Source: Comamonas testosteroni (GTDB lineage: Bacteria; Pseudomonadota; Gammaproteobacteria; Burkholderiales; Burkholderiaceae_C). From it: 64,000 nucleotides of DNA. The stretch is from assembly GCF_014076415.1 (NCBI RefSeq), contig NZ_CP043568.1, positions 248,001-312,000 on the forward strand. Direction: 5' to 3'. This document shows, piece by piece, positions 1 to 64,000 of the stretch (position 1 is the stretch's first letter; each line of letters starts with the position of its first letter). The notes beneath the pieces were generated by a model, which was given only the letters and a program-made list of their open reading frames with translations, was not told where the DNA came from and searched no databases. Made by a program: the position numbers and the translations under genes.

Positions 1-354
1 TATACCTTCGTCGTGGGCGGCAAGGCCAGGATGCCGGAATTCGTGGCCCAGCGCGCGGGTCGGCTGCTGCAGGGCGTGAAGTACGACCCTGCCAAGGTCG
101 AGGCCGGCGCCATGCTGTATGTGGCCAACTGCGTGTTCTGCCACGGCGTGCCGGGCGTGGACCGTGGCGGCAATATTCCCAATCTGGGCTATATGGACGC
201 AAGCTATATCGAGAACCTGCCCAGCTTCGTCTTCAAGGGCCCGGCCATGGCGCGCGGCATGCCGGATTTCACGGGCAAGCTGTCGGGCGATGACGTGGAG
301 TCCATCAAGGCCTTCATCCAGGGTACGGCGGACGCCATCCGGCCCAAGCCCTGA
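1..354 (+). CDS. PQQ-dependent alcohol dehydrogenase (quinohemoprotein), C-terminal fragment
   Basis: Only the last 117 residues are in the window; the reading frame is open from base 1. A c-type heme motif CVFCH lies near residue 43 of the fragment, and a GMPDF segment near residue 80 is the expected axial methionine ligand. The phrase GGKARMPEF before the cytochrome domain is typical of the linker between the PQQ propeller and the C-terminal cytochrome c in type II quinohemoprotein alcohol dehydrogenases. These periplasmic enzymes oxidise alcohols to aldehydes and pass electrons through the heme. The aldehyde dehydrogenase that follows in the same direction about 100 bp on fits an alcohol-to-acid pathway. 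The PQQ domain and true start are outside the window, so substrate class cannot be judged. Confidence 0.8.
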   Translation, partial: YTFVVGGKARMPEFVAQRAGRLLQGVKYDPAKVEAGAMLYVANCVFCHGVPGVDRGGNIPNLGYMDASYIENLPSFVFKGPAMARGMPDFTGKLSGDDVESIKAFIQGTADAIRPKP

Positions 355-458
355 AGCCTGCACTTCACCACGCCGGGCCGCTGGTGCATCCGAGCCATGC
401 ACCGGCGGCCCCGGATCGCAAACCTCTTCTTTTGACTCGATACCAAGGAAATAGCCTC

Positions 459-1889
459 ATGCAAGACCATCTGCAGTTCTATATCGACGGACAATGGGTG
501 AATCCGGTCAGCCCGCGCAGCCTGGACGTCATCAATCCCTCCAACGAGCAAGCCATCGCCCGCATCAGCATGGGCTCGGCCGCCGACGTGGACAAGGCCG
601 TGGCTGCCGCGCGCCGCGCCTTCGAGAGCTACTCGCGCACCAGCCGCGAAGAGCGCCTGGCCCTGCTGGCCAAGGTGCTGGAGGTCTACCAGCGCCGCTA
701 TGGCGACTTTGTGCAGACCATCTCGCAGGAGATGGGGGCGCCGCTGTGGCTGTCCAAGGCGGCGCAGGCCGCCATGGGGGTGGCCCATCTGGGCTCCACC
801 ATCGAGGTCCTCAAGAGCTTTGCCTTCGAACAGGTGCAGGGCAGCACGGCCGTCGTGCACGAGCCCGTGGGCGTGGTCGGCATGATCACGCCCTGGAACT
901 GGCCCATCAACCAGATCATGTGCAAGGTCGCCCCGGCCCTGGCGGCTGGCTGCACCATGGTGCTCAAGCCCTCGGAGGTCGCCCCGCTCAACGCCCTGCT
1001 CGTGGCCGAGGTGCTGCACGAGGCGGGCGTGCCGCCCGGCGTCTTCAACCTCGTCAACGGCGACGGCCCCGGCGTGGGCGAGGCCATGTCTTCCCACCCT
1101 GACATAGACATGATGACCTTCACCGGCTCCACGCGCGCGGGCATTGCCGTGGCCAAGGCCGCGGCCGACAGCGTCAAGCGCGTGGCCCAGGAACTGGGCG
1201 GCAAGTCCGCCAACATCGTGCTGGACGACGCCAACCTGCAAAAGGCCGTGACCCATGGCGTGCAGGCGGTGCTGATGAACTCGGGCCAGAGCTGCAATGC
1301 CCCCACGCGCATGTTCGTGCCGCGCGCCCTGCACGGGCAGGCCGTGGAGATCGCGCGCAGCGTCGCCGCAGCAGCGACCGTGGCCGATGCGCTGGCCGAT
1401 GGCATGCACATGGGCCCCGTGGTCAGCGAGGCGCAATGGGGCAAGATCCAGGCCCTGATCCGCAAGGGCATCGAAGAGGGCGCGACCCTGGTGGCGGGCG
1501 GCACAGGCCGCCCCGAGGGGCTGGCCCAGGGCTACTTTGTCAAGCCCACGGTGTTTGCCGACGTGAGCAACGACATGACCATCGCGCGCGAGGAAATCTT
1601 CGGCCCCGTGCTGGTGATGATTCCCTACGATGACGAGGAAGATGCCATCCGCATGGCCAACGACACGGTGTACGGTCTTTCGGGCTATGTGCAGTCGGGC
1701 AGCCTGGAGCGTGCGCGCCGCGTGGCCGCGCGACTGCGCACAGGCATGGTGCACCTCAACGGCGCGGGGCCTGACTTCAATGCGCCGTTCGGCGGCTACA
1801 AGCAGTCAGGCAATGGCCGTGAATGGGGCGAGCACGGTTTCCGCGATTTCCTGGAAACCAAGGCCGTCATGGGCTACGGCGCGGCCTGA
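459..1889 (+). CDS. NAD(P)-dependent aldehyde dehydrogenase
   Basis: A 476-residue aldehyde dehydrogenase of normal family length. The catalytic cysteine is C279 in NSGQSCN, the general base is E245 in QELGGKS, and the Rossmann segment with PWNWP is near residues 145-149. It should oxidise an aldehyde to the acid with NAD(P)+ in the cytoplasm. The ATG at 459 is preferred over an in-frame ATG at 384 because an AAGGAA ribosome site lies about 8 bases before it and the family begins near this point. It follows the quinohemoprotein alcohol dehydrogenase, so its substrate is probably that enzyme's product aldehyde. The specific aldehyde is not identifiable. Confidence 0.88.
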   Translation: MQDHLQFYIDGQWVNPVSPRSLDVINPSNEQAIARISMGSAADVDKAVAAARRAFESYSRTSREERLALLAKVLEVYQRRYGDFVQTISQEMGAPLWLSKAAQAAMGVAHLGSTIEVLKSFAFEQVQGSTAVVHEPVGVVGMITPWNWPINQIMCKVAPALAAGCTMVLKPSEVAPLNALLVAEVLHEAGVPPGVFNLVNGDGPGVGEAMSSHPDIDMMTFTGSTRAGIAVAKAAADSVKRVAQELGGKSANIVLDDANLQKAVTHGVQAVLMNSGQSCNAPTRMFVPRALHGQAVEIARSVAAAATVADALADGMHMGPVVSEAQWGKIQALIRKGIEEGATLVAGGTGRPEGLAQGYFVKPTVFADVSNDMTIAREEIFGPVLVMIPYDDEEDAIRMANDTVYGLSGYVQSGSLERARRVAARLRTGMVHLNGAGPDFNAPFGGYKQSGNGREWGEHGFRDFLETKAVMGYGAA

Positions 1890-1905
1890 GCTATTCAAAA
1901 TCAAT

Positions 1906-1945
1906 AGCTGCTGGTGCCTATCTAATGGGCGCCAGCAGCTTTTTT
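1906..1945 (+). terminator. Rho-independent terminator after the aldehyde dehydrogenase
   Basis: A 13-bp stem (AGCTGCTGGTGCC pairing with GGCGCCAGCAGCT, one G-T pair) with a 9-base loop is followed by six T residues. It starts 17 bases after the stop codon. It sits between convergent genes, and the ProQ-family stop codon lies inside the T-tract. Confidence 0.85.
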
Positions 1946-2696
1946 ATTGAATATTCTGCTGGCGGCGACGCGCGCGTTCCAGCTGCTGTGCGACCTGGCG
2001 CGGATTCATGCCGTACATCTCGGCGAACTCCTGCTCCGAAGTCTGGCCGCTGAGCTGGAAAGAGCGCAGCAGCGCCTCGTCCTTGGCGGCGCGGGCATCG
2101 GCCTCGGCCAGAGCATCTACCACCAGGGCGTTGGTCTTTTCGTCACGACCCTGTACGCGCTCGGCGTATTCCTCGCGCGTGAGACCGGAGGCTTCGTAGG
2201 CGACGACGATGCGGTTGCGCAGCTTGGGCGTCAGGTCTTCCTGCGTGCGCTGCTGGCGGCGGCGGAAGACTTCGATCAGAGCGTGGTGAACATGCTCGGG
2301 CAGCGTGGCTTCCACGGGCTGGCCGCTCAGGTCATGACGCTGCTGGCCGCTGGCCATGGCAGCCAGATAGCGGCCGGAGCGGGTGTGCTGCTGCAGCGCG
2401 CTCTTGAGCGCGTCCTTGTCCAGCTCAGGGTGGGCGGCCAGCAGGTCTTCAAAAATGCCGCGCTTGAAGGGCAGCAGTTGCTCGCCAAACAGGGCCGGGT
2501 GCCACTGTGCCAGCTGCTCCAGCAAGGGGTGTTGCGGGCGTGCGGCCTGCGGGGCGGCTTTGGCTGCAGGAGCGGGGTTCTGGCGGCCACGGCCGCCTCG
2601 GCGCGAGCGTGAGCCGGGCTGCGAGTCCTGCACGCTGTGCTGCGATGCCGCTTGCGAGGCTTTCTGCTCTTGTGATTCAGACACGATTTCAGTCAT
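1944..2696 (-). CDS. ProQ/FinO-family RNA-binding protein
   Basis: A 250-residue protein. The N-terminal 55 residues are low complexity and basic (RSRRGGRGRQ). The ProQ/FinO core follows from about residue 57 (HPLLEQLAQWHPALFGE) to about 165, with the typical LPFKRGIFEDL and YLAAMASG segments. The C-terminal tail is charged and ends in an Arg/Gln-rich stretch. ProQ/FinO proteins bind structured small RNAs and mRNA 3' ends and act as RNA chaperones. The start at 2696 was chosen because the frame upstream runs into glcF coding sequence and lacks family similarity; no strong ribosome site is visible. It is the last gene of the glcE-glcF direction, about 75 bp after glcF, and may be co-transcribed. 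Confidence 0.8.
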   Translation of the reverse strand: MTEIVSESQEQKASQAASQHSVQDSQPGSRSRRGGRGRQNPAPAAKAAPQAARPQHPLLEQLAQWHPALFGEQLLPFKRGIFEDLLAAHPELDKDALKSALQQHTRSGRYLAAMASGQQRHDLSGQPVEATLPEHVHHALIEVFRRRQQRTQEDLTPKLRNRIVVAYEASGLTREEYAERVQGRDEKTNALVVDALAEADARAAKDEALLRSFQLSGQTSEQEFAEMYGMNPRQVAQQLERARRRQQNIQ

Positions 2697-2772
2697 GGCA
2701 AAGCCCGTGGGCCTGGGAAAACAAAACTCCCAATCATGCCAGCATTGCAAACTGCAGTGGCATGCGGGGGTG

Positions 2773-4026
2773 TCAGTCGGTGGCCAGCGCCTGATCCAGC
2801 AGCTCCACCCAGTGCATGACCGGGACCTCGGTGCCGTTTTGCAGATGGACGATGCAGCCCATATTGGCCGAGAGAATCGCTGCGGGCTTTTCGGGCGCGA
2901 ACGGCTCGTCCAGTGCGGCGATCTTGCGGTCGCGCAACTGGTGCGAGATTTCGGGCTGCAGCACCGAGTAGGTGCCGGCAGAGCCGCAGCACAGATGGGA
3001 TTCGGTGCGCGCCACGCGCAGATCGAACCCCAGCTCGCGCAGGCCCGCTTCCACGCCGCCACGCAGTTTCTGCCCATGCTGCAGCGTGCAGGGCGGGTGA
3101 TAGGCCACAGGAGCCCGGGGAGCTGTGATGCGGTCCTTGAGCTTGTCCACCAGCTCGGGCAGCATGTCGGGCAGCAGTTCGCTGAGATCGCGGGTCAAGG
3201 CGCTGATGCGCGCGGCCTTGTCTGCGTATTGCGGCTCCAGCCGCAGCAGATGGCCGTACTCCTTGACGGTGACACCACAGCCCGAGGCGTTCATCACGAT
3301 CGCCTCGACCTCGCCGCGCTCCACCAGCGGCCACCAGGCGTCGATATTGGCGCGCATCTGGGCCTTGCCCCCGTCCTGGTCGTTGAGGTGGAATTTCACC
3401 GCGCCGCAGCAGCCGGCCTTGTCGGCAATCACGGTCTGCACGCCCACGGCGTCCAGCACGCGGGCCGTGGCGTAGTTGATGCGCGGCATCATGGCCGGCT
3501 GCACGCAGCCTGCCAGCAGCAGCACCTTGCGCGCATGTTCCCGTGCGGGCCAGGCTCCAGCATCCCAGTTGGCCGGTATTTTTTCGCCCAGGGACTGCGG
3601 CAGCAGGCCTTTCACGGCGCGGCCCAGCTTCAGTGCGGGGGCGAACAGCGGGGAATTCATGCCCTCCTTGAGCAGCCAGCGCTGCAGCTTCTCGCCCGTG
3701 GGGCGCTCGACCTGCTCATCGACGATCTTGCGACCGATGTCGACCAGGTGGCCGTACTGCACGCCGCTGGGGCAGGTGGATTCGCAGTTGCGGCAGGTCA
3801 GGCAGCGGTCCAGATGCAGCTGCGTGGCCCGCGTGGGCGTCTGGCCTTCGAGCACCTGCTTGATCAGATAGATGCGGCCGCGCGGGCCGTCCAGCTCGTC
3901 GCCCAGGGTCTGATAGGTGGGGCAGGTGGCGGTGCAAAAGCCGCAATGCACGCATTTGCGCAAAATGGCTTCGGCTTCCTGCCCTTCGGGCGTGGCACGG
4001 TATTCGGGCGCGAGATTGGTTTGCAT
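2773..4026 (-). CDS. glcF: Glycolate oxidase iron-sulfur subunit
   Basis: A 417-residue protein with two 4Fe-4S ferredoxin motifs: C25-x2-C-x2-C-x3-C35 and C75-x2-C-x2-C-x3-C85, each ending in CP. Two CCG motifs of the heterodisulfide-reductase type follow (KAGCCGAV near 202 and HLCCGSAG near 335). This is the GlcF architecture. GlcF passes electrons from the flavin subunits GlcD/GlcE to the respiratory chain during oxidation of glycolate to glyoxylate. It lies 18 bp after glcE with an AAGGAC ribosome site, so the two are one operon. No glcD is next to them in this window. Confidence 0.92.
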   Translation of the reverse strand: MQTNLAPEYRATPEGQEAEAILRKCVHCGFCTATCPTYQTLGDELDGPRGRIYLIKQVLEGQTPTRATQLHLDRCLTCRNCESTCPSGVQYGHLVDIGRKIVDEQVERPTGEKLQRWLLKEGMNSPLFAPALKLGRAVKGLLPQSLGEKIPANWDAGAWPAREHARKVLLLAGCVQPAMMPRINYATARVLDAVGVQTVIADKAGCCGAVKFHLNDQDGGKAQMRANIDAWWPLVERGEVEAIVMNASGCGVTVKEYGHLLRLEPQYADKAARISALTRDLSELLPDMLPELVDKLKDRITAPRAPVAYHPPCTLQHGQKLRGGVEAGLRELGFDLRVARTESHLCCGSAGTYSVLQPEISHQLRDRKIAALDEPFAPEKPAAILSANMGCIVHLQNGTEVPVMHWVELLDQALATD

Positions 4027-4044
4027 GGGGTGCTGTCCTTGTTC

Positions 4045-5193
4045 TTACCAATGCGCCGAGAGGCGGCCTACATTGAGAATGCCGGCGGGGTCGAATGCCT
4101 GCTTGAGCCGGGCATGCAGCTGTGCCGATGTGCGGCCTGCGGGGCTGGCCTGTGCATGAACATCAAGATCGCTGTTGGCGCTTGTCTGATTGGCGTCCTC
4201 GGCTTTGAAAAGAGAAGCGGACCCGCCGGCTGCCTGCGCGAGTTGCTGCAAAGCTGCTGCGGCCGAGCGCGGGGCCTGCACCCAGCGCTGAGCTCCATGC
4301 CAGTCGATGAGCGGGCCTGCTGCACCTTGCGGCAATGGCAGCGGCGCTGCGGTCGCAGGAACGGACAGACGCCACAGGCAACGATCGGCAGCGCGCTGCT
4401 GGAACCAGGGCAGGCTCAGATCGCGGCTGGCGTTCCAGTCGGCGGCAACGGCGTCGCTGTCCAGCCGCTGGCCACCCAGGCGCAGGGTGGCGGCCTGAAC
4501 GGCGGCGCGGGCGCCGCGCAGTCGCAGATACAGCGTGCCCTTGCCGTCTTCTTCCAGCCAGTTGCTGGCATTGAGCGGCAGAGGCTGGCCGCCCCAGTGG
4601 TTGAGCCAGTCCAGCGCCTGCTCCTGGCTGCAGCTATCAAAGCGCAGCGTGGCCTCGGCCGGAGCCATGGGCAGGACCTTGAGGCTGATCTCGGTGATCA
4701 GGCCCAGCGTGCCCCAGCTGCCCGTCATCAGGCGCGAGACGTCATAGCCGGCCACATTCTTCATGACCTGGCCGCCGTAGCGCAGCAGCTCTCCCTGGCC
4801 GTTGATCATCTCCAGGCCCAGCACGAAGTCGCGTACTGCACCCACGCTGGCACGCGACGGGCCGGACAGGCCTGCGGCGACCATGCCGCCCACGGTGCTG
4901 CCCTCGCCAAAGTGCGGCGGCTCGAAAGCCAGGCACTGGCCTTGGCTGGCCAATGTTGCCTCCAGCTCGGCCAGCGGCGTGCCGGCGCGAACGGTCACCA
5001 CCAGCTCGCTGGGCTCGTAGCTGACGATACCGCTGAGCGCGCGCGTGGACAGCGGCTCGCCCTGCAGACGCAGGCCGTAGAAGTCCTTGCTGCCGCCGCC
5101 GCAAATGCGCAGCGGGGTCTTGTCACTGGCAGCGGCGCGAATGCGCTCGCTGAGCTGATTGATTTGGCTGGTGGCTGAATCCATGGCCTGCAT
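4045..5193 (-). CDS. glcE: Glycolate oxidase FAD-binding subunit
   Basis: A 382-residue FAD-binding PCMH-type protein. The FAD-binding region covers about residues 25-200 (RICGGGSKDFYG, VTVRAGTPLAELEATL, GSTVGGMVAAGLSGPSR, MKNVAGYDVSRL), and the short C-terminal half ends with FDPAGILNVGRL. GlcE works with GlcD and GlcF to oxidise glycolate (or a related 2-hydroxy acid). An in-frame ATG at 5184 is an alternative start; neither has a clear ribosome site. The insertion sequence starts only 72 bp upstream. Before that insertion the upstream neighbour was the amtB terminator, so glcD was not adjacent in the pre-insertion arrangement either. Confidence 0.9.
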   Translation of the reverse strand: MQAMDSATSQINQLSERIRAAASDKTPLRICGGGSKDFYGLRLQGEPLSTRALSGIVSYEPSELVVTVRAGTPLAELEATLASQGQCLAFEPPHFGEGSTVGGMVAAGLSGPSRASVGAVRDFVLGLEMINGQGELLRYGGQVMKNVAGYDVSRLMTGSWGTLGLITEISLKVLPMAPAEATLRFDSCSQEQALDWLNHWGGQPLPLNASNWLEEDGKGTLYLRLRGARAAVQAATLRLGGQRLDSDAVAADWNASRDLSLPWFQQRAADRCLWRLSVPATAAPLPLPQGAAGPLIDWHGAQRWVQAPRSAAAALQQLAQAAGGSASLFKAEDANQTSANSDLDVHAQASPAGRTSAQLHARLKQAFDPAGILNVGRLSAHW

Positions 5194-5257
5194 GGTAGCC
5201 GGGGCGCCCCTTGGGCAGGAAGGCCTGGTCTTTGATTTTTTTGAAAAGCAGGCGTGA

Positions 5258-5265
5258 ATAAAAAA
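5258..5265. repeat. Target-site duplication, left copy
   Basis: The octamer ATAAAAAA directly abuts the left inverted repeat of the insertion sequence and is repeated at 6573-6580. Eight bases is the usual duplication length for the ISL3 family. Confidence 0.9.
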
Positions 5266-6572
5266 GGTTCATCGAGGAATTCCGTGGAGATGAGCCCGTT
5301 CGTTTTGTAATCTGACGGCTGCGAAGCTGACATCGGAGAACAAATCAAATGCTGGACTCGAAGTTATTGCAGGCTCTTGGCGGCTGGGAGGGCTACGAGG
5401 TTGAACGTGTGCAGTGGCCCCAGGGCGATAGCCGCACCGTGTCGATCTATCTGAAGCCGCAGGCCAGCATCATGCATTGCGAACGCTGCGGTGCGCAGTG
5501 CAGCCAAGTCCATGAGACCACGACACGGCGCGTGCGCGATCTGGCATTGTTCGAGTACAAGGTGGTGCTGCATGTGCCGCGTCGGCGTCTGTGGTGCGAT
5601 AGCTGTGGTGGCCCGCGCCTGGAGAAACTCAGCTGGCTCGGTCGCTACCAGCGCGTCACAGACCGTCTGGCACAGGCGTGCAGCCAGTTGCTTCGCAGCA
5701 GCAGCATCAAGGCAGTCGCGGCCTTCTTCGATCTTGGGTGGCACACGGTCAAGTCCATCGACAAGACCTTATTGCTGGCCACTACCGCGCAGCCGCAATG
5801 GGAGCGGATCGAATACTTGGCAATGGACGAGTTTGCGTTGCACAAGGGCCATCGCTACGCCACAGTCGTCGTCGACCCCATCAGCCGGCAGGTGCTGTGG
5901 GTGGGGCAAGGGCGCTCACGCGAGACGGCCCGCCAGTTCTTCGAGCAGTTGCCCGTTGGCGTTGCCCAGCGCATTCGCGCGGTTGCTATCGACATGACTA
6001 CTGCCTACGAGCTGGAGATCCAGGCCAACTGCCCCAACGCCGAGATCGTCTATGACCTGTTCCATGTCGTGGCCAAGTATGGCCGGGAGGTTATCGACCG
6101 AGTGCGTGTCGATCAGGCCAACTTGCTGCGCCAACAGCCCTTGGCGCGCAAGGTGCTCAAGTCCAGCCGCTGGTTGCTACTGCGCAATCGCAACAAGCTG
6201 CAGGCTCAACAAGCAGTGCAGCTCAAGGAGCTGCTGGCGGCCAATGAGCCATTAATGGCGGTATACGTCTTGCGCGATGAGCTAAAACAGCTGTGGTTTT
6301 ACCGTCGTCCGGCTTGGGCGCATCGCGCCTGGCAGCACTGGTGTGAGCAAGCGCGCCAAAGCGGTATTACAGCACTGAGCACCTTTGCTCAGCGCTTGCA
6401 AAGCTACCTGCACGGGATCATCGCCCGATGCCGGCATCCGTTGAACACAAGTGTTGTCGAGGGCATCAACAACACCATCAAGGTCATCAAGCGCCGGGCC
6501 TATGGCTACCGCGATCAGGACTATTTCTTTCTGAAGATTCGCGCAGCCTTCCCCGGTAATGCGCGATGAACC
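5266..6572 (+). mobile_element. ISL3-family insertion sequence, 1307 bp, complete
   Basis: The element is bounded by imperfect terminal inverted repeats of about 22 bp, both starting GGTTCATCG (left end at 5266; right end is the complement ending at 6572). It is flanked by the 8-bp direct repeat ATAAAAAA. It carries one transposase gene. Length, ends starting with GG, and 8-bp duplication all match the ISL3 family. The perfect duplication suggests a recent single insertion. It landed in the U-tract of the amtB terminator and so lies between amtB and glcE without breaking a gene. Confidence 0.93.
5349..6569 (+). CDS. ISL3-family transposase
   Basis: A 406-residue transposase. An N-terminal zinc-finger-like region has C-x2-C pairs near residues 41-44 (CERCGAQC) and 80-83 (CDSC), followed by a helix-turn-helix near residues 115-140. 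The DDE catalytic core shows D in LAMDEFALHKG, D in AIDMTTAYE and E in SVVEGINNTIK, followed by the typical KRRAYGYRD segment. The gene fills the element, and its TGA stop lies inside the right inverted repeat. No frameshift is visible, so the protein is probably functional. Confidence 0.93.
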   Translation: MLDSKLLQALGGWEGYEVERVQWPQGDSRTVSIYLKPQASIMHCERCGAQCSQVHETTTRRVRDLALFEYKVVLHVPRRRLWCDSCGGPRLEKLSWLGRYQRVTDRLAQACSQLLRSSSIKAVAAFFDLGWHTVKSIDKTLLLATTAQPQWERIEYLAMDEFALHKGHRYATVVVDPISRQVLWVGQGRSRETARQFFEQLPVGVAQRIRAVAIDMTTAYELEIQANCPNAEIVYDLFHVVAKYGREVIDRVRVDQANLLRQQPLARKVLKSSRWLLLRNRNKLQAQQAVQLKELLAANEPLMAVYVLRDELKQLWFYRRPAWAHRAWQHWCEQARQSGITALSTFAQRLQSYLHGIIARCRHPLNTSVVEGINNTIKVIKRRAYGYRDQDYFFLKIRAAFPGNAR

Positions 6573-6604
6573 ATAAAAAAGCCCCGCAGTTCGCACTGCG
6601 GGGC
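6573..6604 (-). terminator. amtB terminator, whose U-tract is the insertion target
   Basis: On the minus strand a 9-bp GC stem (GCCCCGCAG with CTGCGGGGC, 6-base loop, 6581-6604) is followed by TTTTTTAT at 6580-6573. This lies 36 bp after the amtB stop. The T-run is also the right copy of the target-site duplication (6573-6580), so the terminator was restored by the duplication when the insertion sequence entered. Confidence 0.88.
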
Positions 6605-6640
6605 AACGTAATGAAACTGAACTTGCGAAGAGCCTGCCGC

Positions 6641-7993
6641 TTAACGGGTGTAGGCCACCTCACCGTGAGAAGTGATGTCCAGGCCCTGGCGTTCGGACTC
6701 TTCCGAGACACGCAGACCCACGGTCAGATCGGCAATCTTGTAGGCCAAGAAGGAGACCACGCCGGACCAGACGATGGTCACCAGCACGCTCTCGACCTGC
6801 ACCCACAGCTGATGCGCCATGTTGTAGCCCTCGGGCTCGATACCGCCCAGGCCCTTGGCGCAGAACACGCCGGTCAGGATGGCACCCAGGATACCGCCGA
6901 CACCGTGGACGCCGAACACGTCGCAGACGTCGTCAACCTTGAGCAGATGCTTGAGGCCGGACACGCCCCAGAAGCACAGAGGGCCGGCGATGATGCCCAT
7001 GACGATGGAGCCCATGGGGCCGACGAAACCGGCGGCGGGCGTGATGGTCACCAGACCGGCCACGGCACCCGAGGCAGCGCCCAGCATGGAGGCCTTGCCG
7101 CGCAGCAGTGCTTCGGCCACGATCCAGGAGATGGCAGCAGCGCCGGTCGCCAGGATGGTGTTGATGAAGGCCAGGCCGGCAGCGCCATTGGCGGCACCGG
7201 CAGAGCCGGCGTTGAAGCCGAACCAGCCCACCCACAGCAGCGAAGCGCCCACCATGGTCAGCGTCAGGCTGTGAGGGGGCAGGGCTTCCTTGCCGAAGCC
7301 GATGCGCTTGCCCAGCATGTAGGCACCCACCAGACCGGCCACGGCGGCGTTGATGTGCACCACGGTGCCGCCCGCGAAGTCCAGCGCGCCATCGGCACCC
7401 AGCAGACCGCCGCCCCACACCATGTGGGCCATGGGGATGTAGCTGAAGGTGAACCACAGCACGGAGAACACGATCACGGCCGCGAACTTGATGCGCTCGG
7501 CAAATGCTCCCACGATCAGCGCCACGGTGATGGCGGCGAAGGTGGACTGGAAGGCCACGAACACATATTCGGGGATGGTCTTGAGCATGGACGACAGCGT
7601 GTCAGGCGTGATGCCCATGAGGAACAGCTTGTCGAAGCCGGCGAAGAACTTGCCTTCGCCGCCAAAGGCCAGCGAGTAGCCGTAGATGGCCCACAGCACG
7701 GTGATCAGCGAAAAGATCACGAAGACCTGGGCCAGCACGGACAGCATGTTCTTGCTGCGTACCAGGCCGCCGTAGAACAGCGCCAGGCCGGGGATGACCA
7801 TCAGGATCACCAGCATGGTCGAGGTCAGCATCCAGGCGGTGTCACCGGCGCTCAGGGTGGGAACGGCCTCGGCCGCTGCTTCGGCCACAGGTGCTGCTGC
7901 GGCGGCAGCCGTTGCAGCTTCCTGGGCAAAGCCTGTGGCCGAAGCAGCCAGCAGGCCCAGTCCCAGGCCTGCGCTCAATAATTTCTTGATCAT
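6641..7993 (-). CDS. amtB: Ammonium transporter
   Basis: A 450-residue Amt protein. A signal peptide covers about residues 1-24 (KKLLSAGLGLGLLAASATGFAQ), then an Ala-rich linker, then eleven hydrophobic membrane segments. Family segments include PGLALFYGGLVRSKN, FAERIKFAAV and DDVCDVFGVHGVGGILGAILTG with the conserved pore histidine. It moves ammonium across the inner membrane and is blocked by GlnK. The ATG at 7993 is preferred because GAGAAAG lies just before it; a TTG at 8008 in the same frame is less likely. It is the last gene of the porin-glnK-amtB operon. Confidence 0.95.
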   Translation of the reverse strand: MIKKLLSAGLGLGLLAASATGFAQEAATAAAAAAPVAEAAAEAVPTLSAGDTAWMLTSTMLVILMVIPGLALFYGGLVRSKNMLSVLAQVFVIFSLITVLWAIYGYSLAFGGEGKFFAGFDKLFLMGITPDTLSSMLKTIPEYVFVAFQSTFAAITVALIVGAFAERIKFAAVIVFSVLWFTFSYIPMAHMVWGGGLLGADGALDFAGGTVVHINAAVAGLVGAYMLGKRIGFGKEALPPHSLTLTMVGASLLWVGWFGFNAGSAGAANGAAGLAFINTILATGAAAISWIVAEALLRGKASMLGAASGAVAGLVTITPAAGFVGPMGSIVMGIIAGPLCFWGVSGLKHLLKVDDVCDVFGVHGVGGILGAILTGVFCAKGLGGIEPEGYNMAHQLWVQVESVLVTIVWSGVVSFLAYKIADLTVGLRVSEESERQGLDITSHGEVAYTR

Positions 7994-8032
7994 GGCAATC
8001 TTTCTCAAAACGGTTCCAGAGAGACTGGGCCT

Positions 8033-9141
<1,109 letters not shown>

Positions 9142-9195
9142 TCAGGGTTCCTCCGGTTTGAAAATTTCGTGGCAAAAATCTCGGATGAACTCTCA

Positions 9196-9213
9196 AAGCA
9201 CAGACCGTGCCAG
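9196..9213 (-). promoter_or_regulatory. Sigma-54 promoter of the porin-glnK-amtB operon
   Basis: Reading the minus strand, TGGCACGGTCTGTGCT matches the -24/-12 consensus TGGCACG-N4-TTGCT with GG at 9211-9210 and GC at 9199-9198, exactly 10 bases apart. The expected start of transcription is about 45 bp before the porin ATG at 9141. Confidence 0.82.
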
Positions 9214-9351
9214 TCTCTGTGGCTGCTGCCGGGTGGTCCGCCGCTCATGCTCTGAGAACAGGCGCCGGGCCATAGCTGCCAGTACAAAAAGCTACGAGTT
9301 TTCACAATCACTGAGCGCATCTTTCGCCACCTGGGTGCTGGCCGAAATCCA

Positions 9352-9370
9352 TTGCACCAAGATGGTGCGT
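9352..9370. promoter_or_regulatory. NtrC-type binding site
   Basis: TTGCACCAAGATGGTGCG is a near-perfect palindrome (TGCACCA-aga-TGGTGCg) and closely matches the classical NtrC site of the enteric glnA promoter. It lies about 145 bp upstream of the sigma-54 promoter, a normal enhancer distance. Weaker half-sites with TGCACC occur at 9379 and 9413. The region 9142-9515 holds no gene. Confidence 0.75.
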
Positions 9371-9470
9371 TTTTGCGATGCACCGCCATGGCTCTGCTTT
9401 TTGCCGGGTTCTTGCACCAATCAGGGGATTGGGAAGTGAATGCTTGCTCTTTGTCTGGGCGCTGACAAGG

Positions 9471-9499
9471 AAAAAGCCCATCGGCTAGGCGATGGGCTT
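9471..9499 (-). terminator. Terminator after the sulfatase
   Basis: On the minus strand AGCCCATCG and CGATGGGCT form a 9-bp stem with a 6-base loop, followed by TTTTTCC. It starts 17 bp after the sulfatase stop codon. Confidence 0.8.
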
Positions 9500-9515
9500 G
9501 GGGGTTGGCTGCAAT

Positions 9516-10844
9516 TCAGAAGCTGGCCTGGGGCAGGTCTGCCTTGGTGAACACCAGCGAGACCTTGGCTTCCTCGGGAATCGGCGGCAAGTCCTGATTC
9601 CAGTGCTCCCAGGCGCTGCGCAGCTCGGCCAGCTTCCGGGGCTCACGGTCACGCAGATTGGCGCGCTCACGCGGGTCGTTGCCGATGTGGAACAGGTACT
9701 CGATGCCCTCGATCTGCAGATATTTCCAGTCGCCGCGTATCAAGGCCTTTTGCTCGCGGTGTTTCATGCGCCAGGCCAGGTCGCGCTCGGGCATCCAGCT
9801 CTGGTCCTGCATCAGGGGCAGCAGGCTGATGCCGTCCAGCGGATAGTCGGCATCTGCCGATACGCCGGCGGCGGCCAGGAAGGTGGCCGACCAGTCCATG
9901 GTCAGGCTGGGCGTGTCGCAGACGGCTCCGGCCGTCATGCGCGCCGGCCAGCGTGCCAGCAAAGGCACGCGGATGCCGCCTTCGAGCAGGTCCATCTTCT
10001 GGCCCACGAAGGGCCAGGTATTGGAGAAGCGCTCGCCGCCGTTGTCGCTGGTGAAGACGATCAGCGTGTTCTCGCTCATGCCTTTTTCCTCCAGCGCATC
10101 CAGCAGCCAGCCTATGCCTTCGTCCATGTGATGGATCATGCGCTGATAGGTGTCGATGGAGCCGCCGTCGATATGCTTGCCCATGCCTTGCAGGCGCTCG
10201 GATTCGGCGCGGTCCTCGCGCGTCAGCCAGGGCCAGTGCGGCGCGCTGTAGTGCAGCGAGAGGTAGAAGGGCTGGTCGGCCGTCTGGCGCTTGACGAAGT
10301 CCACGGCGCGGCGGCTCAGCAGATCGGTCAGGTAGCCGTCTTCGGCATGCGGCTCCTCGTTGAGCCAGAAGTCGGGGCGTCCGCGCGGGTCGCAGTGGGC
10401 GAAGTAGTCGGCGCCGCCGGCATGAAAGCCGTAGAACTCCTCGTAGCCCGACAGGCGCGGGCCGAAATGTGGCGGGTAGCCCAGATGCCATTTGCCGACC
10501 AGGGCCGTGGCGTAGCCAGCATCGCGCAGCAGCGAGGCCACCGTGGGGTGATCGGGCGGCAGGCCCAGCACCTTGTCGCCATGCACGCTGGCGATCGGCT
10601 CCTCGGCCGCACCGCGCAGGCGGTACTGCCAGCGGCCCGTGGCCAGCGCAAAGCGCGTTGGAGAGCACACCGACGAGTTCGAGTAGCCGCGCGTGAAGCG
10701 CAGGCCCTGGGCCGCCATGGCGTCCAGGCGCGGCGAGACATCGGTGGCGTTGTTGTGCGCATCGCGCGCACCGGTGCAGCCCAGGTCGGCATAGCCGAGG
10801 TCATCGGCCAGGATGAAGATCAGATTGGGACGGGAGTCGGTCAT
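9516..10844 (-). CDS. Sulfatase (arylsulfatase family, formylglycine-dependent)
   Basis: A 442-residue type I sulfatase. The C-x-P-x-R signature CSPTR lies at residues 60-64; C60 is the residue converted to formylglycine. Metal ligands are seen in the N-terminal FILADDLGYADLG and in FTSDNGGER near residue 288, and GKWHLGY gives the conserved lysine and histidine. There is no signal peptide, so it is probably cytoplasmic and cleaves a sulfate ester after uptake. An in-frame TTG at 10865 could add seven residues; ATG at 10844 is used here. It is downstream of two Bug receptors in the same direction, separated by an inverted-repeat element, and the group faces a MarR regulator. Confidence 0.88.
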   Translation of the reverse strand: MTDSRPNLIFILADDLGYADLGCTGARDAHNNATDVSPRLDAMAAQGLRFTRGYSNSSVCSPTRFALATGRWQYRLRGAAEEPIASVHGDKVLGLPPDHPTVASLLRDAGYATALVGKWHLGYPPHFGPRLSGYEEFYGFHAGGADYFAHCDPRGRPDFWLNEEPHAEDGYLTDLLSRRAVDFVKRQTADQPFYLSLHYSAPHWPWLTREDRAESERLQGMGKHIDGGSIDTYQRMIHHMDEGIGWLLDALEEKGMSENTLIVFTSDNGGERFSNTWPFVGQKMDLLEGGIRVPLLARWPARMTAGAVCDTPSLTMDWSATFLAAAGVSADADYPLDGISLLPLMQDQSWMPERDLAWRMKHREQKALIRGDWKYLQIEGIEYLFHIGNDPRERANLRDREPRKLAELRSAWEHWNQDLPPIPEEAKVSLVFTKADLPQASF

Positions 10845-10869
10845 GGGAGAGCGGGGAACATTCAAAAAC

Positions 10870-10951
10870 AGGAGCTTCTATCGCTTGTTATGCAAGGATT
10901 CTGAATAGATTTGATGCTGAAAATGTTTGGCGGCAAGCGATAGGCGCTCCT
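10870..10951. repeat. About 80-bp inverted-repeat element, copy A
   Basis: Two 18-base arms (AGGAGCttCTATCGCTTG at 10870-10887 and CAAGCGATAGgcGCTCCT at 10934-10951) enclose a 46-base AT-richer loop. On the minus strand it follows the Bug stop by 6 bp and is followed by GTTTTTG, so it may act as a long-loop terminator. It shares ATCGCTTGTNATGCA with copy B at 36738-36816. Confidence 0.7.
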
Positions 10952-10957
10952 CAAATA

Positions 10958-11956
10958 TCAGGGCTTGAAACCCGAGCGCTGCACCACCGGCGCCCATTGC
11001 GCGCGGTAGGCCTTGAGCATTTTTTCCGTGTCCTGCGCACTGCTGACCACGGGTACCAGGCTGGAGGCGGCGAACTTGTGCTGCGTGTCGGTTTCCTTCA
11101 TCACCTCCTGCACCAGCTGCGACAGGCGCTGCACCGTGGCCGGCGCCATGCTCTGAGGGGCGAACAAGGTATTCCAGCCCGTGCCGACCAGGTTCACGCC
11201 CAGCTCCTTGAGCGTGGGAATGCCGGGCGCCATGGTGCTGCGGCGCTCGCCCGAGGTGGCCAGCACGCGCAGCTTGCCTGCTTCGTGCTGGGCAATCTGG
11301 GTGTCGAAAGTGTCCACGGCAATGGGGATCTGCCCGCCCATCAGGTCGGTGAGCAGCGGGCCAGAGCCCTTGTAGCCCACGACCTCGACCGGCACCTTGG
11401 CGGTCTCGCCCAGCATCAGTGCGAAAAAGTGCGGCAGGCTGCCCGTGGCCGGCACGCCGAAATTGGCCTGCTGCGGATTGGCCTTGAGCCAGGCCAGCAG
11501 GTGCGACAGCTCCTTCACGGGCACGGCGCTGGCCACGGCCAGGCCGAACTCGTAGCGGTTCACCTCGCTGATGGGGCGGAAGTCCTTTTCCGGGTCGTAG
11601 CCGGAGTCCGGAAACACCAGCGGCGCCACCACCATCACGGCGGGATTGGCCAGCAGCACGGCGGGCTGGGAGGCGGGCGCGTTCTTCACGTACTGGGCCG
11701 ACAGACGGCCGCCCGCGCCGGGCTTGTTTTCCACGATGACCGGGCTGCCCAATCGGACCTGCAGCCGGTCGGCCACGATGCGTGCCACGCGGTCGGTGGC
11801 GCCGCCGGGCGGATAGCCGACCACCATGCGCAGCGGTGTCTTGTTGGGAAACAGGGCATGGCTCTCCTGGGCCTGCAGCGCGCCGCTGCCCAGCAATCCA
11901 GCGCTCAGGCCGAGCCCTGCCGCGAGCTTGCCGAAGATTCTTCTTTGCATCGTCAT
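10958..11956 (-). CDS. Bug/TctC-family periplasmic solute-binding protein
   Basis: A 332-residue Bug receptor with a signal peptide of about 29 residues (KLAAGLGLSAGLLGSGALQAQ). It has the family segments MVVGYPPGGATDRVARIVA, VIVENKPGAGG, VVGYKGSGPLLTDLMGGQIPIAVDT and LAPGIPTLKELG-type text. Bug proteins bind carboxylates in the periplasm and feed TctAB permeases or act as sensors. The start at 11956 has AGGAGAGAC before it and is followed by a second ATG at 11950. It lies 86 bp after the next Bug gene in the same direction. No tctA or tctB is present in the window. Confidence 0.9.
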   Translation of the reverse strand: MTMQRRIFGKLAAGLGLSAGLLGSGALQAQESHALFPNKTPLRMVVGYPPGGATDRVARIVADRLQVRLGSPVIVENKPGAGGRLSAQYVKNAPASQPAVLLANPAVMVVAPLVFPDSGYDPEKDFRPISEVNRYEFGLAVASAVPVKELSHLLAWLKANPQQANFGVPATGSLPHFFALMLGETAKVPVEVVGYKGSGPLLTDLMGGQIPIAVDTFDTQIAQHEAGKLRVLATSGERRSTMAPGIPTLKELGVNLVGTGWNTLFAPQSMAPATVQRLSQLVQEVMKETDTQHKFAASSLVPVVSSAQDTEKMLKAYRAQWAPVVQRSGFKP

Positions 11957-12042
11957 GTCTCTCCTGGTCTGTGATCCGCGCTGCGGTCTCACGCCATTGC
12001 TGATGGGAAATTGGGCAGTGTAAGTGCGTGCCGGCAGCGGCC

Positions 12043-13017
12043 TCAATCGGGTTTCAGATTGATCTTGCGAGCCAGCGCTTCCCATTTGCCCGAGATCTCG
12101 CGCACCCTGGCCTGGGCCTGCTCGGGGTTGCTGCCCACCATCTCGATATCCACGGACCTGACCCGCTCCTGCTGTTGTGGCGAGCGGATGGCGGCATCCA
12201 TGGCGGCGAGAAAGCGCTTCTGGATCTCGGCAGGAACACCCTTGGGCGCCGCCAGCAGCAGCCAGTAGGTGCCGTCGAAATCGGGGTAGCCCGACTCGGC
12301 AATCGTGGGCAGCGCCGGCAGCAGGGGCGAGCGCGTGCGCCCCGTGGTGGCCAGCGCGGTGACCCGGCCGCTCTGGATCTGGGGCAGCACCGTGGGTGCG
12401 GCCAGGAAGCCGCAGTCCACCTGGCCGCCCATCAGATCCTGCATGGCCGGTGCCGGCCCCTTGTAGGGCACATGCACCATCTTCACGCCGGTTGCCGACA
12501 GCAGCGACTCCATGACCAGGTGGCCGGGCGAGCCCGCGCCGCCCGTGGCATAGGTCAGCTCGCGTGCCCTGGCGGTCTCCAGCATGTCCTTGACGGACTT
12601 GAAGCCGAGGCCGGGGTTGCAGATCAGGGTCTGCGAGAACCTGGCGGCGGCATTGAGCACCACGATGGCATCGCTGGAGTAGCCGATGTTCTTGTAGATA
12701 TGCTTGTTGACGGTGAGCACCGGGTCCATGGTCCACAGCCAGGTGTAGCCGTCGGCCGGGGCGCGGGCGACCTCGGCAGCCCCGATATTGCCGTTGGCCC
12801 CGGCCCGGTTTTCCACGATCACGGGCTGTCCGAGCGCCTTCTGCACGGCTGCTGCGAGCGGGCGCACGGCAATGTCGGAAGGGCCGGCGGGCGGCGTGGG
12901 AACGATGATGCGTATGGGCTTGGCGGGCCAGCTGTCGGCAGCATGGGCAGCCGGCAGCAGCAGCGCTGCGGCCGCCAGCCCGGCCAGAGCGCTGCGGGCG
13001 ATACGGGTGCAAGGCAT
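12043..13017 (-). CDS. Bug/TctC-family periplasmic solute-binding protein
   Basis: A 324-residue Bug receptor with a signal peptide of about 26 residues ending AAHAAD. Typical segments are IRIIVPTPPAGPSDIAVRPLA, VIVENRAGANGNIGAAEVA, VHVPYKGPAPAMQDLMGGQVDCGF and LPALPTIAESGYPDF. AGGAGACACC lies before the ATG at 13017, which is preferred over an upstream in-frame ATG at 13047. It is the gene nearest the divergent MarR regulator, and the palindrome at 13067 lies 50 bp upstream, so it is probably under MarR control together with the second Bug gene and the sulfatase. Confidence 0.9.
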   Translation of the reverse strand: MPCTRIARSALAGLAAAALLLPAAHAADSWPAKPIRIIVPTPPAGPSDIAVRPLAAAVQKALGQPVIVENRAGANGNIGAAEVARAPADGYTWLWTMDPVLTVNKHIYKNIGYSSDAIVVLNAAARFSQTLICNPGLGFKSVKDMLETARARELTYATGGAGSPGHLVMESLLSATGVKMVHVPYKGPAPAMQDLMGGQVDCGFLAAPTVLPQIQSGRVTALATTGRTRSPLLPALPTIAESGYPDFDGTYWLLLAAPKGVPAEIQKRFLAAMDAAIRSPQQQERVRSVDIEMVGSNPEQAQARVREISGKWEALARKINLKPD

Positions 13018-13066
13018 GGTGTCTCCTGTCGTTTTCTTTGCAGCCACTGTAAGCAGTGACTCGATA

Positions 13067-13081
13067 ATGGATCTAATCCAT
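13067..13081. promoter_or_regulatory. Candidate MarR operator
   Basis: ATGGAT-cta-ATCCAT is a perfect 6-bp inverted repeat in the 91-bp gap between the divergent Bug and MarR genes. A short palindrome at this place is what a MarR dimer usually binds. Confidence 0.6.
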
Positions 13082-13108
13082 CATTCCTAGAGAAAACCCA
13101 CAACACCC

Positions 13109-13657
13109 ATGACCAAGGTGCAGAGCCACCCCTGGCGGCAGCCGTCCGAGCTGGACGATCTGTTCCTCTACCATCTGGCCCGACTGATGAGCTCGACCGG
13201 GACCATGGTGGTGCGCCTGTGCGAGGGCGGCTTCGGCATCACCCGGCGCGAGTGGCGCATGATCGGCCTGCTGGCCACCAAGGGCGCCATGCAGCCCTCT
13301 GGGCTCGCAGAACTGGCGCAGCTCGATCGCACGCGCACCTCGCGGACCATCTCCACCCTGATTGCCAAGGGGCTGCTGCACAAGCAGGGCATGGCCGGCG
13401 ACGGGCGCCAGGCCATGGTGCAGCTGACGGCCGCCGGGCTGGCGCTGCACACCCAGCTGTTTCCGCAGATACAGGCGATCAACCAGGAGCTGCTGAGCGA
13501 TTGCAGCGATGCCGAGCTTCAGGTGTTGTCGCAGGTGTTCGAGCGCGTGCGTACCAGGGCGGCGCTCATGCAGGAGCAGGGCAGCTTTCCCAAGGCCGAA
13601 CGACGTCGTGGCCGGGCCGCGGGCAAGCAGCCCGCCCGCGATGACGCCACCGGCTGA
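13109..13657 (+). CDS. MarR-family transcriptional regulator
   Basis: A 182-residue winged-helix regulator. Helices for dimerisation lie at about residues 15-45, the helix-turn-helix at about 60-85 (GLAELAQLDRTRTSRTISTLIAKGLL), and the wing at about 88-105 (QGMAGDGRQAMVQLT). The last 25 residues are a basic, probably disordered tail (KAERRRGRAAGKQPARDD), longer than usual. It is divergent from two Bug genes and a sulfatase and is the obvious candidate to repress them. Its ligand is unknown; MarR proteins of catabolic operons usually respond to an aromatic acid or its CoA ester. Confidence 0.87.
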   Translation: MTKVQSHPWRQPSELDDLFLYHLARLMSSTGTMVVRLCEGGFGITRREWRMIGLLATKGAMQPSGLAELAQLDRTRTSRTISTLIAKGLLHKQGMAGDGRQAMVQLTAAGLALHTQLFPQIQAINQELLSDCSDAELQVLSQVFERVRTRAALMQEQGSFPKAERRRGRAAGKQPARDDATG

Positions 13658-13741
13658 CGGCCTGTGCACACCCCTATTGCCTGTTTGAGCCGCCCGCGCA
13701 TACGCTAGGCCCTACAGTCCGGCTGGAAAGGGAGGGGCGTG

Positions 13742-15280
13742 ATGGGTCTGGCTCTGGTTCAAAGTCGTGCCCTGCTGGGCCTGCAGGCACCGGCCGTCAC
13801 GGTGGAGGTCCATCTGGCCAACGGACTGCCTTCGTTCACGCTGGTGGGCCTGGCGGATGTGGAGGTCAAGGAGGCCCGCGAGCGCGTGCGTGCAGCCATT
13901 GTCAATGCGGGGCTGGAGTTCCCGAACAACAAGCGCATCACGGTCAATCTGGCTCCGGCAGATCTGCCCAAGGACTCAGGCCGCTTTGACTTGCCGATAG
14001 CGCTGGGAATTCTGGCGGCCAGCGGGCAGATCGATGCACAGCGGCTCGCCGATTATGAGTTTGCAGGAGAGCTGTCCCTGACAGGTGCCCTGCGCCCGGT
14101 ACGCGGAGCCCTGGCTACGGCGCTGGCCTTGCAGCGTCAGCAACAGCGCGTGCGGCTGGTGCTGCCGCCAGACAGTGCGCTGGAGGCCGCTTTCGTGCCG
14201 GCTATCGAAGTCTTCGGCGCTGTGCATCTGCTGGATGTGGTCAGGCAGTTCATCGCGCATGACGCCGCCCCGTCGGAGCAGGGCGATGGCGTGGAGGGCT
14301 GGCAGCGGGTGCACTCCAGACCTGCTGAAGCTTCTTTGCAGTCGCTGGATCTGCGGGAGGTGCGCGGCCAGATGCAGGCCAAGCGTGCTCTTGAAATTGC
14401 AGCTGCCGGAGCTCACGGCGTCTTGATGATCGGCCCTCCGGGTTCTGGGAAATCCATGCTGGCCCAGCGCTTTGCGGGTTTGCTGCCCGGCATGACCGAT
14501 GAGGAAGCCCTCGAAGCCGCCGCCATTGCCAGCCTCAGCGGTCGTTTCACGCCGCAGTTGTGGCGTCAGAGGCCGTTTGCCGCTCCCCATCACACGGCCA
14601 GCTCCGTCGCGCTGGTCGGCGGCGGCTCGCCGCCGCGGCCCGGCGAGATTTCATATGCCCATTGCGGGGCGCTTTTTCTCGACGAGCTGCCCGAGTTCGC
14701 GCGCAGTGCCCTGGAGGCCCTGCGCGAGCCGCTGGAGACCGGGCGCATCACCATCGTGCGGGCCGTGCAGAGGGCGGAGTTTCCGGCTCGTTTCCAACTG
14801 GTGGCAGCCATGAACCCCTGCCCCTGCGGCTACTGGGGCTCGCGCGTGAGGGCCTGCCGCTGCTCCCCCGATCAGGTGGCACGTTATCAGGCACGCATCA
14901 GCGGGCCCTTGCTGGACCGTATCGATCTGCATGTGGAGGTGGCGGCACTGTCGCCCGAGGAGCTTCTGGCTGCGCCCGAAGGGGAGAGCAGCGCTGCCGT
15001 GCAGCAACGCGTGAGTGCAGCCAGGGACAAGGCCTTGCTGCGCCAGGGCCTGCCCAATCATCAGTTGCAGGGGGTGCAGCTCGACACGCATCTGCAGCTG
15101 GAGCCCGAGGCGCTGACCTTTGCGCACAAGGCTGCAGCGCGCCTTGGCTGGTCGGCACGCGGCACGCACCGGGCCTTGAAGGTGGCGCGAACCATTGCCG
15201 ATCTGGCGGACTCGGATGCCATCACGCAAGCCCATCTGGCCGAGGCATTGCAATACCGCCGCGCACTGATGCAGCCGTGA
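13742..15280 (+). CDS. comM: ComM/YifB-family Mg-chelatase-like AAA+ ATPase
   Basis: A 512-residue protein of full family length. The N-terminal domain (about 1-170) has the S5/Lon-protease-like fold typical of YifB. Walker A is GPPGSGKS at 231-238, Walker B is in ALFLDELPEF, and MNPCPCGYWG is the family's zinc-binding-like segment. The C-terminal helical lid ends with the usual DxITxxHLAEALQYR. ComM is a hexameric helicase that promotes branch migration during natural transformation. GGAGG lies 6 bases before ATG 13742; a GTG immediately upstream (13739) is the alternative start. It is a single gene, convergent with the LysR gene that follows. Confidence 0.92.
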   Translation: MGLALVQSRALLGLQAPAVTVEVHLANGLPSFTLVGLADVEVKEARERVRAAIVNAGLEFPNNKRITVNLAPADLPKDSGRFDLPIALGILAASGQIDAQRLADYEFAGELSLTGALRPVRGALATALALQRQQQRVRLVLPPDSALEAAFVPAIEVFGAVHLLDVVRQFIAHDAAPSEQGDGVEGWQRVHSRPAEASLQSLDLREVRGQMQAKRALEIAAAGAHGVLMIGPPGSGKSMLAQRFAGLLPGMTDEEALEAAAIASLSGRFTPQLWRQRPFAAPHHTASSVALVGGGSPPRPGEISYAHCGALFLDELPEFARSALEALREPLETGRITIVRAVQRAEFPARFQLVAAMNPCPCGYWGSRVRACRCSPDQVARYQARISGPLLDRIDLHVEVAALSPEELLAAPEGESSAAVQQRVSAARDKALLRQGLPNHQLQGVQLDTHLQLEPEALTFAHKAAARLGWSARGTHRALKVARTIADLADSDAITQAHLAEALQYRRALMQP

Positions 15281-15293
15281 TGTCCTGCCGCCC

Positions 15294-16223
15294 TCAGGCG
15301 GCAAGAGCCAGTGCCACGGGCTGTGCCTGTGTGGCATGTGGATGGACACCCAGTACCTGCGCAAATGCATGCAGTGCCGGCGACCAGCCTTGTACGGCAG
15401 CAGTCACAAAACAGGTGTCGACAAAGGCCAGCTCCTGCCCGCTCTTGCCGGGCAGCGTCATCCAGTGCACGCCAAAGCGCTGCTGCTGGGCTTCGACCAG
15501 CGAGCGCGACAGCAGTGCATAGCCCATACCGGCGGCCACGCAGCCGAGGATGGTGTCCAGCATGCCCAGCTCCATGATGCGTACCGCCGTCACACCCATA
15601 GAGGCCATCAGCAGCTCGATCCGCTGGCGATAGCTGCAGCCCTGGCGAAAGGCCAGAAACACGGCGCTGCTGAACTCTGCGGCGGTGGGGAAGCGCGTCA
15701 GCGGCTGTCCGCTGACCAGCACCAGCTCTTCGCGGAACACGGGCCAGGATTGCAGCTCGTTTTGCGGTGCGGCGCCGTTGATGAAGGCACAGTCGATGCG
15801 GCCGGCCGCCAGCTCCATCAGCAATGCGGCGCTGGGCTGGGCGTCCAGTTCCAGGTCGATATCCGGATGCTGCCTGCGCAACTCGGCCAGCAGTGGCGGC
15901 AGACGCAGGGCAGCCGTGGTTTCCATCGAGCCTATGCGCAAGGCGCCCTTGACCTGTCCGGCTGCAAATTGCCGGGCTTGCAGCATGGCCAGCACCTGGT
16001 CGTGCGACTGCAGCATCTGCCGCGCAGACTCCAGCAGCGTGCGTCCGGCCGGAGTGGGAAAGACCGGGCTGGCCCGCATCAGCAATTGCACGCCTGCTTC
16101 GTCCTCGAGCTTTTTGATATGGGCCGTGACATTGGATTGCACGGTGTGCAGCCGCTGGGCAGCGGCACCAAAGCTGCCGCTTTCGCAGACGGCTTCAAAC
16201 ATGCGCAGGGATTTGAGTTGCAT
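15294..16223 (-). CDS. LysR-family transcriptional regulator
   Basis: A 309-residue LysR protein. The helix-turn-helix covers residues 1-60 (MQLKSLRMFEAVCESGSFG, AAQRLHTVQSNVTAHIKKLE), and the substrate-binding domain runs from about residue 88. The start at 16223 has GGAG at 7 bases; an in-frame ATG at 16262 would add 13 residues. It is divergent from the MFS transporter and nitronate monooxygenase and probably controls them. A LysR box (16236-16250) lies just before its own start, suggesting autoregulation. Confidence 0.88.
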   Translation of the reverse strand: MQLKSLRMFEAVCESGSFGAAAQRLHTVQSNVTAHIKKLEDEAGVQLLMRASPVFPTPAGRTLLESARQMLQSHDQVLAMLQARQFAAGQVKGALRIGSMETTAALRLPPLLAELRRQHPDIDLELDAQPSAALLMELAAGRIDCAFINGAAPQNELQSWPVFREELVLVSGQPLTRFPTAAEFSSAVFLAFRQGCSYRQRIELLMASMGVTAVRIMELGMLDTILGCVAAGMGYALLSRSLVEAQQQRFGVHWMTLPGKSGQELAFVDTCFVTAAVQGWSPALHAFAQVLGVHPHATQAQPVALALAA

Positions 16224-16235
16224 TGCGGCTCCAAT

Positions 16236-16250
16236 ATCTTGAATTGAGAT
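16236..16250. promoter_or_regulatory. Candidate LysR box
   Basis: ATCTTGAATTGAGAT has the T-N11-A core inside the inverted repeat ATCT-N7-AGAT, the form LysR-type regulators bind. It lies in the divergent gap, 13 bp from the regulator's start. Confidence 0.55.
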
Positions 16251-16332
16251 GCAAGTCATCATTTTGAATCATTGGACATGATCGAGTCGCAGCGTTTAGG
16301 CTTGATGCCAATTCCCCTCCATAACCCGAGCT

Positions 16333-17514
16333 GTGATCGAGCGCAAAGAACTTCCCCTGCTGTTGACCGGCTTCATGGCCACCCTGAGCGGCGTCGGCCT
16401 GGCCCGTTTCGCCTATACGGCGCTGATGCCGCAGATGGTGCATGCGGGCTGGTTCAGCGGCGAGCAGGTGGCATATCTGGGCGCCGCCAATCTGCTCGGC
16501 TATCTGATCGGGGCCCTGGTCGCCGCGCCGCTGGCCGAGCGCATGGGCGCGCTGCGCGTGCTGGTGATCTGCTGGGTGGCCGTGATGCTCAGCTTTGCGG
16601 GCTGCAGCCTGCCCCAGCCCATGGCCTTGTTCTTTGTCTGGCGGCTGATCTCGGGCATTGCCGGGGCCGCGCTGATGGTGCTGGGCCCGTCGGTGGCCAT
16701 GGCTGCCGCCGCGCCGTCGCGCCGCGCCACGCTGGGGCCGCTGATGTTCTGCGGCATTGGCGTGGGTGCCTTGCTGGCCGCCACGCTGGTGCCCATGTTT
16801 GCGCGCAGCAGCCTGAGCGCCGTCTGGTGGGCGCTGACGGCGCTATGTGCGCTGGCGCTTTACAGCGGCCGGCATGCTGCGCGCCAGATTCCCCTGCATG
16901 CGCCGGTGGCGGTCCAGCCCACGGCGACGGCCGCAACTTCCGGGGCAACGCCCTGGAGCCTGGCGGTGATCCTGGTGTTGACTGCCTATGCCTGCGACGC
17001 CTTCGGCTTTGTGCCGCACACCGTGTTCTGGGTGGACTACCTGGATCGCGAGCTGCAGCTGGGCGGCGCCTATGCATCGACGCAATGGGCATTCTTCGGG
17101 CTTGGAGCGATGGTCGGGCCGTTGTGCGCGGCCTACTGTGCCACGCGCTGGGGCTGGTGGGGAACGACCACGGGCGCCTATGCTGTCAAGGCCGTGGCCA
17201 TCGGCCTGCCGCTGGTCTGGGCCGGTTTCGGCGGCCATGCGCTGTCGGGCTTTGTGGTGGGGGCGCTGTCGCCGGGCATGGCGGCCATTACTTCGGGCTA
17301 TCTGATGCAGCTCATTGGCCCCGGCCGGCACAAGAAAATGTGGGGCTATGCCACGGCGGCATTTGCGCTGTTGCAGGCCAGCTCCGGCTATCTGATGGCA
17401 TTTGTCTACGCCAGCAGTGGCAGCTATCGCCAGCTGTTCGTGCTGGGCTGCGCGGCGCTGGGCCTGGGGGCGCTGCTGGTGGCCTCCAGCCGCCTTGCCC
17501 GCGCGGCGCAATGA
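16333..17514 (+). CDS. YbfB/YjiJ-family MFS transporter
   Basis: A 393-residue membrane protein with about 12 hydrophobic segments, the usual MFS length. The N-terminal [14 protein letters not shown] and the segment [12 protein letters not shown] between helices 2 and 3 match the YbfB/YjiJ group. A GTG at 16333 is used as start, with CGAG upstream; no better start exists. It is divergent from the LysR gene and 34 bp before the nitronate monooxygenase gene, so the three form a small regulated unit. The substrate is unknown. Confidence 0.83.
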
Positions 17515-17548
17515 TCCATATCGAGAAGTGACAACTAGGAGACGTGCG

Positions 17549-18613
17549 ATGAGCAAACTACCTTCATGGATGACAGGCCTGGGTCTGCAGCATCCCATCA
17601 TTCAGGCCCCGATGGCCGGGACCTCAACCCCGCAGCTGGCAGCTGCCGTGAGCAATGCATACGCCCTGGGTTCGGTCGGCATAGGCGCCTACGGCCTTGA
17701 GCAGGCGCGCCAGCACATCGAACAGACGCGTGCGCTGACCGATCGCCCCTTCAACGTCAACCTCTTCTGCCACCGTGCGCCGGTAGCAGATGCAGAGCGC
17801 GAAGCGCAGTGGCTGCGCTATCTGGCGCCGGAGTTCGAGCGCTACGGCGCGTCCGTGCCGTCTGGCCTGCGCTGCATCTACGAGTCTGCACTGGGCAATG
17901 CGCGATTGCAGGCCATGCTGCTGGAGCTGCGTCCCGCTGTGGTGAGCTTTCATTTCGGCCTGCCGGAGCAGGGCTTTGTCGATGCCTTGCGCGCCGCCGG
18001 CATCACCACGCTGGCCTGTGCCACCAGTCTCGATGAGGCGCGCCAGATCGAGCAGGCCGGGGTGGATGTGATCGTGGCCCAGGGCATGGAGGCGGGCGGC
18101 CATCGCGGCGCTTTCGTGCCCGAGCAGGACACTCTGATGGGGACTTTGGCGCTGGTGCGGCTGCTGGCGCGCGAGTCCCGCCTGCCCGTGGTCGCTGCAG
18201 GCGGCATCATGGACGGTGCAGGCATTGCCGCAGCTCTGCAGCTCGGAGCCTGTGCCGTACAGATGGGCACGGCCTTCATCCTCTGTCCTGAATCCGCAGC
18301 CAGCCAGGCCTACCGCGCCGAGCTGCAAAGCGACAGCGCTCAGCACACGGCCATCACCGCCGCCATTTCCGGACGCCCTGCGCGCGGCATGTTCAACCGC
18401 CTGCACCAGATGGGGCGGGACTATGCGGGAGCACTGCCCGCCTATCCCATGGTGTATGACGCAGGCAAGGCGCTGCACCAGGCCGCCAGCGCGCAGGGCA
18501 GCAGCGACTATGCCGCGCACTGGGCCGGCCAGGGCGCACCGCTGGCTCGCGCCATGCCCGCCGCCGAACTCGTGCGCACGCTGGCGCAGGAGCTGGAGCA
18601 GGCCGTGGCCTAG
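17549..18613 (+). CDS. Nitronate monooxygenase-like FMN enzyme
   Basis: A 354-residue TIM-barrel flavoprotein. FMN-site segments are seen: [14 protein letters not shown] near residue 14, [14 protein letters not shown] near 185, and [21 protein letters not shown] followed by VQMGTAFI. Nitronate monooxygenases oxidise alkyl nitronates (for example propionate 3-nitronate) with O2; some relatives act as enoyl-ACP reductases. AGGAG at 17537 is 7 bases before the ATG. It follows the MFS gene by 34 bp. The last part of the gene (about 18313-18540) has a near-copy, about 97% identical by eye, at 36489-36717. Confidence 0.85.
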
Positions 18614-18632
18614 GTTCGGCCGCTTTTCCGCT

Positions 18633-19913
18633 CTACAGCACCCCCCTGCCGCGCAGCTCCTGCAGCCGCGCCGCATCCAGCCCCAGCCGCTCGGCCAGCA
18701 CCTCTTCCGTGTGCTGGCCCAGGGCTGGAGGCGCATAACGCAGCGTGGCCGGAGTGTCGGACAGGCGCAGAGGGCTGGCCGTGGTGACCACCTGGTTGAT
18801 GGACTCGCCCTGCGGCAGCGGTCCATCCGGGTAGCGCTGCTGCGTGATGCGCAGGCCACGTGCCTGCACATGGGGGTCTTCAAAGGCCTGACGGATGTTG
18901 TTGATGGGGCCGCAGGGCACGGCGCGGGCTTCCAGCAACGCGATCCAGTCGGCCGTGCTGCGGCTGCGGGTCAGCTCGGACATCATGTCGACGATCTCCA
19001 CACGGTGAATGACCCGGCCCGCGTTCGTGGTGAAGCGCGCGTCCTGGTGCCAGGCCACGCCGGCCGCTTCGCAAAAGCGTGCGAACTGGCCGTCGTTGCC
19101 TATCGCCAGCAGCATATTGCCGTCGGCCGTGGGAAAGTCCTGATAAGGAACCACGCTGGGGTGGGTGTTGCCCTGGCGGCCCGGAATGCTCCCGGTGTTC
19201 AGGAAACCTGTGCCCTGGTTGGCCAGCACTGCCATGGCCACGTCCAGCAGCGCCATATCGATATGCTGGCCTCGGCCCGTGCTGTGGCGTGCCTCGAGCG
19301 CGCCCAGAATGGCCGTGGTGGCGTACATGCCGGTGAACAGGTCGATCACGGCCACGCCTACGCGCATGGGGGCGCCGCCGGGCTCGCCGTCGGCATGGCC
19401 GGTGACGCTCATCAGCCCGCTCATGGCCTGAACCAGCAGGTCGTAGCCGGCGCGCGGCGCATACGGTCCGGTGTGGCCGAAGCCCGTGACCGAGCAGTAG
19501 ATCAGGCGCGGGTTCAGCGCGCTCAGGGATTCATAGTCCAGGCCGTAGCGCCTCAGACCCTCGGTCTTGAAGTTCTCCACCAGCACGTCGCTTTGCATGG
19601 CCAGCTCGCGGATGATGGCCTGGCCTTCCGGGGTTGCCATGTCGACCGTGACCGATCGCTTGTTGCGGTTGCAGGCCGCGAAATAGCAGGCTTGGGTTGT
19701 GGGCCGGCCATCTTGATCGGGGAAAAAGGGCGGCCCCCAGTGGCGCGTGTCGTCGCCTTCGCCGGGCTTTTCGATCTTGATCACGTCGGCGCCCATGTCG
19801 GCCAGATTCTGTGTGCACCAGGGGCCGGCGAGCACGCGTGAGAGATCGAGCACGCGCAGATGGCTCAGGGCACCTGTGCGGGCAGTGGCGGAGGAAACAG
19901 CAGCAGCGGTCAT
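18633..19913 (-). CDS. CaiB/BaiF-family CoA-transferase
   Basis: A 426-residue class III CoA-transferase. It starts the fold with LSHLRVLDLSRVLAGPWCTQNLADMGADVIKIEKP and has the catalytic-region phrase YDLLVQAMSGLMSVTG; the aspartate nucleophile is expected nearby in MRVGVAVIDLFTGMYA. These enzymes move CoA between carboxylic acids. Text such as GDDTRHWGPPF resembles the succinyl-CoA:glutarate CoA-transferase group, but the acid is not proven. In-frame ATGs at 19949 and 19982 are alternative starts; none has a good ribosome site. It is divergent from a LysR gene starting at 20062. Confidence 0.86.
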   Translation of the reverse strand: MTAAAVSSATARTGALSHLRVLDLSRVLAGPWCTQNLADMGADVIKIEKPGEGDDTRHWGPPFFPDQDGRPTTQACYFAACNRNKRSVTVDMATPEGQAIIRELAMQSDVLVENFKTEGLRRYGLDYESLSALNPRLIYCSVTGFGHTGPYAPRAGYDLLVQAMSGLMSVTGHADGEPGGAPMRVGVAVIDLFTGMYATTAILGALEARHSTGRGQHIDMALLDVAMAVLANQGTGFLNTGSIPGRQGNTHPSVVPYQDFPTADGNMLLAIGNDGQFARFCEAAGVAWHQDARFTTNAGRVIHRVEIVDMMSELTRSRSTADWIALLEARAVPCGPINNIRQAFEDPHVQARGLRITQQRYPDGPLPQGESINQVVTTASPLRLSDTPATLRYAPPALGQHTEEVLAERLGLDAARLQELRGRGVL

Positions 19914-20061
19914 GAAGAGATTGGGTCCGGATAGAGGGCTGGCAGCCATCGTAGGCAAGCCCGGCAGTCGCGTGTTTCGCATTTGTGGAAGCCGGGTTTA
20001 TCCGGGCCAGCCGCGCCAATCCGCGACAGCCGATCACTGGCTGCGTTCATACAATGCAGCC

Positions 20062-20985
20062 ATGTCCATGCACTTTGACCTCGTAGACCTGCGCTTGATG
20101 ACCCATATCGCGGAGGCCAACAGCATGACTCGTGGCGCCGAACTCTCGTGCATTTCGCTGCCGGCGGCCAGCACGCGCATCAAGAATCTGGAAGACAGCA
20201 TCGGCACCAAGCTGCTCTACCGCACCAGCCAGGGCGTGACCCTGACGCCGCCAGGCCAGGCGTTTGTGACCCATGCGCGCATGGTGCTCAGCCAGATCGA
20301 GCACCTGCGCGGCGACATGCAGGAGTATGTGCGTGGCATCAAGGGCCATCTGCGCGTGTATGCCAACACCACTTCGCTGAGCGAATTCCTGCCGCCGGTA
20401 TTGCGCGAGTTTCTGGGCCGCAATCCGGATGTGAATGTGGACCTGCGCGAGCGTCTGTCCCACGACATCGTGCGCGCCGTGACCGAAGGGCAGACCGACA
20501 TCGGCATCGTGGCCGGTCTGGTGCGCACCGAGAACCTGGAAACCCTGCCCTATCGCAAGGACAGGCTGGTGCTGGTGGTGCCCAGGGGGCATGCGCTGGA
20601 TGGGGTGATGCAGCTGGCGTTTTCCGACACGCTGGATCTGGACTATGTGGGCCTGCACGAGTCCAGCGCCATCCATGCTTTTCTGCGTCAGGCCTCGGAC
20701 CATCTGCACAAGCCCATCAAGCAGCGCATCCAGGTCGGCAACTTCGAGACGGCTTGCCGCATGATCGAGTCCGGCGTGGGCGTGGGCGTGCTGCCGGAGT
20801 CGGCGGCCAGCCGCCATGCGGCAGTCATGAACATCGCCATCGTGCCGCTGTCGGATGCCTGGTCGGTACGCGATATGCAGATCTGCATGCGCAGCCTGGA
20901 TGCGCTGCCCAGTTTTGCCAAGGAGCTGGTGCAGCTGCTGGTGATCGATGCTGCGGGAGAGTCCGATACCGGCGAGCTGCTCTAG
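20062..20985 (+). CDS. LysR-family transcriptional regulator
   Basis: A 307-residue LysR protein with the helix-turn-helix in residues 1-65 (FDLVDLRLMTHIAEANSMT, CISLPAASTRIKNLEDSIG) and a substrate-binding domain from about 92 (GHLRVYANTTSLSEFLPPVL). A second ATG at 20068 is possible. It is divergent from the CaiB-type CoA-transferase (gap about 150 bp) and probably activates it. It is clearly similar in domain text to the LysR at 42641-43546 (both have RVxANTTxxxEFxPxxL), so the two are paralogues. Confidence 0.87.
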   Translation: MSMHFDLVDLRLMTHIAEANSMTRGAELSCISLPAASTRIKNLEDSIGTKLLYRTSQGVTLTPPGQAFVTHARMVLSQIEHLRGDMQEYVRGIKGHLRVYANTTSLSEFLPPVLREFLGRNPDVNVDLRERLSHDIVRAVTEGQTDIGIVAGLVRTENLETLPYRKDRLVLVVPRGHALDGVMQLAFSDTLDLDYVGLHESSAIHAFLRQASDHLHKPIKQRIQVGNFETACRMIESGVGVGVLPESAASRHAAVMNIAIVPLSDAWSVRDMQICMRSLDALPSFAKELVQLLVIDAAGESDTGELL

Positions 20986-21090
20986 GCAGCGCAAACACTT
21001 ACTAAATAAAAACAGAGCGTGCTGCGCTTGTGGATTCAAGGTTTCAAGGCGATGCAGGCCCAAAGCCATGATTCCATGAGCGGGGGGTGC

Positions 21091-21534
21091 TCACTTTTCC
21101 AGTGTGGTGGGGGCCTTCCAGTACTTGAACGTGCCGTGGGCGGTAGCCACCAGCGTGCCTTGTGCGTCGGTGATCCTGGCGGCGCAGCTGCACAGGCTGA
21201 GGCTGGCTTGCACTACCCAGCCCTCGGCCAGCAGGCCGCCGCGACCGGGACGGTGAAAGCGGCTGCTCATCTCTACCGTCACGGCGGTCTGAGATGGCGC
21301 CTTTGGCAGTGCGCTGGCAGCGCGCGACATCACCGAATCCAGCAGGCTCATCAGCACGCCGCCATGGGCGGCAGGCAGCTGGTTGAGCAGTTCCTCGCGC
21401 AACTCGGGCAGTCGTATCTGGACCGTGCCGGGGGGCGCATCGGCCACCTGGCAGGCGCCCAGCAGGCGCATGAATGCGCTGCGCTCATGGCCGGATGCTG
21501 CGGGCATTGCGGTCGGAAGGTTGAGGATGCTCAT
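21091..21534 (-). CDS. PaaI-family hotdog thioesterase
   Basis: A 147-residue hotdog protein. The core LNQLPAAHGGVLMSLLDSVMSRAA contains the HGG segment typical of the PaaI/acyl-CoA thioesterase active site, and EMSSRFHRPGRGGLLAEGWVV is the following beta-strand pair. It should hydrolyse an acyl-CoA. Its ATG overlaps the stop codon of the upstream acyl-CoA dehydrogenase by four bases (ATGA), so the two are translationally coupled. It is the last gene of the operon that starts at 24510. Confidence 0.82.
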   Translation of the reverse strand: MSILNLPTAMPAASGHERSAFMRLLGACQVADAPPGTVQIRLPELREELLNQLPAAHGGVLMSLLDSVMSRAASALPKAPSQTAVTVEMSSRFHRPGRGGLLAEGWVVQASLSLCSCAARITDAQGTLVATAHGTFKYWKAPTTLEK

Positions 21535-22691
21535 GCGTTGGCGCGGGCTTCGCGCACCATGTTGCGGGCAATGATGATCTGCTGAATCTGCGTCGTGCCC
21601 TCGTACAACCGGAACAGGCGCACATCGCGGTAGAAGCGCTCGATGCCGTATTCGGACATATAGCCAGACCCTCCCAGGATCTGCACCGCGCGGTCGGCCA
21701 CGCGGCCGCACATCTCGGTGGCGAACATCTTGGCGCAGGAGGCCTCGGTCGACACATTGCTGCCGTCGTCACGGCGGCGGGCCGCATCGATCGTCATGCA
21801 CTCGGCCGCGTACAGCTCGGCCTGGCTGTCGGCCAGCATGGCCTGCACCAGCTGAAAGTCGCAGATCGCCTGGCCGAACTGCTTGCGCTCCAGCGCGTAC
21901 TGCAGAGCATCGCGCAGAATGCGCCTGGCGCAGCCCACGGCCACGGCGGCAATGTGGATGCGGCCTTTCTCAAGCACCTTCATGGCGGTCTTGAAACCCT
22001 TGCCTTCCTGCAGGCCGATCAGATTGGCGGCAGGCACCTTGACGTTGTCAAAGATCACATCGCAGGTGTGGGCGCCGCGCTGGCCCATCTTCTTGTCGTA
22101 TCTGCCAAAGCTGATGCCCGCAGACCTGGCGTCGACGATGAAGGAGGACACACCACCCGCGCTCTTGTCCTCGGGGTTGGTGCGGGCCATCAGCGTGAAC
22201 ATGCCTGCGTGCGGAGCATTGGTGATGAAGCGCTTGGTGCCGTTGACGATGTAGTGGTCGCCGTTCCTGATCGCTGTGGTGCGCAGCGATGCCGCGTCAG
22301 AGCCGGCTTCTGGCTCGGTCAGTGCGAACGAGGCAATCACCTCGCCGGTGGCAAGCCTGGGCAGCCACTGCGCCTGCTGCTCGGGCGTGCCATCCATCAA
22401 AATGCCTTGTGAGCCAATGCCGACGGTGGTGCCGATGACGGAGCGAAACGCCGGCGCAGTCTGGCACAGCTCCAGCAGCACACGGACCTCTTCCTCCATG
22501 CTCAGCTCCAGACCCCCGAAGCGTTCGGGAATGGTCAGACCGAAGAGGCCCAGATCGCGCATCTCCTGCACGATGGCGGCGGGGATTTCGTCAGTGTCGG
22601 CCACTTCGTTTTCGGCAGGCACCAGACGCTCGCGCACAAAGCGGCGCACGCTGTCCAGCAGGGCTTCGAGGGTTTCTGGGTCGCGGATCAT
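21531..22691 (-). CDS. Acyl-CoA dehydrogenase
   Basis: A 386-residue flavin acyl-CoA dehydrogenase of normal length. FAD and substrate segments ALTEPEAGSDAASLRTTA (near 127) and KRFITNAPHAG (near 156) are present. The catalytic base is expected at about E364 in RLYEGTTQIQ, and QILGGSGYMSEYGIERFYRD precedes it. It introduces a trans-2 double bond into an acyl-CoA. AAGGAGATACACC lies before the ATG at 22691. It is separated from the thiolase-fold gene by a 200-bp gap that holds repeat copy 1, and is coupled to the thioesterase downstream. Confidence 0.9.
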   Translation of the reverse strand: MIRDPETLEALLDSVRRFVRERLVPAENEVADTDEIPAAIVQEMRDLGLFGLTIPERFGGLELSMEEEVRVLLELCQTAPAFRSVIGTTVGIGSQGILMDGTPEQQAQWLPRLATGEVIASFALTEPEAGSDAASLRTTAIRNGDHYIVNGTKRFITNAPHAGMFTLMARTNPEDKSAGGVSSFIVDARSAGISFGRYDKKMGQRGAHTCDVIFDNVKVPAANLIGLQEGKGFKTAMKVLEKGRIHIAAVAVGCARRILRDALQYALERKQFGQAICDFQLVQAMLADSQAELYAAECMTIDAARRRDDGSNVSTEASCAKMFATEMCGRVADRAVQILGGSGYMSEYGIERFYRDVRLFRLYEGTTQIQQIIIARNMVREARANA

Positions 22692-22771
22692 TGCGGTGTA
22701 TCTCCTTGTCTTGTGAGTTGTTCATTACGCCCATCGCACCGCCTGTGGCGTATGAAACCGGCGTGGCTCGG

Positions 22772-22901
22772 GCCAGGGACACCGAGGAAGGGCCTAAGCC
22801 GGCCGCGCCGCCCCGCACCGAGGGTGTCGTCCCCCTCCCTCGCGAAGCGAGTAGAGAGGCGCCGTGCCACGGGGGGAAGGCGCGTAGCGACTCAGGGGGT
22901 G
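22772..22901 (-). repeat. GC-rich 3'-end repeat family, copy 1
   Basis: The element reads, in the direction of the upstream gene, CCCTGAGTCGCTACGCGCC, C-tract, GGGGGACGACACCCTCGG, a GGCGGCGCGGCCGGC block and CTTCCTCGGTGTCCCTGG. The stop codon of the thiolase-fold gene (22892-22894) lies inside it. Related copies are at 29185, 34096, 35184 and 46928. Confidence 0.8.
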
Positions 22902-24109
22902 AGAGCCTCGGCAGTGCCGAGGATTGCTGTCGACTGACTTGACAGCGTGCCGCCGTTGCCGTGGACCACGGCCGTGCGGTGGCGTGCCAGCTGCCGCAGG
23001 CCGGCCTGGCCGCGCAGCTGGCGCACGGCCTCAATCAGCAGGAACACGCCATACATGCCCGGGTGGACGCAGGACAGGCCGCCGCCATTGGTGTTCACGG
23101 CCAGACGGCCGCCGGGGGCGATGGCGCCGCCTTGCACAAAGGCACCTCCCTCGCCCTTGCGGCAAAAGCCCAGGTCTTCCAGGAACAGGAGGGTGTTTAT
23201 CGTGAATGCGTCATACAGCTGGGCCATGTCCATGTCGGCTGGCGTCAGCTCCGCCATGGCAAAGGCCTGCCGGCCGGATTGGGTGGCCGAGGTCACGGTC
23301 AGATCGGGCATGCAGGAGATCTGGCGGTTCCAGCAGGCCGTGGCATTGCCCAGGATGTAGATGGGGGGCTGTGGCAGATCCTTGGCACGGTCCGCGCGGG
23401 TGAGCACGATGGCGCCGGCACCGTCGGTGACCAGACAGCAGTCGCGCACGCCCAGGGGGCTGGAGACCATGCGCGCCTTCAGCACATCGTCGATGGTGAG
23501 CGGGTCACGCATAAAGGCTTCGGGGTTGAGCTGAGCCCAGGCACGGGCCGCTACCGTCACCTCGGCCAGCTGCTCGCGCGTGGTGCCGTACTGGTGCATA
23601 TGGCGCTGGGCGGCCAGCGCATAGGCCGAGGCTGGCAGCAGCGGCTCGTAAGGGTGTTCATAAGGCTGGGGGTCCATGGCACGACGCGCGGCCACGATGT
23701 CCTTGCGGCCTGCGGAACCGGAGCGCTGGGCGCTGCCGTAGCAGATCAGCACAGCTTTGCACTGGCCGGCTTCCAGCGCGCGCATGGCGGGCAGCAAATG
23801 GGCCACGAAGCTGCTGCCGCCCAGCATGGTGCCGTCGATGTAGCTGGGATTGATGCCCAGATGTTCGATCACCGGCATGGCCCACATGCTGGCGGTGACG
23901 CTGCAGGTGGCAAGGCCGTCGATGTCCTGCATGCTCAGGCCGGCATCGGCCACGGCAGCGTGGGCAGCACGTACCAGCAGCGTCATATCGTCCATGCCGG
24001 GGGCTTCGCCGCAGCCATAGGTGGCAGCGCCGGCAATGGCCACTTTGCCGCGCAGGGCACGATTCGCGGCTGCGGCGTCCAGGCTGGATGAAGGCAGGGA
24101 AACGCTCAT
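22892..24109 (-). CDS. Thiolase-fold protein (SCP2/Ltp-like), lacking the usual catalytic cysteine
   Basis: A 405-residue thiolase-superfamily protein. Family text includes AHAAVADAGLSMQDIDGL, DGTMLGGSSFVAHLLPA, DMDMAQLYDAFTINTLLFLEDLG and NTNGGGLSCVHPGMYG. At the position where thiolases have their nucleophilic cysteine the sequence reads TMLGGSSFV, and the C-terminal CxG motif is replaced by HGNGGTLSS. The same features occur in the side-chain-cleaving aldolase group (Ltp2-like) that pairs with a DUF35 protein. Its ATG overlaps the DUF35 gene's stop by four bases, which supports a complex. It may be a retro-aldolase or ligase-type enzyme rather than a true thiolase; the substrate is unknown. 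Confidence 0.82.
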   Translation of the reverse strand: MSVSLPSSSLDAAAANRALRGKVAIAGAATYGCGEAPGMDDMTLLVRAAHAAVADAGLSMQDIDGLATCSVTASMWAMPVIEHLGINPSYIDGTMLGGSSFVAHLLPAMRALEAGQCKAVLICYGSAQRSGSAGRKDIVAARRAMDPQPYEHPYEPLLPASAYALAAQRHMHQYGTTREQLAEVTVAARAWAQLNPEAFMRDPLTIDDVLKARMVSSPLGVRDCCLVTDGAGAIVLTRADRAKDLPQPPIYILGNATACWNRQISCMPDLTVTSATQSGRQAFAMAELTPADMDMAQLYDAFTINTLLFLEDLGFCRKGEGGAFVQGGAIAPGGRLAVNTNGGGLSCVHPGMYGVFLLIEAVRQLRGQAGLRQLARHRTAVVHGNGGTLSSQSTAILGTAEALTP

Positions 24110-24510
24110 GCGACCTCTCCTGGTGCATTGACGGCGGGTTGGAATACGACCAGCCCCTTGCCGTTGTGCTGGATCGTCCGGGCAGTGACGCGCATGCCGA
24201 TCAGCACGTGCTCGGGTGCAATGCCCTCGATGCGGCTCATCATGCGCACGTCTTCATCCAGATCGATCAGCGCCACGTTGTAGTCACCGCCGGCTTCGGG
24301 CTTGCGGGCGATGGTGGTGGTGGAGTAGACCGTGCCCTGGCCGCTGGGGCGTACCCAGCGCAGCGGGCTGGCGCCGCAGTGCGGGCACAGCTCTCGGGGG
24401 GTGAACACATGTTGCTGGCAGGCCGTGCATTGCTGGATGGCGAATCGGCCGGCATCGAGTTCGGCCTGGTAGTGGGTCTGTGCGCTCAGGTGCATGGGCG
24501 GTGTTTCCAT
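24106..24510 (-). CDS. DUF35 OB-fold protein with rubredoxin-like zinc ribbon
   Basis: A 134-residue protein. A zinc ribbon is formed by C28-x2-C31 (QQCTACQ) and C42-x2-C45 (LCPHCG). The C-terminal OB-fold contains GTVYSTTTIARKPEAGGDYNVALIDLDEDVRMMSRIEG. DUF35 proteins bind acyl-CoA and form complexes with thiolase-fold enzymes. It is the first gene of the operon and overlaps the thiolase-fold gene by four bases. The start at 24510 is chosen over 24543; an ATG at 24495 is also possible. Confidence 0.85.
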   Translation of the reverse strand: METPPMHLSAQTHYQAELDAGRFAIQQCTACQQHVFTPRELCPHCGASPLRWVRPSGQGTVYSTTTIARKPEAGGDYNVALIDLDEDVRMMSRIEGIAPEHVLIGMRVTARTIQHNGKGLVVFQPAVNAPGEVA

Positions 24511-24861
24511 TCTTTGTGTTCTTGGCGCTGCGCCCGGCGGCATGCAGGGCAGCGGCTGTCCGCCAGCATGCCCGCATCGCGGGGCCGCTTCAATTCGCCA
24601 ATCTGGAAGGGTGGCTTCACCAGCGCCGGCGTCCGGCTGTCAACCCAGGGTTGCTGCCTAGGCGGGCCGGCAGGCACGGCTGCTATGGTGTTTATGCATT
24701 CCCGGCCTTTTCTTCATACCCGCCCTGCGCCGCCTGCCGGCGCACCGAGTGCGCGCTGCCGCTTTGGCACGGCGTGGCGCCACAGGAAGGCCGGCAATGG
24801 CGTGCCGCACCCCGGCCCGTTCTCCGCTGTCGATCCCCACCCACCCAGGAGGCTTTTGCAC
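24511..24861. other. 351-bp divergent intergenic region
   Basis: This gap lies between the divergent DUF35 and formamidase genes and should hold both promoters. No convincing -10/-35 pair, operator or small gene was found. The formamidase frame is open through it, but the protein text is low-complexity, so it is not an N-terminal extension. Confidence 0.5.
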
Positions 24862-26094
24862 ATGACGGATACGCTGATCAAGGTTGACCTGAACCGCCCG
24901 CCCACCGACAACGAAAGGGTCCACAACCGGTGGCACCCGGACATTCCCATGGCCTGCTGGGTCCAGCCCGGCGACGACTTCATCCTGGAGACCTACGACT
25001 GGACCGGCGGCTTCATCAAGAACAACGACAGCGCCGACGATGTGCGCGACATCGACCTGACCACGGTGCACTATCTGTCCGGCCCCGTGGGCGTGAAGGG
25101 CGCCCAGCCCGGCGACCTGCTGGTGGTGGACCTGCTGGACATCGGCGCCAAGCCCGACAGCCTCTGGGGCTTCAACGGTTTTTTCTCCAAAAACAATGGC
25201 GGCGGCTTCCTGACCGACCATTTCCCCTCGGCCCAGAAATCGATCTGGGACTTCAAGGGCATGTTCACCAGCTCGCGCCATATCCCGGGCGTGAACTTCC
25301 CCGGCCTCATCCATCCAGGCCTCATCGGCTGCCTGCCTGACCGGCCCATGCTGGAGATGTGGAACGAGCGCGAGCGCGCCCTGATCGCCACCGATCCCGA
25401 GCGCGTGCCCGGCCTGGCCAACCCGCCGTCGGCCGGCACGGCCCACATGGGCCAGATGCGCGGCGAGGCCCGCGACAAGGCCGCAGCCGAAGGCGCACGC
25501 ACCGTGCCGCCGCGCGAGCACGGCGGCAACTGCGACATCAAGGACCTCTCGCGCGGCGCCAAGGTGTTCTTCCCGGTCTATGTGGACGGGGCCGGCCTGA
25601 GCGTGGGCGACCTGCACTTCAGCCAGGGCGACGGCGAGATCACCTTCTGCGGCGCCATCGAGATGGCCGGCTGGGTGCACATGAAGGTCGGCCTCATCAA
25701 GGGCGGCATGGCCAGGTACGGCATCAGGAACCCCATCTTCAAGCCCAGCCCCATCACGCCGCGCTATGACGACTACCTGATCTTCGAGGGCATCTCGGTG
25801 GACGAGAGCGGCAGACAGCACTACCTGGATGTCAACGTGGCCTACCGCCAGGCCTGCCTGAACGCCATCGAATACCTGAAGAAGTTCGGCTACAGCGGCG
25901 CCCAGGCGTATTCCATCCTGGGCACGGCGCCTGTGCAAGGCCATATCAGCGGCGTGGTGGACGTGCCCAACTCCTGCGCCACGCTGTGGCTGCCCACGGG
26001 CATCTTCGACTTCGACATCAACCCCAACGCGGCGGGGCCGGTCGTCCAGTTCGACGGCAGCATCGACATGCCCCTGTCCCCCGACCTGCGCTGA
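24862..26094 (+). CDS. fmdA: Formamidase/acetamidase
   Basis: A 410-residue protein of the FmdA_AmdA family, of normal length. It starts with ETYDWTGGFIKNNDSADDVRDIDL, and the family core is GVNFPGLIHPGLIGCLPD, PPREHGGNCDIKDLSRGAKVFFPVYVDGAGLSVGDLHFSQGDGEI. It hydrolyses formamide (or a short aliphatic amide) to the acid and ammonia. CAGGAGG lies 9 bases before the ATG. fmdB follows 17 bp later and a Bug receptor about 510 bp later, suggesting an amide-use operon. Confidence 0.93.
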   Translation: MTDTLIKVDLNRPPTDNERVHNRWHPDIPMACWVQPGDDFILETYDWTGGFIKNNDSADDVRDIDLTTVHYLSGPVGVKGAQPGDLLVVDLLDIGAKPDSLWGFNGFFSKNNGGGFLTDHFPSAQKSIWDFKGMFTSSRHIPGVNFPGLIHPGLIGCLPDRPMLEMWNERERALIATDPERVPGLANPPSAGTAHMGQMRGEARDKAAAEGARTVPPREHGGNCDIKDLSRGAKVFFPVYVDGAGLSVGDLHFSQGDGEITFCGAIEMAGWVHMKVGLIKGGMARYGIRNPIFKPSPITPRYDDYLIFEGISVDESGRQHYLDVNVAYRQACLNAIEYLKKFGYSGAQAYSILGTAPVQGHISGVVDVPNSCATLWLPTGIFDFDINPNAAGPVVQFDGSIDMPLSPDLR

Positions 26095-26111
26095 CGCCAA
26101 GGAGCCCGCCC

Positions 26112-26459
26112 ATGCCCACCTACGACTACGACTGCGCGCAATGCGGCGGCTTCGAGGCCCTGCGGCCGCTGCGCCTGCGCGACGAGCCGGCGGCCTGCCC
26201 GGGCTGCGGCACGGCGTCCGCACGCGTTCTGGCCGCTGCGCCCCGGCTGGCGCTGATGGCCGACGGCACGCGCCGCGCCATGGACACCAACGAGCGCGCA
26301 CGCCACGAGCCCGCCAGCTCGCGCGACTATGACTATGCGCGGCTCAGGCACCCGGCAGGCTGCGGCTGCTGCGGATCGGGCCGGCGCAGCGCCACGGTGA
26401 CGGCGCCCAACGGCGCAAAGTCCGCGCCCTCGCGGCGGCCCTGGATGATCAGCCACTAG
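26112..26459 (+). CDS. fmdB: FmdB-family zinc ribbon protein
   Basis: A 115-residue protein starting MPTYDYDCAQCGGFEA. The zinc ribbon is C8-x2-C11 and C29-x2-C32, and a second Cys cluster (GCGCCGSG) lies near residue 84. It was first named as a putative regulator of formamidase; its role is not firmly known. AAGGAG lies before the ATG, 17 bp after fmdA, so the two genes are co-transcribed. Confidence 0.88.
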   Translation: MPTYDYDCAQCGGFEALRPLRLRDEPAACPGCGTASARVLAAAPRLALMADGTRRAMDTNERARHEPASSRDYDYARLRHPAGCGCCGSGRRSATVTAPNGAKSAPSRRPWMISH

Positions 26460-26606
26460 GCTGTACGGGAGTCGACCGCTTCCCCAGGGTTTCCACCGCT
26501 TGGGAGCCCTGGAAGCGCGCCTTCCACATTGGCGAAACACGGGGCAGGGCAGCTTGCCCAGAATGGGCCGCGCGGCAAGCCGCCGCCCGTTGCCCGGAGT
26601 TTCGCC

Positions 26607-27623
26607 ATGCCCTCGTCTTCCCTGCCGTCTTCCTCCTTTTCCTCGCAGCGCCGCCGCCTGCTGTCCGCCGGCGGCGCGCTGGCTGCCAGCAGCCTGTTTC
26701 CCGCAGCCCGGGTGGCCCATGCGGCCGATGCCTGGCCCACGCGGCCCGTGCGCTTCATCGTGCCCTTTCCGCCCGGCGGCCCGGTGGACACCACGGCGCG
26801 CGCCTTCACCCAGAAGCTGGGCGAGATCTGGCCGCAGCCCTGCATCGTGGACAACCGCGCGGGCGCCGGCGGCATGGTGGGCGCGGCCCTCGCAGCCAAG
26901 GAGCCTGCCGACGGCTACACGCTGTTCGTGGGCTCCATCCACCATGCGGTGAACCCGGCGCTGCAGCCGAAGATGACCTACGACATAGAGCGTGACTTCG
27001 CGCCCGTGAGCTTTGCCGCCATGTTCCCGGTCTTCCTGGTGGCCCATCCCTCGGTGCCCGCCCGCAGCGTGCGCGAGCTGATCGCGCTGGCCAAGTCCGG
27101 CAACGGGCTGAGCTTCGGCTCCTCGGGCAATGGCGGCGGCACGCACCTGGCCGGCGAGCTGTTCAACATGCATGCAGGCATCAAGCTGCAGCACATTCCC
27201 TACAAGGGCAGCGCGCCGGCCATGAACGACCTGCTGGGCGGCCAGGTGCAGCTGATGTTTGCCGATGCGCCCAGCGCGCTGCAGCACATCAAGTCGGGCC
27301 GCATCAAGGTGCTGGGCGTGGCCAGCCGCCAGCGCTCGGCCATGCTGCCCGAGGTGCCCACCATCGCCGAGTCGGGCCTGCCCGAGTACGAGGCCTATTC
27401 CTGGGCGGCCCTGTTCGCGCCGGCCCGCACGCCGCCCGCCGTGCTGGCGCGCATCAATGCCGACTTCAACACCGCGCTGCGCGATGCCGCCGTCCGCGAG
27501 CGCCTGCTGACGGCCGGCGCCGAGGCCGACTCTGGCACCCAGCAGCAGATGCGCGAGCGCCTGAGCAGCGAGCTGCGCAAATGGGCCCAGGTGGTCAAGG
27601 TGGCCGGCATCCAGGCGGACTGA
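26607..27623 (+). CDS. Bug/TctC-family periplasmic solute-binding protein
   Basis: A 338-residue Bug receptor. The leader has SQRRRLLSAGGALAASS, a twin-arginine-like signal with cleavage expected near AHAAD (residue 40). Typical segments are VRFIVPFPPGGPVDTTARAF, CIVDNRAGAGGMVGAALA, HIPYKGSAPAMNDLLGGQVQ and LPEVPTIAESGLPEYE. CGGAG lies 7 bases before the ATG. It follows fmdAB by about 150 bp in the same direction and ends 7 bp before the convergent acyl-CoA ligase. Its ligand may be an amide or carboxylate linked to FmdA, but this is inference from position. Confidence 0.9.
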   Translation: MPSSSLPSSSFSSQRRRLLSAGGALAASSLFPAARVAHAADAWPTRPVRFIVPFPPGGPVDTTARAFTQKLGEIWPQPCIVDNRAGAGGMVGAALAAKEPADGYTLFVGSIHHAVNPALQPKMTYDIERDFAPVSFAAMFPVFLVAHPSVPARSVRELIALAKSGNGLSFGSSGNGGGTHLAGELFNMHAGIKLQHIPYKGSAPAMNDLLGGQVQLMFADAPSALQHIKSGRIKVLGVASRQRSAMLPEVPTIAESGLPEYEAYSWAALFAPARTPPAVLARINADFNTALRDAAVRERLLTAGAEADSGTQQQMRERLSSELRKWAQVVKVAGIQAD

Positions 27624-27630
27624 GCGGCGC

Positions 27631-29151
27631 TCAGGAAACGCGCAGCGCCTGTTCCTGCAGCAGGCGCTTGAGCACCTTGCCGTTGGGGCTGGTGGGCAGC
27701 TCAGCCAGGGGCACGATGCGGGCGGGCAGCTTGTAGGGCGCCAGCCGTTCTCGCAGGTGGGCACGCGCGGCAGCGATGTCCAGCGTGGCGCCGGGCTGCA
27801 GCTCGACGAAGGCGATGACCTCCTCGTTGCCATCGTTTTCGGGGCGGCCGACCACGGCGCTGCGCTGCACGCCGGGCAGCTCGTTGAGCGCCAGTTCCAC
27901 CTCGGCCGGATACACGTTGAAGCCCGAGCGGATGATCATTTCCTTGAGCCGCCCCACCACGAAGAGCGCGCCGTCGGCATGCAGCTCGCCCAGGTCGCCG
28001 CTGGCGTACCAGCCGCCCTCGCGCATCACGGCGGCCGTGGCCTGGTCATCGCGGAAGTAGCCGTGCATCAGGCCGCGCCCGCGTATCCACAGCTCGCCGC
28101 GCTCGCCCACCGGCAGGCTGCGGCCCGTGGCCGGGTCCACGGCGCGCACCTCGGCGCCTTCCACCACGTAGCCGGCGCTGGTGTCGGGCCGCTGCTCGCC
28201 CTGGCGCGTGAGGTGGACCGACCCTGCGTATTCCGACAGGCCGTAGCCATGGTGCAGCGCCTGGCCGAAGACGGCCTCCACGCGTTTCTTGAGCGTCAGG
28301 TCCAGCGGTCCTGCGCCGGTATAGACATAGCGCAGCGCTGGCGCCTGCGGGTGTGCAATGCCCTGCTCCTGCAGATAGGCCAGCAGGCGCGCGTACAGCG
28401 CAGGCGGCCCCTGCAGTTGCGAGATGCCGTGGCGCGCCAGCGCGTCCAGCAGGTCGGCCGGGTCGAACTGCGGGCGCATCACCATCTGCGCGCCTGCATG
28501 CAGCGAGGCCAGCAGCACCGTGCCCAGGCCGAAGATATGGGTCATGGGCACGAAGGCATAGCTGCGGTCCTGCGGACCCAGGCCGCGCGATGCGGCCGAG
28601 ACGCACGCGAACAGCGTCAGCGCGTCATGCCCCACCATCACGCCCTTGGGCGTGCCCGTGGTGCCCGAGGTGAAGATCAGCGCCGCCACCTCGTCCTGCA
28701 GCGCACCGGATTCGGCCACCGCCTCAGCGCGCACGGGGCTGTGCTGCATGCCGGCCAGTGCCGAGTCGCCTGCGCCAAAGCGCCGCGCGTGGCCGCTGGC
28801 GCTGTCCGATGCGGCCGAGGTGAAATACACCACGCGCGCATCGGCCTTGGCTGCAAAGGCATCGATCTCGCCGGGTGCCATGCGTGCGTTTACGCCGCAG
28901 GACCAGGCGCCCACGCGGCTGCAGGCCAGGATCAGTGCCGCATGCTCGGGGCAGTTCTCGGCCACGACCAGCACGCGGTCGCCGGGCCGCACCTGCAGCG
29001 CACGCAGCTCGGCCTCGGCCGTGTCCGCCAGCGCGCCCAGCTCGGCAAAGCTCAGGCTGCTGCCGTCGGGCAGGTGGATGAAGGGACGCTGCGGCGCTTC
29101 GGCCAGCCAGCGGTCCAGCAGATGGTGTATTCGTTGATTCATGGATGCCAT
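27631..29151 (-). CDS. Acyl-CoA synthetase (AMP-forming, class I adenylate-forming)
   Basis: A 506-residue acyl-CoA ligase. The P-loop-like motif is IFTSGTTGTPKGVMVGH (near residue 160). Later motifs are YGLSEYAGSVH, WYASGDLGELHADG, GRLKEMIIRSGFNVYPAEVE and, near the C-terminus, the lysine of SPNGKVLKRLL. It activates a carboxylic acid to its CoA ester with ATP. The ATG at 29151 has AAAGG 8 bases upstream. It ends the operon that runs from 36203, after repeat copy 2, and probably supplies the acyl-CoA that the upstream enzymes degrade. Confidence 0.88.
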   Translation of the reverse strand: MASMNQRIHHLLDRWLAEAPQRPFIHLPDGSSLSFAELGALADTAEAELRALQVRPGDRVLVVAENCPEHAALILACSRVGAWSCGVNARMAPGEIDAFAAKADARVVYFTSAASDSASGHARRFGAGDSALAGMQHSPVRAEAVAESGALQDEVAALIFTSGTTGTPKGVMVGHDALTLFACVSAASRGLGPQDRSYAFVPMTHIFGLGTVLLASLHAGAQMVMRPQFDPADLLDALARHGISQLQGPPALYARLLAYLQEQGIAHPQAPALRYVYTGAGPLDLTLKKRVEAVFGQALHHGYGLSEYAGSVHLTRQGEQRPDTSAGYVVEGAEVRAVDPATGRSLPVGERGELWIRGRGLMHGYFRDDQATAAVMREGGWYASGDLGELHADGALFVVGRLKEMIIRSGFNVYPAEVELALNELPGVQRSAVVGRPENDGNEEVIAFVELQPGATLDIAAARAHLRERLAPYKLPARIVPLAELPTSPNGKVLKRLLQEQALRVS

Positions 29152-29184
29152 GGCATGGCCTTTGCAAATGGTGCGGCCCCACTC

Positions 29185-29254
29185 GGAGACACCGAGGAAG
29201 TGCCACCCCGCACCGAGGGTGTCAGGGGGAAGGCGCGAAGCGACCCAGGGGGTG
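29185..29254 (-). repeat. GC-rich 3'-end repeat family, copy 2 (shortened)
   Basis: A 70-bp shortened copy: the CGACCCAGG..GGAAGGCGCGAAGCG end and the GGAGACACCGAGGAAG end are kept and the central block is missing. It begins directly at the stop codon of the Bug gene (29255) and ends 33 bp before the acyl-CoA ligase start. Confidence 0.75.
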
Positions 29255-30277
29255 TCAGTCCACCACAATTCCTTGCGTGACGGTGGCCCACATCGCGCGT
29301 TCTTTTGCACCGCGCTCGGCCAGTTTCTGGGGGGCGCCGGTCCACTCTTCGTAGCCCAGTTCCTTGAGGCGCTTGCGCAGCTCCGGCTGGGCCAGGGCGG
29401 CGTTGATGGACTTGTTCAGGCGGGCCACGAGTTCGGGCGACATGCCCTTGGGCCCATAGACGCCATACCAGCCGCCCACGTCGAAGCCCTTGAGGCCTTC
29501 GATGCCGGACTCGGCAAAGGTGGGCACATCGGGCAGCGAGGCATTGCGCTGCGGGGAAGTCACGGCCACGGCGCGCACCTTGCCGCCCTGGATGTAGCTG
29601 CTGGCGGTGCTGATGATGTCCAGCATCATGCTCAGCTGGCCGCCGATCACGTCGGTCATGGCCGGTGCGTTGCCCTTGTAGGGAATGTGGTTCATCTCGA
29701 TGCCGCTGCGCCGCGCGAACAGCAGCGCGCCCAGGTGGTTGGATCCGCCCACGCCGGCCGAGCCGTAGTTGAGCTTTTGCGGATGGGCCTTGGCATAGGC
29801 CGCTAGCTCGGCTGTGGTCTTGTAGGGCTCGTTGTTGTTGACCACCAGCACGTTGTAGTAGCTGAGCACGGGCGCCACGGGCGTGAGGTCACGGGCCGGG
29901 TCGAAGGACATCTTGCTCATCACGTTGGGGCTGATGGTGATGGTGGGGCTGGCCGCGAACCACAGCGTGAGGCCGTCGGGCCTGGCGCGCACGACCTCGC
30001 TGCCGGCCATGGTGGCGTTGGCGCCGGGCTTGTTCTCCACCACCACCGAGGCGCCCAGCTCCTTGGTCAGCGCCACGCTGAGCAGGCGGGCGCCCTGGTC
30101 CACGGGGCCACCGGCCGAGTAGCCCACGATCAGGCGCACGGGCTGCGCGTCCTGCGCGGCGGCGGGGAGGGCGGTCAGGGCGCTCAGGGTGGCTAGGGCG
30201 GTCACCAGGGACGCCAGAAGCGGGGCATGGGCCAGGGTGGCCAGGGCCTTGCGGCGGTGTTGGGCGGGCATGTGCAT
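29255..30277 (-). CDS. Bug/TctC-family periplasmic solute-binding protein
   Basis: A 340-residue Bug receptor with a signal peptide of about 41 residues ending LPAAAQ. Family segments are VRLIVGYSAGGPVDQGARLL, VVVENKPGANATMAGSEVV, HIPYKGNAPAMTDVIGGQLSMM and LPDVPTFAESGIEG. AGGAGAC lies before the ATG at 30277. It sits within the beta-oxidation-like operon between the thiolase and the acyl-CoA ligase, so it probably binds the acid that the operon degrades. Confidence 0.9.
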   Translation of the reverse strand: MHMPAQHRRKALATLAHAPLLASLVTALATLSALTALPAAAQDAQPVRLIVGYSAGGPVDQGARLLSVALTKELGASVVVENKPGANATMAGSEVVRARPDGLTLWFAASPTITISPNVMSKMSFDPARDLTPVAPVLSYYNVLVVNNNEPYKTTAELAAYAKAHPQKLNYGSAGVGGSNHLGALLFARRSGIEMNHIPYKGNAPAMTDVIGGQLSMMLDIISTASSYIQGGKVRAVAVTSPQRNASLPDVPTFAESGIEGLKGFDVGGWYGVYGPKGMSPELVARLNKSINAALAQPELRKRLKELGYEEWTGAPQKLAERGAKERAMWATVTQGIVVD

Positions 30278-30439
30278 GTCTCCTGAAAAAAATGAATGAA
30301 GCGCTGCCGTGGCCTGCGGCGGCGCTCCCGGTCTGCGCCGGACATGCAGGCAATGGTGCGCAGGCGGGCGCTTCTTGGGAATCTGCTTTTGCCTAAGCCG
30401 GGGTTTGCCGGCTGTTAGGACGTCCTGGGAAGACAGGTC

Positions 30440-30640
30440 CGCGCCCGCCTGCCAGCTGGGGGCGGCGGTGACGATGGCCTCGCGCAGGAACTGCTGGAAG
30501 GCGCGCGCTGCCATGGTGGGCTGGCGGTCGGGCATGCGCACCAGGTACATGGCATTGCCCAGGCCGGAGAACACCACCTGGTCCAGCACGGCCACCAGCG
30601 TGCGTTGGCCGTCACCTCCAAGCGTGAAGGCTTCGGGCGC
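30440..30640 (-). pseudogene. Probable 3' remnant of a LysR regulator
   Basis: Between the thiolase stop and the Bug start the minus strand reads text like LVAVLDQVVFSGLGNAMYLV followed by MPDRQPTMAARAFQQFLREA. This has the shape of a LysR C-terminus (GLG turn, then RARAFxxFL). There is no start codon with a helix-turn-helix domain and no clear stop. It is best read as a decayed fragment. The match is by eye only. Confidence 0.4.
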
Positions 30641-30663
30641 GCGTGCGGATTGAGGCGGGAAGC

Positions 30664-31872
30664 TCACACCCGCTCGAACACCGCCGCAATCCCCTGGCCG
30701 CCGCCTATGCACATGGTCTCCAGCCCATAGCGGCCCTTGCGGCGCTCCAGCTCGTGCAGCAGCGTGGCCAGAATGCGCACGCCGGTGGCGCCTATGGGGT
30801 GGCCCAGGGAGATGCCGGAGCCGTTGACGTTGAGCTTGTGGTCTATGGCGTCCTGGTCGTTCCACTCCCAGCCCTTGAGCACGGACAGCACCTGGCAGGC
30901 AAAGGCTTCGTTGAGTTCGATCAGGTCCATCTGGTCCAGCGTGAGGTGCAGGCGTGCCAGCAGTTTCTTGACGGCGGGCACGGGGCCTATGCCCATGTGC
31001 GAGGGCTCGCAGCCTGCGGCGGCCCAGCCCACCATGGCGGCCATGGGGGTGAGGCCCAGTTCGGCCAGCTTGTCCTCGGCCACGATCAGGCAGGCGGCGC
31101 TGGCGTCGTTTTGCTGGCTGGCGTTGCCGGCCGTGACCGTTCCATTGGGCATGAGCACGCGCAGCTTGGCCAGGCTGTCCATGGTGGTTGCGGCGCGGAA
31201 GCCCTCGTCCTGGCTGAACAGCAGAGGCTCGCCCTTGCGCTGGGGCACGGATACGGGCACGATTTCATCGTTGAAGCGGCCGGCGGTCCAGGCTGCAGCC
31301 GCACGCTGGTGGCTGCGCACGGCATAGGCGTCGGCTGCCTCGCGGCTGATGCCGTAGTCGCGCGCCAGGTTCTCGGCTGTCTCGATCATTCCCGAGATCT
31401 TTCCGAAGCGCTCCACGGGCTGGGAGCGCTCGCGGCCGCGGTCCAGGCGGTCATAGAAGCGCACATTGCCCGAGCGCGCGCCCCAGCGCATGTCGGTGCT
31501 GTAGTACTCGATGTTGCTCATGCTCTCCACGCCGCCCGCGATCACCACATCGGCGGCGCCGCTTTGCACCATCATGGCCGCCGTAACCACGGCCTGCAGG
31601 CCGCCGCCGCAGCGGCGGTCCAGCTGCATGCCCGGCACCTCTACCGGCAGGCCGGCCTGCAGCGCGGCCCAGCGGCCCACGCAGGGCGTTTCGCTGCTGG
31701 CGTAGGACTGGGCGAAGACCACGTCGTCGATGCGTGCGGGGTCGATGCCGCTTTTCTCGACCACGGCGCGCACCGTGGTGGCGGCCAGCTCCTCGACCGA
31801 TACAGGCCGCAGGCTGCCGCCGAAGGTGCCCACGGGCGTGCGAAGGGGGGTGACGATGGCGGCTCTGCGCAT
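30664..31872 (-). CDS. Acetyl-CoA acyltransferase (thiolase)
   Basis: A 402-residue thiolase with all catalytic residues: C88 in DRRCGGGLQAV, H358 in SLGHPIGATG and C388 in METMCIGGGQG. It starts MRRAAIVTPLRTPVGTFGG. It cleaves a 3-ketoacyl-CoA with CoA to acetyl-CoA and a shortened acyl-CoA. It lies 27 bp after the CoA-transferase gene in the same operon. In contrast to the thiolase-fold protein at 22892, this one looks fully active. Confidence 0.93.
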   Translation of the reverse strand: MRRAAIVTPLRTPVGTFGGSLRPVSVEELAATTVRAVVEKSGIDPARIDDVVFAQSYASSETPCVGRWAALQAGLPVEVPGMQLDRRCGGGLQAVVTAAMMVQSGAADVVIAGGVESMSNIEYYSTDMRWGARSGNVRFYDRLDRGRERSQPVERFGKISGMIETAENLARDYGISREAADAYAVRSHQRAAAAWTAGRFNDEIVPVSVPQRKGEPLLFSQDEGFRAATTMDSLAKLRVLMPNGTVTAGNASQQNDASAACLIVAEDKLAELGLTPMAAMVGWAAAGCEPSHMGIGPVPAVKKLLARLHLTLDQMDLIELNEAFACQVLSVLKGWEWNDQDAIDHKLNVNGSGISLGHPIGATGVRILATLLHELERRKGRYGLETMCIGGGQGIAAVFERV

Positions 31873-31899
31873 GGTGTTGTCTCCTTGGGAATCAGTGGA

Positions 31900-33192
31900 T
31901 CAGGAAAAGGCTGCGCCGCATTGGCGCAGCAGGGTATGTGCCTGTTGTTCCAGGTCGGCGCGGTGCTCCGGTGCCGCGATGTCGATCAGCCGTTTCACGC
32001 GGCGCGACAGCGTCTGGCCGCGCAGGTCGGCCACGCCGTGTTCGGTGACGATGAGGCCGGCATCGCTGCGCGGCGTACTGACGGGACCGGACAGCCGCAC
32101 GACGATGCGGGTCGCACCCCCGGCAGTGGCGGGCAGGGCGATGATGGGCAGGCCGCCGCGGCTGCGTGCCGCGCCGCGCAGAAAGTCCACGGCGCCCCCC
32201 ACGGCGCCCACGTAGACGCCGCCCGCCACCTCGGAGTTGATCTGGCCCGTGAGGTCCACCTCCACTGCCGAATTGATGGCGGCCAGCCGGTGGCTGGCCG
32301 CCAGCACCTCGGGGTCGTGCGTGTAGCGCGTCTCGCGCAGTTGCAGTGCGGGGTTGCGGTGTGCCCAGCGCCTGAGCGATTCGCCCCCCATGAGGATGCC
32401 GCCGATGCCCACGCCGCGGTCCTGGCTCTTGTGCGCGTGGGTCAGCACGCCGGCTTCGGCCAGGGCGGCAATGCCGTCGCCCACAGCGCCGCTGTGCAGG
32501 CCCAGGTCGCGGTGGCCGTGCAGGGCGGCGAGCACGGCCTCGGGCAGGTTGCCCACGCCCACCTGCAGCGTGGCGCCGTCTTCGATGAGGGCGGCCACAT
32601 GGCCGGCAATGGCCTGCTCGGCAGGGCCGGGCGCGCTGCGCGCCTGGCCCAGCGGAGGGTGTTCGGCATCGACCAGCAGGGCGAAGTCGCCGGCCTGCAG
32701 GTGCAGGCTGCCATGCGTCCAGGGAATGACGGGGTTGACCTCGCCGATCAGCACGCGTGCCTTGCGTATGGCGGCCGGCAGGTATTCATGCACCAGGCCC
32801 AGGCTGTAGCGGCCCTGTGCGTCGGGCGGGGACAGCTGCAGCAGCACCACTTCGGCAGGCAGCAGGCCATCGTCGATCAGGCTGGGCAGGTGGGAGTAGT
32901 GGCTGGGCAGGATGTCCAGCACGCCCGCCTGGGCCAGTGCGCGGTGCGGGCCGCCGGCCGCATAGCCGAAGAAGTCGATGGCGTCGGCATGTGCCGGTTG
33001 CAGCGTGCCCGATGCGCCCATGCCCACGAAGACGCGCAGCCGGCCGCCCCGCGCCAGTGCCTGGCGCTGCGCGACCACGGCGCGCGTGAGCGTCAGCGGC
33101 TCGGCCGTGGCCTGGCCCCACCACAGCGTGTCGCCTGGGCGGATCAGGGCCTGCAGCCTTTCTTGCAGTGCGTCCGGCGGCAGCACGCTCAT
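31900..33192 (-). CDS. Acetyl-CoA hydrolase/transferase family CoA-transferase
   Basis: A 430-residue class I CoA-transferase of the 4-hydroxybutyrate/acetyl-CoA hydrolase group. Segments include DTLWWGQATAEPLTLTRAV, ATLQVGVGNLPEAVL, LHSGAVGDGIAALAEAGVL and the C-terminal GLIVTEHGVADLRGQTLSRRVKRLIDIA. The catalytic glutamate expected in this family lies in the SAVEVDLTGQINSE region. Its ATG overlaps the enoyl-CoA hydratase stop by four bases. It should move CoA between acids, perhaps activating the operon's substrate with a product CoA ester. Confidence 0.85.
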   Translation of the reverse strand: MSVLPPDALQERLQALIRPGDTLWWGQATAEPLTLTRAVVAQRQALARGGRLRVFVGMGASGTLQPAHADAIDFFGYAAGGPHRALAQAGVLDILPSHYSHLPSLIDDGLLPAEVVLLQLSPPDAQGRYSLGLVHEYLPAAIRKARVLIGEVNPVIPWTHGSLHLQAGDFALLVDAEHPPLGQARSAPGPAEQAIAGHVAALIEDGATLQVGVGNLPEAVLAALHGHRDLGLHSGAVGDGIAALAEAGVLTHAHKSQDRGVGIGGILMGGESLRRWAHRNPALQLRETRYTHDPEVLAASHRLAAINSAVEVDLTGQINSEVAGGVYVGAVGGAVDFLRGAARSRGGLPIIALPATAGGATRIVVRLSGPVSTPRSDAGLIVTEHGVADLRGQTLSRRVKRLIDIAAPEHRADLEQQAHTLLRQCGAAFS

Positions 33193-33998
33193 GGCGCGCG
33201 GTCCCAGTCGAAGCGCGTGGGCTGCTTGTCCTTGAAGCGCTGCACCGCCTCCTGGTGGTAGTCGGAGCCACGGCACATCGTCTGGGCATAGGCTTCCAGC
33301 TCGGCCATGGCGCGTGCGTCCAGCTCGAAAGCCTGGTTCATGGCCGTCTTGGCCATGCCGATGGCGGCCGTGGACGCCTGACCAAAGCGGCGGGCCAGCG
33401 CCACGGCAGCGGCCTGCAGTGCTTCGCTGTCTTTCACGATCTCGTAGACCATGCCCAGCGACCTGGCTTCCTCGGCCTGCACGGTGCGCGCGGTGAAGAC
33501 CAGCTCCTTGGCCTTTTGCAGACCCACGATGCGCGGCAGCATGTGCATGGCGCCCAGGTCGGGCACCAGGCCGATGCGGCCGAACACGGCGCAGAACTTC
33601 GCGCGCCGCGTGCACAGCACGAAGTCGGCGGCCAGCGCCAGGCTCAGGCCCGCGCCGAAGGCCGGGCCGTCCACGGCGGCGATCACGGGCTTTTCGAGGT
33701 TGACCAGCTCGGGAAACCACTGGTGCAGGCTGCGCATGCGCTGGCGCCAGGGCAGGCCGGCCTGGCTGGCATCCATCATCTGGCGGATGTCGCCGCCCGA
33801 GCAGAAGGCGCCGCCCGCGCCCGTGAGGATGACGGTGTGCACCTGCGTGTCGTCACGCATCTGCGCCACGGCGGCGGCCAGGGCCGGGCGCATGGCCTGG
33901 TTGAGCGCGTTGCGGGCCTCGGGGCGGTTCAGCGTGATCGTGCCTATGCCGTCCTGGACGGAGGTCAATACGGGGGAGGTTTCAGGGGATGTAGTCAT
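33189..33998 (-). CDS. Enoyl-CoA hydratase/isomerase (crotonase family)
   Basis: A 269-residue crotonase-fold protein. The oxyanion-hole segments are AFCSGGDIRQM (near residue 65) and DGPAFGAGLSLALAADF (near 110). A conserved GRIGLVPDLG follows. In the second acid position of classical hydratases this protein has D in PDLGAMH, as in isomerase-like members, so it may be an isomerase or a specialised hydratase. It is coupled by ATGA to the CoA-transferase downstream. No strong ribosome site precedes ATG 33998. Confidence 0.85.
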   Translation of the reverse strand: MTTSPETSPVLTSVQDGIGTITLNRPEARNALNQAMRPALAAAVAQMRDDTQVHTVILTGAGGAFCSGGDIRQMMDASQAGLPWRQRMRSLHQWFPELVNLEKPVIAAVDGPAFGAGLSLALAADFVLCTRRAKFCAVFGRIGLVPDLGAMHMLPRIVGLQKAKELVFTARTVQAEEARSLGMVYEIVKDSEALQAAAVALARRFGQASTAAIGMAKTAMNQAFELDARAMAELEAYAQTMCRGSDYHQEAVQRFKDKQPTRFDWDRAP

Positions 33999-34095
33999 GG
34001 TGCCGAAGTTTGATTCTTGGGATCGAAAAAGCTGGAATGTCTTGCTTGCTCCTATGCACACCTGTGACGAGGCATTCAAATCGGCATGTCCCAAG

Positions 34096-34214
34096 TCAGG
34101 GACACCGAGCAAGGGCCTGGGCCGGCCGCGCCGCCCCGCAGCGAGGGTGTCACCGGCCGCCCGTATGCTCCCCTCCCGAAGGAGAGGGGGAAGGCGCGTA
34201 GCGACTCAGGGGTG
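34096..34214 (-). repeat. GC-rich 3'-end repeat family, copy 3
   Basis: A copy of the element that begins 7 bp after the stop codon of the MaoC-type gene (34221) and ends about 100 bp before the enoyl-CoA hydratase start. It has the CCCTGAGTCGCTACGCGCC end, the GGCGGCGCGGCCGGC block and the CTCGGTGTCCCTGA end. The central part differs from copy 1. Confidence 0.8.
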
Positions 34215-34220
34215 GTCCAT

Positions 34221-35126
34221 TCAAGCGAGCTCGGCGTAGCCATGGCTGAGCACGACTTTGTCGCGCTCCAGCACGCGGGCGCGAAACTGCAGCTGGCAGG
34301 GCTGGTCGGGCGTGCGCCAGATCTCGGTGACCAGGGTTTCGCCGGGATAGACGGGCGAGGTGAAGCGCACATCCAGCGCCTTCAGGCGCGCGGGATTGCG
34401 GTCGCCGCATTGGCGCAGCACGGCATGGGCCACCAGGCCGTAGCTGGCCAGGCCATGCAGGATGGGTCGCTCGAAGCCGGCCTTGCGTGCCACGGCCGGG
34501 TCGGCATGCAGCGGGTTGTAGTCGCCCATCAGGCGGTACAGCAGCGCAGCCTCGGGGCGTATGGCCTGGTTGTCGGTGAAGTCTGGCGCGCGGTCCTCGG
34601 GCGTGGGGCGCAGCGGCTCCAGGGGCGCATCGCTGGGCTGGCCGCCGTCCAGCAGGCTGTAGCCGCCATCGCCGCGCAGAAAGCTCACCTGCTGAACGGT
34701 GGCCAGCAGCTCGCCGCCGGCGGTCTCCAGGCGCCGCTCGGTCACCATGATGGCGCCCTTGCCTTCGCCCTTGTCCGTCAGGTGCGTGATGCGGTTGTGG
34801 CCCACCACGTCGGCGCTGGCCGGCAAGGGTCGGTGAAGCCGCATGCGCTGCTCGCCATGCAGCAGCTTCACCCAGTCGATGCCCGTATCGGCCTCGCGTG
34901 CCCAGAAACCCGGGTAGCCCAGCACCACGGCCTGCGAGGGCAGGGCGCGCAGCCCGCCCGGCGTCCCTTCGTAGAAGAAGGGCAGGGCTGCATCCGACAG
35001 CGGATCGCTGCCCAGGCCCAGGCTCAATGCATAGAGCATGGTGTCGCGCTCGCCATAGTGCTGGCGCACGGGCTCGAAGGGGCGCTGTTTCAGGTGGTCG
35101 TAGCGAATGGTCATGGAACGGGTCAT
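34221..35126 (-). CDS. MaoC-family (R)-specific enoyl-CoA hydratase, MFE-2 hydratase-like
   Basis: A 301-residue double-hotdog protein. The hydratase-2 motif is in RLMGDYNPLHADPAVARKAGFERPILHG, with the expected Asp and His (D in MGDYNPLH and the HAD segment), near residues 205-230. The N-terminal hotdog (YALSLGLGSDPLSDAALPFFYEG) matches the hydratase domain of peroxisomal multifunctional enzyme 2. It would hydrate a trans-2-enoyl-CoA to the (3R)-hydroxyacyl-CoA. ATG 35114 is an alternative start. It follows the MFE-2-like SDR with repeat copy 4 between them. Confidence 0.86.
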   Translation of the reverse strand: MTRSMTIRYDHLKQRPFEPVRQHYGERDTMLYALSLGLGSDPLSDAALPFFYEGTPGGLRALPSQAVVLGYPGFWAREADTGIDWVKLLHGEQRMRLHRPLPASADVVGHNRITHLTDKGEGKGAIMVTERRLETAGGELLATVQQVSFLRGDGGYSLLDGGQPSDAPLEPLRPTPEDRAPDFTDNQAIRPEAALLYRLMGDYNPLHADPAVARKAGFERPILHGLASYGLVAHAVLRQCGDRNPARLKALDVRFTSPVYPGETLVTEIWRTPDQPCQLQFRARVLERDKVVLSHGYAELA

Positions 35127-35183
35127 CTCGGTAATTGATTGCGCTGGCGCAATACCAACAGCCTTCAAAACCGGCGCACCCCA

Positions 35184-35281
35184 ACCCAGGGTCGCCGAGC
35201 AAGAGCCGCCTCGCGGCGAGGGCGCCGTCCCCCTCCCGCGAAGCGAGAGAGGGGGAAGCGGCGCAGCCGCTCAGGGGGTGC
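35184..35281 (-). repeat. GC-rich 3'-end repeat family, copy 4
   Basis: A 98-bp copy starting 4 bp after the SDR stop codon. It keeps the ACCCCCTGAGCGGCTGCGCC end and the CTCGGCGACCCTGGG end, with a TCTCTCGCTTCGCGGGAGGG hairpin in the centre. Confidence 0.75.
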
Positions 35282-35285
35282 TTTT

Positions 35286-36203
35286 CTAGACAGGATCCCA
35301 GCTGAAAACGTCGGCGGATCGGTCCAGCGGCACGAACGAGGCCTTGAGCGCGGGCATGCCGTGCTCGGCAATGAACTCGGGTGTCCAGCCTTCGCTGCGA
35401 TGCACCGATCGCAGCGGCCGGGGCTGGCTCATCAGAAACAGCTCGTTGTTGCGTACGGCAAAGACCTGGGCGTTCACATCCCTGGCCTGGTCGGACAGCA
35501 GATAGACCGCCAGCGGCGCGATCTTGTTGGGCGTCATCTGCTGGATCTTGGCCACACGTGCCTGCTGCTCGGGGGTATCGGTGGGAATGGAGCCGATCAT
35601 GCGGCTCCAGGCAAAGGGCGCGATGCAGTTGGAGCGCACATTGAACTTGGCCATGTCCAACGCAATGGATTTGGACAGGGCGGTCAGGCCCAGCTTGGCA
35701 GCGCTGTAGTTTGCCTGGCCCAGGTTGCCGATCAGGCCGGAGGTGGAAGTCATGTGGACCAGGGCGCCGCTTTCCTGCTCCTTGAAGTGGTTGGCGGCGG
35801 CGCGGCTCATGAAGTAGCTGCCGTAGAGATGAACCTTGATGACGGCGTCCCACTCTTCCAGGCTCATCTTGTGGAAGAACCGGTCGCGCAGGATGCCGGC
35901 GTTGTTGACCACGCCGTCGATGCGGCCGAAGCTGTCCACGGCGCACTGCACGATGCGGGCCGCGCTGGCGGCCTCGGCCACGCTGTCGGTGTTGGCCACG
36001 GCCTGGCCGCCTGCGGCCTTGATCTCATCGACCACCTTCTGCGCCGGGCCGGCGTCCGTGCCCTCGCCCGTGGTGGAGGTGCCGATGTCGTTGACCACCA
36101 CCTTGGCGCCCTCGGCCGCCATGGCCAGCGCCATGTCGCGCCCGATGCCGCCGCCGGCACCCGTCACCACCACTACCTTGTCCTGCATCATTTTCTGCGC
36201 CAT
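35286..36203 (-). CDS. Short-chain dehydrogenase, MFE-2 (R)-hydroxyacyl-CoA dehydrogenase-like
   Basis: A 305-residue SDR. The NAD motif is TGAGGGIG at residues 15-22, NNAG is near 98 followed by ILRDRFFHKMSLEEWDAVIKVHL, and the catalytic Ser, Tyr and Lys are in STSGLIGNLGQANYSAAKLG. This text, and a C-terminal extension beyond the usual 250 residues, match the dehydrogenase domain of peroxisomal multifunctional enzyme 2 (HSD17B4 type). It would oxidise a (3R)-hydroxyacyl-CoA to the 3-keto form. It is first in the operon running to 27631. GGGAACGG lies upstream of ATG 36203. Confidence 0.9.
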   Translation of the reverse strand: MAQKMMQDKVVVVTGAGGGIGRDMALAMAAEGAKVVVNDIGTSTTGEGTDAGPAQKVVDEIKAAGGQAVANTDSVAEAASAARIVQCAVDSFGRIDGVVNNAGILRDRFFHKMSLEEWDAVIKVHLYGSYFMSRAAANHFKEQESGALVHMTSTSGLIGNLGQANYSAAKLGLTALSKSIALDMAKFNVRSNCIAPFAWSRMIGSIPTDTPEQQARVAKIQQMTPNKIAPLAVYLLSDQARDVNAQVFAVRNNELFLMSQPRPLRSVHRSEGWTPEFIAEHGMPALKASFVPLDRSADVFSWDPV

Positions 36204-36410
36204 GGCTTGCCGTTCCCGTTCAGTGTTCGTTGGAAAGAAGTCGGAACCAAGCATGCCGGCAAACGCCGGGCCGCGCCATTCGGCAATCGCAAGGGCGGAC
36301 TTCGCGGGAATGAAAGCGGCGGCGGCCAGCATGCGCCAGCCCAGCCTTCAGCGGGGCCAAAGGCATGCCTAAGAAAACGCGGATTGCGGGCCGCTGCGCT
36401 TGTCCCGACC

Positions 36411-36485
36411 ATGATGGCCATGACAGAAAAGCAAGCTACCGACACCATCGACGCCGCAGCGCTGGCGCAACTTAAGTCCTGGCAG
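36411..36485 (+). pseudogene. 5' fragment of a mesaconyl-CoA-hydratase-like gene
   Basis: The frame reads MTEKQATDTIDAAALAQLKS then WQ from ATG 36420. It matches the first residues of the intact gene at 44716 (TVQIDAAALTKLQSWQ), with IDAAAL-x2-L-x-SWQ shared. The similarity stops at 36485, after which the sequence continues, in another frame, as a nitronate monooxygenase tail. Confidence 0.6.
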
Positions 36486-36488
36486 GCC

Positions 36489-36733
36489 ACCGCGCCGAGT
36501 TGCAAAGCGACAGCGCGCAGCACACGGCCATTACCGCCGCCATTTCCGGGCGTCCTGCGCGCGGCATGTTCAACCGCCTGCACCAGCTGGGGCGGGACTA
36601 TGCGGGAGCACTGCCCGCCTATCCCATGGTGTATGACGCAGGCAAGGCGCTGCACCAGGCCGCCAGCGCGCAGGGCAGCAGCGACTATGCCGCGCACTGG
36701 GCCGGCCAGGGTGCGCCTGCAGCGATCATCTGA
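36489..36733 (+). pseudogene. 3' fragment of a nitronate monooxygenase gene
   Basis: About 228 bases (36489-36717) are nearly identical to 18313-18540 inside the intact nitronate monooxygenase gene. I count about seven differences, and nearly all are silent or conservative; one gives M to L. The frame then runs five more codons to a TGA unlike the intact gene. No start codon with a ribosome site is present and the FMN-site half is missing, so it is a remnant. Confidence 0.8.
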
Positions 36734-36737
36734 TCTG

Positions 36738-36816
36738 ATAGCTGTCATCGCTTGTGATGCATCAAATTTGGAATGTCTTAGTCAATTTTTGATTACTGAC
36801 TTGCGATGATTGCTAT
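36738..36816. repeat. About 80-bp inverted-repeat element, copy B
   Basis: Arms ATAGCTGTCATCGC (36738-36751) and GCGATGATTGCTAT (36803-36816) pair with two mismatches around a 51-base AT-rich loop. It lies 5 bp before the stop of the acyl-CoA ligase at 36821 and after the remnant's stop, between convergent reading frames. It shares ATCGCTTGTNATGCA with copy A. Confidence 0.65.
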
Positions 36817-36820
36817 GGTT

Positions 36821-38626
36821 TCAGTTGTTCCAGCGAATGACCGATGCATCCTTTGACGCGAACAGACGTCGCACCGCATCGGCGCGCCGCGCCAGCACCG
36901 CGCGCTGGTTGACGTAGCCCTTGTCGGTGATCTCTCCGGCCTCTGCATCCGGCGGCTCGGCCAGCACCAGCGCGCAGCCGGGGCTTTGCGAGCTGCCCGC
37001 GCCTGCGTCGCGCTGCTCGTGCATCACGCGGCGCAGTGCCTGTGCCAGGGTTTCGGGGGCGGCAGCGCCCGCGGGCGTGGCAAACACCAGCAGACCCAGC
37101 TCGTCGCGGTCGTGGCCTGCGATGACGATGTCCTGCACCCAGGGTGCCAGGCGTGACACCAGTTCCACGCGCAACGTTCCCACCGAGACCCAGGTGCCGC
37201 TGGAGAGCTTGAAGTCCTCGGCCACCCGGCCGTTGAAGATGACGCCTCGTTCAGGGCGCAGCTCGTCGACCATGAAGCCAGCGTCGCCTATGCGGTAGTA
37301 GCCTTCTTCGTCGAAGGCTGCGGCCGTTTCGCGCGCTGCATCGCGGTAGCCGGGAAACACCGAAACGCCCTTGACGCGCATTTCCTGCTTGTTGCCGTTG
37401 GGCACGAACTTGAGCTCCAGTCCGGGCAGCGGCGCACCTATGCAGCCTGCGCCGTCGAGCTGCCAGTGGGCCGAGGTGATCGCGGGCGAGGTCTCGGTGC
37501 AACCCCAGGACGTGGTCAGCCACAGGGGGCGGCCCGGGCGCACGCGCAGGGCTACCGCCTCCAGCCGCTTCCAGGTCGAGGGGGCCAGCGCCGCAGCCGC
37601 GTAGAAGGCCAGGCGAAGGCGCGAGAGCATGTCCGCCGCCAGCTTGTCGTCGGCCTCCATCAGCGGCAACACCATATCGAAGCCGCGCGGCACGTTGAAC
37701 CACAGCGTGGGCCGAACTTCACGCAGATTGCGCACCGTCTTCTCGATCAGACCCGGTGCGGGCCGGCCCTCGTCGATGTAGAGCGTGCCGCCGTGCGCCA
37801 GCACCAGATGCAGGTTGTGGTTGCCGCCGAAGGTGTGGCTCCAGGGAAGCCAGTCCACGAGCACGGGTTTTTCCTGCTCGAGGAAGCGCCAGGTCTGCGC
37901 CATTTGCTGCTGGTTGGCGCACAGCATGCGGTGCGTGTTGATGACCACCTTTGGCGTGCCTGTGGAGCCCGAGGTCAGCAGGTATTTGGCATGCGTGTCG
38001 GGGGCGATGGCCTCATAGGCGGTGCGCACGGCGGCCGTCTCGGGTCTGGCCATGAGCGACTCGAAATCCTGCCCGCCAGGCCAGTGCTGCGCATGTGCGC
38101 TGAAGACGCAGGGCGCGTGGGTTTCGCAGGCCGCCAGCGCTGGTCCGTAAAGGCGCGCGTCCGCTGCGTAGATCAGCGCAGGCTGCAGCGCCTGGAGCAT
38201 CTGGCGCAGCCGCCCGAAGTCGCGCGCCGTGCGCGAGTAGGCACTGGACAGCGAGCAGGCTGCCCGGCCCACGTGCATGGCGGCCAGCATCAGCACCGCG
38301 TGATCGATGGCGTTGTCCGACAGGATGACCACAGGGCCGGGGGGCAGATCCAGGTCCAGCAGCCCCTGCGCCGTGCGTCCCACGGCCTCGCGCAGCTCGC
38401 CCCAGCGGAGCATGCGCCAGCCGCAGCCGTCGGGCGTGCGTTCGGCCAGGGCCGGGGCCTCGGGTGTTTCGCACGCCCAACGTTCCAGCCACTCGCCCAC
38501 GCAACGTGCATAGGGCTTGAGCGCCACGGGCGATCGCAGTACGAAGCTGCCGTCGTCGAGATTGATGCGCAGGCTTCGCGGCGGGGCGACCTGCTGCGGA
38601 TCGGACAGGAAGTCTATGGCTTGCAT
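36821..38626 (-). CDS. Feruloyl-CoA synthetase-like acyl-CoA ligase
   Basis: A 601-residue AMP-forming ligase, longer than the 506-residue enzyme at 27631 and matching the feruloyl-CoA synthetase (Fcs) group in length and text. Motifs are YLLTSGSTGTPKVVINTHRM (near 215), PWSHTFGGNHNLHLVLAHGGTLYIDEG, LTTSWGCTETSP and YYRIGDAGFMVDELRPERGVIFNGRVAEDFKLSSGTWV. It would activate an aromatic or other acid to a CoA ester. GAGGAGCACCC precedes the ATG at 38626. It is last in the BKACE operon, 20 bp after the dehydrogenase gene. The acid is not determined. Confidence 0.85.
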   Translation of the reverse strand: MQAIDFLSDPQQVAPPRSLRINLDDGSFVLRSPVALKPYARCVGEWLERWACETPEAPALAERTPDGCGWRMLRWGELREAVGRTAQGLLDLDLPPGPVVILSDNAIDHAVLMLAAMHVGRAACSLSSAYSRTARDFGRLRQMLQALQPALIYAADARLYGPALAACETHAPCVFSAHAQHWPGGQDFESLMARPETAAVRTAYEAIAPDTHAKYLLTSGSTGTPKVVINTHRMLCANQQQMAQTWRFLEQEKPVLVDWLPWSHTFGGNHNLHLVLAHGGTLYIDEGRPAPGLIEKTVRNLREVRPTLWFNVPRGFDMVLPLMEADDKLAADMLSRLRLAFYAAAALAPSTWKRLEAVALRVRPGRPLWLTTSWGCTETSPAITSAHWQLDGAGCIGAPLPGLELKFVPNGNKQEMRVKGVSVFPGYRDAARETAAAFDEEGYYRIGDAGFMVDELRPERGVIFNGRVAEDFKLSSGTWVSVGTLRVELVSRLAPWVQDIVIAGHDRDELGLLVFATPAGAAAPETLAQALRRVMHEQRDAGAGSSQSPGCALVLAEPPDAEAGEITDKGYVNQRAVLARRADAVRRLFASKDASVIRWNN

Positions 38627-38646
38627 GGGTGCTCCTCCATGTGGGC

Positions 38647-39594
38647 TCAGAACAGCGAGCCCTGGGCCTTGGCGCGTATCAGGTCGGTCAGCAGTTCGTC
38701 GCGCGTGCGCTCCAGCTCCTCCTCGCGGCGCATGCCGCGCGCCTCTGCCACGCCCTGCACCACTCTGTCCTTGAGCGCCGCTGTCATGGCCGGATTGCCA
38801 AGATCGCGCCACCAGCTTTCGATGGGGCCGCCCAGGTGCTCCAGCAGATGCTGCATGCCGCCCTGTCCACCAGACAGATGCAGGTTCATGAATGGCCCCA
38901 TCAGCGCCCAGCGCAGGCCGGGGCCGTGGGCGATGGCCGTGTCGATGTCGCTGACGCTGGCCACCCCCTGGTCAACAAGGTGAAAAGCCTCGCGCCACAG
39001 CGCGGCCTGCAGACGGTTGGCAATGTGGCCAGCGATTTCGCGCCGCACATGAATGGGGCGCTTGCCCAGCGCTGCATAGAAGTCCATGGCGCGCTGGATG
39101 CTGCCTGGCGAGGTGGACTCTCCTCCGCCCACTTCCACCAGCGGAATCAGGTGCGGCGGATTGAAGGGATGACCCAGAACCACGCGCTGCGGCGTCTTGC
39201 AGCGTACCTGCATGCCGCTGACCGGCAGGCCCGAGCTGCTGCTGGCCAGCAGTACCTGCGGCGGCGTGGAAGCGTCCATGCGCGCATAGAGATCGGCCTT
39301 GAAGTCGGCGCGCTCGGGGCCGCTTTCCTGCACGAAGTCGCAGCCGTCCAGTGCACGCTCAAGTTCGGCGTCAAAGCGAAGGCGTCCGGGCGAGGCTCCA
39401 TCCACCAGCCCCATGCGTTGCATGGTCGGCCAGTGGCGCTGCACCGCTTCGCGCAGGCGCTGTTCGGCGCCGGGTGCGGGATCGGTGGCCATCACATCAA
39501 GGCCGCGCGCCAGGAAGAACGCAGCCCAGCTGGCACCGATCACGCCGGTGCCAACCACGGCCACGCGCCGTATCGCGGGTGCGGCCGCGCTCAT
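38647..39594 (-). CDS. 3-hydroxyacyl-CoA dehydrogenase family, carnitine 3-dehydrogenase-like
   Basis: A 315-residue NAD-dependent dehydrogenase. The Rossmann motif is VVGTGVIGASWAAFFLARG (near residues 12-30). FVQESGPERADFKADLYARM, SSSSGLPVSGM, LGHPFNPPHLIPLVEV and EIAGHIANRLQAALWREAFHLVDQGVASVSDID resemble L-carnitine dehydrogenases rather than two-domain HbdA enzymes. It would oxidise a 3-hydroxy acid, or its CoA ester, to the 3-keto form. ATG 39594 overlaps the stop of the upstream gene (ATGA) and has GGAAG before it; ATG 39606 is an alternative. A BKACE gene in the same operon fits a 3-keto acid product. Confidence 0.85.
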   Translation of the reverse strand: MSAAAPAIRRVAVVGTGVIGASWAAFFLARGLDVMATDPAPGAEQRLREAVQRHWPTMQRMGLVDGASPGRLRFDAELERALDGCDFVQESGPERADFKADLYARMDASTPPQVLLASSSSGLPVSGMQVRCKTPQRVVLGHPFNPPHLIPLVEVGGGESTSPGSIQRAMDFYAALGKRPIHVRREIAGHIANRLQAALWREAFHLVDQGVASVSDIDTAIAHGPGLRWALMGPFMNLHLSGGQGGMQHLLEHLGGPIESWWRDLGNPAMTAALKDRVVQGVAEARGMRREEELERTRDELLTDLIRAKAQGSLF

Positions 39595-40799
39595 GATGTC
39601 TTCCATTGCGCGCAGCGTGTCTCGGCGCGTGTGGTCCAGGCGGCCTCGCCCCGGATGGTCTCGACCACCTTGTAGTAGTCCCAGGGTTCTCTGGATTCGG
39701 CCGGTGTCTTTACCTGCATCAGATGCATGTCATGCACCATCAGGCCGTCGGCGCGCAGCCAGCCGTCCTTGACGAACATGTCGTTGAAGCGGGTCTTCCT
39801 GAGCTGTTCCATCACCTTGGTGCCATCGTCCGTGCCCGCGGCCTGCACGGCCTTGAGGTACTGCAGCGTGGCAGAGTAGTCGCCCGCATGGAAGGAGGTG
39901 GGCATGCGCTTGTGCTTGTCGAAGAAGCGCCGTGCCCATGCGCTGGCCTCGGTGCTCTGGTTCCAGTACCAGCTGTCGGTGAGATACATGCCCTGTGCCG
40001 TCTTCAGGCCCAGGGCGTGCACGTCCTGAATGGTGATGATCATGCCCGCCAGCTTCATCTTCTGCGCCAGCCCGAATTCCGCCGCCGACTTGATCGCGTT
40101 GACCGTGTCGCCACCCGCATTGGCCAGGGCCAGTACATCGGGCTTGGCCGCCAGAGCCTGCAGCATGAAGGACGAGAAGTCGCTGGCGCCCAGCGGGTGC
40201 TTGACCGCACCGGCCACGTTGCCGCTGCCGGCTTCGAGCACCTTGGCGGCATCGGCCTGAAGCGCATTGCCGAAGGCATAGTCGGCCGTCACGAAGAACC
40301 AGCGCTTGCCGCCGCTCTTGAGCACGGCGCTGGCCGTTCCGCGCGCCATGGCCACCGTGTCGTAGGCATACATGACCGTGTAGGGCGAACACTGCTCGTT
40401 GGTGAGGCTGGAAGCCCCCGATCCGACCACAAAATAGGGCTTGCGCTTATCGCGCGCCACGCCTGCCATGGCAATGGCCGCGCCCGAGTTCACGCCGCCG
40501 ATCAGCATGTCGAAGCGTTCCACGTCGAACCATTGGCGCGCCTTGGCGGCGGCGATGTCGGCCTTGTTCTGGTGGTCGGCCGCCACGAGCTCGATCTTCT
40601 TGCCGTTGATGGCGCCGCCCATGTCCGCGATGGCCATGCGTATGGCCTCTGCGCCTGCCGGTCCGTCGTAGTCGCGGTACACGCCCGACATATCGCTGAT
40701 GAAGCCTATGCGTATCACATCGTCCGAAATCTGAGCTGCTGCCGTGGCCGCGCCGGCCAGCGTCACGGCGCCCGCCAGGGCCTTGCATGCGAAGTTCAT
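39591..40799 (-). CDS. ABC-type branched-chain/amide periplasmic binding protein
   Basis: A 402-residue solute-binding protein of the HAAT/leucine-binding type. The signal peptide covers about residues 1-22 (LAGAVTLAGAATAAAQ). Then come IRIGFISDMSGVYRDYDGPAGAEA, FVVGSGASSLTNEQCSPYT, YDTVAMARGTASAVLKSGGKRWFFVTADYAFG and the C-terminal MQVKTPAESREPWDYYKVV. No permease or ATPase gene is adjacent, so it must use a transporter encoded elsewhere. GAGGAGACAGCATC precedes the ATG. It is 47 bp after the BKACE gene. Confidence 0.88.
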   Translation of the reverse strand: MNFACKALAGAVTLAGAATAAAQISDDVIRIGFISDMSGVYRDYDGPAGAEAIRMAIADMGGAINGKKIELVAADHQNKADIAAAKARQWFDVERFDMLIGGVNSGAAIAMAGVARDKRKPYFVVGSGASSLTNEQCSPYTVMYAYDTVAMARGTASAVLKSGGKRWFFVTADYAFGNALQADAAKVLEAGSGNVAGAVKHPLGASDFSSFMLQALAAKPDVLALANAGGDTVNAIKSAAEFGLAQKMKLAGMIITIQDVHALGLKTAQGMYLTDSWYWNQSTEASAWARRFFDKHKRMPTSFHAGDYSATLQYLKAVQAAGTDDGTKVMEQLRKTRFNDMFVKDGWLRADGLMVHDMHLMQVKTPAESREPWDYYKVVETIRGEAAWTTRAETRCAQWKTS

Positions 40800-40846
40800 G
40801 ATGCTGTCTCCTCGTTGTTTGTGAACAGTGCTGCGCCGTGCGCGGC

Positions 40847-41785
40847 TCAGGCCGCCTGTGCCATGGCGGCGGGCGCGAACGCGGGTAGCGGCATGCCACT
40901 GCGTTGCAGTCCCATGATCTGACGTGCTTCCTCGGGTGTGGCAGGCTCCATGTCGAGCTCGCGGATCAGCCGCACAATGCGCTCGGTCAGCTGTACATTG
41001 GTGGCCAGCTCGCCCTGGCAGTAGTAGAGGTTGTCCTCCAGGCCCACACGCGCATGGCCGCCCAGCAGCAGCGCAGCCACATTGGCCTCCAGCTGCGAGG
41101 GACCGATGCCGCTGACGCAGAAGATGCTGTTGGCGGGCAGAACGTCCACCATCTGTTGCAGGTAGCGTGGAGAAAACGGCATCGCATTCTGGAAATTCCG
41201 GTGGACGTTCATCACCAGGTTGATGAAGTGCGGTGCGGCATCGTGGTCTTCCTCGATCAGCGTCGTCACGTCCTGCAGGATGTGGGTGTGGGCGAAGACT
41301 TCCCACTCTGGCTTGATGCCGCGCGCCTTCATGCCTACGGCCAGCTCGCGGCCCCGGGACAGCGGCGTGTCCATGAGGATCTCGCGCCCGCCGAAGCTCA
41401 GATTCAGCGTGGTCGCATCCAGCGTGCACATTTCAGCGCCTGCGTCCATGCCCTTGATGCGTTCCTCCCAGGCGATTTCCCAGCGCCCGCCCTGCAACTC
41501 GCGCACCATGTCGCCGTGCACGCCGCCGCCCGTGGAGTTGTTGATCACGATGCCGCAGCCCGCAGCGCGGATGCGGGTGTTGATGTCGCGGTAGATGTCT
41601 GCATTGCAGGTGGCACCGTCGTCGGGCCGGCGCGCATGGATGGCCGCCACGCTGGCGCCCGCATTGCAGCAGCGCACCACGTCTTCGGCGATCTCGTCCG
41701 GCTGGGTGGGGAGATGGGGGTTCTGCGATTTGTGGGCCATGCCGCCCGTGGGGGCAATGGTCACGATCACCTTGCGCTTGCTCAT
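40847..41785 (-). CDS. BKACE-family beta-keto acid cleavage enzyme
   Basis: A 312-residue TIM-barrel protein of the DUF849 family. Typical segments are VIVTIAPTGGMAHKSQNPHLPTQPDEIAED, AAIHARRPDDG (metal-binding H), NNSTGGG and VRVGLEDNLYY-type text (HARVGLEDNLYYCQGELATN). BKACE enzymes condense a beta-keto acid with acetyl-CoA and release acetoacetate and a new acyl-CoA. CAGGAGACGCC precedes the ATG. It is the first gene of the operon and is divergent from a Crp-type regulator. With the carnitine-dehydrogenase-like enzyme it would make a two-step route from a 3-hydroxy acid. Confidence 0.9.
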   Translation of the reverse strand: MSKRKVIVTIAPTGGMAHKSQNPHLPTQPDEIAEDVVRCCNAGASVAAIHARRPDDGATCNADIYRDINTRIRAAGCGIVINNSTGGGVHGDMVRELQGGRWEIAWEERIKGMDAGAEMCTLDATTLNLSFGGREILMDTPLSRGRELAVGMKARGIKPEWEVFAHTHILQDVTTLIEEDHDAAPHFINLVMNVHRNFQNAMPFSPRYLQQMVDVLPANSIFCVSGIGPSQLEANVAALLLGGHARVGLEDNLYYCQGELATNVQLTERIVRLIRELDMEPATPEEARQIMGLQRSGMPLPAFAPAAMAQAA

Positions 41786-41898
41786 GGCGTCTCCTGATGC
41801 GTGGGGTTGGGTCGTCCGCTATTATTTTTTTCACCCCCGCATGAATCAGTCGTTGCGATGACATTTGACCTCGGGGTAAGTACGCAAGGAGTTTCACC

Positions 41899-42621
41899 AT
41901 CGCCCGCCATCACCGCTCAACGGCCGCGGCCCGCCCCACTCTCGACGAGCTGCTGTCCGGCTCGGCCTGGTTTCCCGCGCTCGACGTTGCCGTGCGAGAA
42001 CGCGTGCGTGCCGAGATGCGCGAGGTGGACCTGCCTGCGGGCACTGCGCTGTGCCGTATGGGCGATGAGCCCCGGCACTGGTATGGCGCTATCGAAGGTC
42101 TGCTCAAATGGTCGGTGAGCAGCGCCGATGGTCGCTCGGTTACGCTGGGAGGACTGTCGGTGGGAAGCTGGTTCGGCGAGGGAACGGTGCTGCGCGGTGT
42201 GGCGCGCACGGCGGACGTGATTGCACTGCGCGACAGCCGCGTGGCCTTGATGCCTGCCGAGGTCTTCGAGTGGTTGCGCGGCAGCGAGCGCAGCTTCGAA
42301 GCCTTTTTGCTGCGTCAGATCAACGAGCGAATGCACTGGTTCCTGGGCAACTTCGCGGCCCATCATCTGCTCGATACCGATAGCCAGGTGGCGCGCGCGC
42401 TGGTGGGCCTGTTCCACTCATGGCTGCATCCGGGAAGCGACCCGCGCCTGAGGGTGTCCCAGGAGGAGATCGCCAACCTCTCGGGCCTGTCGCGCCAGCG
42501 CTGCAACGCAGCGCTGCGCCGCCTGGCGGCGGCGGGCCTGATAGAGATCGAATACGGCGGCATCACCGTCATCGATCTGCCGCGTCTGCGCACGCGTGTG
42601 CTTGCAGCGGCATCGTTCTAG
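41899..42621 (+). CDS. Crp/Fnr-family transcriptional regulator, apparent ATC start
   Basis: A 240-residue regulator if read from ATC at 41899. The cyclic-nucleotide-like domain covers about residues 20-145 (SGSAWFPALD, VDLPAGTALCRMGDEPRHWYGAIEGLLKWS, GSWFGEGTVLRG), and the winged helix lies near residues 180-215 (VSQEEIANLSGLSRQRCNAALRRLAAAGLI). The family's N-terminal helix lies upstream of the first GTG (41992), and no ATG, GTG or TTG is in frame before it. AAGGAG lies exactly 7 bases before the ATC. So ATC, or an original ATG mutated to ATC, is the likely start; if unused, the protein would lose 31 residues. It is divergent from the BKACE operon and probably controls it. Confidence 0.7.
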   Translation: MARHHRSTAAARPTLDELLSGSAWFPALDVAVRERVRAEMREVDLPAGTALCRMGDEPRHWYGAIEGLLKWSVSSADGRSVTLGGLSVGSWFGEGTVLRGVARTADVIALRDSRVALMPAEVFEWLRGSERSFEAFLLRQINERMHWFLGNFAAHHLLDTDSQVARALVGLFHSWLHPGSDPRLRVSQEEIANLSGLSRQRCNAALRRLAAAGLIEIEYGGITVIDLPRLRTRVLAAASF

Positions 42622-42640
42622 CGGCCAGATTCGCGCTGCC

Positions 42641-43546
42641 TCACATGCTCTCGCCGAGCTCATGGTAGGCAGCGATGGCGTCCATCAGTTCCTGCAACTG
42701 GGCCGATACCTGCTGCTCCTCGCGCACCAGCATATAGCGCGGGCGTACGGCCCAGGCGTCCGTCAGCGGCACGCGACAGACGCGCGGCAGGCCGCGGTAG
42801 CGCTGGGCCACGGTCTCGGGCACCACGGCCACGCCCACGCCTGCCGCGACCATGCGGCACATGGAGTCGAAGCTGGACAGCTGTATGCGCAGCTTCAGCG
42901 TGGTGCCCAGCTGCTGGCTCAGCCGTTCCAGAAAAGTCTGCAGAGTGCTGCCACGGTGCATGCCCACAAAGCGCTCGTGCAGCACATCGGCAAAGGCCAC
43001 GCTGCTCATGTCCGCCCAGCGCGCGGTGTCGGGGGTCACCAGCACCAGCCGGTCGGTGCTGAAATGCAGCGCGCGCAGGCCGTGCGTGTCCACCTCTCCG
43101 GCCACGATGCCCAGGTCGGCGCGGCCGTCGCGGATGTCGGCGGCAATGCCGGCATTGGGGCGCTCCTGCAGGTCCACGCTGATGTGCGGGTGCTGGGTGA
43201 GGTAGGCCGCAAGTATGTCGGGCATGAACTCCGTCACGGCCGTGGTGTTGGCGAATACGCGCACATGGCCGCGCAGGCCCGCGCCGTACTCCTGCAGGTC
43301 GGCTTGCAATTGCTGCGAATGCTGCAGCATGGCACGCGCATGGTGCAAAAAGGCCTCGCCGGGTGCCGACAGCTTTACCCCTCTAGCCTCTCGTATCAGC
43401 AAAGGCATGCCGGCCTGCTCCTCCAGTGCCCTGACACGTGCGCTGGTGGCTGCAAGCGATAGGTGAGACTGTTCAGAAGCCCTTGTCAGGCTTCCTGTCT
43501 GTGCTATCAAAACAAAGAGTCTTAAATCCTTGAGATCGAATTGCAT
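42641..43546 (-). CDS. LysR-family transcriptional regulator
   Basis: A 301-residue LysR protein. The helix-turn-helix is in residues 1-60 (FDLKDLRLFVLIAQTGSLTRAS, SLAATSARVRALEEQAG), and the effector domain begins near 92 (GHVRVFANTTAVTEFMPDIL). It is a paralogue of the LysR at 20062, which also sits beside a CaiB-type gene system. It is divergent from the Bug gene that opens the C5-dicarboxylate-like cluster and is the likely regulator of that cluster. It is convergent with the Crp-type gene. Confidence 0.88.
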   Translation of the reverse strand: MQFDLKDLRLFVLIAQTGSLTRASEQSHLSLAATSARVRALEEQAGMPLLIREARGVKLSAPGEAFLHHARAMLQHSQQLQADLQEYGAGLRGHVRVFANTTAVTEFMPDILAAYLTQHPHISVDLQERPNAGIAADIRDGRADLGIVAGEVDTHGLRALHFSTDRLVLVTPDTARWADMSSVAFADVLHERFVGMHRGSTLQTFLERLSQQLGTTLKLRIQLSSFDSMCRMVAAGVGVAVVPETVAQRYRGLPRVCRVPLTDAWAVRPRYMLVREEQQVSAQLQELMDAIAAYHELGESM

Positions 43547-43566
43547 GGCGGCTCATGGTTTATACC

Positions 43567-43604
43567 AATCAAGTCAAGGCTTCGGAAAAACAAAAGGCTT
43601 GATT
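43567..43604. promoter_or_regulatory. Candidate regulator site in the LysR-Bug divergent gap
   Basis: A 7-bp inverted repeat AATCAAG (43567-43573) and CTTGATT (43598-43604) is spaced by 24 bases between the LysR gene and the Bug gene. It could be bound by the LysR tetramer. Confidence 0.4.
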
Positions 43605-43680
43605 CCAATATCAGAGATTGTGCACAGAGCTGGCGCCAGCGAGCATAGGCCCATCAACCCCAAAAGAGGAGACAGTCGCC

Positions 43681-44694
43681 GTGCCAGTCCGATCAGCCCC
43701 GCCCTCCACTCCATCGGTATCGCGCCGCAGCCTCTGCGCCGGCGCCCTGCTGACCCTGGGCCTGCCGACCTGGGCGCAGACCTCCTATCCCGCCCGCCCC
43801 ATCGTGCTGGTGGTGCCCCAGGCAGCGGGCGGAACCAATGACATCGTGGGCCGCATCGTGGCACAGAAATTGGGCGAGAAGCTGTCCGTGGGCACGGTGG
43901 TCGAGAACCGCCCCGGTGCGGGCGGCAACATCGGTACCCAGGCCGTGGCCAAGGCCGCCAGGGACGGCCATACATTGCTGATGACCATCAGCAGCAGCCA
44001 GGCCATCAATCCCGCACTCTACAAGTCGCCGGGCTTCGATCCCGTGGGCGACTTCACGCCGGTGAGCATGATCGGCGCCGTGCCCAATGTGCTGCTGGCC
44101 CATCCATCATTTCCCGCACGGACCGTTCCCGAGCTGCTGGCCCTGGCCAGGTCCAAGCCCGGCGAGCTGCAATATGCATCGGCAGGCAACGGTACGCTCA
44201 ACCACCTGCTGGGCGAGATGCTTAACCAGATGGCCGGCGTGCAGCTGCAGCATGTCCCCTACAAGGGCGTGGCGCCGGCACTTAACGATGTGCTGGGCGG
44301 GCAGCTGCCGCTGCTGTTCGGCAGCCTGCCGTCCACGCTGCAGTACATCAAGTCGGGCAAGCTGCGGGCACTGGCGGTCAGCAGCGCAGCGCGCTCGCCC
44401 TTGCTGCCCGACGTGCCATCGCTGGGTGAGTTCGTGCCCGGCTACAACGGCACGCTGTGGATTGCCCTGTTCGCGCCGCGCGGCCTGCCGCCTGCGGTGA
44501 TGAGCCGGCTGCGCGAAGGCATGCAGCAGGCCATGGCGGACAAGGACATGCGCACCCAGTTGCAGGCCCAGGGCGTGGAGCTTGCGGGCACGCCAGAGCG
44601 TCAAGTCACGCCCGACGAGCTGGCTGCCGTCCTCAGGCAGGACATCGCCAAATGGGCGCAGATCGTGAAGACCTCCGGCGCCACGGTGAACTGA
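43681..44694 (+). CDS. Bug/TctC-family periplasmic solute-binding protein
   Basis: A 337-residue Bug receptor. GTG 43681 is used as start because GAGGAGA lies 8 bases before it; the frame further upstream lacks family text. The signal peptide has SRRSLCAGALLTLGLPTWAQ. Family segments are IVLVVPQAAGGTNDIVGRIV, TVVENRPGAGGNIGTQAVA, HVPYKGVAPALNDVLGGQLP and LLPDVPSLGEFVPGYN. It opens the cluster of CoA enzymes to 51821 and probably binds the carboxylate degraded there. A second Bug gene lies in the same cluster (49874). Confidence 0.9.
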   Translation: MPVRSAPPSTPSVSRRSLCAGALLTLGLPTWAQTSYPARPIVLVVPQAAGGTNDIVGRIVAQKLGEKLSVGTVVENRPGAGGNIGTQAVAKAARDGHTLLMTISSSQAINPALYKSPGFDPVGDFTPVSMIGAVPNVLLAHPSFPARTVPELLALARSKPGELQYASAGNGTLNHLLGEMLNQMAGVQLQHVPYKGVAPALNDVLGGQLPLLFGSLPSTLQYIKSGKLRALAVSSAARSPLLPDVPSLGEFVPGYNGTLWIALFAPRGLPPAVMSRLREGMQQAMADKDMRTQLQAQGVELAGTPERQVTPDELAAVLRQDIAKWAQIVKTSGATVN

Positions 44695-44715
44695 ATCCCT
44701 TCATCACTTTCATCC

Positions 44716-45606
44716 ATGAATCCGAACACTGTCCAGATCGACGCTGCCGCCCTGACCAAGCTCCAGTCTTGGCAGGAGCGCAGCGAGACCATGTCCGACA
44801 TCATCACCGCCGCTCCGCTGCGTGCCCTCTCGGCCACGCTGGACCGTGACGACCCGGTGCCTGGAGATGGCTCAGCCGTGCCTGCGTTATGGCACTGGCT
44901 GTACTTTCTGCCGCATGCCCGTCAGAGTGAGATCGGCCCCGACGGGCATCCCCGGCGCGGTGGCTTTCTGCCGCCTGTGCCGCTGCCGCGCCGCATGTGG
45001 GCGGGAGGGAGGATTCGCTGGGAAGCGGGCAATCCGCTGCGCGTGGGGCAGCAGGTGCAGCGCGTCTCCACCATCCGCAGCGTGCAGCACAAGACCGGAC
45101 GCTCGGGCGAGCTGCTGTTCGTGCTGGTGGAGCATCGCTTCTCGAACCAGGACGGTCTGGCGCTGGTCGAGGAGCACGACATCGTCTACCGGGCCGCCGC
45201 CAGGCCCGGCGATCCGGTGCCGCCACCGCAGCAGCCGCCGCTGGCGGGCCAGGCTGCCTGGTCGCGCACCATCGTGCCCGACGACATCTTGCTGTTTCGC
45301 TACTCGGCGCTGACCTTCAACGGCCACCGCATCCACTACGACCGCCAGTATGTGACACAGGTGGAGGGCTACCCGGGCCTGATCGTGCATGGTCCGCTGA
45401 TTGCCACGCTGCTGCTCGATCTGCTGCGCCGCCAGCTGCAGGGCGCCAGGGTGGTCGCGTTCGACTTCAAGGCCTTGCGGCCGACCTTCGACCTGCACCC
45501 TTTCAGCGTGCACGGCAAGCCGCGCGAGGACGGCAGGACCATCGACCTGTGGGCGCGGGATCACGACGGCTTTCTCACCATGCAGGCTACGGCCACGGTG
45601 GCTTGA
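44716..45606 (+). CDS. Mesaconyl-C4-CoA hydratase-like hotdog dehydratase
   Basis: A 296-residue protein with a FAS1-like N-terminal hotdog (TLDRDDPVPGDGSAVPALWHWLYFLPHARQSEIG) and a C-terminal MaoC-like half (FRYSALTFNGHRIHYDRQYVTQVEGYPGLIVHGPL). The residues NGHRIHYD and HGP are the hydratase active-site region. It matches mesaconyl-C4-CoA hydratase and related enzymes that interconvert mesaconyl-CoA or itaconyl-CoA and citramalyl-CoA. It follows the Bug gene by 21 bp. A 5' fragment of a second such gene is at 36411. Confidence 0.86.
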   Translation: MNPNTVQIDAAALTKLQSWQERSETMSDIITAAPLRALSATLDRDDPVPGDGSAVPALWHWLYFLPHARQSEIGPDGHPRRGGFLPPVPLPRRMWAGGRIRWEAGNPLRVGQQVQRVSTIRSVQHKTGRSGELLFVLVEHRFSNQDGLALVEEHDIVYRAAARPGDPVPPPQQPPLAGQAAWSRTIVPDDILLFRYSALTFNGHRIHYDRQYVTQVEGYPGLIVHGPLIATLLLDLLRRQLQGARVVAFDFKALRPTFDLHPFSVHGKPREDGRTIDLWARDHDGFLTMQATATVA

Positions 45607-45668
45607 AGACTGAAACCCATAGCTGATAACGCTTTATGAGTAAGCGTTTGAGGTCAAAAAGGCTTGAA

Positions 45669-46919
45669 ATGATAGAACACACCAGCTCCAATAACCACCA
45701 CGAAATCCGCGATGCCATCCGCGCGCTGTGTGCGGAGTTTCCCGACGAGTATTTCCGCAAGATCGACGAGCAGCGCGTCTATCCCGAGACCTTTGTGGAC
45801 GCGCTGACCAAGGCCGGCTGGCTGGCCGCGCTGATTCCGCAGGAGTACGGTGGCAGCGGCCTGGGCCTGACCGAGGCCAGCGTCATCATGGAGGAGATCA
45901 ACCGCTGTGGCGGCAACTCGGGCGCCTGTCACGGCCAGATGTACAACATGGGCACGCTGCTGCGCCATGGCTCGCAGGCGCAGAAGGAGAAATACCTGCC
46001 GCGCATCGCCTCGGGCGAATGGCGGCTGCAGTCCATGGGTGTCACAGAGCCCACCACGGGCACGGACACCACCAAGATCAAGACCAGCGCCGTGAAGAAG
46101 GACGGGCGCTATGTGATCAATGGCCAGAAGGTCTGGATCAGCCGCATCCAGCACAGCGACTTCATGATCCTGCTGGCGCGCACCACGCCGCTGGCCGAGG
46201 TGAAGAAGAAAAGCGAGGGCATGTCCATCTTCATGGTCGACCTGGCCGAGGCGCAAGGCTTGCCCCCACGCTCCCCTGCTGCGCAAGGGTCGCTGCCCCC
46301 CGAGGGGGCAGCTTTGGGCCTTGGGGCGGCCCGGCAGCCCAAAAAGGGCCTGACCGTGCGTCCCATTCCCAACATGGTCAACCACGAGACCAACGAGCTG
46401 TTCTTCGAGGACCTGGAGATTCCCGAGGAGAACCTGATCGGCGAGGAAGGCAAGGGCTTCAAGTACATCCTGGACGGCCTCAATGCCGAGCGCACGCTGA
46501 TCGCCGCCGAGTGCATAGGCGACGGCTACTGGTTCCTGGACCGCGTGACCAACTATGTGCGCGACCGCCAGGTTTTCGGCCGCCCCATCGGCCAGAACCA
46601 GGGCGTGCAGTTCCCGATCGCCGATGCCTTCATCGAGGTCGAGGCCGCCAATCTCATGCGCTGGAAGGCCTGCGAACTGTTCGATGCGAACCAGGCGATG
46701 GGCGCTCAGGCCAATATGGCCAAGTATCTTGCGGCCAAGGCCAGCTGGGAGGCCGCCAATGCCTGCATCCAGTTCCACGGCGGCTTCGGCTTCGCCTGCG
46801 AATACGACGTGGAGCGCAAGTTCCGCGAGACGCGTCTGTACCAGGTGGCGCCGATCTCCACCAACCTGATCTATTCCTATGTGGCCGAGCACATCCTCGG
46901 GCTGCCCCGCTCGTTTTGA
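45669..46919 (+). CDS. Acyl-CoA dehydrogenase with an in-frame repeat insertion
   Basis: A 416-residue acyl-CoA dehydrogenase; about 388 residues without the insertion, the usual length. Family segments are IPQEYGGSGLGLTEASVIMEE, MGVTEPTTGTDTTKIKTSA, GQKVWISRIQHSDF and CIQFHGGFGFACEYDVERKFRE. Residues 198-225, encoded by 46260-46343, are Pro/Ala/Gly-rich and interrupt a continuous VDLAEAQG..KGLTVRPIPNM loop. The catalytic region reads RLYQVAPISTNLIYSYV, where classical enzymes have RLYEGT, so the base glutamate is not at the usual place. Start ATG 45669 is chosen over 45636 because the family begins there. It sits in the C5-type cluster between the hydratase and the CaiB gene. Confidence 0.85.
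   Translation: MIEHTSSNNHHEIRDAIRALCAEFPDEYFRKIDEQRVYPETFVDALTKAGWLAALIPQEYGGSGLGLTEASVIMEEINRCGGNSGACHGQMYNMGTLLRHGSQAQKEKYLPRIASGEWRLQSMGVTEPTTGTDTTKIKTSAVKKDGRYVINGQKVWISRIQHSDFMILLARTTPLAEVKKKSEGMSIFMVDLAEAQGLPPRSPAAQGSLPPEGAALGLGAARQPKKGLTVRPIPNMVNHETNELFFEDLEIPEENLIGEEGKGFKYILDGLNAERTLIAAECIGDGYWFLDRVTNYVRDRQVFGRPIGQNQGVQFPIADAFIEVEAANLMRWKACELFDANQAMGAQANMAKYLAAKASWEAANACIQFHGGFGFACEYDVERKFRETRLYQVAPISTNLIYSYVAEHILGLPRSF
46260..46343. repeat. GC-rich hairpin element inside the acyl-CoA dehydrogenase gene
   Basis: Exactly 84 bases (28 codons) with a GCTGCCCCC-cga-GGGGGCAGC hairpin. It is inserted in frame in a surface loop, adding 28 Pro/Ala/Gly-rich residues without a stop codon. Composition and hairpin are like the intergenic repeats of this genome and unlike the gene around it. 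Confidence 0.75.
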
Positions 46920-46927
46920 AATGAAGT

Positions 46928-47037
46928 ACCCCCCGAGTCGCTACGCGCCTTCCCGTTGCACGGCGCCCCCAAAGGGGGACGACACCCTCGGGGCGGGGCG
47001 GCGCGGCCGGCCCAGGCCCTTCCTCGGTGTCCCTGGC
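46928..47037 (+). repeat. GC-rich 3'-end repeat family, copy 5
   Basis: Starts 9 bp after the acyl-CoA dehydrogenase stop. It reads CCCCCCGAGTCGCTACGCGC, GGGGGACGACACCCTCGGGG, the GGCGGCGCGGCCGGC block and CTTCCTCGGTGTCCCTGG. It points away from the upstream gene as in the four other copies. Confidence 0.8.
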
Positions 47038-47095
47038 TTTGAGCGCGTCAGTTGTTCGGGTCGTGGGTTTCGCCAAAGTGCAATGGATCTCCAAG

Positions 47096-48292
47096 ATGAA
47101 AAAGCATAGTCTTCGACCCCTCGACGGCATTACCGTGGTCTCGCTGGAACATGCGGTGGCTGCGCCTTTCTGCACCCGCCAGCTCGCCGATCTGGGTGCG
47201 CGCGTGATCAAGGTGGAACGTCCGGGAAGCGGCGATTTCGCGCGCGGCTACGACCAGCGCGTCAACGGCCAATCCTCGCACTTCACCTGGATCAACCGCA
47301 GCAAGCAAAGCCTGGCGCTTGATCTCAAACGCCCCGACGCACCGGAGGCGCTGATGCAGCTGCTCGAAGGCGCCGACGTGCTGGTGCAGAACCTGGCGCC
47401 CGGCGCGGCCGCGCGCATGGGCCTGTCCTATGCGGTGCTGCATGAGCGCTTTCCGCGCCTCATCGTCTGCGACATCAGCGGCTACGGCGCCGACGGCCCC
47501 TACCGCGACAAGAAGGCCTACGACCTGCTGATCCAGAGCGAGGCCGGCTTCCTCTCGGTCACGGGCACGCCCGAGGTGCCGTCCAAGGCCGGCATCTCGG
47601 TGGCCGACATCGCGGCCGGCATGTATGCGTACACCAACATCCTGTCGGCCCTGCTGCTGCGCGGCCGAACGGGCGAGGGAAGCCACATCGATGTCTCCAT
47701 GCTGGAGGCGCTGGGCGAGTGGATGGGCTACCCCATGTACTACGCCTGGGACGGTGCGCCGCCGCCGCCGCGCACCGGCGCCTCGCATGCCAGCATCTAT
47801 CCGTACGGCCCCTTCGAGGCAGGTGATGGCGGCACGGTGATGCTGGGCCTGCAGAACGAGCGCGAATGGAAGCTCTTCTGCGAGCAGGTGCTGCTGCAGC
47901 CCGCGCTGGCCGCGGATGCGCGCTTCGACAGCAATGCGCGCCGCAACGCCAACCGCGAGGAGCTGCGAGCGCTGATCCTGGATGTATTCAACGCGCTGGA
48001 TGCCGCCCAGGTCGTGCAGCGGCTGGACGCGGCCGGCATTGCCAATGCGCGAGTCAACGACATGGCCGGCCTGTGGGCCCATCCGCAGCTGGCCGCGCGT
48101 CAGCGCTGGTGCAGCGTGGGAACGCCGGCCGGGCCGGTGCAGGCGCTGCTGCCGCCCGGCGTCAACAGTGCCTTTGACTACCGCATGGAGGCGGTGCCCT
48201 CCGTGGGTGAGCACAGCGAGGCCATCCTGGCCGAGCTGGGCTGGTCGACCGAGCGCATCCGTGCTCTTTACGCCGAAGAAGCGACTCTGTGA
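47096..48292 (+). CDS. CaiB/BaiF-family CoA-transferase
   Basis: A 398-residue class III CoA-transferase: LDGITVVSLEHAVAAPFCTRQLADLGARVIKVERPGSG at the N-terminus, then YDLLIQSEAGFLSVTG and, for the catalytic aspartate, SVADIAAGMYAYTNILSALL. It moves CoA to a carboxylic acid. Placed between the acyl-CoA dehydrogenase and MmgE/PrpD and with a mesaconyl-CoA-hydratase-like enzyme and a CitE-like lyase nearby, a C5-dicarboxylate such as mesaconate or itaconate is a reasonable acceptor, but this is inference. The ATG at 47096 is the family start; its ribosome site is weak. Confidence 0.87.
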   Translation: MKKHSLRPLDGITVVSLEHAVAAPFCTRQLADLGARVIKVERPGSGDFARGYDQRVNGQSSHFTWINRSKQSLALDLKRPDAPEALMQLLEGADVLVQNLAPGAAARMGLSYAVLHERFPRLIVCDISGYGADGPYRDKKAYDLLIQSEAGFLSVTGTPEVPSKAGISVADIAAGMYAYTNILSALLLRGRTGEGSHIDVSMLEALGEWMGYPMYYAWDGAPPPPRTGASHASIYPYGPFEAGDGGTVMLGLQNEREWKLFCEQVLLQPALAADARFDSNARRNANREELRALILDVFNALDAAQVVQRLDAAGIANARVNDMAGLWAHPQLAARQRWCSVGTPAGPVQALLPPGVNSAFDYRMEAVPSVGEHSEAILAELGWSTERIRALYAEEATL

Positions 48293-48326
48293 GAACTGTG
48301 CGCAGCGTATGCGCGGGAGTGATTCC

Positions 48327-49691
48327 ATGAAGAACGAGACCCAAGTGAGCATTCATCCGCTGGCCAGGTTCGCGGCCACGCTGTGCTGGGAGGACATTCC
48401 GCAGGAGGTGCAGCGGCGCGCCGAGGATCTGTGGGTGGACTGGTTCGGTTCGGTGATGGCGGGCCAGGGCGCGCGTCCCGTGCAGAGCATCACGCACTTC
48501 GCGCTGTCCCAGGGGCCGGCCGCGGGCCCCTGCGAGATACTGGGCAGTGCCGCCACCAGCTCGCCGCTGATGGCGGCCCAGGCCAACGCCGCAGCCTCGC
48601 ATGTGGCCGAACAGGACGATGTGCATAACGGTTCGGTCTTCCACCCCGCCGCCGTGGTCTTCCCGCCCGCGCTGGCCGTGGCCCAGAGCATCGGCGCCAG
48701 CGGCGTCGAGCTCATGGCCGCCTGCGTGGCCGGCTATGAGGTCGGCATCCGGGTCGGCGAGTTTCTGGGCCGCAGCCACTACCGAATCTTTCACACCACG
48801 GCCACGGCCGGAACGCTGGCGGCGGCCGCCGCCGTGGGGCGCCTGCTCAAGCTGACGCCAGAGCAGATGCAGCATGCCTTCGGCTCGGCCGGCACGCAGT
48901 CGGCGGGGCTGTGGGAGTTTCTGCGCACGGGCGCCGACAGCAAGCAGCTGCACACGGCGCATGCCGCCTCAGCGGGACTGACGGCCGCCTTCCTGGCGCA
49001 GGACGGATTCACGGGCGCACAGGACATCTTCACGGGGCCGCAGGGACTGGCGGCAGGCATGTCCACGGATGCCGACCCGGCCCGGCTCAGCGATGGGCTG
49101 GGCACGCGCTGGGCCACGGCCGAGACCTCGTTCAAATGGCATGCCTCCTGCCGCCACACGCATCCGGCCGCCGATGCGCTGCTGCAGGTCATGCAGGACC
49201 ACGGCCTGACCCCCGCCGATCTGGCCCAGGTCACCTGCCATGTGCACCAGGGCGCCATCGATGTGCTGGGCCCCGTGCTCAGGCCGAGCACCGTGCACCA
49301 GAGCAAGTTCTCCATGGGCACCGTGCTCGCGCTGGCGGCGCGTCACGGCCATGCGGGTCTGACGGAGTTCGACCGCGACTATCTGGCACAGGAAACCGTG
49401 GAGCTGCGCGACAAGGTGAGCATGGAGCTTGATGCCGAGGTCGACGCGGCCTATCCCCGGCGCTGGATAGGCAAGGTCAGCGTACAGACCACGGATGGCC
49501 GTCTGCTCAAGGGCCGTGTCGACGAACCCAAGGGCGACCCCGGCAACACGCTGTCGCGCGAGGAGATCACGGCCAAGGCGCTGCGGCTGATCGCCTATGG
49601 CGGCCATGTGCCCGCCGAGCGCGCCCAGGCAACGGTGGCAAGGCTGTGGCAGGTCGCGCAATGGCCGCAGGTACGGCATCTGCTGGATTGA
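48327..49691 (+). CDS. MmgE/PrpD-family protein
   Basis: A 454-residue MmgE/PrpD protein of full length. Family segments are AEDLWVDWFGSVMAGQ, NAAASHVAEQDDVHNGSVFHPAAVVFPPALAVA, FHTTATAGTLAAAAAVGRLL, SFKWHASCRHTHPAADALL and DPGNTLSREEITAK. The family includes 2-methylcitrate dehydratase and cis-aconitate decarboxylase (itaconate-forming) and acts on tricarboxylates or branched dicarboxylates. GGGAG lies 7 bases before the ATG. It is 34 bp after the CaiB gene. Its exact reaction is not decided by the sequence. Confidence 0.88.
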   Translation: MKNETQVSIHPLARFAATLCWEDIPQEVQRRAEDLWVDWFGSVMAGQGARPVQSITHFALSQGPAAGPCEILGSAATSSPLMAAQANAAASHVAEQDDVHNGSVFHPAAVVFPPALAVAQSIGASGVELMAACVAGYEVGIRVGEFLGRSHYRIFHTTATAGTLAAAAAVGRLLKLTPEQMQHAFGSAGTQSAGLWEFLRTGADSKQLHTAHAASAGLTAAFLAQDGFTGAQDIFTGPQGLAAGMSTDADPARLSDGLGTRWATAETSFKWHASCRHTHPAADALLQVMQDHGLTPADLAQVTCHVHQGAIDVLGPVLRPSTVHQSKFSMGTVLALAARHGHAGLTEFDRDYLAQETVELRDKVSMELDAEVDAAYPRRWIGKVSVQTTDGRLLKGRVDEPKGDPGNTLSREEITAKALRLIAYGGHVPAERAQATVARLWQVAQWPQVRHLLD

Positions 49692-49873
49692 CACGACCTA
49701 CGCAAATAGGTTCAGGCCATACCACTGCCCCAGGAGGCAGGCCGTTGCTGCACTCTTGTTTGCGCAAGTCTTAAGAGTTTCTTTCTGCCGGTGCAGGCAA
49801 GGCCGGCATCCCTAGTGCAAAGGCGCCACTACAGAGCGCCTCCCGCTTTCACAAAGTGCAAAGGAGACAATGC

Positions 49874-50869
49874 ATGCCATATCGATCCATCCGCCGCCGC
49901 CTGATCTGCGCCGCGGCCGCAGCCTGCGCGTTCGCCGCGAGCAGCGGCGTCATGGCCGCTGGCTGGCCGGACAAGCCCGTGACCCTGGTCGTTCCCTACA
50001 GCGCTGGAGGGCCTACCGATGTGGTGGCGCGGCTGCTGGCCATGCCGATGGGGCAGTACCTGGGGCAGTCGGTGCTCGTCGAAAACACCGTGGGCGCAGG
50101 CGGCACGCTGGCGCCGGCGCGCATCGTACGCTCCAAGCCCGACGGCTACACCATATTGATCCACCACATGGGAATGGCCACGGCACCCGCGCTGTACAAG
50201 AAGCTGCCCTATGACCCGCTCAAGGACTTCGAGTACATCGGCCAGGTGCTGGACGTCCCCATGACCCTGCTGTCGCGCAAGGACTTCCCGGCCAACAACT
50301 TTCCCGAGCTGCTGGACTATGTGAAAAAGCACCAGGATAAGGTGTCGCTGGCCAATGCCGGCGTGGGCGCCGTGTCGCAGCTGTGCGGCATGCTGTTCAT
50401 GCACCAGGCGGGTGTGAAACTGACCGTCGTGCCCTACAAGGGGGCCGGTCCCGCCATGAACGATCTGATGGGCGGGCAGGTCGACCTGCTGTGCGACCAG
50501 ACCACCCAGACCGTGCCCGTGATCCAGGACGGCAAGCGCGCGAAGGTCTTCGGCGTGACCACACCTCAGCGCCTGTCGTCGCTGCCCAATATCCCGACGC
50601 TGGACGAGCAAGGCCTCAAGGGCTTTGACGTCAAGGTCTGGCATGGCATGTATGCGCCCAAGGGCACGCCCAGGGAAGCGATAGAGCAGCTGAACAAGGC
50701 GCTGAATGTGGCGCTCAAGGACGATAACGTCAGAAAGCGCATTGCCGAACTCAGCTCCGATCTCGTCACACCCGACAAGGCCACGCCAGAAGGACTGCGC
50801 AAGCACCTGGAGGCCGAAGTCGCGCGCTGGCGCACCGTCATCAAGGCCGCTGGCGTATCGGCCGAGTGA
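49874..50869 (+). CDS. Bug/TctC-family periplasmic solute-binding protein
   Basis: A 331-residue Bug receptor. The signal peptide is about residues 1-29 (RSIRRRLICAAAAACAF). Segments are VTLVVPYSAGGPTDVVARLLA, VLVENTVGAGGTLAPARIV, VVPYKGAGPAMNDLMGGQVDLLCDQ and LPNIPTLDEQGLKGFD. AAGGAGA lies 6 bases before ATG 49874, which is preferred over in-frame 49856. It lies between MmgE/PrpD and the CitE-like lyase, so it is the cluster's second receptor. Confidence 0.92.
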   Translation: MPYRSIRRRLICAAAAACAFAASSGVMAAGWPDKPVTLVVPYSAGGPTDVVARLLAMPMGQYLGQSVLVENTVGAGGTLAPARIVRSKPDGYTILIHHMGMATAPALYKKLPYDPLKDFEYIGQVLDVPMTLLSRKDFPANNFPELLDYVKKHQDKVSLANAGVGAVSQLCGMLFMHQAGVKLTVVPYKGAGPAMNDLMGGQVDLLCDQTTQTVPVIQDGKRAKVFGVTTPQRLSSLPNIPTLDEQGLKGFDVKVWHGMYAPKGTPREAIEQLNKALNVALKDDNVRKRIAELSSDLVTPDKATPEGLRKHLEAEVARWRTVIKAAGVSAE

Positions 50870-50948
50870 GGCTGCGCACGGCATGAGGCCCGCGCCCCGG
50901 CGCGGAGCCCCGTCTGTCGATTGAAATCCCGCATTCCCAAGAGACGCC

Positions 50949-51821
50949 ATGAGCACCTTGCTGCATAACGCCTGCACTTTTCTGTTCGTTCCCGCCAACC
51001 GGCCTCAGCGGCTTGCCAAGGCCCTCGCCAGCGGCGCCGATATGGTGATTGCCGACTGCGAGGATGCCGTGGCGCCGGGCGACAAGGCGGCCGCCAGATT
51101 GGCCCTGGAGCGGGCCGTGCAGCAGCTTTCCATGTCCGAGCGCGAACGGCTGCTGGTACGTATCAATGCCTGGGGAACGCCGTGGTTCGATGAAGATCTG
51201 CAGGCGCTGGCGCGGCTGGTGGCCGTTGGCGTGGCCGGGGCTGTGGTGCCCAAGGCGGAAAGTGCGGCGGTGCTGCAGCAGATTGCCGGCGCAGCCGGCC
51301 CGCGCTGTGCGTTGCTGCCCCTGGTGGAAAGCGTGGCGGGCCTGGACGCCTGCGATGCGCTGGCCGGTGCCGCGCAGGTGGTGCGGCTGGCTTTCGGACA
51401 TCTGGACTTCCAGGTCGATGCCGGCATGCAGTGCGAGCCGGACGAAGCCGAGCTTCTGCCGGTGCGTCTGGCGCTGATCCTGGCATCGCGCCGGGGGGGC
51501 CTGGCCCGTGCCGTGGATGGCGTCACCATCGACACCAAGGATGCGGCCCGCCTGGAGAGCGACACCCGGCGCGCACTGCGCATGGGTTTTGGCGCCAAGC
51601 TGTGCATACACCCGGACCAGGTCGGCACGGCCAACCGCGTGTTTGCGCCTTGCGATCCGGCCGTGGTCCAGGCCAGTGCGGTGGTGCAGGCCATGCAGGC
51701 CTCTGGCGGCGGCGTTTGCACCGTCAACGGCAAGATGGTCGATGCCCCCGTGCTCCATCTGGCGCAGCAGACACTGGCCCGCCACGCCTGGGCCCTGCAG
51801 CGCATGCAGCGCAACACCTAG
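50949..51821 (+). CDS. HpcH/HpaI-family CoA ester lyase (CitE-like, citramalyl/malyl-CoA lyase type)
   Basis: A 290-residue CitE-like protein. Segments are FLFVPANRPQRLAKALASGADMVIADCEDAVAPGDK (CoA and Mg sites), LVRINAWGTPWFDEDL, LLPLVESVAGLDACDAL with the metal-binding glutamate, AFGHLDFQVDAG with the metal-binding aspartate, and GAKLCIHPDQVGTANRVFAP. It cleaves a 3-hydroxyacyl-CoA such as citramalyl-CoA to acetyl-CoA and a 2-keto acid. With the mesaconyl-CoA-hydratase-like gene it would complete a route to acetyl-CoA and pyruvate. It follows the Bug gene by 79 bp. Confidence 0.88.
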   Translation: MSTLLHNACTFLFVPANRPQRLAKALASGADMVIADCEDAVAPGDKAAARLALERAVQQLSMSERERLLVRINAWGTPWFDEDLQALARLVAVGVAGAVVPKAESAAVLQQIAGAAGPRCALLPLVESVAGLDACDALAGAAQVVRLAFGHLDFQVDAGMQCEPDEAELLPVRLALILASRRGGLARAVDGVTIDTKDAARLESDTRRALRMGFGAKLCIHPDQVGTANRVFAPCDPAVVQASAVVQAMQASGGGVCTVNGKMVDAPVLHLAQQTLARHAWALQRMQRNT

Positions 51822-51890
51822 TCTTATCGGACGTTGCCGGGTGCCGCCGTCTGGTTCAGATTCATGCTGCTTCATGAAACAGGGGACGGC

Positions 51891-52748
51891 ATGAACCAGG
51901 CTTTGGTATGTGTGGTGACGGGGGCCAGCCGTGGCGTGGGCCGGGGTGTGGCGCTGGCGCTGGGTGCGTCGGGGGCAACCGTTTACGTGACGGGGCGCAG
52001 CGTGAAGGAGGGCGACTCGCCGCTGCCCGGCACGGTGGGCAGGACGGCTGCTGATGTGACGGCAGCCGGCGGCCACGGCATTGCCGTGGCCTGTGACCAT
52101 GGCGATGATGCCCAGGTGGCAGCGCTGTTTGAGCGCGTGCGCCGCGAGCATGGCCGTCTCGACATTCTGGTCAACTGTGCGATTGCAATTCCCGATCCGC
52201 TGACCGTACCCGGCCCGTTCTGGCAGAAGCCGCTGGAGATGACCGGGCTGCTCGATGTGGGACTGCGCTCCACCTACGTGGCCAGTCATTGCGCGGCTGG
52301 CCTGCTGATCGCGGCGCGCGGCCTGGTGGTCAATATCTCGTCGGCAGGCAGCCGCTGCTATATGCATGGGCCGGCCTATGGCGCAGGCAAGGCAGGCACG
52401 GACAAGATGAGCTTCGACATGGCCCACGATTTCAAGCCTGTCGGCGTAAGCGTGGTTTCGCTCTGGCCCGGACTGGTCAGGACCGAGCGCTCCGAACGCG
52501 TCTGCGCGGCCGAACCCGACAAGTACGGCAACAGCTTCGACAGCGCCGAAACGCCGCAATTCATCGGCCGGGTGGTGCTGGCCTTGCATGGCGATGCCGA
52601 CTGCCTGGAAAAGCGCTCTGGCGGCGTGTTCTATACGGCCGAACTGGCCAGCCAGTATGGCGTGCAGGACATCGATGGCGCGCAGCCGCCGTCGCCGCGC
52701 GCCTACTTCGGCGCGCCACCGGAGTTCAGCCCGGTGGTGGTCGATTAA
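51891..52748 (+). CDS. Short-chain dehydrogenase/reductase
   Basis: A 285-residue SDR. The NAD(P) motif is TGASRGVG at residues 10-17, and CDHGDDAQV and ILVNCAIAI take the places of the usual acidic and NNAG regions. The catalytic Tyr-x3-Lys is AYGAGKAG, and a serine precedes it in NISSAGS. The order is standard, but NCAI instead of NNAG is uncommon. An AGGGGACGGC ribosome site precedes ATG 51891. It follows the CitE-like lyase by 70 bp and may be in the same transcript. Its substrate is unknown. Confidence 0.82.
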   Translation: MNQALVCVVTGASRGVGRGVALALGASGATVYVTGRSVKEGDSPLPGTVGRTAADVTAAGGHGIAVACDHGDDAQVAALFERVRREHGRLDILVNCAIAIPDPLTVPGPFWQKPLEMTGLLDVGLRSTYVASHCAAGLLIAARGLVVNISSAGSRCYMHGPAYGAGKAGTDKMSFDMAHDFKPVGVSVVSLWPGLVRTERSERVCAAEPDKYGNSFDSAETPQFIGRVVLALHGDADCLEKRSGGVFYTAELASQYGVQDIDGAQPPSPRAYFGAPPEFSPVVVD

Positions 52749-52830
52749 GCCGGTGCACTGACAGCACGCAAGAGCAGGGCCGCCGTGGCGACTACACTGC
52801 GGCCTTCCTTGTTTTTGCGGTACCCGGTCC

Positions 52831-53259
52831 GTGTCTGCTTCTGTCTTCCTTTCCCGCCGCTGCTGTCTGTATCTCTCCTTCTCGCTGCCCCTGGTACCGG
52901 GTTTGTCGGCCTGTGCCACGACCACCCCCGAACAAAGCCAGGACGAACTGATCCAGCGCTTTTACGTGCTGATGGCGGCCGGCGATTTCGACGCCTGCAT
53001 TGCCCTGATCTCGGCACGCAATATTTCCAGGAAGCAGCTGGCGAGTTTTGAGCACAAGCTGCGCCGCATGCTGGCAGGCGCCAAGGGAATGATCGACTCC
53101 AAGGGTGGCCTGGCCAAGGTGGAGGTGGTGGAAAGAAAGGTTTCCGAGGAGGAACAGGTCATCAAGCTCAGGGTGCTGGTCAGCTATCGCGATGGCAGCA
53201 CCCGCCGCGAGCGCATCAATCTGGTCCAGGAAGAAGGTGTCTGGAAAGTGCTGCTGTGA
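52831..53259 (+). CDS. Small lipoprotein, DUF4878-like
   Basis: A 142-residue protein. The N-terminal hydrophobic stretch ends in a lipobox LSAC near residue 28. The rest has the DUF4878 look: EQSQDELIQRFYVLMAAGDFDACIALIS, then a beta-rich C-terminus ending LVQEEGVWKVLL. It should be a membrane-anchored periplasmic lipoprotein. GTG 52831 is the start. Its stop overlaps the next gene's GTG (GTGA), so the two are coupled. Confidence 0.7.
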   Translation: MSASVFLSRRCCLYLSFSLPLVPGLSACATTTPEQSQDELIQRFYVLMAAGDFDACIALISARNISRKQLASFEHKLRRMLAGAKGMIDSKGGLAKVEVVERKVSEEEQVIKLRVLVSYRDGSTRRERINLVQEEGVWKVLL

Positions 53260-53582
53260 TACTTCTGCGGCTGGCAACGGCCGCTGTGGTCGCGGTGTCG
53301 GCCTGCTCCGCGGGCCTGGCTTTGGCAATGCCGCCGTTGCCGCCGCAGGCTGCGCCCGGTGATCTGATCTTTCGCCGGGGGACGGAGCACGTCAGCCACC
53401 TGGTGCAGGCCGTGGACCATGGTGACTTCAGCCATGTGGGCATGCTGGTGGGTCGGCCCGGTCAGTGGAAGGTGTTGCATGCCACGCCGTCCGAGCGCCC
53501 TGGTCAGGCGGATGCCGTGGTGCTGAATTCGCTGGACTTCTTTCTGGACGCTCGGCGCGCTCATCCCGTTTGCGCCCGCTGA
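53256..53582 (+). CDS. Truncated YiiX/YebB-like NlpC/P60-type amidase
   Basis: A 108-residue protein with a short signal peptide (LATAAVVAVSACSAGLALA). The core PGDLIFRRGTEHVSHLVQAVDHGDFSHVGMLVG has the permuted papain-like pattern, with a candidate catalytic His in SHVG. After LDFFLDARRAH the frame ends at VCAR and a stop. Full-length relatives continue for 60-100 residues with the second catalytic residue, so this copy seems truncated. The next gene starts only 33 bp on, in the opposite direction. GTG 53256 overlaps the lipoprotein stop. Confidence 0.6.
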   Translation: MILLRLATAAVVAVSACSAGLALAMPPLPPQAAPGDLIFRRGTEHVSHLVQAVDHGDFSHVGMLVGRPGQWKVLHATPSERPGQADAVVLNSLDFFLDARRAHPVCAR

Positions 53583-53614
53583 CGCCCTTGCTGTCCTTGC
53601 ACTAGGCCCGGACT

Positions 53615-54385
53615 CTATACGCCCAGATATTGCTGGCGCACGGCCTTGTCGCCAGCCAGTTCGGCCATGCTGGCTGCGTGCACGATCTGGCCTTTTTCCA
53701 GCACATAGGCACGGTCGGCCACGACCTCGGCAAATGGCAGGTTCTGCTCGCTGAGCAAGATGCCTATGCCCTGTGCCTTGAGTTCGAGAATCGTGCGCGC
53801 CATCTGCTCGACGATCAGCGGGGCTACCCCTTCTGAAGGCTCGTCCAGCAATACCAGACAGGGCTGGCCCATCAACGTGCGGGCCACGCTCAGCATTTGC
53901 TGCTCGCCACCGCTCATGCGCCCGCCAAGACGGTCTGGCATCTCGCCCAGGTTGGGGAACAGCGAAAAAAGCCTTGCCGGCGTCCAGTGCGGCATGGCGG
54001 AGCCATCGGGCCATCGGCGAGGCTTTTGCTTGCCGACCTCGAGGTTTTCCAGCACCGTCAGCTCGGTAAAGATGCGGCGGTCCTCGGGCACATAGCCCAG
54101 GCCGCGCTGTGCGATCTGGTGCGAGGCTTTTTTCTCTATCGACTCTCCCATGAAGCGGATACTGCCCTCGCGGTGCGGCACCAGGGCGGCAATGCTTTTG
54201 AGCGTGGTGGACTTGCCAGCGCCATTGCGACCCATCAGCGCCACGACTTCGCCGCGCCCAACGGCCAGCGATACCCGATGCAGGATATGGGCCGCGCCAT
54301 ACCAGGCATCGAGGTTCTGGACTTCAAGCAATTTGGGGCTCTTGACCTTATCCATCAAGCGCTGGTTGCTATGCATTTGATTCAT
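53615..54385 (-). CDS. Branched-chain-type ABC transporter ATPase (LivF-like)
   Basis: A 256-residue ABC ATPase. Walker A is GRNGAGKST (near 54), the signature is LGGRMSGGEQQMLSVAR and Walker B is CLVLLDEPSEG. EVVADRAYVLEKGQIV near the C-terminus and GYVPEDRRIFTELTV are LivF type. It overlaps the upstream LivG-like gene's stop by four bases (ATGA). It is the last gene of the transporter operon. Confidence 0.9.
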   Translation of the reverse strand: MNQMHSNQRLMDKVKSPKLLEVQNLDAWYGAAHILHRVSLAVGRGEVVALMGRNGAGKSTTLKSIAALVPHREGSIRFMGESIEKKASHQIAQRGLGYVPEDRRIFTELTVLENLEVGKQKPRRWPDGSAMPHWTPARLFSLFPNLGEMPDRLGGRMSGGEQQMLSVARTLMGQPCLVLLDEPSEGVAPLIVEQMARTILELKAQGIGILLSEQNLPFAEVVADRAYVLEKGQIVHAASMAELAGDKAVRQQYLGV

Positions 54386-55143
54386 TGCTGTTTTTCAAGA
54401 ACGAGGCCGGTACCGAGGTAGGCCTGCTGCACGCGCGCGTCGTCGCGAATGGCTTGCGGCCTGCCTTCGGCCAGCAACTGGCCGCGTACCAGCACGGCCA
54501 CGCGGTCGGCCTGACCGAAGACCACATCCATGCTGTGCTCGGTAAACAGCACGCCCATGCGGCGCTGCTGCGCCAGCTGGCGTGTCAGCTGCATCAGCGC
54601 GACACGCTCGCCCGGGGCCATGCCGGCCGTGGGTTCGTCCATGAGCAGCAGCAGCGGATCATGGGCCAGCGCCATGGCCAGCTCCACCCGTTTCACATCG
54701 CCATAGGCCAGGGCGCTGCAGGGGCGGTCGGCCTGAGCCGCCATGCCCACCTGTTCCAGCAGGGCCAGAGCATCGGCACGCCGGTGGCTGGCGGCACGCG
54801 GCCACCAGCTGAAGATCCTGCGATCGGCCGACAGCAGAGCCATCTGCACGTTTTCCGCCACGCTGAGCGAGGCAAAAGTCTGTGCAATCTGAAAGGTGCG
54901 TCCCACGCCCTTGCGCCAGATGGTGCGCGGCGGCAGGCCGGTGATGGACTGGCCATTGAGCAGCACCTGGCCGCTGTCGGGCGGCAACTGGCCGCCGACC
55001 ATATTGAAGGTGGTGCTCTTGCCGGCGCCGTTGGGGCCGATCAGGGCCAGCAGCTCGCCCGCCTGGAGGTCGAATGAGACCTGCTGCACGGCCTTCACGC
55101 CGCCAAAGGCCTTGCTGACGTTCTGTACCTGCAGCAGGCTCAT
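54382..55143 (-). CDS. Branched-chain-type ABC transporter ATPase (LivG-like)
   Basis: A 253-residue ABC ATPase. Walker A is GPNGAGKST (near 36), followed by LLNGQSITGLPPRTIWRKGVGRTFQIAQTF, typical of LivG. The signature region is a degenerate SALAYGDVKRVELA in place of LSGGQ, and Walker B is LLLLMDEPTAGMAP. Such a signature is normal in LivG proteins. Its ATG overlaps the fused permease stop (ATGA). Confidence 0.9.
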   Translation of the reverse strand: MSLLQVQNVSKAFGGVKAVQQVSFDLQAGELLALIGPNGAGKSTTFNMVGGQLPPDSGQVLLNGQSITGLPPRTIWRKGVGRTFQIAQTFASLSVAENVQMALLSADRRIFSWWPRAASHRRADALALLEQVGMAAQADRPCSALAYGDVKRVELAMALAHDPLLLLMDEPTAGMAPGERVALMQLTRQLAQQRRMGVLFTEHSMDVVFGQADRVAVLVRGQLLAEGRPQAIRDDARVQQAYLGTGLVLEKQQ

Positions 55144-57065
55144 GTTCTTGCTCCTGCCTTGTCCTTGGCGCATACCTTGCCACATGTGCGCGACCACAGC
55201 CGCTGTGCATAGCCTGCAATACCCTGCGGTGCCAGCAGCACCAGAATCAGCATGGTTGCTCCCATCAACGCGCGCCAGTATTCGGTGTTGCGCGCCACGG
55301 TGTCGTGCAGCCAGGTGAAGGCTGCCGCACCCACCAGGGGGCCGGCCAGTGTCTGCACACCGCCCAGCAGCACCATGACCAGTGCATCCACCGACTTGCT
55401 GACCGACATCGCGTCGGGCGCAACGCCGCCCTTGCTGAAGGCAAACAGCGCTCCGGCCAGGCCGGCAAACAGCCCGGCGATCACGAACGCCGTCCACTGC
55501 ACGCGGTGCACGTCGATGCCGATCGCATCGGCCCGCAGAGCCGAGTCGCGCGATGCGCGCAGCGCATAGCCCAGAGGAGAAAACAGCAGGCGACGCAGCA
55601 GATAGATGCCCAGCGTGCAGATTCCCAGAGCCAGCCAGTAGAACGCCGGGCCTTGCGATGCCCATTCGGGGGGCCAGACGCCGGTCAGGCCGTTGCTGCC
55701 CCCGGTGAAGTCATCCCACTGAAAGACGATGGCCCAGCTGATCTGCGCAAACGCCAGCGTCAGCATGGTCAGATAGACACCCGACAGCCGCACGCAGAAC
55801 CAGCCATAGAGAAGGGCGCCCGCAGCGGCGGCCAGAGGGCCGAGCAGCAGCGCGGCTTCCATGGGCAGATCCAGGGTACGCACCAGCAGGGCCGCGCCGT
55901 AGGCACCCAGGCCAAAGTAGGCCGCGTGGCCGAAGGAGTGCATGCCGCCGGGCCCGAGTATGGAGTGCAGACTGCTTGCGAACAGCGCGGCGACAAAGAT
56001 GTCTGCCAGCAGCACGGTGGCGTAGCTGCCGCCTTCGGCGCCGCTTGCCATCAGCGGCAGCAGCACTAGTAGGGTCAGCAGGCCCAGCCATGCGGCTGCT
56101 GCTCCACGGCCAGCAGGATGCAGCGGTTGTTCAGGCTCGCCAGCGCTGCGTGCCAGCGCCTGGGGCTTGCCCAGCAGGCCCCAGGGCCGCCAGATCAGCA
56201 CCACAGCCATGACCAGGAACTCCACCACCAGCGTGAGCTTGGAGAACGATAGCTCAATGCCCGCGATCTCCTGCACGCCCAGCCAGATGCAGACGGCCTT
56301 GAGCTCTGCCACCAGCAGCGCCGCAATGAAGGCGCCCGGTATGCTGCCCATGCCGCCGACCACGACCACCACAAACGCGGCGCCAATGGTGAGCATGTCC
56401 ATCTCCAGGCTGGCGGGTTCGCGCGGCAGCTGCAGCGCGCCGCCAAGGCCTGCCAGCAGCGTGCCCAGTGCGAAGACGGCGGTGAACAGCCAGGCCTGGT
56501 TGACTCCCAGGGCTCCAACCATTTCGCGGTCCTGCGTGGCGGCACGCACCAGGGTTCCGAAACGGGTCCTGGTCAATAAAAGCGTCAGGCCCACAAGTAC
56601 GCAAGGGCCGACCGCTATCAAGAACAGATCGTAGGTGGGGAACTGGCGGCCCAGAATCTCCACCGAGCCTTCAAGCCCTGCGGCACGTGGGCCGAACAGT
56701 TCCTCGGGGCCCCACTGCCACAGCGCCGCATCCTTGATGACCAGCACCAGTGCAAACGTGGCCAGCAGTTGGAACAGCTCGGGCGCCTTGTAGATGCGGC
56801 GCAGAAGCAGTGTCTCGGTCAGCGCCCCCAGTGCACCGCAGACCACCGGAGCCAGCAGCAGTGCGGGCCAGAAGCCGATATGGGGCGAGAGCCGGTCCAC
56901 GCTGCTGTAGGCGATGAAGGCACCCAGCATATAGAACGAGCCGTGGGCGAAGTTGATGGTGCGGGTGACACCGAAGATCAGCGACAGCCCGACCGAAACC
57001 AGAAACAGCGACGATGCGCTGGCCAGTCCGTTGAGCAACTGGGCCAGCAGGCCGGATGCACTCAT
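55140..57065 (-). CDS. Fused LivH-LivM branched-chain-type ABC permease
   Basis: A 641-residue permease. Residues 1-300 are LivH type (SVGLSLIFGVTRTINFAHGSFYMLGA, ending AVVLIWRPWGLLGKP). A linker at about 300-330 (QALARSAGEPEQPLHPAGRG) leads to a LivM type half (LHSILGPGGMHSFGHAAYFGLGAYGA ... SALRADAIGIDVHRVQWTAFVIAG). It should form the whole membrane channel from one gene. It is preceded by a terminator after the binding-protein gene, and is coupled to the LivG-like gene. Confidence 0.9.
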   Translation of the reverse strand: MSASGLLAQLLNGLASASSLFLVSVGLSLIFGVTRTINFAHGSFYMLGAFIAYSSVDRLSPHIGFWPALLLAPVVCGALGALTETLLLRRIYKAPELFQLLATFALVLVIKDAALWQWGPEELFGPRAAGLEGSVEILGRQFPTYDLFLIAVGPCVLVGLTLLLTRTRFGTLVRAATQDREMVGALGVNQAWLFTAVFALGTLLAGLGGALQLPREPASLEMDMLTIGAAFVVVVVGGMGSIPGAFIAALLVAELKAVCIWLGVQEIAGIELSFSKLTLVVEFLVMAVVLIWRPWGLLGKPQALARSAGEPEQPLHPAGRGAAAAWLGLLTLLVLLPLMASGAEGGSYATVLLADIFVAALFASSLHSILGPGGMHSFGHAAYFGLGAYGAALLVRTLDLPMEAALLLGPLAAAAGALLYGWFCVRLSGVYLTMLTLAFAQISWAIVFQWDDFTGGSNGLTGVWPPEWASQGPAFYWLALGICTLGIYLLRRLLFSPLGYALRASRDSALRADAIGIDVHRVQWTAFVIAGLFAGLAGALFAFSKGGVAPDAMSVSKSVDALVMVLLGGVQTLAGPLVGAAAFTWLHDTVARNTEYWRALMGATMLILVLLAPQGIAGYAQRLWSRTCGKVCAKDKAGART

Positions 57066-57105
57066 GCTGCGTAGCTCCTGAAGCTCGACATAGTGTGTTC
57101 AGAGA

Positions 57106-57136
57106 TGAAAAAGCCACCTGCTGCAGTGCAGGTGGC
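57106..57136 (-). terminator. Intercistronic terminator between binding protein and permease
   Basis: On the minus strand GCCACCTGC and GCAGGTGGC form a 9-bp stem followed by TTTTTCATC. It lies about 25 bp after the binding-protein stop. It may let the binding-protein mRNA be made in excess over the permease and ATPases. A second small hairpin (ATTTCGC with GCGAAAT) is at the stop codon. Confidence 0.75.
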
Positions 57137-57159
57137 CTGGCATTTTCGCCGAAGCGAAA

Positions 57160-58362
57160 TCAGTTCGCTGTCGCGGGGCGCAGCTTCTTCACTTCCTCGT
57201 CCGTAGGCTGGTAGTTCTTGCCGTCGGCATAGTGGTAGTTGACCAGCACGCCGCGCCCCAGCTTCTCGTCATAGGCGGTCTTGCCGATATAGGCTCCCAT
57301 GGTGGACTGGTTGTCCTGTGCCCGGTAGGTGATGGGGCCGAAGGGCGTGGCGACTTCCAGGCCCTTGAATGCCGCAATCAGCTTTTCGGTGTCAGGGTCG
57401 CCCTTGGTCTTGCGCAGGCCCGCAGCAATCGACTGGATGGCGTTGTAGCCCACGATGGTGCCCAGGCGCGGGTAGTCCTTGAACCTGGCCTGGTAGGCCT
57501 TGAGGAAGGCTGCGTGCTCGGGGGTGTTGATGGAATACCAGGGGTAGCCGGTCACGGTCCAGCCGATAGGCGCTTCCTTCTTGAGCGGGTCCAGGTATTC
57601 GGGCTCGGCCGTCAGCAGGCCCACGACTTCGCGGCCATTGAACAGGCCGCGTGTATTGCCTTCGCGCACGAACTTGCCCAGGTCGGTGGCGAACAGCACG
57701 TTGAAGATGGCATCGGGCTTGGCGTCAGCAAGCGCCTGCACGACGGAGCCGGCGTCAATCTTGCCCAGCGCAGGTGCCTGCTCGGCCACAAACTCGATGT
57801 CGGGCTGCCTGGCCTTCATCAGCGTCTTGAAGGTGGCAACAGCGGACTGGCCGTATTCGTAGTTGGGGTAGACGATGGCCCAGCGCTTCTTCTTGAGCTT
57901 GAGTGCTTCCTCCACCAGCATGGCGGTCTGCATATAGGTGGAGCCGCGCAGACGGTAGGTGTAGTGATTGCCGTCGGCCCAGACGATCTTGTCGGTCAGC
58001 GGCTCGGAGGCGAGGAAGAAGCGCTTTTTCTGCTTGGCGTAATCGGTCAGTGCCAGACCCACATGCGAGAGAAAGCTGCCCGTGAGCACATCGATTTTTT
58101 CGCGCGTGTAGAGCTCTTCGGCGGCGCGCACGGCATCGCCCGGAGTGGCGTTGTCGTCGCGCACGATGAGCTGCAGCCTCTTGCCGGCAATGCCGCCTGC
58201 GGCATTGACCTGCTCCACCGCCAGTTCCATGCCCTTTTTGTAGGGCTCCAGAAACGCGGGTTGAGCCTTGTAGCTGTTGATTTCGCCAATCTTGATCACG
58301 CCCTGCGCCCAGGCGGGCAGGGCGGCCAGTGTCAGCAGGGGCAGGGACCAGCGCAACTGCAT
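57160..58362 (-). CDS. Branched-chain-type ABC periplasmic binding protein
   Basis: A 400-residue solute-binding protein. The signal peptide is about residues 1-20 (LRWSLPLLTLAALPAWAQ). Then come VIKIGEINSYKAQPAFLEPYKKGMELAVEQVNAAGG, FFLASEPLTDKIVWADGNHYTYRLRGS and YPNYEYGQSAVATFK. ATG 58362 is chosen because AAGGAG lies 7 bases before it; ATG 58368 would be too close to that site. It is the first gene of the operon with LivHM, LivG and LivF. The ligand is unknown; aromatic acids or amides are common for relatives. Confidence 0.88.
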   Translation of the reverse strand: MQLRWSLPLLTLAALPAWAQGVIKIGEINSYKAQPAFLEPYKKGMELAVEQVNAAGGIAGKRLQLIVRDDNATPGDAVRAAEELYTREKIDVLTGSFLSHVGLALTDYAKQKKRFFLASEPLTDKIVWADGNHYTYRLRGSTYMQTAMLVEEALKLKKKRWAIVYPNYEYGQSAVATFKTLMKARQPDIEFVAEQAPALGKIDAGSVVQALADAKPDAIFNVLFATDLGKFVREGNTRGLFNGREVVGLLTAEPEYLDPLKKEAPIGWTVTGYPWYSINTPEHAAFLKAYQARFKDYPRLGTIVGYNAIQSIAAGLRKTKGDPDTEKLIAAFKGLEVATPFGPITYRAQDNQSTMGAYIGKTAYDEKLGRGVLVNYHYADGKNYQPTDEEVKKLRPATAN

Positions 58363-58760
58363 TGTCATTCTCCTTGGTGCTAGATGGGTGACCATGGTCT
58401 GAGAGACTGGGTCATCGCAATCATTAATGCTCAATTTGAGTATTTATATAGACAAATAAAGCGCTTGTTCAAAGCGCGTGGGAAATGATCCTAGAGCAGC
58501 GTTTTCCCTGAGTCAAGATGGGCGAGACAGTTTTTCGGCGATCAGGCGGTATCTGAGCGCTTCATTCTGCTTATCACTATTCGATCTCAAGACATTCATG
58601 TGTGATTCACCCGTTTCTGTGCAATTGCCGGACAATATAGGTCTTGTCCCGCTTGGCAACCGGCAGCCAACGCGCTAGCAGCTCTGACCTGCAGTGCCCC
58701 GCCACCGCCCAGCATTTGCCGCGCAGGTTTTCTGCTTCGAGTTTTTATTTCAGACGAATC
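58363..58760. other. 398-bp divergent intergenic region
   Basis: It separates the transporter operon and the ferredoxin-NADP reductase gene. An AT-rich stretch (58420-58460) close to the binding-protein start is a likely promoter for that operon. TTGCC followed by a CAATAT box near 58625-58640 might serve the reductase. No operator was convincing and no gene was seen. Confidence 0.4.
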
Positions 58761-59534
58761 ATGAGTGCTTTTCTTGAAGAACGCGTGCTGTCCGTCCACC
58801 ACTGGACCGACCGTCTTTTCTCCTTCACCACCACCCGCGACACATCGCTGCGCTTTTCCAACGGCCACTTCACCATGATCGGCCTGAAGGTGGATGGCAA
58901 GAACCTGCTGCGCGCCTACTCCATCGCCAGTCCCAACTACGAAGAGCATCTGGAGTTCCTGTCGATCAAGGTACCCGAAGGCCCTCTGACCTCCAAGCTG
59001 CAGAACATCCAGGTGGGTGACACCATCATCGTGGGCAAGAAGCCCACGGGCACGCTGCTGATCGACTATCTGCTGCCCGGCAAGAATCTGTATCTGATCG
59101 GTACGGGTACCGGCCTGGCTCCCTGGCTGGCCGTGGCGCGCGACCCCGAGACCTATGAGCGTTTCGACAACGTGGTTGTGGTGCATGGCGTGCGTCAGGT
59201 GCAGGAGCTGGCCTATCAGGAGCTGTTCGAGAAGGAATTGCCCGAGCATGAATTCCTCGGCGATATCGTCAAGGGCAAGCTGCATTACTACCCCACGGTG
59301 ACACGCGAGCCCTTCCGCAATCAGGGCCGTATCTCGGCCCAAATCAACAACGGCACCTTCCCGCAGAATCTGGGTCTGCCCGATCTGAATCCCGAGACCG
59401 ATCGCGTCATGCTGTGCGGCAGCCCCGCCATGCTGTCCGAACTCAAGGAACTGCTGGAAAAGCGCGGTTTCAAGGAAGGCAATACCACCACGCCCGGCGA
59501 CTTCGTTATCGAGCGCGCCTTCGTGGAAAAGTAA
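58761..59534 (+). CDS. fpr: Ferredoxin-NADP+ reductase
   Basis: A 257-residue flavoprotein of normal bacterial Fpr length. The FAD motif RAYS is in LLRAYSIASP (near residue 51), the NADP motif GTGTGLAPW is near 115, and the C-terminus is ERAFVEK, typical of subclass I bacterial Fpr proteins. It moves electrons between NADPH and ferredoxin or flavodoxin, and its genes often respond to oxidative stress. No strong ribosome site precedes the ATG. A strong terminator follows. Confidence 0.93.
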   Translation: MSAFLEERVLSVHHWTDRLFSFTTTRDTSLRFSNGHFTMIGLKVDGKNLLRAYSIASPNYEEHLEFLSIKVPEGPLTSKLQNIQVGDTIIVGKKPTGTLLIDYLLPGKNLYLIGTGTGLAPWLAVARDPETYERFDNVVVVHGVRQVQELAYQELFEKELPEHEFLGDIVKGKLHYYPTVTREPFRNQGRISAQINNGTFPQNLGLPDLNPETDRVMLCGSPAMLSELKELLEKRGFKEGNTTTPGDFVIERAFVEK

Positions 59535-59552
59535 TTCCACCTTGCCCCGAGC

Positions 59553-59580
59553 AAAAGGCCTGCATCAGCAGGCCTTTTTA
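59553..59580. terminator. Bidirectional terminator between fpr and yihY
   Basis: AAGGCCTGC and GCAGGCCTT form a 9-bp stem with a 4-base loop, with TTTTT after it on the plus strand and an A-run before it (T-run on the minus strand). It lies between two convergent genes and can end both. Confidence 0.88.
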
Positions 59581-59639
59581 CATTTTCGACATGACGCAGA
59601 TGGTTGCGAGCGCAGGTATGGCAGTCGATCTCGGCCGCT

Positions 59640-60620
59640 TCATATGTTCTCCCCTGCATTTTCGGGAAGACGCTGCAAATCCATGGGCCTGGCGCTGGAT
59701 GCCTTGCGCGCGACAAAAGGGACGGCAAACTGGACCCGGGACTTGCTGCAGGCCTTGGCCGTGGCGGCCGAGAACAGCAGGATGGCCGAGGTGAAGTAAA
59801 ACCACATCAGCACCACAACCAGCGAGCCGGCTGCGCCATAAGCCGAGACCACGGCGGCGGTGGACAGATACCAGGCAAGGGCCTGCTTGCCTATGGTGAA
59901 TAGGGCGGCGCCCGTCAGCGAACCCAGCAGCAGGTATCTGGTGGAAGGCTTGATGCCGGTCCCCATGCGCATCAGACCCCAGAACAGCAGCACCGCAATG
60001 CCAAAGGACAGGCCCTCGTTGATCAGCCCCATCAGCGGGCCCAGCGGCACAAGCTGCAGCTCGTCATTGGCCCATTTGGTGATCATCTGGATGGCGGTTG
60101 AAAGCACCATGGACACCAGCAGCAAGAAGCCCAGGCCCACGACATAGCTCAAACCCCAAAGACGGGAGATGGCCATGCTCCACCAGGGCTTGTTTTCCTG
60201 CGGGCGAGACTCTTCGCCCATGGACCAGAGCTTGTCCAGCGAAGCCTGCAGCTCCACAAACACCCCGGTTGCGCCCGAGAGCATCATCACCAGACCGAGT
60301 ACGGACGCGAGCGAGCCCTGATTGGCATTCTGGGCGCTGGCCAGAGCGCTCCTGACGACCTGTGCCGCGCGCTCTCCGACCACGCTCTGTATCTGGCTGA
60401 TCAAGGTGCTTTCCACATAGCTGCGATCCAGCCACCAACCCAGCAGCCCCACGACGGCCAGCAACAGCGGTGCCAAGCTCAGCATGCCGTAAAACGACAT
60501 GGCGGCACTCATGCGCAGACCGTCGGCCTGCAGCCAGAGTTGTACGGAGTCAATCAGCGGTTGCAGGGGGTGGGCGAGGCGTCGCAGCTTGTGCTGCCAG
60601 CCGGAGGTATCAAAAGCCAT
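59640..60620 (-). CDS. YihY/BrkB-family inner-membrane protein
   Basis: A 326-residue membrane protein with about six hydrophobic segments. Family text is GLRMSAAMSFYGMLSLAPLLLAVVGLLG near residue 35, SLASVLGLVMMLSGATGVFVELQASLDKLWSM, STRYLLLGSLTGAALFTIGKQALAWYLS and AAGSLVVVLMWFYFTSAILLFSAA. The family is sometimes called ribonuclease BN in old annotation, but its true function is unknown. The C-terminus is basic. It is a single gene. Confidence 0.9.
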   Translation of the reverse strand: MAFDTSGWQHKLRRLAHPLQPLIDSVQLWLQADGLRMSAAMSFYGMLSLAPLLLAVVGLLGWWLDRSYVESTLISQIQSVVGERAAQVVRSALASAQNANQGSLASVLGLVMMLSGATGVFVELQASLDKLWSMGEESRPQENKPWWSMAISRLWGLSYVVGLGFLLLVSMVLSTAIQMITKWANDELQLVPLGPLMGLINEGLSFGIAVLLFWGLMRMGTGIKPSTRYLLLGSLTGAALFTIGKQALAWYLSTAAVVSAYGAAGSLVVVLMWFYFTSAILLFSAATAKACSKSRVQFAVPFVARKASSARPMDLQRLPENAGENI

Positions 60621-60982
60621 GTGTCGAATTCTGGTTGCTGAACCATGGTGGTTTTGTCAGCCTATGTCTGCTGGCAGTGAGTACAGGCAAATATTTTGTA
60701 ATTTCCGCCTGCATTCTGGCAACTTTGCCATGGCGGTTGATTTCAGCGGTTTTAAGTTTTCATCCTTTATCCGTTGAGCGATGAATGCTCACTTTTTTGA
60801 GTTATGCATCCAATTTCGTGGGCTTCTTTCAAGAAAGCACATCGGGGTTTTCTCTAGTCAACTACGCTTGGCGACTCTCTGTGTGTCGTAGTTCAATCCG
60901 GGTTTGCACCAGTCAAAGTGCAACTCTTTAACTACAAAAAACTATCCCGCTTCACGAAAGCTGGCGAGACGAGACACATTTC
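60621..60982. promoter_or_regulatory. 362-bp promoter region of the CoA-transferase gene
   Basis: The gap is AT-richer than the genes around it. An inverted repeat TTGCAC-N8-GTGCAA lies at 60904-60923, and a CTTTCAAGAAAG palindrome near 60827-60838. Both are candidate regulator sites for the CoA-transferase gene at 60983. No gene was seen. Confidence 0.5.
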
Positions 60983-62521
60983 ATGAAGACTTCCTTCACC
61001 ACCGCTTCTCCTGCAGATCGCGTGCTTTGCCCTGTCTTGCGCGAACGCATCATGACGGCGGATCAGGCCGCCGACCTGATTCAATCCGGCATGACACTGG
61101 GTATGAGCGGCTTCACTCCCGCTGGCGCACCCAAGGCCGTGCCTCAGGCACTGGCACGCCGGATCGAAGCGCAGAACGCCAGTGGCGGAAACTTCCGCAT
61201 CAGTCTATGGACGGGAGCTTCGACCTCACCAGAACTCGATGGCGCACTGGCCAAGGTGCATGGCATCGAACGCCGTCTGCCCTATCAGTCGGACCCCACG
61301 GTGCGCAAGGAGATCAACGAGGGACGCATGCAGTATGTGGACATCCACCTCTCGCATGTGGCACAGCACGTGTGGTTCGGCTTCCTCGGCCATCTTGACG
61401 TGGCGGTGATCGAGGTGGCGGGTGTTTTGCCCGATGGCCGACTGATTCCATCGACCTCGGTGGGCAACAACAAGACCTGGCTGGAGCAGGCCGACAAGAT
61501 CATTCTCGAAGTCAACAGCGCCCAGCCTGCCGAGCTCGAGGGCATGCACGACATTTACTACGGTGCAGCCGTGCCTCCAAAGCGCAAGCCCATACCCATG
61601 GAGCATCCGTTCGACCGGATTGGCGAGCCTTATCTGCATTGCGATATGAGCAAGGTGATTGCCGTGGTACCAACGGCCCAGCGTGACAGGTTGGCCGCGT
61701 TCACGGCACCCGATGAGGGCTCCATGCGCATTGCCGAGAACATCATCGACTTTTTGCAGCACGAGGTGAAAGTGGGCCGCCTGCCGCCCGAGTTGCTGCC
61801 GCTGCAGTCGGGCGTTGGCAATATCGCCAACGCCGTGCTGGCGGGGCTGAACAACGGCCCGTTCGACCATCTGAACGCCTATACCGAGGTGCTCCAGGAC
61901 GGCATGCTGGACATGCTGGAGTCGGGCAAGCTCGATACCGCATCGACCACCTCGCTGGCGCTGAGCCCTGCGGCCATGGAACGCTTTCTGGCCAACATCG
62001 ACTATTACCGTCAGCGCATCATGCTGCGCCCGCAGGAGATATCGAACCACCCCGAGCTGATCCGTCGCATGGGTTTGATTTCGATGAACGCGCTGATAGA
62101 AGCCGATATGTACGGCAACGTCAACAGCACGCATGTCATGGGCTCGTCCATCATGAACGGCATTGGCGGCAGCGGCGACTTTGCGCGCAACGCCTATCTG
62201 TCGATCTTCATGACACCTTCCACGGCCAAGGACGGCAAGATCAGCTGCATCGTGCCCATGGTCTCCCATGTCGATCACACCGAGCATGACGTGCAGGTCA
62301 TCGTGACCGAGCAAGGCCTAGCCGATCTGCGCGGCCTGGCACCGGTACAGCGCGCACGTCTGATCATCGAGAAATGCGTGCACCCCGACTACAAGGTGGC
62401 GATGAGCGAGTATCTGGAGCGCGCGCTGCGCGATGCACCGGGCAAGCACACGCCACATTTGCTCGATCAGGCTTATGCCTGGCATCAGCGCTATCTGAAG
62501 ACGGGCTCCATGCAGGCCTGA
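60983..62521 (+). CDS. Acetyl-CoA hydrolase / succinyl-CoA:acetate CoA-transferase
   Basis: A 512-residue class I CoA-transferase of full family length. Segments are MTADQAADLIQSGMTLGMSGFTPAGAPKAVP, WTGASTSPELDGALA, VGNNKTWLEQADKIILEVN and, with the catalytic glutamate, NALIEADMYGNVNSTHVMGS. GIGGSGDFARNAYLSIF and HDVQVIVTEQGLADLRGL follow. This matches the succinyl-CoA:acetate (or propionyl-CoA:succinate) CoA-transferase group rather than plain hydrolases. It recycles CoA between acetate and succinate. It is a single gene with its own long promoter region and ends in a perfect palindrome. Confidence 0.92.
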   Translation: MKTSFTTASPADRVLCPVLRERIMTADQAADLIQSGMTLGMSGFTPAGAPKAVPQALARRIEAQNASGGNFRISLWTGASTSPELDGALAKVHGIERRLPYQSDPTVRKEINEGRMQYVDIHLSHVAQHVWFGFLGHLDVAVIEVAGVLPDGRLIPSTSVGNNKTWLEQADKIILEVNSAQPAELEGMHDIYYGAAVPPKRKPIPMEHPFDRIGEPYLHCDMSKVIAVVPTAQRDRLAAFTAPDEGSMRIAENIIDFLQHEVKVGRLPPELLPLQSGVGNIANAVLAGLNNGPFDHLNAYTEVLQDGMLDMLESGKLDTASTTSLALSPAAMERFLANIDYYRQRIMLRPQEISNHPELIRRMGLISMNALIEADMYGNVNSTHVMGSSIMNGIGGSGDFARNAYLSIFMTPSTAKDGKISCIVPMVSHVDHTEHDVQVIVTEQGLADLRGLAPVQRARLIIEKCVHPDYKVAMSEYLERALRDAPGKHTPHLLDQAYAWHQRYLKTGSMQA

Positions 62522-62535
62522 GGGAGCATGCGCAA

Positions 62536-62567
62536 ACCAGAAACGCTGCCATGGCAGCGTTTCTGGT
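62536..62567. terminator. Perfect 32-bp palindrome after the CoA-transferase gene
   Basis: ACCAGAAACGCTGCCA and its exact reverse complement TGGCAGCGTTTCTGGT are joined without a spacer, 14 bp after the stop codon. Inside it AAACGCTGCC..GGCAGCGTTT has the form of a bidirectional terminator, with a short T-run only. Confidence 0.6.
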
Positions 62568-62754
62568 GATTCTGTCTGAGCCCTTGTGATTGCTTCGCGA
62601 AGCGCTCTGGATTCGAGAGCGTTCTTGAGGTGAGGGCAGTCCCGCCTTTGGCGGCACGGCCTTCGCGGCCGGCCTGACTCTCACACACTCCCCTGAACGC
62701 AGACGCCGGCGAAATCCCAAGTCGCCAGACCTCGCAGCATGGCGCGGGCGCGGT

Positions 62755-63537
62755 TCAGCGCCTTGCCGCGCGCGCCTTCTGCGCCACCGACACCGATGCC
62801 AGCTCCGCCTTCAGCAGCGCGGCCAGCTCGCGCTTGCGCGCCGCCGGCAGGCGCGGCGTGATGGCGCCGAAGCTGATGGCCGCCAGCGTGGTGGCCGAGG
62901 CCGCAAAGGTCTGGCCCACGCCGCAGACGCCCACAGTGATCGTGTCCTCTATGTCCGCATGGCCCGCGGCGCGCGTGCGCTGCACGGCGCGGCGCAGCTG
63001 CGTGCGCGTGAAGCCGGCCTGCGCGTACTCGGCCGCGTGGCGCTCGAAGATACGGTCGTTCTCCTCGTCGCCCAGCGCCGCCATCAGCGCCAGGCCGCCC
63101 GCGCCCACGCCTAGCAGGCGGCGCCCGCCCACATCGGTGGTGAACACCTTGACCGGAAAGTGCCCTTCCTCGCGGTGCAGGCACAGGCAGTAGTCGCCCT
63201 GGCGTATCACCAGGAACACAGTGTCGCCCGACATGCGCGCGAGCTTGTGCATCAGCGGCCGGTACGAATCCACCAGCGGCACGCGCCGCATGGAGGAGAA
63301 GCCCAGTTGCATGGCGTCTATGCCCAGCCGGTAGGACCTTGTCTCGGGATCGCGCTCGGCGAACTGCTCCTCGACCAGGCATGACAGCAGCCGGTGCACG
63401 GTGGAGCGCTCCAGCCCCGAGGCCTGCATGGCCTGGGTCAGCGTGATGCCCGCTTCATGGTGCTCGGCCAGCAGCCGCAGCAGGTTCAGCGAGCGGCGCA
63501 GGCTTTGTGCGCCGGCGGTTCCGGTTGCTTTGTCCAT
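62755..63537 (-). CDS. IclR-family transcriptional regulator
   Basis: A 260-residue IclR protein. The N-terminal winged helix has LRRSLNLLRLLAEHHEAGITLTQAMQASGLERSTVHRLLSCLVEE (near 13-57), followed by the effector domain (YRLGIDAMQLGFSSMRRV, GGRRLLGVGAGGLALMAALG). The C-terminal ISFGAITPRLPAARKRELAALLKAE is family type. ATG 63537 is preferred; the frame goes up to 63627, but those residues do not match the family. It is divergent from the enoyl-CoA hydratase gene and probably controls it. Confidence 0.88.
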   Translation of the reverse strand: MDKATGTAGAQSLRRSLNLLRLLAEHHEAGITLTQAMQASGLERSTVHRLLSCLVEEQFAERDPETRSYRLGIDAMQLGFSSMRRVPLVDSYRPLMHKLARMSGDTVFLVIRQGDYCLCLHREEGHFPVKVFTTDVGGRRLLGVGAGGLALMAALGDEENDRIFERHAAEYAQAGFTRTQLRRAVQRTRAAGHADIEDTITVGVCGVGQTFAASATTLAAISFGAITPRLPAARKRELAALLKAELASVSVAQKARAARR

Positions 63538-63630
63538 ATTGTGGGAAAAACTCAAAGTTTGTTTTGCAATGCAGGAAACCATGAGTCTAGACTGAATCAC
63601 AACCTGCAAACGGACTACCGGAGACAAGGC

Positions 63631-64000
63631 ATGGCCTACGAAACCCTCGCCCTAGAAAACCATGGCGCGGTGCGCCGCATCCTGCTGGCGCGTCCCGCCC
63701 AGCGCAATGCCCAGAGCCAGCAGATGCTGGACGAGCTGGCCGTCGCCCTGGACGAGGCCCAGGGCGACACCCAGGTGAACGTGGTGGTGATCGGCGGCCA
63801 GGGCGAGCACTTCTCGGCCGGCCACGACCTCAAGCAGGCCCAGGCCGAGCGCGCCAATTTCACGGTGGAGGAGCGTTGGGCCTACGAGGAGCTGCGCTAC
63901 TTCGACTACTCGCTGAAGATCTGGGACTTTCCCAAGCCCACCATCGCCCAGGTGCAGGGCGCCTGCGTGGCCGGCGGCTTCATGATCGCCAACATGTGCG
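63631..64000 (+). CDS. Enoyl-CoA hydratase/isomerase, 5' part
   Basis: The first 123 residues of a crotonase-fold protein that runs off the window. The oxyanion-hole segments are HFSAGHDLKQAQ (near residue 60) and QGACVAGGFMIANMC at the end. GGAGACAAGGC precedes the ATG. The text EELRYFDYSLKIWDFPKPTIAQVQGA matches a hydratase group often placed with acyl-CoA ligases. It is divergent from an IclR regulator (gap 93 bp). Confidence 0.86.
   Translation, partial: MAYETLALENHGAVRRILLARPAQRNAQSQQMLDELAVALDEAQGDTQVNVVVIGGQGEHFSAGHDLKQAQAERANFTVEERWAYEELRYFDYSLKIWDFPKPTIAQVQGACVAGGFMIANMC

Follow-up and report, generated by a model that had tools for sequence, protein, structure and literature searches.

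An 84-base stretch within a loop of an acyl-CoA dehydrogenase gene of Comamonas testosteroni very probably represents an in-frame insertion of a Comamonadaceae repeat that is dispersed, palindromic, and non-autonomous; the insert is predicted to be translated. The gene lies in a window of 64,000 nucleotides (contig NZ_CP043568.1, positions 248,001 to 312,000), which is the whole stretch of DNA analysed here and to which all positions refer unless a contig is named.

The insert and its host gene

The product of the host gene carries all three acyl-CoA dehydrogenase Pfam domains (N-terminal, middle, and C-terminal) and the fold shared by these enzymes. The insert is placed between EAQ and KKGLTV in the protein, and between CAA and AAA AAG GGC in the DNA (Table 1). 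Comparison codon by codon with empty alleles bore out the original prediction that 84 extra bases are present here, the earlier placement at 46260–46343 being equivalent to ours, and also that they are in frame: the insert contains zero stop codons and leaves the reading frame unchanged. Ten of its 84 bases fall outside the repeat core.

The accompanying prediction of a strong GC hairpin held for the structure and failed for the strength. The 9-bp stem is real, but the folding energy of the stretch did not exceed that of dinucleotide shuffles, of which 53 in 200 folded at least as well (z = −0.56). Furthermore, the repeat finder reported no inverted repeats in 46150–46450, and an Rfam search of 45600–47200 gave zero matches up to an E-value of 1. 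The case for insertion rests on the repeat family described below rather than on folding energy.

Table 1. Positions of the insert, its parts, the host gene, and the second repeat family in the window
Feature	Position	Strand	Basis or remark
Acyl-CoA dehydrogenase gene	45669..46919	+	416 codons plus stop, insert included
In-frame insert, 84 bases, 28 residues (GLPPRSPAAQGSLPPEGAALGLGAARQP)	46257..46340	+	Comparison with empty alleles
Repeat core, 74 bases, full-length forward copy of the dispersed family	46262..46335	+	DNA search and model
Central hairpin, 9-bp stem (GCTGCCCCC / GGGGGCAGC), loop CGA	46292..46312	+	Sequence and predicted fold
Five insert bases left of the repeat core	46257..46261	+	Sequence, alignment
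Five insert bases right of the repeat core	46336..46340	+	Sequence, alignment
Second repeat family	46929–46955	+	Directly behind the acyl-CoA dehydrogenase gene
Second repeat family	22873–22899, 29226–29252, 34187–34213, 35252–35278	−	Pattern search

Other repeats were seen nearby. Five matches in the window, against 0.01 expected, were obtained with up to three mismatches for a second repeat family, whose end is similar (CCCCCTGAGTCGCTACGCGCCTTCCCC...); several copies of it occur elsewhere in the genome. Just upstream of the acyl-CoA dehydrogenase gene, at 45620–45646, lies the palindromic-looking word TAGCTGATAACGCTTTATGAGTAAGCG, which was the sole exact match to its pattern in the window and which we take to belong to a repeat family.

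A dispersed repeat family

Before any model was built, the genome was searched by DNA similarity alone with the insert as the query. This revealed five further copies with E-values from 5.6e-13 to 3.3e-6, and the insert matched a copy elsewhere at 83% over 74 bases; the unit therefore recurs elsewhere in the genome, as originally supposed. An origin by slippage expansion or local duplication within the gene, instead of insertion of a repeat, is extremely improbable given this match, and direct repeats in 46150–46450 were absent under the tool settings used.

Seven aligned copies, including the insert, cover 70–89 bases. Their start (CCCCACGC) and centre (TCGCTGCCCC) are invariant, and their end (CTTGGGGCGGCCCGGC) is nearly so. 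A covariance model (R1) was built from these seven copies, of which the core at 46262–46335 is one. R1 found eight copies in the present genome at E ≤ 1e-4 plus one marginal match, where the E-values are rough and the seven seed copies, all from this genome, match by construction. Within the genus, 37 of 53 genomes gave matches at E ≤ 0.01, and within the family 86 of 200 sampled genomes did so at E ≤ 1e-4, covering 70 of 141 genera; as only the best candidates per genome were scored, copy numbers are minimum values. Tandem copies also occur, with runs at L284 (G039), L299 (G007), and L317 (G049) whose units lie approximately 84–90 bases apart.

Four of the seven copies from the present genome and 21 of 80 surveyed copies were open in all six reading frames. 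The same was true of 1442 of 5000 shuffles of the insert copy and, in the window, of 166 of 1728 stretches of 74 bases; this openness is thus largely an effect of GC content. Among the surveyed copies L280–L358, our impression was that stop-codon-like words stand just upstream of many copies and that A-rich tracts (GATGAAAAA-, GATAAAAA-, and GGCAATAAAA-like) follow many of them.

Occupied and empty alleles

Among the 120 listed homologues of the dehydrogenase, which are the best of 8000 scored and were ranked against the inserted query so that inserted forms are favoured, 35 carried the insert (34 at 416 aa and one at 411 aa) and 85 lacked it (84 at 388 aa and one at 393 aa). Of 90 candidates from a search with the insert region alone, 35 proteins reached E ≤ 0.001. 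All of these have acyl-CoA dehydrogenase domains, and three were new, bringing the insert-bearing proteins to 38 altogether.

Of 80 loci from named genomes, 76 had a loop spacing of 30 residues and the remaining four were unparsed. Among 30 loci from the family search, 27 also showed this spacing, two, from the present genome and one other species, showed a spacing of 58 residues, and one was unparsed. As the original prediction would have it, empty alleles in the orthologue alignment were exactly 28 residues shorter, and its counter-case, a similar loop of unrelated sequence across the family, did not appear: the 103 parsed loci without the insert had a single, constant, shorter loop length.

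Within the genus, two genomes were occupied (the present genome, G000, and G052), and 31 had an uninterrupted close orthologue. The latter was full length in 30 genomes, with 90–99% identity to the query used and the loop read as DNA; in G013, the match was partial and contained a stop codon. A strict E-value search of the genus with the inserted query had returned only the two inserted alleles, missing the empty ones because the insert splits matches to them, and it was repeated with an empty homologue as the query. In the family sample of 399 genomes, G000 and G052 gave the only full-length matches to the insert-spanning query.

History of the insert

In a protein tree of 122 rows, 37 of them inserted, from which the insert and its junction had been left out, the insert label needed four changes, two of which were forced by starred branches; only 3 of the 116 inner branches were starred. 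In a comparison that included 13 empty alleles, G052 differed from the empty allele of G002 at 42 of 1167 bases. G000 differed at 60 of 1167 bases from the empty allele of G024, at 64 from that of G049, and at 89 from G052. The two inserts themselves were identical at 82 of 84 bases, among them 9 of the 10 non-core bases. Both changes are synonymous and none is a replacement, a number too small to demonstrate selection or to rule it out. Across the homologue clusters, the first half of the insert read nearly alike in all of them, and in one cluster the length of 28 residues was kept with a different second half, which a pair of compensating small indels would fit.

Several lineages acquiring the repeat independently at this position would account for the four label changes, at least two of them forced, for the closer empty relatives that G000 and G052 each have, and for the deviating second half in one cluster. 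We nevertheless regard such parallel events as quite improbable in view of the near-identity of the G000 and G052 inserts, which extends to the non-core bases, the near-identical first half in all clusters, and the small number of starred branches. From these sequence comparisons, we read the distribution as one insertion that may have been moved or lost by recombination, with independent insertion being less likely.

In-frame copies in other genes

Altogether, in-frame copies were found at five sites in three genes (one in the acyl-CoA dehydrogenase, two in a ligase, and two in an RNA helicase), with empty alleles and, at some of the five sites, shorter, remnant-like forms. The second in-frame copy of the present genome (G000:C1:113575-113661) is reversed and lies inside an acetoacetate-CoA ligase, identified by NF002937 and TIGR01217, both above cut-off. 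At this first ligase site, the present genome reads LFLWGD-VSTAEPPQGAKAPSGGARLRGSDPHAVGERGGDPF-GKRYL, and most listed relatives read LFLWGD-(A/T)D-GKRYL or similar.

The first ligase site was occupied in 21 of 120 listed homologues. At the second site, the same number of listed homologues comprised 27 with element-like sequence, as judged by a GERG-like motif, 89 empty ones, one with another insertion, and three that were unparsed; both sites were filled in 15 of the 120. Between 14 and 39 residues were added at the second site in the aligned representatives, and the ligase at L225 (G007) combined a full copy at the first site with a short in-frame remnant at the second. In the RNA helicase HrpA (TIGR01967 above cut-off), the first site was occupied in 3 of 51 genomes with a match. 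The second was occupied in G017 (match E-value 0.0092, then read as DNA), and G018 holds a short stretch there that is likely a remnant.

Occupied and empty alleles were examined at the DNA level for six ligase loci and for 18 of 30 helicase loci; the other 12 helicase loci did not fit the search expression. The in-frame claim is most firmly based on these DNA readings; among database proteins, the observation that copies are always in frame is partly an ascertainment effect, because such entries are open frames by construction. Members of one repeat family are thus found in frame in unrelated genes with empty orthologues, which is the behaviour of protein-coding palindromic elements.

Intergenic and intragenic copies

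The repeat is mainly intergenic. Among 108 copies surveyed in other genomes of the genus, five lay in spanning coding-like frames and three of these were convincing (HrpA in two genomes and the ligase in one), a proportion that lies below the whole intragenic count, as the survey skipped tandem neighbours and known intragenic copies. The coding test, which called for GC at codon position 3 minus position 2 above 0.2 on both sides, is crude. L307 and L353 were flagged as coding at this threshold and were not accepted. L210 was flagged at a threshold of 0.15 only, L183, flagged at 0.15, was taken as an antisense frame, and L215 could not be parsed and stands outside the 108. By our own reading of the open reading frames, two of the eight copies in the present genome were intragenic and six were intergenic.

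These proportions, together with our impression that the flanks often carry stop-codon-like words and A-rich tracts, raise almost to an even chance the reading that the repeat has its main role between genes, as an mRNA 3'-end stem-loop, attenuator, or terminator, and that copies inside genes landed there accidentally in the course of this spread. Such a role is compatible with the insertion explanation and would give the intergenic copies an additional function.

Under the insertion explanation, the coding copies look like survivors. Copies of the repeat would insert widely, and most of those landing in genes would be lost. The survivors would be those with a net length divisible by three, a stop-free frame, which GC-rich sequence would help to provide, and a site tolerant of extra residues; they could then persist, shorten via in-frame deletions, and spread by recombination.

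Mobilisation

The genome contains one Y1-transposase-like gene (PF01797 match). None of eight exact words of the two repeat families was found in the 3.3 kb around this gene, and a distant RAYT could still act. Both GTAG and CGTC, the tags that mark the REP superfamilies of these names, were absent from both strands of the seven aligned copies.

Seventeen of 51 copies taken as singletons shared a 6-mer between their flanks (shuffles: mean 7.7, with 0 of 500 reaching 17). However, the shared words were for the most part A-rich tracts that recur at many copies, and a diverged neighbour accompanies some of the 51. Abutting target duplications in 78 copies were not above the level of shuffles, and the flank tests on 51 and 78 copies established no locus-specific target duplication.

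Predicted structure and the fate of the insert

The structure of the window protein was modelled with a mean pLDDT of 80.0. The 50 input sequences came from 45 of the 80 named-genome loci, from four proteins in databases, and from the window protein itself; an earlier model, built on 24 close sequences, reached a poor mean pLDDT of 43.5. The modelled fold matched solved enzymes and was well matched outside the insert. The insert corresponds to residues 197–224, between the strands at 185–191 and 227–233, and its residues 202–224 had pLDDT values under 50. The insert is probably a disordered, flexible loop in an otherwise well-matched predicted fold.

The same 50 aligned sequences support the earlier suggestion that the missing RLYEGT glutamate is a subfamily trait. 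The motif Y-Q-V-A-P is invariant among them, and its Pro395 aligns with the YEGT glutamate of SCAD/MCAD-type enzymes, so that the catalytic base of that type is lacking at this position. Glu274 in N-A-E-R is also invariant in the 50 sequences and presumably occupies the place where isovaleryl- and long-chain enzymes carry their base.

Translation of the insert would give a flexible stretch rich in Pro, Ala, and Gly. Selection for it as a working part of the enzyme, in an interface, in regulation, or in partner binding, appears unlikely. It would explain why every listed member keeps the insert in the clusters around Ottowia-labelled and metagenome proteins (among the best 120 listed, where inserted forms are favoured), why these clusters hold 28 residues although the C-terminal half of the insert differs in one of them, and why the G000 and G052 inserts show synonymous changes only. 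However, 31 genomes of the genus lack the insert, 9 of 28 insert residues changed between P0001 and P0013 compared with 22 of 382 elsewhere, the insert was modelled at low confidence, as expected of a disordered loop, and unrelated proteins hold similar inserts. The insert is probably tolerated rather than useful.

Comparison with known systems

In-frame palindromic repeats are best known from Rickettsia, where Ogata reportedly described the Rickettsia palindromic elements (RPEs) in 2000 and 2002. Rickettsia are obligate intracellular bacteria, and relaxed selection is a natural explanation for such repeats there. The coding repeats here occur in genomes of about 3 to 6.6 million bases and in well-conserved enzymes. 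It is rather doubtful that the Comamonadaceae have an RPE-like system of their own, in which the repeat continues to seed 15–40 disordered residues into unrelated housekeeping enzymes, occupied alleles cross genera by recombination, and some of the loops are now selected; if this were true, a selfish intergenic repeat would be a standing source of new protein loops. The occurrence of occupied, empty, and shortened alleles within one genus makes a direct test of mere tolerance possible, and the same set of alleles allows the study of how a dispersed repeat feeds new sequence into proteins. For annotation, this means that repeats, and not domains, can underlie differences of 15–40 residues in length among orthologues of these genes.

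RPEs, as summarised in PMC10969869, resemble the Comamonas repeat in being multi-copy palindromic repeats that occur in frame in unrelated genes. They differ in length (approximately 150 bases versus a core of about 70–90), in host group, and in intragenic share, which is nearly half for RPEs and 3 convincing cases among 108 surveyed copies for the Comamonas repeat. The likeness drawn in the original prediction is apt for behaviour, namely in-frame copies in unrelated genes with empty alleles, and is a comparison of behaviour and not a claim of homology to the RPE families. The same paper describes the MITEs ERIC, QMITE1, and BOX, which are similarly short and non-autonomous and can contribute coding sequence; MITEs have terminal inverted repeats and a target duplication, which are not established for the Comamonas repeat.

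REPs tagged with GTAG or CGTC, as described in PMC3733652, are mostly intergenic, are sometimes in frame and encode 20–30 residues, and also occur twice in one gene. Hosts of intragenic REPs include Thauera, and RNA helicases of O. terrae are named there. The seven aligned Comamonas copies differ in carrying neither tag, and Comamonas, Delftia, and Acidovorax are not mentioned in the main text of that paper. The original prediction had tied in-frame elements to Rickettsia, where they are indeed known, but in-frame REPs outside that group had already been published (PMC3733652), and the phenomenon is therefore less exclusive than had been thought. A search of the open-licence literature turned up neither a description of this repeat nor a report of coding repeats in Comamonas. 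We file the insert under a known kind of element, to which the Comamonadaceae repeat family is new.
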